NCBI RefSeq assembly: GCF_002234675.1
Contig: NC_019866.2
Span: 3,268,642 to 3,332,641, forward strand
Direction of reading: 5' to 3'
DNA length: 64,000 bases
Source: Oryzias latipes
Taxonomy: Eukaryota; Chordata; Actinopteri; Beloniformes; Adrianichthyidae
Positions 1-64,000 of this stretch are shown in pieces. The position numbers and the translations under genes were made by a program. Numbering within the stretch: position 1 is the stretch's first letter; each line of letters starts with the position of its first letter. A model generated the notes under the pieces. It did no database searches. It saw only the letters and a list, made by a program, of their open reading frames with translations, and was not told the origin of the DNA.

Positions 1-68
1 AACACATTTCACAATTGTTTTCTCCTGCAAGTTTTCAGGCTGCCAGCGCTCACTCTGTGTCCCTGCAG

Positions 69-3000
69 TCTTTCAGGATGATCCGCTCATACATGGGTGA
101 GGATGAGGATAACATCTGCCCCGACCAGTCCAGATGCCCGGCTGAGTTCTCCTGCCTGAAAGCTCTGACCCGCTATGGCTGCTGTCCTTTAGCCCAGGTA
201 ATCTACTGAGCACAAAAAGCAGCACTGACCTCAGTACAGACGGTCATTTCTGCTGTTCTTGAACCTCTAAAAAGCTTAGATTGAACAGCCCGCATTTAAC
301 AATTTAAAAGCTTCAAGGTGACGGGAAGAATTTTGTATCATACCGACTACGATACAAAAGTACGATACGAGTGAGTGCTGAGAACCTTTTTTCTTTCTTT
401 TTTTTACAAACCTTTTCTGTTCAGAACATAAAGCAACAGTTAAGAAAAAAACAAGAGTCTACAAAAAGTGAGAATAGCAGTTCCTTCTTGCAAAAATCCA
501 AACCAGAGGGGATTAAAAGCTTAAAAGTTAATCTAGACTTAAAAAATAGTTTTCACTTCCTTTGACCAAAGTTTCTGCTTCTGTTTTTTTTTTGTACTTT
601 CACTTTGCTGAAGGTCATCAATAGAGGTTTGCTGATCTGTTTGCACTAATAACAGCAGGAACACGTGTTTAAAACAACAACTGGTAAGATTGTTTATAAA
701 AATGTTATTGACATGGTTCTCTTCATTTCTTGACCTCTGACAGGGAGTCTCCTGCCCTGATGGCAAACACTGTTGTCCTGAAGGGCACCAGTGCAGCCTG
801 GACAGCCGCTCATGCGTCAAAAAAGGTTCAAGTTCCACTAGTTTTTCCTCCTGAACTGCTCTCACCTTGGTCTTTTTTTGCCTATGACAGTTTTTCTATG
901 TTGCAACAGAGAGTATCAAGACGGTTCTGTGCAAAGACGGAGTGTCAGAGTGTCCAGATGAAACAACATGCTGTGAAAACCAGGAGGGAAAGTGGGCATG
1001 CTGTCCCATGCCAAAGGTACAGGAGGACACTTTTGGGAAATCCATGTATCTGTAATTAACTGTGCCATTCCAGAAAAATGATAAATCTGCATGTCCTTCT
1101 TGAAGCTGCATCATGTCGGGTTTGTTTCAACAGGCTGTCTGCTGTGATGATAAAATTCACTGCTGTCCAGAAGAAACAACCTGTGACGTTGAGCAAATGA
1201 AATGTTTGTCTTCCTCCGACAAAGCGCTGCCGATGTGGGCCAAGTTCCCTGCCAGAACCAGGGCAGACTGGGAGAACCAGAAAGGCTTGTTTGCTCCTCT
1301 GTGAATTAAAACAAAGCCATCCTCATTCTTGGTAATCATTGACTAAAACCGCCTCTTTCTGTCCCATCAGAGGGTAAGGAAGTAAGCGCTGTAGCAGTTG
1401 AAGGCAATGAAACCAAAAACTTCCCTGAAGTCACTACAGCCAATCCAGTTCCTGCTTTTCTGGAAGGATCATCTGTTGCCGGGGAAGCCTCAGGTAAGTT
1501 TGCAACATGGAAAACATGGAAACGTAAATAAAAGGAAGCAAAATTATAACTGTGCAGTTTAAAAGTCTTCCTCAATGAAATGTAAAGAACTAAACTGTAT
1601 ACTTCAGAATATCCACAAACTGAAAGTCACTAAAACATTCAAGAAACACAATTAATTCACCTGAAGACAAAATTTATCGACTATAAAAGCTGTCAATCTG
1701 TCCTGTTTTCCTGCTGGTTTGCATTCTTTGTGGTTGGAATGTCACTAACGGAAAAACAGATGTTATCACCAATCAGCGCAGATAATTACCAACAATTTCC
1801 TTTATAAATCCTTTATGTTAGACAGAACCGGATCAAAGCCAGAATAAAGATAATAACTGCTTTTAGTTTGCAGTACACCTGATATCTCACTCAGATAAAT
1901 CAATGATGTGAGCTACACGCCTTCAAGTCTACAAGCTTTTGTCTTTCAAAGACTTACTCAAGGAAAACCCAAAATAAAGATCAAACTCATTCAGAGCTCT
2001 GCACCAATTCTGTTTTCTTATATTTGAAGCCAAGGATATTCCATGCAATGAAACCGCATCCTGTCCTGATCAAACCACCTGCTGTAAAACCCAAGAGGGT
2101 GGCTGGGGCTGCTGTCCTTTTCCTGAGGTGAACTTAAGGTTTTCATCTTACTTTAGGATTCCTTATTTAAGATGTAACTCTCTAAAGTTCTTTCATCTTT
2201 TACCACATCCAGAGGAGCTGGTTGGGGAGGCAGCTTAGACTGCTGCCTCCAAGACCTGCTCCTGGATGAGTGGAAGAGATGGATGGACCTAGAAGTCCTT
2301 ATGTAACATGTAACTCTCTAATCCTCCTCCATTGTCTTTTTTAGGCTGTTTGCTGTGAAGATTTCATCCACTGCTGTCCAAAAGGCAAGACGTGTAACCT
2401 GGCAGCTCAGACCTGTGAGGGTGATGGAGGTTCTGTTCCAATGTTGGAGAAGGTCCCTTCATTCTCCAAAGTGTCTGTGAAGATGGAGGACGTTCCATGT
2501 GACGGCTCCACCTCCTGTCCTGATCAAACCACCTGCTGTAAAACCCAAGAGGGCGGCTGGGGTTGCTGTCCTTTTCCAGAGGTACTAATGTGGTTTTCCT
2601 CTCATCTTACTTTAGAAGTCTTTGCTTAATAAGGACGTTTTCTTTGTTCCTCTATCGTTTTTCTACAGGCTGTTTGCTGTGAAGACTTCATCCACTGCTG
2701 TCCAAAAGGCAAGACGTGTAACCTGGCAGCTCAGACCTGTGAGGGTGATGGAGGTTCTGTTCCAATGCTGGAGAAGGTCCCTTCATTCTCCAACGTGTCT
2801 GTGAAGATGGAGGACGTTCCATGTGACGGCTCCACCTCCTGTCCTGATCAAACCACCTGCTGTAAAACTCAAGAGGGCGGCTGGGGTTGCTGTCCTTTTC
2901 CAGAGGTACTAATGTTTTCATCTCATTTTAGGAGTTTAAATATCTGAGAGTTTTGTTTTGTTGTGAGGGAAGATCATTGTGTGAGGTTGACAGGCAGATT

Positions 3001-6000
3001 GGAGCAGTGTCCTCTGATATGTGATCGCTATGCCGGTCTGTTGTGAGGAAAAAAGAGCTGAATAAGAAAGCAAAGCTCTCAATTTACTTTAATACTTCCC
3101 TATGGTCATGAGCTCTGGGTCCTAACCAAAACAACGAGGTCCTGAAAGCAAGATGCCGAAATGAGTCTCCTCTTCAGGGCTGATGGACGCTCCCAGAGGG
3201 AGGTCGGAGTAGAGCCGCTGCTCCTCCACATCAAGAGGAGCTGGTTGGGGTGGCTTGGGCATCTGGTCCGGATGCTTCCTTGATACCTCCCTAAGGAGGT
3301 GTCCTGGGCATGTCCCACAGGGCGAAGACCCCTTGGAGGACCCAAGACATGCTGGAGGAAGTGACTGGGGAGAGGGAAGTCTAGGCATCTTTGCTTAGAC
3401 TGCTGCCTCCAAGACCAGGGGCCTCATTTATAAAACTTTGCGTAGGATTTGCGTCAGAAGTGGCGTACGGATGAAACATAGGACGTGCATACGCACAGAA
3501 ATATTCGGATTTATAAAACCGTGCGCACGCACATCCTACGCATCTTTCCCTTAATAAATCACAACCAATTCTAAATGCGGCGCAGCTTTTGCGGCTTCAT
3601 GACACGCCCATAGTTGCCCATAAATAGTCCGTGAAACGCCCACAAATTAATATTCATTGATTGCGAAACCATGGCAAACACCCGAGAGGAAATCAAAAAA
3701 ACGTAACTTCACTCAATGTGAAGTAGAAGTTATCGTTTGCAAGGTGGAAAAGAGGAGAAGAGTGTTGTTTGGAGGGCACAGTGTGGGCATTACTAATGCC
3801 AAAAAGGCACGTGAGCGGCAAACGGTGGCAGACGCCGTAAATGCTGTAGCCTCACAACCTCGGACCGTGGCCGAAATAAAAAAGAAATGGTCGGACATCA
3901 AAGTCGAGGCAAAAAAACGTCTGGCGCTGCATCACCAGAGTGTGTCTGCCACGGGGGGGGACACACACACACCGGAGCTGACCCCTCTTGATGACAGACT
4001 GGCGGCAATAATTGGGGAATCCCTTTTAAGTGGAGTGGTGACTGAGGCGCAGGGGGAACACTGACGCGCCAGATGCACCGGGTGACACACCCCCAAAATC
4101 CCGCAGAGGAAGTGGGAACCGGCTCATTAGCCACTCGTCCTCGTTTGCCAGCAAGTCTTCTTGCTGTTTAAAGATGCGTTCACTCCGAATTCTTCCATTT
4201 GCCACATCTTCTAAGAGCGCAAGATCAGCCATTGTGCATCATTACGCATTATGATGGGGCATTTTATTTCCCTCCATTTAATTACATCTGACAAGCTACA
4301 GATGTCGGTAATAATCGATGTGGAAATGGGAAATTGTTCAGCGCAAATGTAATTTCTTGTTGCTTTCTGAATGATTGAGACATACGCCATACATTGTTTT
4401 ATCAAAAATAAAACAAACTAAAGGCATATGCATGAATACCATAATTCCGTACCTTATGAAGAACTATTTTACTATGAAAACAACTTTCCCCAGTGGACAA
4501 TTAATATGTCCGTCTGTCTGTCTGTCTGTCTGTTTAATTGCACCTATATCTGCTCCGCCAGACGGACACATTAACGAGAATATCAACTTTGTACATTATT
4601 TCGTTCTGTTAACTATATTATTTATGAGGATGAATTGCACAGCATGCCAATATTGCAGAACATATTTCACTTTTCTTTTTGCAAATATGTGTTCATTTGA
4701 ATTTCTGTTGTAATTTTCGTTTGATTTTTTTGTTTGTTTCACTGCTGATCGATCAAACGGGTGTTCGTGTAGCTGTTAATTGTAAGACTTGCTTTGTGAA
4801 GTCTTCATGTTATTTATGAGAGGCAGTATTGTCATTTTCACTTTCACGTGTTTCTTCCATCTGCCGACGGCGTCGCCGTTTCTCATTTCACCCGTTTTTG
4901 TGCGTACGCCTGGGTCAGAGCTTGCGTGGAGGACCGCACATTTTCCCGTCAAGTTTGCTTTTTATAAATCTCAACTATTGCGTAGAGAGTGGCGTACGCC
5001 TTCTTTTGTGCGTACGCAACGTTTATAAATGAGGCCCCTGGTCCTGGATGAGCGGCAGAGATGGATGGACCTAGAAGTCCTTATATAACATGTAACTCTC
5101 TAATCCTCCTCCATTGTCTTTTTTAGGCTGTTTGCTGTGAAGACTTCATACACTGCTGTCCAAAAGGCAAGACGTGTAACCTGGCAGCTCAGACCTGTGA
5201 GGGTGATGGAGGTTCTGTTCCAATGCTGGAGAAGGTCCCTTCATTCTCCAACGTGTCTGTGAAGATGGAGGACGTTCCATGTGACGGCTCCACCTCCTGT
5301 CCTGATCAAACCACCTGCTGTAAAACCCAAGAGGGCGGCTGGGGCTGCTGTCCTTTTCCAGAGGTACTAATGTGGTTTTCCTCTCATCTTACTTTAGAAG
5401 TCTTTGCTTAATAAGGACATTTTCTTTGTTCCTCTATCGTTTTTCTACAGGCTGTTTGCTGTGAAGACTTCATACACTGCTGTCCAAAAGGCAAGACGTG
5501 TAACTTGGCAGCTCAGACCTGTGAGGGTGATGGAGGTTCTGTCCCAATGCTGGAGAAGGTCCCCTCATTCTCCAAAGTGTCTGTGAAGATGGAGGACGTT
5601 CCATGTGACGGCTCCACCTCCTGTCCTGATCAAACCACCTGCTGTAAAACCCAAGAGGGCGGCTGGGGTTGCTGTCCTTTTCCAGAGGTACTAATGTTTT
5701 CATCTCATTTTAGGAGTTTAAATATCTGAGAGTTTTGTTTTGTAGTGAGGGAAGATCATTGTGTGAGATTGACAGGCAGATTGGAGCAGTGTCCTCTGAT
5801 ATGTGATCGCTATGCCGGTCTGTTGTGATGAAAAAAGAGCTGAATAAGAAAGCAAAGCTCTCAATTTACTTTAATACTTCCCTATGGTCATGAGCTCTGG
5901 ATCCTAACCAAAACAACGAGGTCCTGAAAGCAAGAGGCCGAAATGAGTCTCCTCTTCAGGGCTGATGGACGCTCCCAGAGGGAGGTCGGAGTAGAGCCGC

Positions 6001-9000
6001 TGCTCCTCCACATCCAAAGGAGCTGGTTGGGGTGGCTTGGGCATCTGGTCCGGATGCTTCCTTGATACCTCCCTAAGGAGGTGTCCTGGGCATGTCCCAC
6101 AGGGCGAAACCCCTGGGAGGACCCAAGACATGCTGGAGGAAGAGACTGGGGAGAGGGAAGTCTAGGCATCTTTGCATAGACTGCTGCCTCCAAGACCTGG
6201 TCCTGGATGAGCGGCAGAGATGGATGGACCTAGAAGTCCTTATGTAACATGTAACTCTCTAATCCTCCTCCATTGTCTTTTTTAGGCTGTTTGCTGTGAA
6301 GACTTCATACACTGCTGTCCAAAAGGCAAGACGTGTAACCTGGCAGCTCAGACCTGTGAGGGTGATGGAGGTTCTGTTCCAATGCTGGAGAAGGTCCCTT
6401 CATTCTCCAACGTGTCTGTGAAGATGGAGGACGTTCCATGTGACGGCTCCACCTCCTGTCCTGATCAAACCACCTGCTGTAAAACCCAAGAGGGCGGCTG
6501 GGGCTGCTGTCCTTTTCCAGAGGTACTAATGTGGTTTTCATCTCATCTAACTTTAGAAGTCTTTGCTTAATAAGGACATTTTCTTCTTTCCTCTATCGTT
6601 TTTCTACAGGCTGTTTGCTGTGAAGACTTCATACACTGCTGTCCAAAAGGCAAGACGTGTAACTTGGCAGCTCAGACCTGTGAGGGTGATGGAGGTTCTG
6701 TCCCAATGCTGGAGAAGGTCCCCTCATTCTCCAAAGTGTCTGTGAAGATGGAGGACGTTCCATGTGACGGCTCCACCTCCTGTCCTGATCAAACCACCTG
6801 CTGTAAAACCAAAGATGGCGCCTGGGGCTGCTGTCCTCTTCCTGAGGTTATTATTCCAACAAACAGTCAGTTTGTGACACCATCCTTTTCTAAATCCATT
6901 TTATTTGAGGTTAATGCATCCAGAGTGGATTCAGTAGTTCACATACATGTTGATTTAAACAAAGTAAGGGAAAAGGACATATCATTAAGGGACTTTTCTA
7001 AAACCTTAAACATAACTTAATCTAATGACATTTTTTGACATTTTGACATTTTTTGGTTTGACATTTTTGACATTTTTTATAACGCGCTTTACTTTTCACG
7101 GTTTCGCTACTTCACGGATTTGCATCATGCGTTGTGTTCTGCATTCTGATTGGCTAAGAAGTCACTCCGCTTCTTCTCTACCTGTGCGTCAATAACGATG
7201 CAGTTTAATATGTACAGGTACGTAAAACACAGCTGCACCGCGGGCTTCAGAAGAAGAAAACACTGCAGAGCGGAGTCAGGATGCAGCAGCTCAGTCTGAA
7301 GAGCAGTGAAATACACCTGAGTCACTATTTGTCCCATTTTAAATTTTCTCCCGTTTAATCCAATTACTCGGGTCGCGGTGGGCGGGGCTAATCTCCGCAA
7401 TTTGAAGCCTTCTGTTCACATCGATGATTAAAATTATTATTTGACAGTACAGTACAGAAGTTATTTGTTGAAATTAAAAGTTTTTAAAGTACTTTTATTT
7501 GTGAAACAAATGCTTGAGCCTGTAAAATGGTTTGTTCTTTCTTTTCAATGTATAATAGAGTATTTAATTGTATAGTAATTGTAGAAAAAAAAAAAAAGGA
7601 TTCTACTTCACGGATTTTGCCCATCACGGGTTCTTCTTGGAACGTAACCCCCGCGAAAAACAAAGGTTTACTGTATTTCTCTCCTGACGAGTTGAATAGT
7701 GTATGACTGTGTGTTAAAGGCGGTGTGCTGTGACGACCACGAACACTGCTGCCCCACCGGTACCACCTGTGACTTGTCCACCTTGAGCTGTTTGAAGGCT
7801 TCTGGATTGGTGCCAATGAGTAAAAAGCTGCCTGCATCTACCCGGACTTCCTCTGCTACGAGCCAGCTGATGAAGACAGGACAAGAGACGGAGGAAGGGG
7901 AAAACAAGCCTGATGACAGAGATGGACAGGAGGATTTTGATGAGGAGGATAAAACTGATGAAGAGGGAATCATTTCCTGTGACAGCCACACCCAGTGTCC
8001 TCAGCACACCACCTGCTGCTTCATGAAGCAGGTTCAGAAGTGGGGGTGCTGCCCGCTGCCAAAGGTGAGCTCAGCTTCCTCACATCTCTACTGACGCCCT
8101 CTGACTCATCTCTTCATATCTGTATTGGTAAATGAAATGCTTTACATCTGATGTCAGTTAAATTTTAAAGTTTAGAATGAAATCTATTGTTATTTTATTA
8201 ATGCATTCTGCAATGACTGATAAGCAGTCCTTTTGCACGTTATTTGGTCCACTTTCTTAAACCGATATTTTCCTTTTGGGGTAACCCCGGACAGGTTGCA
8301 CCTTTAAGTTTAGCTTTCTCTGCATTCAAAAATAAAACACCGGGGGAATTTTAAAAATAAATTAACATTATTTTTGGTGCTGTCACAGCTTCCTCATTTC
8401 AAGTCTGACACTAACTGTTTAATGTAATCTTTTCTGATTAGAAATGCTTTCTTTGAACTCTAAATTATTCAGTTTCACAATCTTCTGTATTAAAATCTCT
8501 CCAATCACAACAAAAGTCTTTGTTTGGAGGATAAGATGTAAAAGAGAATTTAGCTGTGAATCCCAACATAGAACAAGAGTCACATTGGGTGCAGCTGTCA
8601 GGAACTGAAGATGTAAGAGCCAAAATGCAGGAACATAAACATAATTAATAAACCTAATCAGGACAAAATATGTGGAGAAACAAATAATAGATGAAAGAAT
8701 ATGACCTGACAATTAGTCAGGTAGAACTGAAAACCACACAATTCTACTCACTCAAGAACAGAAAGCTGTGGATTAATAGCTGGAAACCTGAGTGACTGTC
8801 AGAACATGACCAAAAAGACCATGGACAACCAAACTGAACCACAGAATCCTCACAGCAACAGTATGATAACATTAAATATGATTACAAATGTCTGAATTCT
8901 GGGGATAAAAGTTGTAGAAAATCTGGATTAAACTTGATTCACGTTGATTATGTCTGCAGCACATTGTGTCAACATAAATAGCCTCCAGTGTTTTATGATA

Positions 9001-11903
9001 AGGCGATCAAACTCATGTCGAAAATATTTTCTTTACTATAAAAAAAAGACAAGCTGAGTAATTATCTATAAGTAATTTTCTTTTTTAATTTGACTTAATT
9101 TTCATATTGTTTGAAGGACAAAAAAAATGGTTTTTGTTGCCTTATTCTGACTTTGAGCCCCCGCCCCTCTAAAATCCTGTGCATGTCCCTGTGCTTTAGT
9201 CACTATTGATCTTTTATGAGAGGATAGGGTACAAAATATTAAGATCGTAGACTGTTTGATGAACCCTTAGAGTGAAAAATGTTCACGCACATGAATTTCT
9301 ACGGGCACACTATGAGCCACAAGTGGTAGAACACTTACGGAAGGGTAGACTTCCATTAGCTTTACAAATACTTCACGATACACTTGCCACTTGCATGAAA
9401 ATGGTACATTCCAATTTATCATAAGGTGGCCTTACAAACCTCAACTGCAAGACACACCTGTGCTCACCTGACGATGCAGCCTCACCTGTCCACAACCCTC
9501 AATGTGTCCAGACAACTCAAAAACCTGCAGAACCCGTACGGGTCAACATTCCATTTGAGTGCATCTGACTAAAGCAAATTATGAACATTAAAGGCAAAAT
9601 GCTTTTGCATTTTAAAACATTTATCAGCATCTATCTTTCAGAAGAATGTATTTTATTGCCTTTAGTCTATGTAGCCACTGTCATTATTCAAATCCAAGGG
9701 AGTAGTTTAATTGCAAAGTCAGCAGTAACAAAGAATCATGCAAATTCTACAAAGCGTACCTGCAGATATCTGGATTTCGATCTGCTGTGTTTCATTTTAT
9801 CTGCATTAAAAAGTTAAACTTCAACAGGATCACTAATAAACCCAAAGGCTATGTACTCCAACAGAGTTTTTGGTTAAAAATGAAAACAAAGGAAATAGAA
9901 GGGCTAAATGTCTTAGAGATGTACTTGTGCATTTCAACCTCAAAGACAAGCAACTTCTGCTGTTCTTCAGATATCTGGATACTAAAAAGTTCTCCACAAT
10001 TCATCATTTTTTTCTCTGATTTTATTTTTACAAAGTGGTGATATTATTAAAGTGAGTTGCACTTTTCAGCACAACTCTGTTTTGAGATACCTGACTTTTA
10101 GACACGTTTTCTGGCCTTTTATGAAAGGGGTTTTACATCACAGAGACCTGCAAATGCTCAAGCAGCTGATACTGTAAAAATCCCCGCTGCTCACCAGATC
10201 AGACCCAAATGTAACCTGGAATCATTGTTTCCCTACTTTGCATGTTCTCTTTTGGTATCTCGACTCCCATTTCTGCATTAGGTTCTGCACTTTCCCTACC
10301 TCTAAGTTCAGTTTTCCACCTCAGATGAAAGCAGAAGTGAAGACAGGATGAAGTAAATGAAAGTGATGCTTCCTCTTTCACTTCTCTTCAGGCGGTATGC
10401 TGTGCTGACGGGGAGCACTGCTGTCCCGCCGACTACAAGTGCAAAGAGGAAGACACCTCGTGTGTCAAAGGAGAAGTGGTGATCCCATGGTACACAAAGA
10501 TCCCAGCCACCGACAGTATTCAGGCGGATTCCAGCTTTGTGCAGTGCAGCGCTGTGCATCAGTGTCCCGAACACATGTCCTGCTGCAGGCTGTTCACAGG
10601 AGAGTGGGGCTGCTGCCCGCTGCCAAATGTGAGCACATCTGTGTTGCATTCGGAGAACAGAGTTGCAACATGGAAATAAAGAGACATGAATTAGCTTTAA
10701 AAGGTTCGTCTTTGTAAAGTGTCCTTGTTTGTGTGCAGGCTGTGTGCTGTGGTGATAAGGAGCACTGCTGCCCAGAGGGCTACACCTGCGACCTCGCCTC
10801 CAAGTCCTGCCATAAGCTCCTCACGTTGCAGCTGGAGACCGTCCCGCTGACACCAGTGTTTCTACCCGACGACCAGTCCCAGCATGGTCCAGTAAAGCCC
10901 ATCCTGAACCGATGCGACGACGTCTACAGTTGCAACGTGGATGAGACCTGCTGCAGGACGTCCCACACCACCTGGGGGTGCTGTCTGTCCCCTAAAGTAA
11001 GACAATTCCATCCATTTAATTTCTATGCTATTTCCCTTTCGGGTTAACGGGGTTGCTGGAGCCTGTCCTGGCTTCTGTTTGGCAACGGTGGGGTACACCC
11101 TGGAAAGGTTGCAGGGCATTCAATCACTCCCACACACACTCATACATGCACACCTAGCGAGAGCAGGGGGTGTCAGAATCCAAGCCTCGAGGGCGAGTGA
11201 CCAACAGGTTTTCCAACCAACTGGCTATTGAAGCTCTTTATTGGCGAAACACGCCTGATCCAGGTAATCAGCTGCAGATAAGGCAGGATTTCTGAAAAAC
11301 TAGCAGGAGGCCGGCCCCCTGGAGTTTGACTCCCCTGCTTTTGAGTAACCAACTAACCTATGAAGGAAGTTAGGGAAATAACAAAAATGCATAGTTTGTC
11401 AATTGAAAGCAAATAAAGCACACAGTTGTCCTACGTTATCGGTCTATAATTTTCCCCTAGAAGCTTTGCATTGCAACAATTAGAACCTTTATTTAAAACA
11501 ATGTAGCCTATAAACGTAAATTTTAGTAATTTCAATTCGAAAAACCTGTTTTATCTAAGTTAATTTATAGAAACTTATTCCACTTGACCTATATTAGAAC
11601 TGAAGACATTCTTTGTAACAAGCGAATATTCTGCCCCCTTAGCTTAGGCTGTATTTACCCTCTAATAATGTAATCTTTCCTTATTTGGCTCAAATAATCC
11701 AGACAGGTCAGAACAAGAGAACCGCACGCTTACAGAATCCCGTGTCCTCTTCTTTGCAGGCCGTGTGCTGCAGAGACATGAAGCACTGCTGTCCTGATGG
11801 CTACAGATGCACAAAAGGCGGCTCCTGCATCAAGAACACTGGGCTGCACTGGCTCAACTGGCACACATTCTTCACCAACAAGAGGAAAGCCATAATCGTG
11901 TGA
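69..11903 (+). CDS. grn: Progranulin (granulin precursor), 5'-partial, 12 granulin domains visible
   Basis: Secreted/lysosomal cysteine-rich growth factor precursor cut into granulin peptides. Exons: ~69-197, 744-825, 910-1016, 1134-1284, 1371-1493, 2030-2127, 2345-2581, 2669-2905, 5127-5363, 5451-5687, 6286-6522, 6610-6846, 7720-8064, 10392-10628, 10739-10996, 11760-11903 (stop). All phases join; the visible part is about 1031 aa against 593 in human. Each domain is split between two exons at the typical spot after CCPxPE/K, before AVCC. Most domains keep 12 cysteines. The first resembles human granulin G (SCL and VSC instead of CC pairs). The signal peptide and paragranulin exons must lie upstream of the window. 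The exon at 7720 has a long acidic linker. The C-terminus ends KAIIV, not the QLL that binds sortilin in human. The exon 1134-1284 donor is GC, not GT. This is probably the long teleost paralog (grna). Confidence 0.96.
2209..2262 (+). repeat. Short remnant of the intronic LINE tail
   Basis: A short piece (agaggagctggttgggg then gctgcctccaagacctg) matches the two ends of the longer LINE tails at 3092-3417 and 5868-6200, with the middle deleted. It lies in the intron before the first amplified exon. The tail was therefore present before the array expanded. Confidence 0.6.
3092..3417 (+). mobile_element. Non-LTR retrotransposon 3'-end relic in grn intron
   Basis: In a broken + frame the sequence reads [11 protein letters not shown], then WACPTGRRP and PKTCW. 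This is the W.GH..RM type of tail found downstream of the reverse transcriptase in many fish LINEs. It has in-frame stops and is a dead fragment. It ends at the Harbinger insertion point and resumes after it (5039 onward). The family is not resolved by eye. Confidence 0.7.
3657..4064 (+). pseudogene. Harbinger Myb/SANT-like (trihelix, NAIF1-type) DNA-binding protein relic
   Basis: A 135-codon frame contains [13 protein letters not shown] near the start and [21 protein letters not shown] around residues 63-82. These resemble the helices of NAIF1 and of the second protein of animal Harbinger elements, which binds DNA and brings the transposase to the element ends. A better Kozak start (accATGG at 3670) lies in another frame and meets a stop after 11 codons, so the 5' end is frameshifted. 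The family protein is usually longer, so this copy is probably truncated and inactive. Confidence 0.75.
4506..4531 (+). repeat. (CTGT)n microsatellite
   Basis: About six CTGT units in a row inside the Harbinger element; typical slippage repeat. Confidence 0.8.
5868..6200 (+). mobile_element. Second copy of the same LINE 3'-end relic (duplicated with the grn unit)
   Basis: Nearly identical to 3092-3417 and in the same position relative to the granulin exons, so it was copied as part of the exon-pair duplication. It carries the uninterrupted (empty) version of the site where the Harbinger element sits in the first unit. Confidence 0.75.
7022..7080 (+). repeat. Short irregular tandem repeat (tgacatttttt units)
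   Basis: Several copies of tgacatttt(tt) of slightly varying length follow one another in the grn intron, just before the pogo/Tigger-like sequence. Confidence 0.7.
7081..7673 (-). mobile_element. Pogo/Tigger-like (Tc1-mariner superfamily) DNA element remnant
   Basis: Read on the minus strand, the right end begins CAGTAAACCTTTGTTTTTCG followed by CGGGGGTTACGTTCC, with TA next to it. This is the CAGT-start, CGCGGG-rich end style of Tigger-type elements. Motifs such as acttcacggattt occur near both sides (7110 and 7605). No transposase frame is visible and the left terminus is eroded. The element stops only 46 bp before the grn exon at 7720, so it sits in the branch-point/polypyrimidine region of that intron. 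Confidence 0.6.
8065..10391 (+). other. grn: Long grn intron without recognisable genes
   Basis: This 2.3-kb AT-rich intron separates the acidic-linker exon from the exon at 10392. Several short open frames are present, but none has family motifs or coding character. Splice ends are strong (aag|gtgagc and cttcag|gcg). Confidence 0.7.
11030..11345 (+). repeat. Dispersed fish repeats in the last grn intron
   Basis: Two pieces are seen. 11045-11155 reads ggggttgctggagcctgtc then gggtacaccctggaaaggtt and a CA-rich stretch, a tail common in fish repeats. 11170-11345 reads ccaggtaatcagctgcag and ends cccctggagtttgactcccc. Both resemble widely dispersed fish SINE/MITE-type sequence. No coding content. 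Confidence 0.6.
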
Positions 11904-12361
11904 AAATCTGCAGTGTCAGTTAATTCTGCCCACTAAAGGAAGTTTACATGCATTCAGTTTTAGATTTTTTAATGTTTTTTTTCGTTGAGAAAACTGTGGT
12001 AAACAGTAACCTAAACACTGACAAAGACAAAAGCACTTAAGAAAATGTTATTGAAACTTAACTTAATCGAGGCAGACATCGTACTCAGGCTTCCTTATCT
12101 GCTATTTTAATTCATCGGCAAAAAAATGAGTAAAACTCTCCACTGACTTATGGCTTACCTAAGTGTCATTTGTGTGTCTTTGTGTTCTGGAGCATCTGTA
12201 CCTTTGTGATATCATTTGGAAACCACACGACTTGTTCTGAGTGCCTTAACTAGTCTTCAAGTTGATGTTAAATTGAGCTAAAATGATAGGTTGAATGCTT
12301 TTTCCTCCATTATCTGTCATGGGCCTGAGTGCTGTCGACATTTTCCATTTAAAAAAAAGAA

Positions 12362-12367
12362 AATAAA
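12362..12367 (+). promoter_or_regulatory. grn: Candidate grn polyadenylation signal
   Basis: AATAAA about 460 bp after the grn stop, with a second AATAAA a few bases downstream and T-rich sequence following. Confidence 0.55.
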
Positions 12368-13308
12368 ATGTAAAATAAAACATAACTCATCGTTTTTATT
12401 GTCAACATTAAAAAAAATGTTTTCAAAGAGGAATGTTTGATAAAAATGTGTGAAGCAGTCAGCTTTTGTTTTGTCGATAATTTTTAATCATAGGCCAGTC
12501 TTGTAAAACTACTTCTATACATAAATGTGTGTAAAAATATGAAATAATTTAAAGAATATATTTTAGTGAATCTTAGTGTTCTGCAAATCATACACATAAA
12601 GTTTTGGCCAAAAAGAAAAAGGTTAAAAACCCTGCATTCTGGATTTTCAATTATCTTTTAGCTTTCTTCTGCAATCAGTCCTTTTATAGTGAAGGATCTA
12701 TTTACCATTTTCTTTTCATATCAATGCATTTTTTAAAGGTTTTCAGAAGTGTAAAGTTCTTTTCAGTGCCTGCAAGGTGTTGTTTTGTAAAAGCAAGCGG
12801 AATTTCATGCCCCTACCGGAGGTTTGTGACCCCTAGAGGGTTGCACAGCAGCATTTGTGTGTGATGGTTTCAACTTCCCCCTGTCATTGTAGACTCAGAT
12901 GAAGGTTCAGCAGAGCAGACATCCAGAAGAATTAATCTAAAATCAGAAAAAATTGAATTCTCTTGCCTCAGTATTTCCTAGAAAAAAAATCTTTATGAGA
13001 TCAACAAGTGAATAAGAGCAACAAAGACCAAGAGAACATAGTAAGGAGTAGCACGCTCAAAAACAATAGAATTCAATTCTTATTTTTAAAAGGAAAAATC
13101 TTGGTTTGAAACAGAAACCATGAATTCTTTTGCAAGATTGTACAGTTCCAATGGTAACATTTTTTTTCTACTATAATTGAATTCAAGAATAATCAACACA
13201 TGGGAATGTAACCACAGGGGGGCGCTATCTAGTACTTTGAACCTGTCATGATTCACTGTGGTGACCCCTACAGGAAGCAGCTGAGTGAATGGAGATCTGA
13301 TGCACTTA

Positions 13309-14033
13309 AAACTGAGCATCAGAATGGAAAAGAAAGGAGATTGAAGGGACTTTGAACGTGGCATGGCTGTTAACGTGGCATAGTTGTTGGTGCCAGACGG
13401 GCTGGTCTGAGTATGTCAGAAACCGCTGATCTACTGGAATTTTCACCTGCTACCATCTCTAGGGTTTACAGGGAATGGTCAGAAAAAGAGAAAATATCCA
13501 GTGAGCGGCAGTTCTGTGGGCAGAAATGCCTTGTAGATACCAGAAATGGCCAGAATGGTTCCAGCTGAAATATCTTGGCACACTTTGGGTCATTTAGTAG
13601 CAACTGCTCATCGTTGGAATGGCATAGACCTTGTCCGTCCCTTTATGCCCACTGTGTACCATCTTCTGACAGCTACTTGCAGCAGGAAAAGGCACCAATT
13701 CATAAAGCTGGAATCATTTTATACTGGTTTCTTGAACATGACAATGAGTTCTCTGGACTCAGACGGCCTCCACAGTCACCAGATCTAAACCCAATAGAGA
13801 ACCTTTGGGATGTGGTGGAACGAGAGATTGGCATTATGGATGTTCAGCTGACAAACCTGCAGCAACCGTGTGATGCTATAATGTCGATATGGACCAAACT
13901 CTCTGAGGAATATTTTACAGTACCTTGTTAAATCATACCACGCAGGATTAAGGCAGCTCTAAAGGCAGCTCTAAAGGCAAAAAAGGCTCCAACCCGGTAC
14001 TAGCAAGGTGTACTTAATAAAGTGGCCAGTAAT
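13309..14033 (+). mobile_element. Tc1-like transposon, internally deleted
   Basis: Starts with sequence typical of fish Tc1 elements (gactttgaacgtggcatgg, then tctagggtttacag). It continues to a C-terminal transposase piece with PPQSPDLNPIENLWDVVERE around 13764-13826, the last part of the DDE catalytic core, and ends gtacttaataaagtggcc. The middle third of the transposase is missing (jump near 13565), and frameshifts and stops are present. It is a dead copy between grn and rundc1. Confidence 0.85.
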
Positions 14034-14082
14034 TGTGTTTATTGGACTATGCGTTGAATATTGTACTGGAACCCCTGACTGT

Positions 14083-14535
14083 ATAAGGGAACTGGTCAAA
14101 GTGATCCCTCCTCTGGCATGTTCGAAACAGAAAGTGCCCGCTAACTCCAAGACCCCATAATCGTATAGACTTCTATAGAGAAATAAACAGTTATTACGAC
14201 TACAGTCGTTCTATTTGTTAGAATAGCCATTATTGTTCTGCTACATTTCCTAACATGTTTTTGCTCATACAAATTGTATTTTCATCATATTTTTTTTCTG
14301 TTTTGCAAGTTATTCAAGTTATAAATTGTTGTTACAAATTGGACGCCTCAATACAGGTGGGCGGTGCCTGCTGGCCCCTCATGCCCAACGTTCAAAGTGT
14401 TTAAATGATAGATGTCGTGTAGCCTGCTTTTAGTGGTAGAGGTGTGGACTTCCAACAAACTCACTCCTGATGGCAAGAGTGGTTGCCATAGAAACGTGGA
14501 CTCAGACTGATGACAGCTGGTTCCAACATGGTGGA
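14083..14535 (+). repeat. Dispersed repeat family B, copy 1
   Basis: Shares order and wording with 47903-48308: gactgta at the start, cccgctaactccaag, cttctatagag, tgtgtagcctg-like, gtggacttccaacaa, ctcactcctgat, and ttccaacatgg at the end. It is about 0.45 kb with no coding content. It looks like a non-autonomous DNA element, though terminal repeats were not identified. Confidence 0.7.
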
Positions 14536-14848
14536 GTATTAGGGCCAAAAAAATGTAACATTACAAGATTTAAAGTTCTAAATTTAAATCTATTATTTGA
14601 ACTAAATAAGGAAATATGACATTATTAGAGGGTAAATCTGTCAAACTTGCGACATTTTTTTGGTGCTTTTTGCAAATTTACGAGATTAGGAGCACAAAAC
14701 ATAAATATATAAAAAAAATGTTGACTTAATTAATTTATTTGGGCGAAAATTAAAATTAGGCAACTTCTTTAGGTGTTATCTCACTCACTCATTCCAGTTC
14801 TGAGATACTGTCAAGGTCCGCAATGACTGGAGCGTATTCATAATATTA

Positions 14849-14934
<86 letters not shown>
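14849..14934 (+). repeat. (AAT)n microsatellite
   Basis: Nearly perfect run of about 28 taa/aat units between grn and rundc1. It creates a false poly-leucine frame on the minus strand. Confidence 0.97.
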
Positions 14935-14937
<3 letters not shown>

Positions 14938-15214
14938 TAATGAAAACCACATACAGACAGTCAGTAGGGGGTTGGTAGCGTCATTCAAAGGAAGTTGGAG
15001 ATTTTATTCTGAAGGCGATCGCACATTACTTCCGTTTTTCTGCTGACGTTCAATCAGGATTACCTTCTGGCGCTGTGACGTATCATTTTCCCAAAATGGC
15101 GATGCACCTGTTCCCCGGGCGGTTATCCCCGCTGTTACCTCAACTTTAGGAAACCTTCCATCTGGAGCTCGCTGTTCGTGATTTACCGACAACAAATCTG
15201 CGTGAATTCCAAAA

Positions 15215-20372
<5,158 letters not shown>

Positions 20373-22290
20373 GCGAGCTCCCAGCATTTTATTAGCATTT
20401 GGGACCGAAAGCATGACTGTGCTGCAAGTTGGTAACTCTTTAAAGTTCCACCGGCGTCCAAACATCTTAAGTCAAGTGCAAATATGTGATGTCAGAAGTA
20501 TTCGTATTGATTTGGTGTGAGCCGCATATTCTGTTCTATCAAGGATGCCGAAACGTGAAGACGACGGAGCAACTCACTTTGCAAACATGCCTTAGAGTAA
20601 GATTACCTCACCTCTAGCAAAGCCTTCCTGATCCCTGTGCCCTGTGCTCAGCATGCAGTGTGACCGTCTGCTGTACCTGACAAGTGACCTATGCAGAACA
20701 TGTAGAAGTAGGGCTGGAGCGGCCGCCATCGCCATTCGCTCTGTGCTGGACAATCCCGGAGAGGAATGAAAGAGCAGACTTGCTGTTTGTGGAAATCTGC
20801 TCTGGCGGCCATTGAAGACGGGAAAACAGATCAGCTTGAAAAGTATTTACAGTTTCTGTCGGAAATGTGAAACGTTTCAGGAGTGTTGTGGAAGTTCTAG
20901 CACAGAGCCAATAGACTCCGTCTCAAAGCCCTTTGTCGACATTTCAACCCTGTTTTTGCTGCTGCTGCTGCTGTCCTCCTCACCCTGCGGGAGAATCCAG
21001 CATTTGAACATATCTGATATTAAATTTGATTGGGAGATGTAAAGGTTTCATTCCAGATCATTTTTCCACCCTCCAGGAACCGCAGAGCGGCACTGATATG
21101 TCCTCAATAACTGAATGTATAATCCATTGATGCTATTAAACTAACAAGAGTTCAGAGTTTTTGAACTAAATTCAGTTTTTTTATGTTTCAAATACATTCA
21201 ATGCTGATTTAAATCACCTTTACCACTATTTCTGTATGTTGTTCTGCTGTTTTAACAGTTCTGTCGTAGAGAATAAGTTCAAATCAAATGTAAAAGTCAC
21301 TGAAAAATGATCAGATATTAAAATTCATTGTTTTATTTATTGCTTCATTCATAGTAAATATATTTGGAGACCTATTTGTTTTGGATTTTATTGTATTTAT
21401 TATGTACATGGTAAAGAAATAAATCAATGTAGCAACCAAAAAGCCATGTTGGTGTTATTCAATGAACTGTACAGTATTTTTCTTTTTTTTTTAGAAAAGC
21501 TTAAATTAAGCAGCAAATAAAAACAGTACACATTCAGTTTAGATGTAACAAAACAGATTCAAAGCTTGCTGCTTCCATGACATCTGGGTGTTTTTTTTTC
21601 TTTATCAAAAACTCAATTTGGGTTGCATAATTTTAGTGTAATATTTATAAATAAATGCCCTTTTATGACTAAAAATTATACAATATAAACAAAAAGGAGA
21701 ACTTAATTTAAATAAAATTCGTATTTGAATGGTTATCTTATGCTGTATTTTGCATTGAAAATTTTGTATTCAAGTATTTACTTTAAATTTACTGTATTGA
21801 CCTAAAAACAAACATTGACAAGAAAAAAGTCAAATTTACCAATAACGATGTATTCTAATTTTATTTTAACCATCAAATGGTTTTTTGTGTTAATTAATTA
21901 AACTACAACATGCGGCAGCTGCTTAGAAAACACTCTTGAACAAACGTATTTAAATCAAGTAAATATTTTCAGAATTTAAAAAAAATCATTTACGCAATAA
22001 AGCTTTATAAAGACCGAAAGTTAATTTTGAAGGCAGAGTTTAGTTTTAAATTAATTAGTAACGCATTAAAATGTTCGAAAAGTTTAACAATAGCTTTAAA
22101 TACCTAAAACAGGATATTAATATTACATCTTAAATTAAAAGAAATTAATATAAAATCTTTAAACTAAATTTTAGGGGATCACCGTGCTAAAATAATCCAA
22201 AAATAAAAGCTAAAAAAGAAAAAGGAAAATAAAATATTTCCCCCCGGAAGTGACGTAAAAAACGGGCAGGTCAAAGTTGACAAAAACCTA
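20373..22290 (+). other. rundc1 3' region and AT-rich spacer
   Basis: Presumed rundc1 3' UTR to about 21.4 kb, with a candidate AATAAA at 21418-21423. It is followed by very AT-rich sequence up to the rpl27 promoter. No coding frame with family motifs was seen. Confidence 0.55.
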
Positions 22291-22295
22291 TCAGA

Positions 22296-22333
22296 CTTCC
22301 TTTTCTGTTAGCGGAGGCCGTAGAGCAGCATCA
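22296..22333 (+). promoter_or_regulatory. rpl27: rpl27 leader exon with 5'-TOP-like pyrimidine tract
   Basis: cttccttttctg is a terminal oligopyrimidine-type start, as expected for a ribosomal protein mRNA under growth/mTOR translational control. The leader runs to a strong donor (atca|gtgagtg) and is spliced to the exon holding the ATG. The exact transcription start is inferred. Confidence 0.6.
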
Positions 22334-22806
22334 GTGAGTGAAATTCTCCAACAATCTCTATCCATCTGTCGAAATATTGAGGAATATTTTTCATTCATCA
22401 CTGAAAACAATAAAACACGTTTCTGTTTTACAAATTCCATCTGTTATTTCCCCTCATTTGTAGTTGATAAATTAGGAAAACAACGCCGTTGTACCGCAGC
22501 TCCGCTTGCGCAGAGTTCATTTAACATGTTAAAGACGAGGACTTAGACAATCTAGCAGCTGAGTTATTCTTTGGAAATTCTGGTTTTTAAGTCTTTTGTT
22601 AACGCGAGAAAGATGTGAGCGTGATCCCGAGTATGTAGTTGACATAAAAATGTTGTTTTACGTTCGTTAGCTAGTAGCTAAAGCTAATAAATATAGCTTC
22701 TAAAACCTGGAGATGACTTGACGTTTCTATCAAACCCCTTTCATTTAGAGCGGATTGTTGAATCATTTACGTCTTACCTGTGATGACTTTGGTGGCGTGA
22801 TGTTGA

Positions 22807-24019
<1,213 letters not shown>

Positions 24020-24032
24020 CTTCAGTTTCACA

Positions 24033-24038
24033 AATAAA
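24033..24038 (+). promoter_or_regulatory. rpl27: rpl27 polyadenylation signal
   Basis: AATAAA 14 bp after the stop codon, giving the very short 3' UTR typical of ribosomal protein genes. Confidence 0.75.
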
Positions 24039-24049
24039 AGTTTAAAAAC

Positions 24050-25770
24050 CGACTTTTGGCTCTTCTTCTGGTGTTTTCATAGTCCATCCATGCCCTGTAG
24101 GTTTGTTTCCCAGAAGAACAAACCTTTTTTCAGGGACTCTTGACTGTAATGGAACAGGAAGAGTCTCAACTGCCTGGACGCTCCCCTCACAGGACGAACG
24201 CCACCCTGTCCAACCATTCAGCCAAGCTAGAACCTTAACAAACCCCATGTGTTCCTTCAAGATCTCCCCAGTCCTTGTTCATCCCCCATTGGAGGGTTGG
24301 TGTAAAATGCAGACATTTCTTTAGATTGGAGTGAGACAGACCTGCCAATGTTTACAACAGTCAAGGCATTGACCTTCCTGAAGTCAGAACCGAGGTGTTT
24401 GATCGATCTTAAGAAGCAAAATGCACCCAGACTTGGAAGGTTCAGCAATCGTATCTAATTTTATCATCCAGATACTTTCTTTTCCGGATGAACTCGATAA
24501 AAAACATGTTTTCCAGGTGGTGTATCTCCTACCTATATCATGCTCTGGGTTTGTGTGGGAATGAAGCGACACAGGAAAGCAATTTATAAGCTCACCAAAT
24601 GCTAATCCCTGTGGTTCAGACAAATGACCCACTAAGACGTCCAACTCAGAGTTCCTTAACCGTCCGTCACTTGCAGCAGAGTCTAAAGAAACCAACTAAC
24701 TTCTGTATCTGGGTAAAAAAAAAAACTTTCAAACAAGCAGCCAAAGGGCAGATTTTCCCATCAACAGTTGAGGAGCGGCTGTAATATGGTTCCAATGAAT
24801 CTACATGGCAAAGATGTGATTTCACATAAAGTCCTCTGCAAGAAACATCACTTGAATTTACTTCATAAATGTTCAAAACTGTTGAAAAAAAATCACCTTC
24901 AAAAAGACAAAAACAAAGCAATTTCACTGACAAATATACTTGCGGCTCTACTGAAGCCAAAAGAAACCAAGTTTAAAACCTCAAATACAGAAATACAGTG
25001 TCTGTACAGCAGCACACATTTAGGATAAAATAATGTGGGGGGAAAAAACCTCTATGCTTTTAATGTGCTGTCATTCTGTCCTGGATTGAAGGACAATAAA
25101 AAGTTTTTCTATAAAATTTTACCTGCTTAGGTTTGCTTGGAACATTTGGGGAAAATATATTTTACAATGTAACTAAAAGTTTTTTTTTTTATTAAAACTA
25201 AATAGAATACTGACAAAAATTGCTTTACCTTTACAAAATAATTCTAACTTAGCCCAGAAAATTAAAGAAACAAATTTAACTTGAGAAAGTTGAAACCAAT
25301 GCATATAATACCTATATTTAGTTGTATATTTTTATTGCTCTTATTTTACTTTATTCACTACTGACACAACGCTTTTCATGTACAAAAGCAAGTGATTCAT
25401 AACCCTTGTGCTATCTTAGATGACCCCACCCTCACATTGAAGTGTTCTCCCTACCATGACAAAGGTGGAAAGATTTCATGTAATCCATGGACACCAGTGA
25501 AGATCACAAATCATTGAAGAAAAAAGGTTCAGAGCACTGTCTAGTGGGTCTACATGACCCAACTCCCAATGTTAAAATGCCTAGGATAGCACGAGGGTTA
25601 AGAAAAAAATATGTGAATGAACCAAACAAACAAACGATTAAAAATGAATTCCTTTAACTGCCGTGCACTGGAAATGTACGGATATTCCGACAGTGAGTAA
25701 ACGCATCACCGCTCGTGTTTGTGGAGCGCCCTCTGGCGGACAGAATCGGCAGGTGGTTCATCTTTCGCGT
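24050..25770. other. Intergenic spacer rpl27-ifi35, no gene recognised
   Basis: Contains an open minus frame of 103 codons (24384-24695) and a few other short frames without known motifs. A second AATAAA on the + strand is seen near 25094. The piggyBac-like MITE at 25401-25601 is the only clear element. Confidence 0.5.
25401..25601. mobile_element. MITE with piggyBac-like ends
   Basis: About 200 bp with inverted ends: left AACCCTTGTGCTATCTTAG, right (complement) TAACCCTCGTGCTATCCTAG. If the element proper starts at CCC, the flanks are ATAA and TTAA, consistent with a TTAA target with one mutation. No coding capacity. Confidence 0.7.
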
Positions 25771-25777
25771 TAACTCA

Positions 25778-25793
25778 GAAAGGAAAGTGAAAG
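25778..25793 (+). promoter_or_regulatory. ifi35: ISRE/IRF-binding site of ifi35
   Basis: GAAAGGAAAGTGAAAG contains the GAAANNGAAA core bound by ISGF3 and IRFs. It lies just upstream of a likely noncoding first exon ending at 25827 (gtagaag|gtaagg) and about 285 bp before the ATG. The position fits direct interferon induction. Confidence 0.7.
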
Positions 25794-26078
25794 AATGACA
25801 TTTCAGACCAAACAACGAATGTAGAAGGTAAGGTAACAGCGAACTGGGGGTTAGTAAAACAACATAACCAGTGAAGTCCCATTACAATGTTGATATTTAA
25901 ACAGTTAGAGCGTTAAATATCGTTTGTCCTCCCGATATTTTACATAGTTTTTTATGTTAGGGCAGACTCGTTATAAAACTCTGCTCTCTGTGGTTTAGCT
26001 TCTTTGTGAGATCTGCTGCGTAGATGAAGTGAAAACACAGTCATATTTGTTTGTGTTTTATTTTAGATCACTTTCATC

Positions 26079-28079
26079 ATGTCATCAGAAGAGGTGAGAT
26101 GTCAAATATCTTTTTTTTAAACTTTTGTAACATATTAAACTCCGTTTTTGACTTTGCTGATTTAAACAAAGGAGTGTGAATTCTTGGAGATCTAAGCGTC
26201 CGTGTCTGTTCCCTTCAGGACTTCTCACTGGTGGACTCCCAGCTGTCTGACGACACCCTAGAAGGAGTCCAGAACTTAATAAGCAACCAAAAGGTGCTCA
26301 AATACACTTTCACAACAAACCACAAGATGCTCCTGGATTTTACCACAACATTTGTTTAAAAATTGCTCTACAATGTAGATAAATAGATAATATTTCAGTT
26401 AGAAAAGTAGAATAAAAAAGCCGTGACCCCTGCTTCCTCTGTGTCTTCAGAAAATCTATGATCTTCTGCTGGAGGAGCAGAAAGATCTGATTCACAGCAG
26501 GGATGACCGGCGGGAAATGACCAAACAGTTCAAGCGGCGCACCGAAAAAATGACCCTGGATTTTCAAAAGGATGAGCTCTCCTACCGAGACCAGCTCACA
26601 CTGGAGAAGGTGCCTTCAAGGTCGCTTAGAATCTGTGTCAGGAAGAGCAATAGTTGATTTCCTCTGTGCCTCTCCAGGCAAAGGTGGACCAGCTGAAGCA
26701 GGAGGAGGGCGACCTGATGAGGCAGATCCGGCAGGTCCAGGCTGCCATCAAGGAGGAAGGAGTTCAGAACGATTACCTGAGAGAGCAGGCAGACGTACGC
26801 CAACGCCATGCTGGCCTCTCTGCAGCTAGATCCTACATGCGGCCACTCTGAACCCGCGTTTGTCGATTCCAGGTGATCAAAGCCATGCCGGACAAGAAGC
26901 TGGTCTTCAGAGGGGCGACGGCAGAAGCAGACGACTGGGAGATGTTTGAGATGAGGTCAGAGGTCATTTACCCGATGGAAGGAGGAACTGCGCTGATCAC
27001 CTTTGAGGAGGAGGACGGTGAGAGTGCATGCTTTATGTTTTCCCAAAAATGAGAAAAGGTGATGAGATTGTGATATGTGTGTGTTGAGGTGAGCAAAACC
27101 GCAGCGTGTTTAATGTCTTAAATAAAAAGAAACGGTAAATTACTTCATCCTGCAGATCTACTGTTCATTTCTATAGTTGCAAGAACTTCCCTTCTTTCAA
27201 AATACAGTGGCGCAGAATATTCTGGACATGAAGACTCATCATGTGGACCTGGGAGGCGACTGCAGGATCACCGTGGAGAGCAGAGCCGTGGAGCTGATGC
27301 TGCCCAGCGCCGCGGAGGTGACGCAGCCGCGGCCGACGAAACGACAGCCTCCAGGTCTTCCGGCGCCGACTCTGAGTGTCGCTCTGTCCTGCAGATCAAC
27401 TCCTCCGTGTGCCCGAACCGCATTCTGGTGTCCAACCTGCCCAAGATGGACGAGGAGATCCTCAAGAACAAACTGGAGATCCACTTCTCCAAATCCAAGC
27501 ACAAAGGGGGAGAGGTGGACGAGTGCGAGTACCTGCCGGACTCTGGAGCCGTGGTCGTCACATTTGTGGAGGATAACAGTGAGCGCTAAAATTTACTTTG
27601 TAAAAAAAATAAAAATAAATAAAAAAAGTTCTTGACACTTTAACCTTTTCTCCTGTCAGTCGCCAAAGGTTTGACAGAATGTGAGTTCCACGATGTGAGG
27701 ATGGATAAAAAAACGTCCCACCGAGTCAAGGTGACCCCTTTCCTGAACGGAAAGATTACAGACCTGCAGGTAACCCTGATTATCAGGGGGGGGGGGGGGG
27801 GGGGGGGGGGGGGGAGATGTCAAATGTATTTCTGACAGCCTGAGCCTGTTTTATGTGCCGTTTCCCGGTCAGACTCGGATGACGACGTGTCCCCGGACGG
27901 TGCTGCTGACGGGCATCCCGCATGTCATGGACAGGGAGACTTTGCAGGACCTGCTGGAGATCCACTTCCAAAAAAATGGCAACGGGGGAGGAGAGATCGA
28001 AGCCATGCTGTACAACCCGCTGGGCCAAAGCACCTCGGCCGTGTTCCGCAGCGTCTCCCCCGACTCACAGCGGGAGTAA
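26079..28079 (+). CDS. ifi35: Interferon-induced protein 35 (IFI35/NMI family)
   Basis: Exons 26079-26093, 26219-26293, 26451-26609, 26678-26794, 26873-27017, 27208-27317, 27395-27578, 27660-27769, 27873-28079; all phases join to 373 aa (human IFI35 286, NMI about 307). Residues 1-125 are a charged coiled coil (KQEEGDLMRQIRQVQAAI). After it come two Nmi/IFP35 domains (NID). The first contains FRGATAEADDWEMFEMRSEV and VAQNILDMKTHHVDLGG. Two related blocks follow: SVCPNRILVSNLPK with LKNKLEIHFSKSK, and CPRTVLLTGIPHVMDRETLQ with LLEIHFQKNGNGGGE. Family members form IFN-induced complexes and act as signalling modulators and danger signals. Assignment to IFI35 rather than NMI rests mainly on position next to rpl27. 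A 29-G run lies in the last intron. Confidence 0.9.
27786..27814 (+). repeat. Poly-G run (29 G) in ifi35 last intron
   Basis: Uninterrupted run of 29 G between the exon ending at 27769 and the last exon at 27873. Length is probably uncertain in the assembly. Confidence 0.95.
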
Positions 28080-30540
28080 CTCCACCTAAAGAGGAGTTCC
28101 TCAGGGTCACAGCAGCCGTTATTTGACCACCTGAGTTTAGGATGGTGGAGGATTTATCTCATGTAGGTAAAGAGAACATTTATCGGATAACGCGTACCAA
28201 AAATAGGTTTTTAATGTCTTAATCGTGATTAATTGGCTGCATTTTAAAAGGGGAAAAAAATGACTTTTTAAAAATGTTTTTAAATTGTGAATGTAAAATA
28301 TGTATCTATGGAAACAAAAGGAATTTTTATTCCTTTATTTCATTACCTTAGTCTAATTTAATTTCATATTCCTTTTGTCTGTTTTGGAGGCTAATGAAAA
28401 ATAAAAACCAAATAAACGTGAGATTTACATTTTTTAAAAATACGGAAATGCCATTATCTATGTACGAGTACAGAGCTCCATAGGTGAGACGTAGCTTATT
28501 CCTATCTTAATCATGTTATTTAATATTATTTAGCACACACATTTATTTTATGAAAATCTGAAACTTATAAACGTCTTTTTCTGAAAGAGAAACATACTTT
28601 TTTGTCTTTAAAAAAGAATCTTGTGCTTATTTGTAAACCTATAAAAAAATAAGAAAAAAAAATAAGAGGTCTCTAAAACTCTAATTGATTATTGGTTTCA
28701 TCTGGAATAATGACTTTGTTTCTTTTGATCCTTTAATTATTTTATTGCCAGTTTTTAGTTTGGCATTACATACATGTGGGAAAAAAATGTAATTTTGTCA
28801 ATGATAAAAAAAGCAATGATCGCAAGCAAAAGGTGAAATGGCAGCAGGCTCATTTGTAAACGTCGATTGTAATGTTTACATCAATGAGTTATATCCTGTT
28901 CAGCTCCTGGAGCATTATGGGTAATGGGAAAAATGTCTTTCGTTCAAATGTTTTAAGAGTAATTTTTTTAACTGATAATTTGGTCAGTATTTTAAGTAAT
29001 TAACATTTTTTAATTAAATACAGGAAATTTACAAAATAAAAGCAGAATAAATCAGATTAGCCAGGAAGCGGAAGTTACGTTTGACAGCGCCGCTGCACTT
29101 CGCGGTTTCGTCCGTATTTAGACACTTCAAATTTAAATTTAAATTTATTAAGATTATTGACGTAAATTTAGTGATTAAAACACTTATTGTACGAGGGGTT
29201 TTCCAAACTGTCTGCATTAATTATATACATAAATAAACGAAATTCTTTTAAAATGGAATAACTAAATAAAAGTATAATGTGGACGCAAGACTCAGACATG
29301 CTACATTTGAAAGAGTTTTACCTCTAAGATCGGTTTAATACCTAAAAGAGAAAATTCTGTTATGATAAAAGCCACCTTCCGCTGACTCGATCACGTGATC
29401 ATAGATGGGCTGTGGTTATGACATGTTATGTCCACAAGGGGGCAGCAGTATAACATACTTACATACTCACATTTACGGGATATTTTAAAAATTTGTTACA
29501 TTTTTTGTATTTAAGACAACATGATACCATACAGAAATAAAACAGCTGCATAAAAAGAGCCAGATATCTCCATAGAGGAGTTCAAAGCTGCAAAACACCA
29601 CAAACGCTCAGATTCACAGGACTTTAGACGAGATTTTAATAAAAAACCGTCACATCTGTATGAAGGTAACAACCTATTTAAAATAAACTAATCTTATTTT
29701 TCAGCTATATCTTTAGTGCACAGCCTGGAACAAACAAATCAGCAGTTGAACAAAGAAACAACGTTTAGGCACTTAAAGAGAGATGTCAGAATGAAATACA
29801 TTAAAAGAGAGGAAACACAAGACAGCAAGTGGCATACGGTCAGATGACACAGACGACTTTGGAAGACGCTCTAATTTCACATGGAAATAGGATTAAATAA
29901 TTTAAAACTTTTGGGCGTACATTGTTCTGATCTCAGAGTCGTTGCTCTTGAACGTCGACCATCTTCTCAGTGCCGCTGTTCTCTTCTCTACGTTTGTGCG
30001 CCGATCACCAACAACAACAAAAAAAACCCCAATAGACATTAAAAACCGTTTGTGTTTCCTCTCAGCATCAGTGCAAACTGCTGTCAAGGTGATGTGGCCC
30101 CCCCGAGAACGACACCAGTACACAACAGCAACACAACTTCCACCCATTCACCATAATGTCACAGTCTAAAGTTTGGAAGAGAACAGCACACGCTGCAGGA
30201 TACCCACAATGCTCTTGTGAACATCTGCTGATGGGAAAACGTAGCGCATGCCGTCTAGAGGTGAGGCGCCGGACATCCAAGTCCTGCACGCCAAATCTGA
30301 CGCCAGAGCGTTCTTCGGGAAACGTCCATTTGGGGGGAATAAAAGCCGTAAATGACTGAGAACTCTTTCACCGAGTTCTGAGAAGAGTCTGCAGGAAATG
30401 GGGGCAAATCAGGGCAACGGGGGTACTTCTGAGTGAAAATGCTGGGGTGAACGATAGAAGGAAGCGGAGCTGCTGGTCGTCTGAACTGGAATTACACGAC
30501 TAACGGTTGATACGAGTGGCATGTGTGCAAACGGGGCCGT
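28080..30540. other. Tail-to-tail spacer between ifi35 and bcat2
   Basis: Holds the two 3' ends. It is AT-rich, with a CA-free stretch of short frames and no family motifs. A GC-richer part at 29050-29110 and a gggggcagcag motif at 29440 are seen, but no gene is supported. Confidence 0.5.
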
Positions 30541-33500
30541 TTAAACGACCAGCGGCGCCCAATCGCTCGGCGTGCGTCCGTACTGGAGAAAGAGGAGACA
30601 AATAGTCAGCAGGAGGAGGGGGGGGGGGGGGGGGGGGGACAAACAGTAAACTGACAACAATCCTTTCAAATTAAGAGCCAAACTGTTCTTCCACCTCTGA
30701 AGAAGAGTGGAAATCGTGGAAATTTAAAGGCCGCAGAAACACTTTTTAACAGAAAGGGGTGTAGAGAAAAGTTTAGTGGATGCAGAAAGTGAAGAATAAT
30801 TAATGCATAACTGCAAACACATTTAGATTAAACACATCAGAGATCCGTCCTTTATTACAGTTGGACATTGAAAATAATCCAAAGGTTTGGGCGTTTTTGG
30901 TGGAATGAAGCTGCACTGAGCTGCAGAGATCTCACCTGAATGTCCGTCAGCTCCTTGAAGAACCTCTTTGCCAGGTCCGGACCGTTCTCCATGGTGGGGA
31001 TGTGGTATGTCTGCAAGGCAAACAGGAAGAAAGCCTCAATAACCAGCTGCCCGGCTCCTGCAGGGTCCAGGAGACGTCATGAAGGAGCTTCCTACTTTTC
31101 CTTTGTAGAGGAGCTCGCTGACCGGACAGACCACACAAGCTGTTCCGGCTCCGAACACCTCCAGAACCCGTCCAGCTTCCAGAGCGGCGAGCAGCTCCTT
31201 CATGCCCATCGTTCGCTCCGTCACTTTAAACTCCCCCTGGTGGCGCAGAAAGGAGACTCAGGGTCTCGGTGACTGACAGCTGTGGGTTTGATGGTCTTAC
31301 CCAGCCTCGAGCCAGGTCCAGCAGGGACTGCCTGGTCACTCCGGGGAGGATGAGGCCGTCCAGACCGGGAGTCACCAGCTCCCTCTCTGTGTGGAATCAC
31401 AAACGGTGAGACCATCTCTGCACTGCAACGGTTCAGGGACAAAGCAGGAGTCGAGAGAGTCCGACCTCCGTTCTGCTTGGTCCAGTAGACGAAGAAGTTC
31501 ATGGTGCCGACCTCTGTGACCTCCTCGTCTTCTCCGTACAGCCACAGCACCTGCTGGCAGCCTCGCTTTGAGGCCTCGCTCTGCACGGCGATGGTGGGCC
31601 CGTAGTTTCTGCGGAGACACCGCCATGACAACGACTGTAACCACGCCCCCACGGAAAGGTTATGGTCTCTGACTGCTCCCACAATATAAACTCTCAGATT
31701 TATTTCTACTTCCTTTTTTTTAACTCCTCCTGTGGTTCATTAATCTATTTAAATATACATTTCTGAGTATTTCTTTATTCACATCGCAGTGAATCATGAG
31801 AGGACGAACAGAAGCAGGTTAAAAACGAGCTTCTTTTTGCAAATACATTGGACAAAAACTAACTCGTGGCCTTAAAAAGTAAAAAAAAGAAAAAAGACTT
31901 TAACGGCAGACAAATTCTTAAATGATATTAACATCCTGATCATTATAAGGAATCCCACTTTAGACTCCAAGTGTTGTCTGACTGACCTTAAACTAAAGAA
32001 AATACAAAAATTATTCTATATATTTCCAATTATCACAGTCAATTAATTACAGACGGATTAGAACATTTTTTTCTTATGGGGTTAATCTTTTTTTTAATCA
32101 ATAACTATTGCTGTTCTCAAACAATAAAGAACAAATGTTTATTGTTTACTTGCATGAACGTTTTATTAGAACTCCACTAAAAATGCGTCTTCCATTTCTC
32201 CTGCTGTGCACGCGCCCCGCTTCGCTACTATGACATCGTCAACATGCGACTTTGTAGTTCTGCTTTAGAACTACAAGTTGTACGTTGACGACGTGACAGC
32301 AGCAACGCGGCGTCATCAACGTGCGACTTTGTAGTAAACAAGTCCTCAACGCCACAACCATTATATGGATTATGTAAGCCTGGAAAAGCCAGACGAGGTG
32401 TTCGTTATCAGCGTAGAGGGATGATCGCACCAGCTGTGGAAAAAGGAATATATATTCCATATATTATGGTATAAAGAAGAAGTTTGAGGTCAATGTTTTG
32501 GGATTGCTTAAAAAAATGTTTTTTTCTAATGTTTTATGAGGTAAATTTGAACACTGTGGACCTGATGTTTTGTTTTCTCTTGATTGTTTTTAGATTGAAA
32601 AAAAAGATCCTTGTTAGTTTAAAAGTAGGAACACTTCCTAAAATTATTTTCTTAATTGTAGTTTGATCTTTTACGCCACAATGACACACGTTTAAATGAG
32701 AATACAGCGGCAAAAACTGCAATTGTTAGATGAAAAATATTTGCTATTAAAAATTGATTAATTACAGCTCATCATGAATGAATCGCTTTAAAAAACAACT
32801 GCATGACAGCACTACACGTTTCCTCCGTGTCTGTAGAGACTAGAATGACTTTGATTTGTGGCGTTTGGCCTAATAAACCCTACACGGTTAGAACGTACGT
32901 CTGCACACGCAAAGTTCTGCTCCGGTTCCAGCAGCAGCTGGTCTGAAACCATCAGAACCAAGAAAAGGGAAACTTTGAAGGACTGCAGGGGATTTGGAGC
33001 TAAATCAGTGACTCTGGTGTTTCCAGGTCTTCTGGTAGGGGGAGGAGAGGTTTTTTCCGGCTCAGCGAGTCAGGCAGAGGAACGTGAGATTATGTAATCG
33101 CTGCAGGCGGCCGTATTGGGGGGGGGGATTACAGGCCACGTGGAATGAGAGGGATTAGGTTTAGAGCAGAAGGTCTGCATGCCGTCAGCCCTTCATTCTA
33201 TATAGTATATAGCTGTGCTGCTGCAAAATGTCCAAATGTTTCAATTAAAAAAAGAAAAGCTCACCCTCCCATCTTGTAGGCCCCCACCCCTCCTTTCCAA
33301 GCTCTGACAAACGAAGGGTCTGCCAGAAGAGACACCGGGTTGAAGGTCCCCGTGCTGAAGTAAGGTCCCACCGGGCCGACGATGACGAAGATCAACGCAC
33401 TTCCAGGTCGAGCCACGCCCAAAGAAGGCTGGACAGAGACCAGAGCAGTCAGGCAGAGCTTCATCCTGCAGCTGCAGGGGGGGCGACGAGGCTGACCTCG

Positions 33501-36500
33501 GTCCCGATGAAGGTGGGTCTGATGTACAGGCTGGCATCCAGGGAGTACGGGACCCACTCCTGGTCCACCTCCACCAGCTTCCTGATGCACTCCAGCAGCT
33601 CCGCCTTCTCGAAGAGCTGCAGAAAGCAAACATTTTGAAGGGAAAGTCTCCCGTCCGTCTGCGTTCCTGCAGGTTAACCGGATCACCGGGCAGAACTTCC
33701 AAACATCTCCTGATCCCACCCTAAACTGTTTTCTGAAGGTAAACGTTCACATCCAGAAGATTCGTTTTCTCTGAAACTAAATTCAGGGAAAGAATCAAGT
33801 GGAGGATTTTTTCTCTCCTGGAAGTTTATCAATGACCTTGTTGGAAAATTCCAGGTTAGGAATGTCTGGTGTGAAAACCGAGAAGAGAAAACCTAAACAG
33901 TCTGAGCTAAATGAAAAGCAGTGGGTGTTTTAGCTACCAGGAGCTGTGAGACGGGCTGTTTTTCTGTCTCACATGAGGGTCGGGTCACCGTTTTAAGGCT
34001 TTATGGGTCACTGATTCCACAGGAACACTAATCTAAAAACAAAGCTTTGTCCTAAAACACACAGGATGATTCTCCACCCAATCTAATTTAAGGCCATGGA
34101 CCGGTTTAAAGTCAGACGGTGTTTTTACGGATTGATTTGCTGAAAAATCTATTTTCTATGGTAAAATGAAATTTGGTTTAAAAAAAGAAAGAAAACTATG
34201 TGAAACTTTATTTTCTGTAAATATTTTACAGAAAATAAAGATTCAATGAAACAACGTTGTTGATTTGTAGACGTTATTTCTGATTAATAAAGTTCAATAA
34301 AGGCCTCTTCTCTTTGCAGGGTTTATTTTTTCATAAAGTTGCCGTTTAAACACCAAGGCGCTCAGATTCTTTCAGTGCAAAAATATGAATCATGTTTTCA
34401 AATGAATCTCGTGTATTTCTCTTGAACACAGAGGAGAGTTTTTCTGTGCTGAAGTTTCTTAACAGATGCCGTCTGTTTAGTTTGGCTGCAGGAAAATTCT
34501 TGTTTAGTGTTTAGTGAATCTTCACCTGCTGTACAACATTTGCAGTCAGTTTAAACTTGGACCACTGAAATGTGATGTCAGTTTCCTGGCTTTGAAGGTG
34601 TGACGAAATAAAAAAGCTTTTGTTATTAATTTATAGTATTAAACGTGAATCCGCCGTGTTTTTTTCTGCCACTTTCTGTTTCTTTGAAGCTGAAGACTTT
34701 TCCTTCATTTCTGCCCACAGAAACTTTTCAAAGAGGTTTTTTTTTTTTTTACTAACTTTGTTAGTTTGATGCTTCAAATTTAAATTGCAGGATATGAGGA
34801 AAATTTGCCATATTAGTGATTTAGATAAATGACTTGTGATACATGAACAAATAGTAAATTAAAACACACAACTAATACATCATTTTCATTTCACTGCAGC
34901 TGTTTTATTAAATAAAAGTCAAAATAACTTGAATTATCCAGCAAGTTATCTCAATAGGAGACGGGTAAGAGGAAGACAATGTAGGTAGAATGTGTTTGTT
35001 TTCTGTTTTTTTAAAACTGTCTGTGTGTGTAAACACATTATGGTGACTTAACGTTTTTTATGATGCAGGTTTTGCACAATCTGGTATCGCGATGTTGATG
35101 CAACGGAGCAGGATGGATAAGACACATGACCGAGACCTGAAGTTTTCTAAAATAAAACTTCCTTCAGTATCAGAAAACAAACAAATCTAAGCTAAAGTCT
35201 TTTTTTTATTTTGTCTGTGGTTCACAGATCGGTGCCTGGGGGGAGCAGTGACCTATTATATAAATGGGTCTAGAGGATCTATGTTATGTTCAGAGAAGAG
35301 CAGTTAAGGAAACGCATTCCTGCATCCACAGGTCTGATTGCACTGTTTTCTCTCTTGTGTCTCATCCTAAAAGCTTCGGGGGTGTCGAGCTGTTACTCAC
35401 TGGAAGGCAGCTTCTCTCTGCACTGCGATGCATCCGCTCCATGTTCAGCATGGGTCTGAACAGGCGAATGTGGTTGTCCACGCCGCGGAACGCCTTCATG
35501 CCCTCAAACAGCTGCGGACACGACAAACGCAGACGTTTGAGTCCAGAACGGCATCGTTTCTGTGCGAGCGTAGCTCCGATTCCACCACCACCCGTTACCT
35601 CGATGGAGTAGTGAAGGGAGGAGCTGGCCGGGTGCAGCGAGAGGTTCTGGAAGGGTTTGATTTGCGGCGCCTCCCAGCCGGTCTTCTCCGACCAGCTGAC
35701 GGTCAGCATGTGGTCGGAGAAGTTCTTGCCGAACAGCAGCGTGGACGGGTCGGGCTTGGGCTTGCATGCTGCGTTCCGCTGGATGGTGAGATCCGCTGCC
35801 TGAGACGGAGAAGGACGAGTAGAGCGGAGAGCGGGAACGTGGACGAGAGCAGAGCAGGCCGCGGATACAGCGATTGTTCTCCAATCTTAGTTATTCGTAA
35901 AGCATGCTTCATTTAGTGGCAAGTTATCGTCAGTGAAGATGCTGACTCGACTGTTAAATTAATCAGGATTTAGCAAACACAATTAAATATGATTACAAAA
36001 GTAAGACAGAAAGAAAAAGACAGAAGGAGGAGGAGGAAACGTGTTCAAATGTTACTTCCTTTTTCCTTTGATGCTTTACAAACATCTCCTGCTCTATAAA
36101 ACAACAGGGCATGTGAAGACGTCACACCAAAGAATAACCGTGTCACATGATCTGGAAAAAGGAAAAAAACTCTCAGCGTGTTCCTCGTTACCTTGAAGGA
36201 GCTGACAAACCGCAGAGAACCGGAGAACGGGACAACTCGAGCATGAAGCACCTGCAAGGAAACAACAAGTCTGAACGCTGCTATTGAAATACCCCCCCCC
36301 CAGCAATCCCTCCATGGTAATAATTCATCAGAACGTTGAGGTCTAGATCGGCTTGTTCCTCTCAGTCTGCAGACAAAGCTCCTGCCAAGAGCCACAAATA
36401 GAAACAACAACGGATGCCAGAGTCACACGACAACAATTAAACCCGTACAAGCTAAGGGCAAAGTGTTGTTTTGGTAAACAAAGGGAACCGAGGACTGGGA

Positions 36501-37216
36501 ATTTATTTAACCTGTAATCTGAGAGGTGGTGCTTTTGAATCCCAGCGTGATCCTCGGCTGTAATTTGAGTGTGTGGCAGATCCACGTCACCCAGAGGAAC
36601 ACAGGCCCAGCATGGATGATGCTGATCACAGCTGAATCAGGTCCAGCTGCAGTTTCACTGGATTCATGACGTCAGATGAAGGTGAAAGCATTTTCAGAAT
36701 AAAACAACCTTAAAAAAGGTTTGTATTTTTTAATCGCTTTTGACCTTTACATTAATCTCAAAGACATTTAAGGTAGTAAACACAAATAACATTAATGCAA
36801 AAATAAGTAACTGTTAAAAAGTCAGAACAAAAGTTTAATTTTGGAGGTTCACAGGTAAAAACAACAACCACCTTTGCAATTTATGATCTAAATCCGATTA
36901 AAGCCTGCAGAATATGCTTCCTAACGACCTTTGGTCCCGCGTAGGAAGCAGCACAGTTTAGTAAAAGAGTTACGTCATTTAAAATATCATCTTTTTTCAA
37001 CGGAATTTGGTTGCCTTGTTTTTCCAGCGCTGCTGTTGGCGGGACAGACTCCGCGCGCGTGAACCCCGTGCCTCCCCGGGTTTAAATTAACTAGCTTCTT
37101 CTTCGGCGGACGTTTTGTCCTTAAGTGAGGTAAATAATTAACCCGAAGAGTCCACGTTAACAGATAACAGACACACACATATCAGTAAATGAACTCACTG
37201 TCCTCAGCGCTGCCAT
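30541..37216 (-). CDS. bcat2: Branched-chain-amino-acid aminotransferase, mitochondrial
   Basis: PLP enzyme that moves the amino group between leucine/isoleucine/valine and 2-oxoglutarate. Exons in order: 37199-37216, 36192-36251, 35599-35799, 35401-35511, 33497-33616, 33265-33428, 31466-31608, 31301-31386, 31096-31236, 30936-31010, 30541-30582; 386 aa (human BCAT2 392). The basic, Ser/Arg-rich N-terminus ([19 protein letters not shown]) fits a mitochondrial presequence. The Schiff-base lysine is in GAYKMGGNYGPT (about K222). The redox motif CVVC (about C335/C338) matches the human CXXC centre. Other family blocks are [34 protein letters not shown] and [12 protein letters not shown]. Neighbour hsd17b14 is also its neighbour on human 19q13, which supports bcat2 over bcat1. 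Confidence 0.96.
30618..30638 (+). repeat. Poly-G run (21 G) in bcat2 last intron
   Basis: Run of 21 G (poly-C on the bcat2 sense strand) 36 bp past the last exon's acceptor; it may contribute to the polypyrimidine context. Confidence 0.95.
32237..32335. repeat. Inverted plus direct repeat in bcat2 intron
   Basis: Arms 32237-32261 and 32267-32290 pair almost fully around a short loop (cgtcaacatgcgactttgta against its complement-like partner). A third, direct copy follows at 32311-32335. No coding content. Confidence 0.7.
34206..34240. repeat. Perfect 16-bp-arm hairpin in bcat2 intron
   Basis: CTTTATTTTCTGTAAA and its exact complement are separated by three bases (tat). It could be a MITE footprint or a random AT palindrome. 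Confidence 0.75.
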
Positions 37217-37827
37217 CTCCGCCGATTATCCAGGCTAAAGTGTCCGTGCGGAAACAAACTGTCCCGTCAACTTCCGTTCCGCTCAGTTTTCCTTTGGGTT
37301 CGGTCACGCGACTCTAATCTTGGATTATGTTTTCTCGTTCAAAACAACCTGTAATATGTTAATGCATTTCCTTCTTATTGATATTTTATTTAAAAATATT
37401 TTATCAGAGAGTGTCTGTGTACTGTCAATCAACAGGAGTGTTAAACAGCTGTGACTGTATTGACTGGATTAAAGAACCAGCAGGCTTTCTGGGGGGCGTG
37501 TTGGGGCTCTTGATTCTGACTGGTGCGCAGGAGCAGAGGTTACTGTCGGTCACAGAGAGCTTGAAGCTGATTGGTCCATAAAGGGGAGTGATGGAGGTCA
37601 GGTTGCAGCTGTCCTGAATGACGGTTTCACCTCAACCATGACATGTGTACCTGAAAATACTGTACTTTATTTGATTTCTTTAGTAGCTTCTCCATTAGTG
37701 CACAGTATTTTTTTTAGTAAACAGTATCAATATGAAGTGATATTCAGGTGTTGGCATAAATATCACTTCATAGTATGAGATTAAGGGGATGTTAGTTGGT
37801 TAAAGGCAACAGTTTAAGACAGGAAAT

Positions 37828-40800
37828 TCAGGTGTTGATCTGACTCTTGAAGCCGTAGTTGAGTTCGGCGCCCCCGCTGAGCACGAGGTCGATGCCGGTG
37901 CAGTAGGTAGCGTCAGCAGCCAGGTACAAAGCTGCCAGTCCACACTCGGCCTCGGTCCCCATGCGGCCCATCAGCTGCCCCGGGAGAAAGCAGCAGAATG
38001 AGCGGTCCATTGGGAAAAAAAAGTGTTTTTGTTCTTATAAAACGACTCTAAATCCCTGAAGATTTGAGGAAGCTCAAATCCAAACCTTTGTTCCTCCGTC
38101 ATAAATAATGCAGTTTAGATCCAGTTCCTCTGTCTGCATCACATTTACATGGCAGCTTTTAGAGAAATGTGTTTTCTGTGGAGATCCTGACGTTTGCATC
38201 ACATTTGAGTTTCAGCACGACTATTTCCTTCACAGCAGATCTGAGTAATAAGCTTCAGCTTTTTCTGCCTTTTCTGTGTTTAGCTGGTGCATTTGAAACA
38301 GTGAACCGGGTCAGACAACACTTCCATACGTGCTGCTAAACAGCCTGATTTTACAGTGCAGATGCTTTAAACTGAAGGTCCCACCTGAGCATTTTCTCCC
38401 ATCTTCACAGCGGCGGCGGCATCTGCCGTCTGCGCAGCTAGCTCCTCCCACAGAGGCGTCATCACGTTACCTGGAGAGATGCTGTCCCACATCACACAAA
38501 GGTGTTAGCAGGGCAGAAAAGACCGACAGATGTCAAAATAAAAGCAGTTTTCTTTCTTTTAGTAAATATCCTTTAAGACCCACTTAGATGATAATAGAGT
38601 TTTGGGTGTTTTCAACATGTTATTGACATCTTTTTCTGAGGATTTAAAAAAACAAGCTTTAAATTTAACTTCTATATATTTCTTTTTTCATATTGTTGTG
38701 AATCAGGAGCAGATTTTTTTTTTAATCCTGCTGCTCTGCAGAAACTATGTTTAACACAGATTAATGTGATACAATTTTTAATTTATATAATTAAATGTTT
38801 GTTAGTTTGCCGCATTAGAAATGAGGCTTTTAATGTTCTGTTTTTTAACACAACTAGAAAAAGCTCACAAAAACTAGGAGCTTCTGTGACTGCAGTGTAC
38901 CTGCACTTTAACATACATTTTTTCCTCTCTCCTCAAATAAAATGTACATTCATTCTTGGTCCAGCTTCGTTTTGTTTGTAGTTTGTAGTTCAGGTCTGGA
39001 TGAACGTAAAAAAATGAGTACAATAAAAAAAAGAGGGGAGGATGGAAGTTCCAAAGCGTGCAATAAATAAATAAATACATGTTAGGGAGTTACAGCCAGA
39101 GGAAGTAACAAAGGACATATTATGGCACATACATTAAGATTTAAATTTAGTATCAAGAGATGGAAGTCCATAAAGAAAACATTCATAGTTACTTAAGAAA
39201 AACAAATACATATATACTAATATTTTGTTCTTTCTTCAATTAATATCTGAAAAGTAGCATTAAAATATTTAAAAAAGTGCATAAATGTTCTTACTAAACC
39301 ACAAAGGGATGGTTTTACTGCCTTAATGTACATCAGTTATCAATGTGGTCACAACTGAGTAATTTATTCTTCAGCTTAAAGTAAGGCGTGGAGAAGTTGG
39401 GATGCCTCACCAGTTCACTCTCACGTGGTATTGGCTCTCATCCACAGCCATCGCCTTCGTCATGGAGATGATCGCCCCCTAGTGGAGAAAGTAGCGCATT
39501 ACAGGAGCCGCCTGACTGCCTTAAGAACATCCTTCCAAATTCACTCACTTTCGTGGCAACATATGGCACTGCATCTTTCTGACCAATAGAGCCCACGAGA
39601 CTGGAAATATTAATGATGTTTCCCTGACGCTGCCGCAGATATGGCAACGCAAACTGGAGGGAGACACACAAGGACACAAGATGTTAGAACAGTCCTAACT
39701 GTGTTCTGATTAGGGTTCTTGTTACACTCTAAAAAAAGTATTTGGGCTGTAGTTGGAAATATTAACTTTTTCACATTGATCTAATTTAATTATTCAGTTT
39801 GGTGAAAATAAATCGTTTTTTGAGTTCATTAAACTTAAAAATGACATTGTTATTTTACTTTTAATCAACTTAATTTGATTAAGTTGGTGTAACTTCGGTG
39901 TGAAGCTGTCAATGCGTCAAGACATCATGATAAAGAATTGTGGGATACCATTTTCTTTGCCTATCTAGGCAGATTGGGGTTTAAGTGTGAGTCCATGTGT
40001 TTTGTTGTCTAGCTGTTTTAATTTAAACTGTTGTGTTTCTTTCTTTCTGCACCATGAGTTAGAGTTGAGAGGATGATGTGATTTAATTAAGTTAGATAAA
40101 CTTATTTCTTTTTTAGAGTGTAGGGTTCTTATTAGGAAAAGTTCATTTTCTATTTTGGACATTCATACACTACAATTAAAAAGAAAATCCTTAAAACAAA
40201 ATGTTGTCCTCATAAAGCATCTTTGGTACTAAAAACTAACACAAAAAGAAAACTGTGAACCAATGTTTTCATATTTTTACTACTAAAGGCTCTTTTTATA
40301 GTGATTTTGCAGTTTTATTCAAAATAATTGAAACTAATGTAAAATAAAATGTTCTTCTAATCATAGAAAAGTTTACTTTGGAAGCCAGGAAGTAGCTGAC
40401 GAGGTTCAGGTTGAGCAGATCTCTGAATTCCTCAGCTGTGGTGTCATCGATGGATTTGTGCGGAGGGTCTGAAAATCACAACAAACAAACAAAACAGCAA
40501 CCTAAAGGTCTCCAAAAATGTCTTCAACACGTCTGCAGGAGGCCAGAGAGGTTTGAGCAGACTCACGCCAGCCTGCGTTGTTGACCAAGCAGTCGATGTG
40601 TCCATGCAGCTCCACGGTGGAGGAGATCAGCCTCTGTGGAGGTGGGTGGGAAACAAGCCCCTCGTCAGACTGGATGACAGAAAACGCCAGTCTGGTTGGA
40701 TGGATTCTTGTAATAACCCAGAACTTCACCTTGATGTCCTCTTCCTTGGTGACATCACATCTCACAAACTTGCAGGATCCTGGTCCGGTTCTGTTCAGTT

Positions 40801-41102
40801 CTGCCTCAACAGTGTCACCTTCTGCAATAGTGACACAATTAAGACACTTCAAATAGGCCTAATTTGATAATGTACAAGAAAAGGGAAAGACTGTCTCTTT
40901 GCTGACCTCCTAATGCACAAAACACCACTTTGGCTCCATTTCTCACTGAAAAACAAACAGACTTTCAGGGAACTGGACTTGAACCTGCAACCCATTTGGA
41001 AATGTGGACAGATCCAATACCAAAGGCCTCGGTAATCCCTCTGCCGATTCCTCTAGACCCTCCAGTCACAATAACAACTTTGCCGAGGTAGCGGAAGGAC
41101 AT
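37828..41102 (-). CDS. hsd17b14: 17-beta-hydroxysteroid dehydrogenase 14 (SDR family)
   Basis: NAD-dependent short-chain dehydrogenase acting on sterols/sugars (human DHRS10). Exons: 41021-41102, 40907-40945, 40730-40821, 40567-40633, 40377-40468, 39549-39653, 39411-39478, 38385-38481, 37828-37974; 262 aa (human 270). It has the cofactor loop TGGSRGIG (about 13-20), D in the CDVTKEED block, NNAG (about 89-92), catalytic Ser in NIISS-type context (about 141-142), and YVATK with Y155 and K159. It also has the family C-terminal block GRMG...[18 protein letters not shown]. The conserved [14 protein letters not shown] segment is split across 39411-39478 and 38385-38481. The gene is downstream-adjacent to bcat2 on the same strand, as in human. 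A second, noncoding copy of its 5' flank lies at 43223-43495. Confidence 0.95.
38572..38765 (-). repeat. Dispersed element family A, copy 5 (partial)
   Basis: Begins tttaagacccacttagatga, then gtgaatcaggagcaga and ctgctgctctgcagaaacta; the far end is missing. In an hsd17b14 intron. Confidence 0.7.
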
Positions 41103-41179
41103 GGTGTTTGCGCTTTTCCTGCACGGATGTGCACGGAAGCGCCGCAAAGCCGCGAGCCGGTGCGTCCCGCAGCGTCCTG

Positions 41180-41525
41180 CAGCAGGAGAGGCGAGCGGCG
41201 GGTCTGTGCTCTGCGGGAGACTCACAGAAACACCGCGACTGGGCAAAGGTCTGCGTCTGCACCGAAAAAGAAACTATGCTGCATTCAAGCGCCGCTGGGA
41301 AGACTGGAAACTCTGAAATTCTTCAATCCTATTAAAAACATTTTTTTTTTTAAAAATCTGAAAGGAATTTGCTTTCGAATATATTACTTCTCCTTTTAAC
41401 TGACAGTTTCGTGAGAATTTAGATAAAAAGAGGAAACATTTCTGAAGTTCCTTTAAAATTTGTTAAGTCAGCCTGTCTTTATTTCTCCTTTAAAAAATAA
41501 AATAAAAAGGTAGAGGCCCAGAAAT
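41180..41525. repeat. 5' flank of hsd17b14, left copy of a duplicated segment
   Basis: gcaggagaggcgagcggcgg, gactcacagaaac, gaaaggaatttgctttcgaa, ttgacagtttcg-like and ctcctttaaaaaataaaat recur in the same order at 43223-43495. The left copy includes the sequence just upstream of the hsd17b14 start and about 100 bp missing from the right copy. Confidence 0.85.
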
Positions 41526-41878
41526 AACTTTAGACCCGAAAAACGTGGTGTTTTTATTTTAACTTGTCCTGTCCAACAACCGAGCTAACATACAAGAGCT
41601 GAAAGCCTTTTGAGTTGGACAGATTTGACTATTATGGATCTTCTGACAGCCAAGGTGTATATCTGTATAAACCCCTTTTAGGTTTTTATTTTAATTGTTT
41701 GTTATTTATTTATTATATTTTATGTTTTAAATATATATTTTATTTCTGCTGGAAAGACAAATGTTACATCCAAAAGTGAAAATCTGACACCAAGATAAGT
41801 GGAAGATATCTGTCCATCTGTGGGTTAGGAGGAGGGATAAAGCAGACAGGGATAAGTGTGCACGTGCACATGCACACC

Positions 41879-41902
41879 GGGGGGGGGGGGGGGGGGGGGG
41901 GG
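41879..41902 (+). repeat. Poly-G run (24 G)
   Basis: Uninterrupted G run at the left edge of the GC-rich block, next to a cacgtgcacatgcacac stretch. Confidence 0.95.
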
Positions 41903-42000
41903 AGATGCAAGCACGCTGCCAAAGTGTACCATGTGATCATTAGGGGGACCAGATCCTCCCCAGCATGACCGGTAGGACCAAGAGAGAAGGTGCAGGAGAC

Positions 42001-42425
42001 CGCCGTTTGGGCCCCAAGGCCCAAATGGAGGGGACCCTCCTAGGGGGCCCTTCCATCACTGCGGAGCACAGGATAGCCCGCCGTTTGGGCCCAAGGCCCA
42101 AATGGAGGGGACCCTCCTAGGGGGCCCTTCCATCACTGCGGAGCACAGGATAGCCCGCCGTTTGGGCCCCAAGGCCCAAATGGAGGGGACCCTCATAGGG
42201 GGCCCTTCCATCACTGCGGAGCACAGGATAGCCCGCCGTTTGGGCCCAAGGCCCAAATGGAGGGGACCCTCCTAGGGGGCCCTTCCATCACTGCGGAGCA
42301 CAGGATAGCCCGCCGTTTGGGCCCCAAGGCCCAAATGGAGGGGACCGTCCTAAGGACACCCTAGGGGGCCCTTCCATCACTGCGGAGCACAGGTTAGCCC
42401 ACCGTTTGGGCCCCAAGGCCACAGG
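42001..42425 (+). repeat. 77/78-bp minisatellite, about 5.4 copies
   Basis: Units beginning ccgtttgggcc(c)caaggcc start near 42001, 42079, 42156, 42234, 42311 and 42400. Lengths are 78, 77, 78, 77 and 89; the one-base alternation comes from gggcccc versus gggccc. The fifth unit has an 11-bp insertion (taaggacaccc). Each unit holds short palindromes such as tttgggcccaaggcccaaa and tagggggccc. Confidence 0.92.
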
Positions 42426-43222
42426 ACAGGCACATCAGACGGCCGCCATTGGGGCCACCGGGTGCTGGACACCGGGTGCTGGACACCGTGACGCGGGGCC
42501 ACATCCCAGAGGACCCAGGCGCCGCCCACCACAGCAGGCCCAGGCACCCGACCCAAGCAACCACAGCTCCAACCCCCCCCATACACTACACTATCCTCTA
42601 CAACCCCCTGACCCAACACCTCCCTTATCCATCCCCGGTGCCCACCCTACAGTGGGGAGGGTAGGTCCCGGCAGGGTAGCCCCCCCCCCAGGCTTGTCCC
42701 CACCCAGGCACTCTCACACTCACAAATATTCTTCTGGTTGCCCTCCGTCACCACACAGTAACCCCCGCCGGCCGATCAACCCCCCCCAGCACCACACGCC
42801 TTGCCAACAGGATCCCCACAAGCCAGGCCGCCAGCCGCCTCTCCCCCATCCCACCTTTGTGTTGTGGTGTGGGAGTGCAGTGTGTGTGCTGCAGGTAAAA
42901 CAGCAGAACCCCCCCCCCCAGGTCCCTTTGTGTGTGGTGTGTATGCGTTGTGTTTGTGGTGCCAATATGTAGTTTGTGGTGTCTAAAGTGAATATTAAAA
43001 TTGGTGGGCGGACCGGTGGGAGACGAGCCCGGGTGTTTCACCGTGCCCCCCTGCACCAGATAACCCCCCCCCCCCCCCCCAACCCCCTAGATGAATGAAG
43101 GTGTCTAATATGCAAGTAAAGGTGGAATGGGGGGCGGGTGCTGACGAGGCCCAAAGAGAGTTGCCCCCGTTGAACCCCGCCAGCATGTCCCACCCACAAC
43201 CGGGGGAAGAGGGCTCCCCCCA

Positions 43223-43495
43223 CAGCAGGAGAGGCGAGCGGCGGGTCTGTGCTTTGCGGGTGACTCACAGAAACAATAAAATAAAATAAAGATAAAAACC
43301 GAAAGGAATTTGCCTTTGAATACATGACTCGCCTTTTGATTGACAGTTTCGCCAGAATTTGGGAGAAAAAGAGGAAACATTTCCTTTAAAATGTGTAAAC
43401 TCAGCCTGCCTTTATTTCTCCTTTAAAAAATAAAATTAAAAAAATGCAGAGGTCCCGAAATGACTTGAGACCCGAAAATAATTGTGTTTTTACGT
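43223..43495. repeat. Right copy of the duplicated hsd17b14 5' flank
   Basis: Matches 41184-41560 except that about 100 bp (the ccgcgactgggc to aaacattttt part) is replaced by a short ataaaataaaataaag stretch. It carries no exon. Confidence 0.85.
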
Positions 43496-43947
43496 GTTTT
43501 TGTAGCAATTTTCTAAAGATTGAGGACACGTATAAAGAAAATGAAGTTCCAAATTATATTTTTGTATTTCTCTATTTAAATTGCTGTGAATCTGAAACAG
43601 ACGAAACGTTTGAGTTTGAGAACAGATCCATGTCGGTTTTTGTTTTCCTCGTTTCAGATGAAATCTGGCTCCTAACTTATGGCTGGATAGCTCCAAAATT
43701 GCTCGCCCTTTTTGTTGCACTGCAATGTTAGGTTGGCGGCATGAGGGACTGTAAACTAGCATGTAAACAGAGAGCTCTCAGCAACATGGATGCTCATTTC
43801 TAATTAACTCCTTCTGCTCTGCAGAAAATAAGTCCTAGAAAATAACACAGGCTTTTTTTTATTTTTTTTATTTTGGCTGTTAACATAATTTAAAAAACAC
43901 AGGGAACGCTTAGATAATAGATCAAAACTTAATCGGAGTGGAACTTT
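43496..43947 (-). repeat. Dispersed element family A, copy 6
   Basis: aagattgaggacacgtataaag, gctgtgaatctgaaacagac, ctctgctctgcag-like, cctagaaaataacacagg and agggaacgctta then ggagtggaacttt: the family order on the minus strand. Confidence 0.7.
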
Positions 43948-45190
43948 AAGAAAACAAAACTTACAGTCCAATACAAGTCAGCTTTGGTCAGATTAAATAA
44001 AGATATAATGAAAAACAAACTTGATTTTTGTGAGTTCTGCCACTTAAAAGCAATATTTTAGATAATAAGTAGTTAAAAACAACAAAAAACAAAAGCAAAC
44101 AGGTAATAATCGAGTAAATAAAAACAAAGTGTTCTAATTATTGAAAGATGTGCAGTTTGAAAAACCAAACAGTGCAGTTCAAAGTCTATGCCAGCAGGTG
44201 GCAGTAATTAACAGATTTATGGTTACCCAATTGGCCTCTTTTTGTCATTTACAACTTGTTACACAAAACTTTAAACCAAAGTCACACTTTGAGGAAGATC
44301 CATGTGGCTGTTTTGAATTTAGACACCTAATCTGGGTCATATAATACCTACAGTCACAACTTTAACCACTGGTTATTGACCTGTGGCCACATCTGGCTTA
44401 GATGACTCATGTCTGAACCCATGAAAGACACACAGTTACCTGCTGAGACCTGCCAGTGCTGGAAAAAAGCCAAACGGGCTCCAGGTTGGACCCAAATGTG
44501 TCAAAAGTTCAGATAAATCAACAACAAAAATCACAGAAAATAGATCAACAACTGAACATTTGCAGGAATAAAACTCAAAAGACAAACTTTTCACGTTGAA
44601 GCAGGCCTCTAAGCATGAATCAGCGCATCGCTGGAGAAACCTTTCAGGTTTTTCCTTTTTCAAACGTCCAGATCAGGAAGCTGGACATTTTATCGTTTTG
44701 TTTTCCTCCTGTAGGTTAGAAGACAGTTGGAACGGTGAGGACATGTGTGGGGCTAAAGGGTTGACATTTCAGGCAGACGGAGCAGTTGGGAAGCAGGGAA
44801 AAAGGAGGTGATGAGCTGCTGGAGCTCCTGGAAAAGTAGTGGGTCAAAGATCAGATTTCGCCCCGCTGCATTCTCCGGGTGCCGCACTTGAGCGTGAGAG
44901 AGAGAGGGTACAAGTGAAGACACCAAGTGACCTACAGACAAGCTCAGCTTCACCCAACGCCGCAGCAGCCCCCCGTAGGAGCTGCACCACCGCCTGCGCC
45001 TCCTCCCCGCAGCTCATGAAGGAGCCAGGATTTAGAGGGCTTTCCCCGACATTATGGTGGGAGGATAATGCAGCAAGGCAAAGGAGAGGTTCATCTCTGG
45101 AGGCACCTGGAGGTGAAGGTACAACTGTAGAGTCATGATGACTCAGACGGAGTGATTATCGGGAATCAGGAGAAAGTTGGCAGCAAAAAG

Positions 45191-45545
45191 GTAAGAAAAC
45201 AAAGAAAAATGGGGTAAAATAGGAGAGTTAAAAGTTAAAAAAAATAGCCCTTAAGGCTTGTTTAGAGACACAGTCTGGGTTAGAAAAGTTGTGTTTTTTA
45301 AGATTTCCAAAGCCTAAAAAGTATGTGTGGCTGAAAAAAACGGTGTTCACACAGCCAATGATAATCAAGTTTTGGTGAGGCGCTTTGTGATGCTGAAAAT
45401 CATCTCTTCTATATGGAAAAATAGATTTCTGGGACACAGAGATGAGAAACCTTACAAAGCACAAATGTGGAATGGTTGATTTTTAAAGTTTTTGTATCTA
45501 TCTGCTCCTCATGTTTTGTGTTTTTACTTTCCCCCCCCCCGTCAG
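45191..45545 (+). other. kcna7: Probable 5' UTR intron of kcna7
   Basis: Donor cagcaaaaag|gtaaga at 45190/45191 and acceptor with a C tract, cccccgtcag, ending 45545, 50 bp before the ATG. Upstream 44.8-45.2 kb would then be a noncoding exon. Inferred from splice consensus only. Confidence 0.45.
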
Positions 45546-45595
45546 ATAAAAAGGCCCAAAAGTCACCAAAAGAGGTAAACATCTGGGGGTGAGAA

Positions 45596-48500
45596 ATGCA
45601 CAGTCAGGATGAGGGAGGAGGTACAGACGGAGGAGGAGAGCAGTCAGCGGAAAAGCAAAAAGCCGAGGAGGCCAACAAGGATCAGAAGCAGAGTAAAGAT
45701 GAGTCCAACAAGCTGGAGAGGGAGAGCAGCGAGAAGGAACCAGGGAGCGGGAGCAGGAGGGAGAGCCGCCGGGCCGGTCCTCCCAGGATGGGCTGGGCTC
45801 TGAGCGACCGCCTGGCCATCAACGTGTCAGGGATGCGCTACGAGACCCAGCTCCGGACGCTCGCCCAGTTCCCGGACACGCTGCTGGGCGACTCTCAGCG
45901 CCGCCTTCGCTACTTTGACCCGCTGCGTAACGAACTGTTCTTGGACAGAAACCGCATCTGCTTCGAGGCCATCCTCTACTTCTACCAGTCGGGGGGGAGG
46001 CTGAGGAGGCCTGCAAACGTCCCCCTGGACATCTTCATGGAGGAGCTGCACTTCTATGAGCTCGGAGAGGAGACCATCGACCGCTTCAAGGAGGATGAGG
46101 GCTTCCCCAAAGAGGAGGAGAGACCTCTGCCAGCCAAAAAGTGGCAGCAGAAGATCTGGATGCTGTTTGAGTATCCAGAGTCTTCCGGTGGAGCGCGGAT
46201 CATCGCCATCATCAGCGTCATGGTCATCATCCTCTCCATTCTCATCTTCTGCCTGGAGACTCTGCCCGAGTTCAGACAGGAGAAAGAGCGGAGGGAGGTG
46301 AGGAGCTTTCAGGGGTTTCGAAGACGAATGCGTAGGAGGTTAAGACTGCAGGATAATAGAATCAACACAGAACCATTCAAAGCTTAAAGTAAATGAAGGT
46401 TTTTGAACTGAATCCGATCCAGGTGAAAGCCGTGGAGACCACGGGGAGGGCAGTGAAACCGTAGACGGAAAGCAGAGAAACGAGGAGAGGGCAGATTTGC
46501 AGAGATGCTATAAGCCTGTCAGAGTCTGCAGGTATTTTTGCATTAGGTCGATACTTTAAAATGCAGTGAGAAGAAGGAGCAAGAGAGGGGCTTAGAAGAT
46601 GAGAAGCAAGTGGCAGGGTAGGAGAACGTGTCTCACGTTACCACTTGCAGACCTGGAAGAGCTAAATATAAATGCAGAACAACCCTTAGAGCACATCAAC
46701 ACATAAACCCGTGTCCATATTAAAGAGCTGTGGCTGAGACCGGCATGAAAACCAGGCCGAGAGATCAGCGTTTCTGATGACGGCTGCAGAACCACCTGAA
46801 CGTGTAGCATCACTCTCACAGTCAGCTGTGGTTTCTCTGCACATAATCACTAAAGAGGACATCCAACAAAAGGCTGAATACACAGCTGCTCTAATGTAAC
46901 CTGCTGTTCACCACATGGAAGCTCTCAGAAACTGGATCAGGTTTGGTTTCTCAACAGATCCACATGACTGAACCAAAGTCTGGAGCAGAGCAAAACGCTG
47001 AAGCAATTTGAGCAATGGCCATGAAAACTCAGACGTTACAATGAAACGCAGACAGTGGAAATGAAAAAAAAAAGGGTTTAATCAAACCCACATGAGTTTT
47101 GTCAGTCTGCACTGCCCCTTGTGAAAAACCTCAGTACTCTCAGTATAGCAGCAGACATGAGGACACGACCTGATGGGCGAAGTGAAACGGCTCCCTTTCC
47201 ATTTTCAAGAGTCCGTCCAGCTGAAACCAATAAACTACAATACATCAGTCCTGCTATAAATCCTCATTTCAGGCAGCTGAAATGTTAGGTTGGTTCCGCT
47301 GGATGTTGATGTTGGAACACGCAGTTCCCTTTGTTCATCTTGTTTCCGAGGCTAAGGTTAATAACAAAACAACATCTATTCCAATTAAAGCACAAACACA
47401 CCACGAGCCAAGAAAATGGCCCCAAAGGAATCAGCATCTCTCTAATCAGGAAGGTGGAACCGCTGCCGCATTTGACTCCTTAGATTCTGACGAATCCGTA
47501 AACGGTTTAGAGCAACAACAAAAACCTGAATTTATTTCAAATCTCCTCCTTGATCTGAGGAAAACAACAACAGCTGGTTTGAAAGAAGTGTCAGATGCTC
47601 GTAACACAAGCCACCGTCACATGAACTGGATGTTTATTTGTCTGTTTAAATATAGAGAAAGTGACTTATATATAAAAAGTGACATATAAAAGTCTGCGGA
47701 AAAACATTCAAGCTGGGAGAGTGAAAACGGAGAGCAGGCAGAAGTTAACACAGTATCACAGACCTCATAGCTTAAATGTGCTGAGAACATGTCTCCATCA
47801 TAATCGTACTCCTGTTTACACTGCTATAAACATCGTATCCATAGAGATAAGCCCCACCCCTAATTTATTCTAACATTTACACTGCTAAATGTTGTTAAAA
47901 CCATTGACTGTACATGACAATTGGACCGAGTGACCCCCCATCCTTGGCATTCCAAACAGGAAATACCCGCTGGCTCCAAGAAGCAAAAAGTCCCATAAAC
48001 CTCTATAGAAGAACAAACAGCTGTTATTATGTCAATCTATTGGTCAGAATAACCATTCTCGCTTTGATACTTTTTTTTCACATGTGTTGTGTAGATCAAG
48101 TTATAAACTGACCAATCAGATGGCTCAATAACAGTAGGTTGAGTCTGCTGCCCCCCACGTTTGACAGATTTTGTGTAGCCTGGTTTAAGTGATAGGGGTG
48201 TGGACTACCAACAAGCTCACTCCTGATTGGAGGGAGTGGCTGCCACAGCAGGCAGACTCAGACCAATCACTGCTCGCTGACAAGTTCTGGCTTCCAACGT
48301 GGCGACTGAATTTTTTTTTCTCAAATCTGTTTTTATTGCAAACAAAGAAAGTATTGTTACATACATGATAAAAATGAAACAAAGATATAGTTTCATATTT
48401 GCAAGACAACTTGGCCAGTTTTTTCTTTTCTTTTTTTTTCCAAACACCACTGTCCCGTCTCCCCACCCCCACAAAAAAGGGAAAATAAATAAATGAATAA

Positions 48501-50253
48501 ATCTGAAAAAATAAAATAAAAAGAAAGAAAAAGGAACCCCCTCGAACCCCCCTCTCCATAGTTTGCAAGACAAGGGTATGATATATCTTGTCCAATATAA
48601 CAAAAGCATATCTTTATGTGATCAACTCGATGGCCAAATCGATCAGCCAAGTGGCAACATAAAATAGAGAAATATAGTAACATATATAGCTGATGTGATA
48701 TTTATACGTAAGGGAAAGGAAAATAGTAATAATAATATTAACAATGCTAATAATAGTTAAGAATAGTTGGAATATTTTAAACTATAAACTACTGAGATGT
48801 GATGGTAGAATGTGAGGAGGCCTCAGGTAGAATTTGCCAAAGTGACCTAAAACCGGAACCCCCAAAATTTGTCCCTTGATCCCCGAACTGAATATTTTAT
48901 TTTTTCAAGTTGTAATATTTGCATAAGATCCGTCAGCCACTGGGACACCCTGGGGGGGTCTTTAGATTTCCAGTGCAATAATATACGGTGCCTTGCTATT
49001 AGTATAGCAAAAGCAAGAATGTCTTTGTATCTGGGTTTTGGTGTGAAACACCAAATATGGCTGCTTCTGCACCAGTCTGCATCTGATAAAGTTTTAAAAA
49101 TTTTAGACAAATAATTCACCAGCGCAGAGCATGACCAGAACATCTGTTGTGTCGACTGAATTGACTTCAATTGGTTGCAGCTGGAAGTAAACCATTTTTT
49201 ATGAGTGACACGACGCTCACTGAGTCCAGGTGTCAATGATTAAAACTGTCATTCGGTGAAAGACAACACGTTGCTTCTGTTTGGGTGACCACTTGTGCCT
49301 CATTCTTTGTCTTGCAGCAATACACCATCACCCCTCACCCCACCATACCCAACGAAACCGTCCAGGTCCCGCCAAAGTTCACCCCCTTCCACGACCCGTT
49401 CTTCATCGTGGAGACCATCTGCATCTGCTGGTTTTCCTTCGAGCTGATTATGCGCTTCATCAGCGCTCCGAGCAAGATGAGCTTCTTCAAGGACGTCATG
49501 AACGTCATCGACTTCTTGGCCATTCTGCCTTATTTTGTCACAGTGGGCACGGAGCTCGGCAAGGACAAAGACACCCAGCCCTCGGTGTCTCTGGCCCTCA
49601 TCAGGGTCATCAGGCTGGTGAGAGTCTTCAGGATCTTTAAACTTTCCCGTCACTCCAAAGGCCTACAGATCCTCGGTCAGACCCTGAAGGCCAGCCTGCG
49701 GGAGCTGGCCCTGCTCATCTTCTTCCTCTTCATCGGAGTCATCATTTTCTCCAGTGCCGCCTATTTTGCTGAGGCGGACAGTCCAAACACGGCCTTCACC
49801 AGCATACCTGAAGCTTTCTGGTGGGCGGTGGTTTCCATGACAACGGTGGGCTACGGTGACATGTGCCCGATTACGGTTGGGGGAAAGCTGGTGGGCTCCA
49901 TGTGCGCCATCGCAGGCGTGCTCACCATCTCCTTGCCCGTGCCCGTCATCGTGTCCAACTTTAGCTACTTCTACCACAGAGAGATGGAATGTGAAGACAC
50001 CAGAGAGTACCACCACGTCTCCACGTCCGTCTGGGAGAAGAGCGAAGAGGACGGAGACGAGGACGACGAGGAGGACGGAATGGACGAAGATCCGGAGAGC
50101 ATGTTGGATTACGCACCCCTGTACGGGCAGAATAGGGCTATGTGCCCTCCACTCAATGGGACCCTCATGGCTGGGGTTTGCGGCGGACAGGAAACAGGCG
50201 ACCCTGTGACCTTAAGGTTCTGTCCCAAGGAACCCTTGGTTACTCAGGTCTGA
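45596..50253 (+). CDS. kcna7: Voltage-gated K+ channel Kv1.7 (shaker type)
   Basis: Exons 45596-46297 and 49318-50253; 545 aa (human 456). T1 tetramerisation domain about 70-165 ([20 protein letters not shown]), S1 about 198-222, N-glycosylation site NET at 246-248 in the S1-S2 loop. S2 contains [19 protein letters not shown], and S4 repeats arginines in [18 protein letters not shown]. The K+ filter is TTVGYGD (409-415) and the S6 hinge is PVP (441-443). The acidic C-tail ([16 protein letters not shown]) ends VTQV, a class I PDZ ligand. A coding intron between S1 and S2 is unusual among Kv1 genes but known for KCNA7, and together with the bcat2/hsd17b14 neighbourhood decides the name. The 64-aa charged N-terminal extension may be dispensable: a second Met at codon 65 matches the start of the conserved part. 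Confidence 0.94.
47903..48308 (+). repeat. Dispersed repeat family B, copy 2
   Basis: Same sequence order as 14083-14535: cattgactgta, cccgctggctccaag, cctctatagaag, tgtgtagcctgg, gtggactaccaacaa, ctcactcctgattgg, ttccaacgtgg. An L1 3' end follows immediately. Confidence 0.75.
48309..49237 (-). mobile_element. L1-type LINE 3' end, 5'-truncated
   Basis: Poly-T at 48309 (poly-A on the minus strand) followed by 3' UTR. An open minus frame at 48847-49236 has the C-terminal ORF2 pattern of fish L1 ([20 protein letters not shown], then ILLHWK and [14 protein letters not shown]). The zinc-knuckle-like upstream part is lost. Minus orientation in the kcna7 intron. Confidence 0.8.
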
Positions 50254-50936
50254 CAATTTTACACTTTGCTGCAGAAAAAGAGGGAAAGTACTGCCAAGAA
50301 AACAAAACAAAAAAACTTCAACACTGGGAGAAACCAGGTTTGAAACGTTGATTTTTACGTTTTGTGTGAACTTATGGAACGAAAAAAATCTAAATGTGTT
50401 AAAAACATTTCGTCTCCAGCTGCAAAGCATGGGATGTCTGCCTCTGCATATCTGTTTTATCAGACATATTTAATTGTAAATGATAAATGTTGCTCTAAAA
50501 GTGAACATGACAGGAAAATACTGTAAAAGTTACTTCTTCTCAGCTGTTATTCAAACTTTAAAGTTTGTTTCTGCCTTTGTGTGCAGCAAATCTGTAATTA
50601 TTCCGATCATCGAGGTAAAAGCTGTTTCTCCTCACTCCTATTTTTTATTTTCTGATTGTACAAGTCTGTGGTGCAAAAATGCGGATGCACTGAACGTCTG
50701 GACAACAGCGTAACGAACGCTGCACGTGCTGCACATCTGTGAGTGGAAGTTCACTGATCAGTCCAGCATCTGTCCGTGTGCATGTGTGGCAGTGGTTGCA
50801 GGTGTTAAAGCTCAGCTCGCCACAGTCAATGTGGCAGGAAAGTGTTTCTGCATTCTCATGCTAACAAGGGCAGAACAGAGATTCTTCTCTTCTCTGACAG
50901 CGCTGCAGAACATTTTGGTCGACCACAGACCAGTTT

Positions 50937-51796
50937 AAAGACCAACTCCGGTCATTTTTTAATCTATCAAATCGTTCCCAGTGGTCTTTTAATTATGATG
51001 ATGGGGTTTTTAGCCAAAATCTAATAAACAGTCTTTTTCTAAGTTCTGCAGAGCAATAGTAGTAGTGCCTCCTCCTCCTCCCCATTACTGAGAGCTCTCT
51101 GTTTACATGCTCTCCTGCTAGCTTACAGTTTTTTGTTTTTTTTTTCTTTATTGATGCAGAACAAAAGTGACATACAGCAAAAGAACAAGGAACAATAAGC
51201 TGTACATCAAATGTTCAAAATAAATGCCAGGGGATATACAAGCAAAAAAATAAACTTACACTAAATTATACAGCTGAGCAAGGTGATACGTTTTAATAGC
51301 TTTTTTGTTTGTACTGGGGGAAATGGAATGTAAGTAACATCTAACTTGGGCTAGTAAATCAAGAAAATTAGGAGCTTTATTGCTGAATTTAGATTTGTGA
51401 ATATAATTCTTGGTTAATAAAATTAGAAGATTTATTAAATAAAATTGAGATAAAAATGTCTTATCATAATTAATGTAACCAAATAAGATGTAAGATGTAA
51501 TAAGATGCTTACAAAAAAAAGAAGGCGAGCAATATTGGAGCCATCCAGCTGTATAGTTTGGAGCCAGATGGATCTATTTGTCTGCAAGTGGATGCATCAG
51601 AGTGGAGCGGAGGAGCAGGGAGCTTGTGGCCTGCTGAATGTATTTTCCATGTCACAAATAAGCTCTTTTTTTCAAATGGCATTATTTCATCTGCCTCTGA
51701 TGCACAATGAAATGCAACTTAGAGCTTAATTTTCTTTGTATAGGTCCTCCATCATCAGAAAAAAGCCACGAAAGTGTGAGAAAAACACCAAAACCT
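50937..51796 (+). repeat. Dispersed element family A, copy 7, split by an L1
   Basis: Left part 50937-51128 (aaagaccaactccggtc, cgttcccagtggtctttta, gttctgcagagcaa). Right part 51515-51796 (ggcgagcaatattggagcca, gatctatttgtctgcaagtg, cctctgatgcaca). Copy 3 shows the uninterrupted order. Confidence 0.8.
51129..51506 (-). mobile_element. L1-type LINE 3' fragment nested in family A element
   Basis: Poly-T start, flanked by gcttacag (51121-51128) and gcttacaa (51507-51514), a likely target-site duplication. The minus strand encodes a piece like the extreme C-terminus of fish L1 ORF2 (LTKNYIHKSKFSNK, then FLDLLAQVRCYL). Confidence 0.75.
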
Positions 51797-52727
51797 CAAG
51801 AACACGCACTTTTTGCTGAGTGACTAATCCAGCAACAAAGTTGATTGGATGATCAAGATTTTAAAAGTCAGCAAATCTCAAAGTTTTGTCCCAACATCAG
51901 TAAAACTCCTTATATAGCTGATGAAGCAAAGACTTCAGCTGTTCTTGCACTGGATGGACTTAGTGAACCCACAAAGGACTTTTTGTCGCACGAAGAGTCT
52001 ATGGATGTTAGGAAAGCTGTTCTGAAACGGTGAACTCTAACTGAAACATGGTTTCCCATCATAACACCGGGTTTGGGGAACAAATGCAATGCATTTACCT
52101 GTCTTCACATCTGTTTCACAGCAGCTCTTTCCACGGTTTGCACATCTGGAAACTCTTGTCTCTTTCTCCGCAAAGAAAAAGCTGTAATGTGTCTGCACTA
52201 AACTGTATTCGAGTTACAGCAAATTTCCTGTGATTGTATTTTTGAGAACGCTTTTGCACAATGTTAAAAAATAACCAGTTAAACAAGACAAGTACGAAGG
52301 CAGAAAAAACACGCGTGTTCACGCTTTTAAACTTCTGGAACTGAACAGACACTGGTAAAAAGACAGGACCACCACCCAAATAAACCCGGAGCTATTGGTG
52401 TGCAGTGTGAAATTTAAATCCAAATTCCTATTTGCCTCTTACTTCTTTCATTTCTGTCAAACTGTCAGTGTTTGTAACGTCCACACACATAAACAAATTG
52501 ATTTCTATCCTGATTTCTAAAGGGAACGTCGTGGAAGAAGCTACAAATGAGTTTTGGAAACAGGAAACCAGGTGATAAGGAAATGAGATGTTTGATCTTG
52601 CTTAGCAGGACGTGTTTGTGAAGCTTTTTAAAAAGTATATTTATGTTGGTTTGGCTGTGTGAATGATGAGAAGTCTGAATCCTCAGGGTGGAAGAAGCTT
52701 TGTAATTAAAAAGGTCTTTCTTTACTT

Positions 52728-52733
52728 AATAAA
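52728..52733 (+). promoter_or_regulatory. kcna7: Candidate distal polyadenylation signal (kcna7 3' side)
   Basis: AATAAA followed by a GT-rich stretch (gacggtgttttatc) 2.5 kb after the kcna7 stop. It is plausible only if the 3' UTR spans the nested repeat. Confidence 0.3.
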
Positions 52734-53435
52734 GACGGTGTTTTATCACTCCGGCCAGAGATTTTTGGATTCCTTCCATGCGATCTGCTGTGCGGTGACT
52801 TTTTCTTTAGAGATTTTCAGAAGATTGGATTTTTTCGGTTGATGAGACTGTAAAACCTGGGGGAACCTAAGCTCTCCTCAGCTGCACGCCATGAGTAATC
52901 CTGCCTCTAGATGTCAGACTGAGTCGTAAAACGGCGGTGCAGGTCAGCCTGGTATGCGTCCTCGCTGCCTGTGGCTTTGATTTACTGTAATGTGACATGA
53001 AAGACTTCAGAGGATTCAATCCAGCATCTGTCATCTTGAAATGATACCACTCATTTAAACCACACCATCAGGAGGGTTTATTTAGGGTTCCTTTCTTCCT
53101 CTGCTAGCCAGAAAAGGATTAGCTTCTTGTGCTTGAAGCAGCTGAAGTTATTTTAAAATATTCAAAACATTTAGCAAATCTAGTTGTATAAAAAAATATA
53201 AATAATTCAGTCAAAACCTGAATTATTTGGGCTTGGAAACTCATCTGGTGTTTCCCCTGAATTCAAATTTGAAACGGAATAAAATTCAGAATTTAGTCTT
53301 TTTGTAATTAGCTTTAAATGTGACATAAGACTAAGTACACTTTGACTTATTATTGTCTGATATATTATTTGAAAAGGCTAAACCATATGCATCATATTTT
53401 TGAATTAAAAAAAGGGAAAGTTATTTTAAAATAAC

Positions 53436-53462
53436 TTTAGTGGACACATTGTGTCCACTAAA
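53436..53462. repeat. 12-bp-arm hairpin
   Basis: TTTAGTGGACAC and GTGTCCACTAAA are separated by att: a perfect short inverted repeat in intergenic sequence. Confidence 0.8.
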
Positions 53463-53719
53463 ATCCTGTCATTTTTCAAATCCTGATGGTAAACAACATT
53501 TACATGTCAGGATCTGTGTTCCTTAAAGAGCAAGTTAGACCAGAATCCATCAGAGTTGGAACAGAGGAATGCTGCATCGGTTTAACGGACCGGCTAATTT
53601 GCCTGCGGGGGACATAAAAGTAATGACACAAATACCAGACGAGAAAGGGCAGAATATTCTGGTTTACTGTGCAAAAATGCATCGACTCAACTAGAGTGTT
53701 TCTCACCGATCACAGTTGT

Positions 53720-54117
53720 CAAAAACTCACTCCGATCATCTTTTGATCGGTTATCAAAGCGTTCCCAGCGTCTTTTTAAACTATGATTATGCCGTTTTTA
53801 GCCAAAATAAAAAAAAACTGTCGTTTTCTAAGACATAGTTCGGCAGTATTGGCATGATTTCATTAGAAATTGGCCTCTTAGTTGGTGCTGAGCAACCCCG
53901 TCCCCCGTTCCCCTTCCTTTTGCTGAGAACTTGAAGCAAGGAGGCCAGAGGCGTATTTTTGGCATCACAAATAAGCTTTTTTTTTTCATCTGCTCCTGAT
54001 TCACGACAGAAGAAACACTCAGAAATGCAATTTTATGCTTAATTTTCTTTAAATGTGTCCTCCATCATCAGAAAAATGGCACAAAAAACACAATTTTGCA
54101 TTGGAGTTGGTCTTTAA
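53720..54117 (+). repeat. Dispersed element family A, copy 8
   Basis: From actcactccgatcatctttt through caaagcgttcccagcgtc, tctgctcctgattcacga and gcttaattttctttaa to ggagttggtcttt. Short internal part, both ends recognisable. Confidence 0.8.
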
Positions 54118-54119
54118 AA

Positions 54120-56363
54120 GTTTAAATCAATCCACCAGGTAAAATGGTGGATGTAAAAGTGTTTAGACATCAGTATTACACATGATATGGGTGAGCTCCA
54201 TATTGCTATATTTACCCAAAGTGATCACAAAAAACAAAAATATTCAGTATAATTCAGTAGTTTTCAATTTATACTTTTTGTGTTATTTGGGATTCCTTAG
54301 GAATACCCCAGATGTCACTTTCATGTTTTTTGGGAGCAAAACCTCCAGATCTAGAATTGTAATTTTTTTCCCTAGTTTTTTTTGTAGAGATGTTCTTCCT
54401 GGTTTGGGAGTAAAATCACCAAAGTCTCTGGGGCTTTCTTCAGTGAGGTGAGGACTTCAGAGCAGATGATGCTCTCATATTCTCTCAGATGACTATAGTG
54501 ATTAAATTCCTGCCCCCCCCCTGCGCGCTGGAGAAGCTACAGAGCAGATTAGTGCTTCACCAACACTGTTTAACCAGAGACGTCTGGTCTGCTCTCTGCA
54601 GAGCACTGGCCTGCAGCTCTTCACCTTTCACCTCGCACAGCCCTCCTGTGATGGACCAGAAACTCACGTCAGTCCCGCTCGCAATTACCCACTGTCCTTA
54701 TGCTGTCTGGGAAGAATGAGATAGAATGACGTCTTTCTGGCCATCTGCTGCCCCGCCACTTCCCTCGCCATCGTCACTCTCCCCTGCCTTACCCATCTCT
54801 CTGAGAGGATTAGAGCGCTGCTGTCTCGGTGTCTTTGTTTCATCAGCGCACAAGTTGAGCTCAGTGTGCGCCGTGTGCTTTTCCTCAGTGTCTATTGCGA
54901 CTTTTCGATCCAGTTATTTCTTTGCCTGCAGGATTTTCCGAAACGCAGAAAAAACCGGGAAGACCGCAGTAACTTCAAATAGAGCTCTTAGATTTTATTA
55001 CATACAATATTATTAGTATTATCATTATTATTACATACAATATACACACCACCTGCACCAACCGCTGAATCTGAAGGAAATCTCATCTATTGAGGGACAT
55101 AGTTTGAAATAAAAAGGCAGAGGAGATCAAGAAAGTAATTCGCAGAGATGAAAGTCCAAGAAATAAAACTAACATATGCAAACATAAGAATTTAAACAGC
55201 ATTTTTGTAATACGCATGATTGCACACACCCTACCATAAACACACACACACACACACACAAAAATAACTTTTAGATTTCTGACAATATTAACAGAAACAG
55301 TGACTGCAGCAGGAGAAAAGAGGAAGAGAGCAAAGGATGAGAATGAAAAAGACGCAGGAAGGTGGAGAACTGTAGAAAATTACTAATCAGAACCACGAAA
55401 CCTTTCCATCTCCCTCAGAGCTTTGAGAGAACGTCCCACTGAAGGAACCAGCTGCGTGCTACAACAGCTTGGTTTCTAGCCACCAACTGAAACCAAAATC
55501 CCAGCTGTTTTAAGTTTTATCCATACAAAACTTAACATTTACAAAAAAAGAAGAAAAAAAAGATTCTTTTGAATCAAATGTACAATTATAAACAGACCAA
55601 CGGCATCCAGTTAAAACTTAGTGAAACGTTTTAACTCCTAAAAGACAGGAAAACCCAATTTAAAACTTAAATTTAGAGAAAAAAGCTGAACATTTTAACT
55701 TCTATACTTCTGTGTATTTACCTGAAGAGTGGCCAGAGGAAACTCTAGAAAGCTTTCTGTGTTACCCGATTTTTAAAGTGTTTTCGGGTATCGAACTACT
55801 CTCTTTACAGCTGATATTTTGATTAGACGGTCAGACTGTTTTTTCTGCACTCCTTGTGTTTTCTTAATTGGAATCATTTCTTGGCATCGGACTTCTGAAA
55901 AAAAAAAAAATCAAAAAACTGTCACTGAAAATGGACACAGAACTAGTCAACACCACTGAGGCGTTAACATGTTTATATTGATAATAACAATCCAGGAAGT
56001 TGAAAACGTTCAGGTAACAGGAAACATCAAACCAGTTAGTTTTTATTGCAGATGTAAATCAGGACAAAATCACTCTAAACAAACCTGTAAGAACTTGTTT
56101 CATGAAGATTTGATTCAGCAAACCAGAACTTTACTTTGGTAAAGTAGTGCTCTTTTAAATCAAAACAAACTTCTTTATTTATAGTTTCTCTGAAATCGTT
56201 TTCTGAATTAATTTACTCATTCTCCCGCATTCAGATAATATAAATATTGTTTAGATATTCAGTCAAATTCCCTTTTCTGGATCCAAACAAAGATCCAGAA
56301 AGGAGAAAAATCGGGGTTAAAACCAAGACATTTCGGGAAAAGCCTAATTCTGATTAAATCGAA
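54120..56363. other. Intergenic/3' UTR sequence of the EAAT gene
   Basis: No coding frame with known motifs. A C/T-rich, more GC-balanced stretch at 54500-54950 and an (AC)n repeat at 55239-55260 stand out. A reverse AATAAA (ttttatt) near 54991 could end the minus-strand transporter transcript. Confidence 0.4.
55239..55260 (+). repeat. (CA)n microsatellite
   Basis: Eleven CA units. Confidence 0.95.
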
Positions 56364-63757
<7,394 letters not shown>

Positions 63758-64000
63758 CTGAAGGAGGCGGGGGGAAAGGTTTAAGAACCATCTGTGGTCT
63801 GTCTCACCAGTTTAGGGAGATGTTTTAGCAGGAAAATCCATATAAACTAATGTTTCATTTGCAGTTTTTTTGCACATTTTGTTCAACTTCACATACAAAA
63901 ATAGGAACTAAATTAATTTCTCCAATACGAATCAGGCCTGTCACACAGGAAAGGATTGGAATGGACCAACTTTGAGCAGAAAAATATCACATCGTCAGCA

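Follow-up and report, generated by a model that had tools for sequence, protein, structure and literature searches.

The window, a 64,000-nucleotide stretch of the medaka (Oryzias latipes) genome, opens within a forward-strand gene that we assign to the progranulins from its predicted protein. The spliced model comprises 18 exons, two of them before the window, and encodes 1124 aa in one open frame, with a signal peptide judged by eye. The granulin module (PF00396) is recognised by Pfam with an E value of 1.9e-23 (82.8 bits against a cut-off of 20.9), and of the solved chains human granulin A (PDB 2jye, E 1.1e-19 over 56 residues, one module) is closest in sequence, in agreement with the first-pass annotation, which had named the gene progranulin. 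Thirteen granulin modules are predicted; 12 of the 13 fit the 12-Cys pattern, and the last, with 10 Cys, was counted by eye. Five modules are identical over 52 residues and thus form a near-identical tandem array. The exon order of the 18-exon model, sn-c-n-c*-n-c-y-n ... cn-cn-cn-c, together with the signal-peptide exon, is that of the GrnA group, and we identify the predicted gene as the long-form (GrnA-type) progranulin of a teleost. The exons on either side of the array, all from the spliced model, are as follows.

-820 to -680, + strand: exon SN, just before the window
-145 to -8, + strand: exon C1, just before the window
69-197, + strand: exon N2
744-825, + strand: exon C2
910-1016, + strand: exon N3
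1134-1284, + strand: exon C3, with a non-canonical GC donor
1371-1493, + strand: exon y
2030-2127, + strand: exon N4, an N-half just before the array
7720-8064, + strand: exon CN7
10392-10628, + strand: exon CN8
10739-10996, + strand: exon CN9
11760-11903, + strand: exon C10, including the stop

Between N4 and CN7 lie six CN exons, E1 to E6, with the introns and mobile sequences that separate them.

2128-2344, + strand: intron before E1 (alignments to array introns)
2345-2581, + strand: E1, CN exon of unit 1, linker K (spliced model)
2669-2905, + strand: E2, CN exon of unit 1, linker N in an NVS sequon (spliced model)
2906-5126, + strand: long intron of unit 1, split by the transposon (alignment to the next long intron)
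3419-5040, + strand: 1.62-kb DNA transposon with inverted ends, present only in the long intron of unit 1 (genome matches)
5127-5363, + strand: E3, CN exon of unit 2, linker N in an NVS sequon (spliced model)
5451-5687, + strand: E4, CN exon of unit 2, linker K (spliced model)
5712-6228, + strand: dispersed ~0.5-kb repeat inside the long intron, copied along with the unit (genome DNA search)
6286-6522, + strand: E5, CN exon of unit 3, linker N in an NVS sequon (identical to E3)
6610-6846, + strand: E6, CN exon of unit 3, linker K (diverged 3' end)

Each of the six is open and 237 nt long (79 codons) in phase 0-0, as first annotated, and lies between an AG and a GT; every array exon is therefore frame-neutral, and the perfect frame keeping noted earlier stands. 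Any two of them differ at 0 to 12 of 237 positions, with 14 variable columns in all. E3 and E5 are identical (0/237). E4 matches E6 exactly in columns 1-201, has in common with it the private letters of columns 55, 93 and 114, and departs from it at 6 positions in the last 36. The first and second exons of a pair (a and b) differ at 4/237 positions in E1/E2, at 5/237 in E3/E4 and at 4 of the first 201 in E5/E6. In E2, a b exon by position, columns 55, 93, 114 and 126 have a-type letters; the exon differs from E1 at 4 positions, from E3 and E5 at 3 each, from E4 at 6 and from E6 at 12. In columns 1-201, 7 of the 8 variable columns are synonymous, against ~25-28% expected (P 4e-4 to 7e-4), which shows that selection kept the array copies coding. 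A whole-genome DNA search with the unit, in which 40 of 2401 candidates were scored and weak matches may be missed, gave no overlap with the array exons among the matches listed outside the gene, which belong to the dispersed intron repeat. With this result, and with the array matching itself at 97-100% identity, chance is excluded as the source of the likeness.

The repeat unit consists of exon a, an 87-bp intron, exon b and an intron of ~0.6 kb, in three copies. The proposal of three units of ~1.16 kb holds for the step from unit 2 to unit 3 (1159 bp start to start) but not for that from unit 1 to unit 2, which spans 2782 bp because the 1.62-kb DNA transposon sits between them. Likewise, the exon pair as the unit of duplication is clear in units 2 and 3, from the identity of E3 with E5 and the private letters of E4 and E6, and is blurred in unit 1, where E2 is nearer E1, E3 and E5. 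With the transposon set aside, the long introns align with 586 matches, 12 mismatches and 2 single-base gaps (12/598, 2.0%), and the short introns of units 2 and 3 differ at 4/87 positions; with exons differing at 0 to 12 of 237, the description of the copies as near-identical, and young on the scale of sequence divergence, is upheld. Short and long introns are themselves homologous (the alignment score was reached by 0/500 and 0/1000 shuffles), differing at 9/68 aligned sites with 30 gap bases, against the 4 or 5 positions that separate exons a and b of a pair. The transposon, which we take to be Harbinger-like, contains a Myb/SANT-like ORF at 3651-4061 and has at least 32 other genome copies of ~1.5 kb or more; no transposase domain was found in the three of its ORFs scanned, nor an exact target-site duplication by eye. 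The main piece of the dispersed repeat occurs at no fewer than 39 other genome places, with 68-77% identity among the matches listed, of which 30 of 39 start at the same base +/-2.

At its 3' side the repeat ends inside E6, and the intron after E6 is unrelated. The front of E4 (columns 1-201) is that of E6, and its 3' end is of the E1/E3/N4 type. The 14 residues encoded at the 3' end of N4 recur in E1-E5 and are absent from E6, and a 41-nt stretch near the in-exon junction, read off the sequences, is identical in N4 and in E1, E3, E4 and E5. Because the 3' boundary falls within an exon, it points to exchange within exons, of which both E4 and E2 seem to carry signs; the a-type letters of E2 could instead reflect new mutations in the ancestor of E4 and E6. 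On the 5' side, two introns appear to have been joined in front of E1: 2128-2207 resembles an entire intron without the repeat, and 2203-2344 the end of one that bears it, shortened by another, internal deletion. The left part of the intron can be aligned from end to end with the long intron once the repeat is removed (61 matches, 12 mismatches, 13 gap bases). For this reason we rejected a long target-site duplication as its origin, and fusion of two introns after loss of an exon seems simpler; the intron is possibly the relic of a lost CN exon.

Taken together, these features make it likely, in our judgement, that the unit of exon a, 87-bp intron, exon b and ~0.6-kb intron was multiplied in tandem to three copies with the exons themselves as the substrate of recombination. 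Each array exon, in phase 0-0, would run from the back half of one granulin module through a linker into the front half of the following one, a layout in which an unequal crossover or conversion tract inside two CN exons would keep the frame while adding or removing whole modules. The 237-nt exons may thus recombine, perhaps aided by the long-intron repeat, and exchange between them would keep them alike and allow copy number to rise or fall. Such a gene would yield a 13-module precursor able to release several identical granulin-A-like peptides. Against this reading, the gene model requires a GC donor for the intron that follows C3. Recency and direction of the expansion are read here from one genome. 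In favour of the reading, a GrnB-type paralogue lies on C19, and two of its CN exons cluster with those of the array at moderate support (81/89).

Selection on the protein alone, acting on an older duplication without exchange, would also leave six similar exons whose variation is nearly all synonymous, and the rates of introns and synonymous sites cannot always be told apart. The a/b synonymous difference (3/44) compared with short/long intron mismatches gives P 0.36, and compared with the intron before E1 P 0.16 and 0.04, both weak tests; all exon sites against intron give P 8e-4, but with selection mixed in. For units 2 and 3, the short intron against synonymous plus flanking sites has P 0.04, rising to 0.11 when neighbouring changes count as one. 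However, divergence between the long introns, for which no constraint is known, is as low as 2.0%, the 3' end of E4 makes that exon a chimaera and a-type letters occur in E2, and we consider an older duplication improbable. Between units 1 and 2 the synonymous sites differ more than the introns (8/88 against 13/685, P 0.001), an excess that would fit exchange with a diverged copy and not simple homogenisation.

Another route would be growth by breakage confined to introns, repeat-mediated or illegitimate, in which crossovers occur solely at the dispersed repeat. In its favour, this ~0.5-kb repeat does lie inside the long intron of the duplicated unit; yet no copy of the repeat follows E6 within the window, and the right boundary lies in exon E6, not in the repeat, so that we give this route a similarly low weight. 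Less probable still is an assembly artefact, with extra units arising from merged haplotypes or mis-joined reads. Units 2 and 3 do contain the long identical stretches (0/237 and 0/201) that some assemblers mishandle, but the window is free of N, the units bear their own markers (the transposon after unit 1 only, the diverged end of E6), and their short and long introns differ from copy to copy. If the genome is that of Hd-rR medaka, an inbred line assembled from long reads, merging of haplotypes is also unlikely.

Near-identical tandem granulin modules have been reported in zebrafish GrnA, Xenopus, lamprey, Aplysia and oyster, and the parts of Palfree et al. 2015 (PMC4527844) consulted describe them as recurring independently, with origins that remain unclear. 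By that account the medaka array is a further case of an already described, recurrent progranulin module expansion; in the parts of PMC4527844 consulted, we did not find the medaka array. Zebrafish GrnA has its repeats in the same slot, with sn-c-n-c*-n-c-y-n before and cn-cn-cn-c after (PMC4527844, Table 2), but they are built from split n-c exons, whereas two CN exons together form the medaka unit. Human granulin A (PDB 2jye) is a single module; in medaka the module is repeated five times unchanged. The closest structural likeness we describe outside the family is human LPA kringle IV-2, in which a unit of two exons, with a long and a short intron, is likewise repeated in tandem as near-identical copies (PMC4378929, in the parts consulted). 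There the repeat is 5.5 kb, encodes one domain and is proven polymorphic from 1 to >40 copies; the medaka array has three copies in one assembly, and each of its exons spans two half domains.

In the medaka locus the joints of one expansion can be read: where the units end, a junction inside an exon, the possible loss of an exon, and introns that serve as a clock. The long-intron divergence of 2.0% is close to the SNP rate reported for two inbred medaka lineages (2.455%), which makes copy-number variation of the array in medaka plausible, as the first-pass annotation had suggested. Among titles and abstract openings, and in PMC4527844 and PMC1310530 in part, a coverage largely outside subscription journals, no publication on copy-number variation or gene conversion in granulin genes was found. 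Long-read assemblies of three inbred medaka strains have been published, and because the array divergence is close to that between such lineages, the origin of granulin-module repeats is directly testable in this fish. Loss of one human GRN copy is described as a cause of frontotemporal dementia, and a fish whose progranulin repeats the same granulin-A-like module could be a natural dosage variant.

Outside the end of E6, the sole residue that varies among the array exons is a K/N in the linker at codon 42. Its order from E1 to E6 is K N N K N K, and, judged from sequence, N creates and K breaks an N-glycosylation sequon. It is tempting, if rather doubtful, to combine two ideas: that the array is still active in medaka, with crossovers in exons changing the number of units from strain to strain, and that codon 42 is a selected on/off glycosylation mark deciding which identical granulins are freed singly and which stay joined. 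Downstream of the gene, a RUN-domain exon lies at 19434-20369.

The C8 progranulin gene can be modelled with 18 exons that keep a single open frame throughout and encode 1124 residues in 13 modules, in the order sn-c-n-c-n-c-y-n, six array CN exons, and cn-cn-cn-c. Twelve of the 13 modules carry the 12-Cys pattern, module 2 has ten cysteines (counted by eye), and five modules share one unchanged stretch of 52 residues. Among solved structures, human granulin A scores best by sequence (2jye, 1.1e-19). The model requires a GC donor in the intron after exon C3 (1284-1285), where a nearby GT alternative runs into a stop (one site, by eye). The array exons, all on the plus strand, are as follows.

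2345-2581 (+), E1, first exon of unit 1
2669-2905 (+), E2, second exon of unit 1
5127-5363 (+), E3, first exon of unit 2
5451-5687 (+), E4, second exon of unit 2
6286-6522 (+), E5, first exon of unit 3
6610-6846 (+), E6, second exon of unit 3

The array is real, and the first-pass annotation described it well apart from the unit spacing: all six exons are 237 nt in phase 0-0, with AG before and GT after, 14 columns of their alignment vary, and copies 3/5 and 4/6 pair as proposed, E3 being identical to E5 and E4 to E6 through column 201. In protein, each exon starts with AVCC and ends at the glutamate preceding the next intron, which makes it what Palfree et al. call a CN exon, spanning the back half of one module, a linker, and the front half of the next. 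The proposed spacing of about 1.16 kb holds between units 2 and 3 (1159 bp, start to start) but not between units 1 and 2 (2782 bp), because the long intron of unit 1 holds a 1.62-kb DNA transposon with inverted ends (about 3419-5040), found in this one intron of the array. Its ORF is Myb/SANT-like (PF13873, 1.5e-16), and the genome has at least 32 further copies that span some 1.5 kb or more and are 88-95% identical (rows counted by eye among the best 40 of 1432 candidates scored). At the corresponding position of the long intron of unit 2 the element is missing, so it either inserted once the unit had been duplicated or was lost from that site.

The window lies at C8:3268642-3332641 in a genome of 734,051,031 bases in 25 contigs. 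Genome-wide, Pfam Granulin gives 25 matches, 13 on C8, 9 on C19, and 3 on C11, which presumably correspond to the Hox-bearing medaka chromosomes 8, 19, and 11. Exon order, taken with Palfree et al., suggests that these loci are GrnA, GrnB, and the short form, respectively. The Hd-rR medaka assembly is described as a long-read assembly of about 734 Mb from an inbred strain (PMC5705604). In a protein tree in which most other deep forks are open, two CN exons of the C19 paralogue group with the C8 array exons with moderate support (81/89). The two are well separated from one another, with terminal branches of 0.6 and 0.8 changes per column, and near-identity is therefore a peculiarity of the C8 gene. 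The exon order of zebrafish GrnA begins and ends as in the C8 gene (Table 2, PMC4527844), and its second module is likewise short of cysteines, whereas the slot between holds split n-c exons rather than CN exons (PMC4527844). One slot has thus grown in two fish by different units, and we infer that it did so independently.

Within columns 1-201, 7 of the 8 variable columns are synonymous, whereas in the absence of selection about 25-28% would be expected to be so (P 4e-4 to 7e-4); selection has thus preserved the coding capacity of the copies. With the transposon set aside, the two long introns align with 586 matches, 12 mismatches, and two one-base gaps (2.0%). If rates are alike and the introns were not reset by exchange, the unit duplication would be about as old as the split of two inbred medaka lineages (published SNP rate 2.455%); copy-number differences between strains are then a fair prediction, not a result, for which the array is a good test case.

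The right edge of the array is not intronic, since E6 differs from E4 at 6 of 36 positions after column 201 and the intron after E6 matches the unit at best with E 0.61. That intron also contains a short tandem repeat with a 24-bp period (7034-7078). E4 combines an E6-type front with a back of the type in E1, E3, and N4 (the N-half exon just before the array), and an identical 41-nt stretch near the E6 junction is common to N4 and E1/E3/E4/E5 (partly read off the sequences), a pattern indicative of an exchange within the exon, by crossover or conversion tract.

Exchange between first and second exons of units is hard to separate from constraint. The two exons of a unit differ at 4/237 (E1/E2), 5/237 (E3/E4), and 9/237 sites (E5/E6, 4 of the 9 within the first 201 columns), while the short and long introns, clearly homologous (score reached in 0/1000 shuffles), differ at 9/68 aligned sites with 30 gap bases. 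All exon sites against intron give P 8e-4, with selection mixed in; the synonymous contrast is weak, 3/44 giving P 0.36 against the short/long intron pair and P 0.16 and 0.04 against the intron before E1. Constraint may therefore explain part or even most of this likeness. Units 1 and 2 differ more at synonymous sites than in introns (8/88 vs 13/685, P 0.001), an excess due to E2, which sits in the second position and carries first-exon letters at columns 55, 93, 114, and 126. Fresh changes in an ancestor of E4 and E6 would also yield the excess, but exchange between first and second exons is the more likely, if unproven, source.

The long intron of unit 2 includes a member of a dispersed repeat family (5712-6228), whose main piece has 39 matches outside the gene at 68-77% identity among the best 40 of 2401 candidates scored; 30 of those 39 start within 2 bases of one point (counted by eye). 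The repeat was already in the intron before the unit duplication and may help mispairing. No copy lies beyond E6 within the window, so it cannot be the sole explanation of the right edge. The intron before E1 (2128-2344) has a two-part make-up. Its initial 80 nt align full-length to the long intron minus the repeat (61 matches, 12 mismatches, 13 gap bases; score reached in 0/1000 shuffles), and the rest corresponds to the end of a long intron that carries the repeat, in stretches of 29 nt at 93% and 112 nt at 96%, the joint being an eight-base shared word, CCACATCC, at 2203-2210 (by eye). The simplest reading, from one genome, is that a CN exon was deleted from between two introns, a loss that would keep frame because of phase 0-0 and would make the slot a place of both gain and loss.

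Apart from the final 36 nt of E6, the exons differ at a single amino acid, that of codon 42 in the linker, where E1 through E6 read K N N K N K; N creates the sequon NVS (residues 444, 523, and 681). Cathepsin L cleaves human progranulin within its linkers; no sites turned up in two of these, and the authors attribute this to probable interference from N-glycosylation (PMC5526245). By analogy, the K/N switch could decide where repeated modules separate, although with just one variable residue the pattern may be chance.

Tandem near-identical modules recur in progranulins, including zebrafish GrnA modules 4-7, Aplysia, Xenopus, lamprey, and others, and Palfree et al. regard their origins as unclear (PMC4527844); "unequal", "crossing over", "recombination", and "copy number" each occur 0 times in the main text. 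The 2005 zebrafish paper describes tandem intragenic expansion (PMC1310530). The closest architectural parallel among those compared is LPA KIV-2, with two exons, one long and one short intron, and a copy range of its own of 1 to more than 40 (PMC4378929). The kind of expansion is thus already known; what is added is the C8 array with its joints and age.

Downstream of progranulin, the window holds the following features, the BTB_2 and Ion_trans ORFs probably forming one gene.

13569-13928, ORF with DDE_3 endonuclease match (1.8e-7), transposase remnant
19434-20369, ORF with RUN domain (2.5e-29)
45593-50250, potassium-channel-like, BTB_2 (5.5e-25) then Ion_trans (3.6e-51)
63459-63803 (-), ORF matching the sodium:dicarboxylate symporter family (SDF, 5.4e-16)
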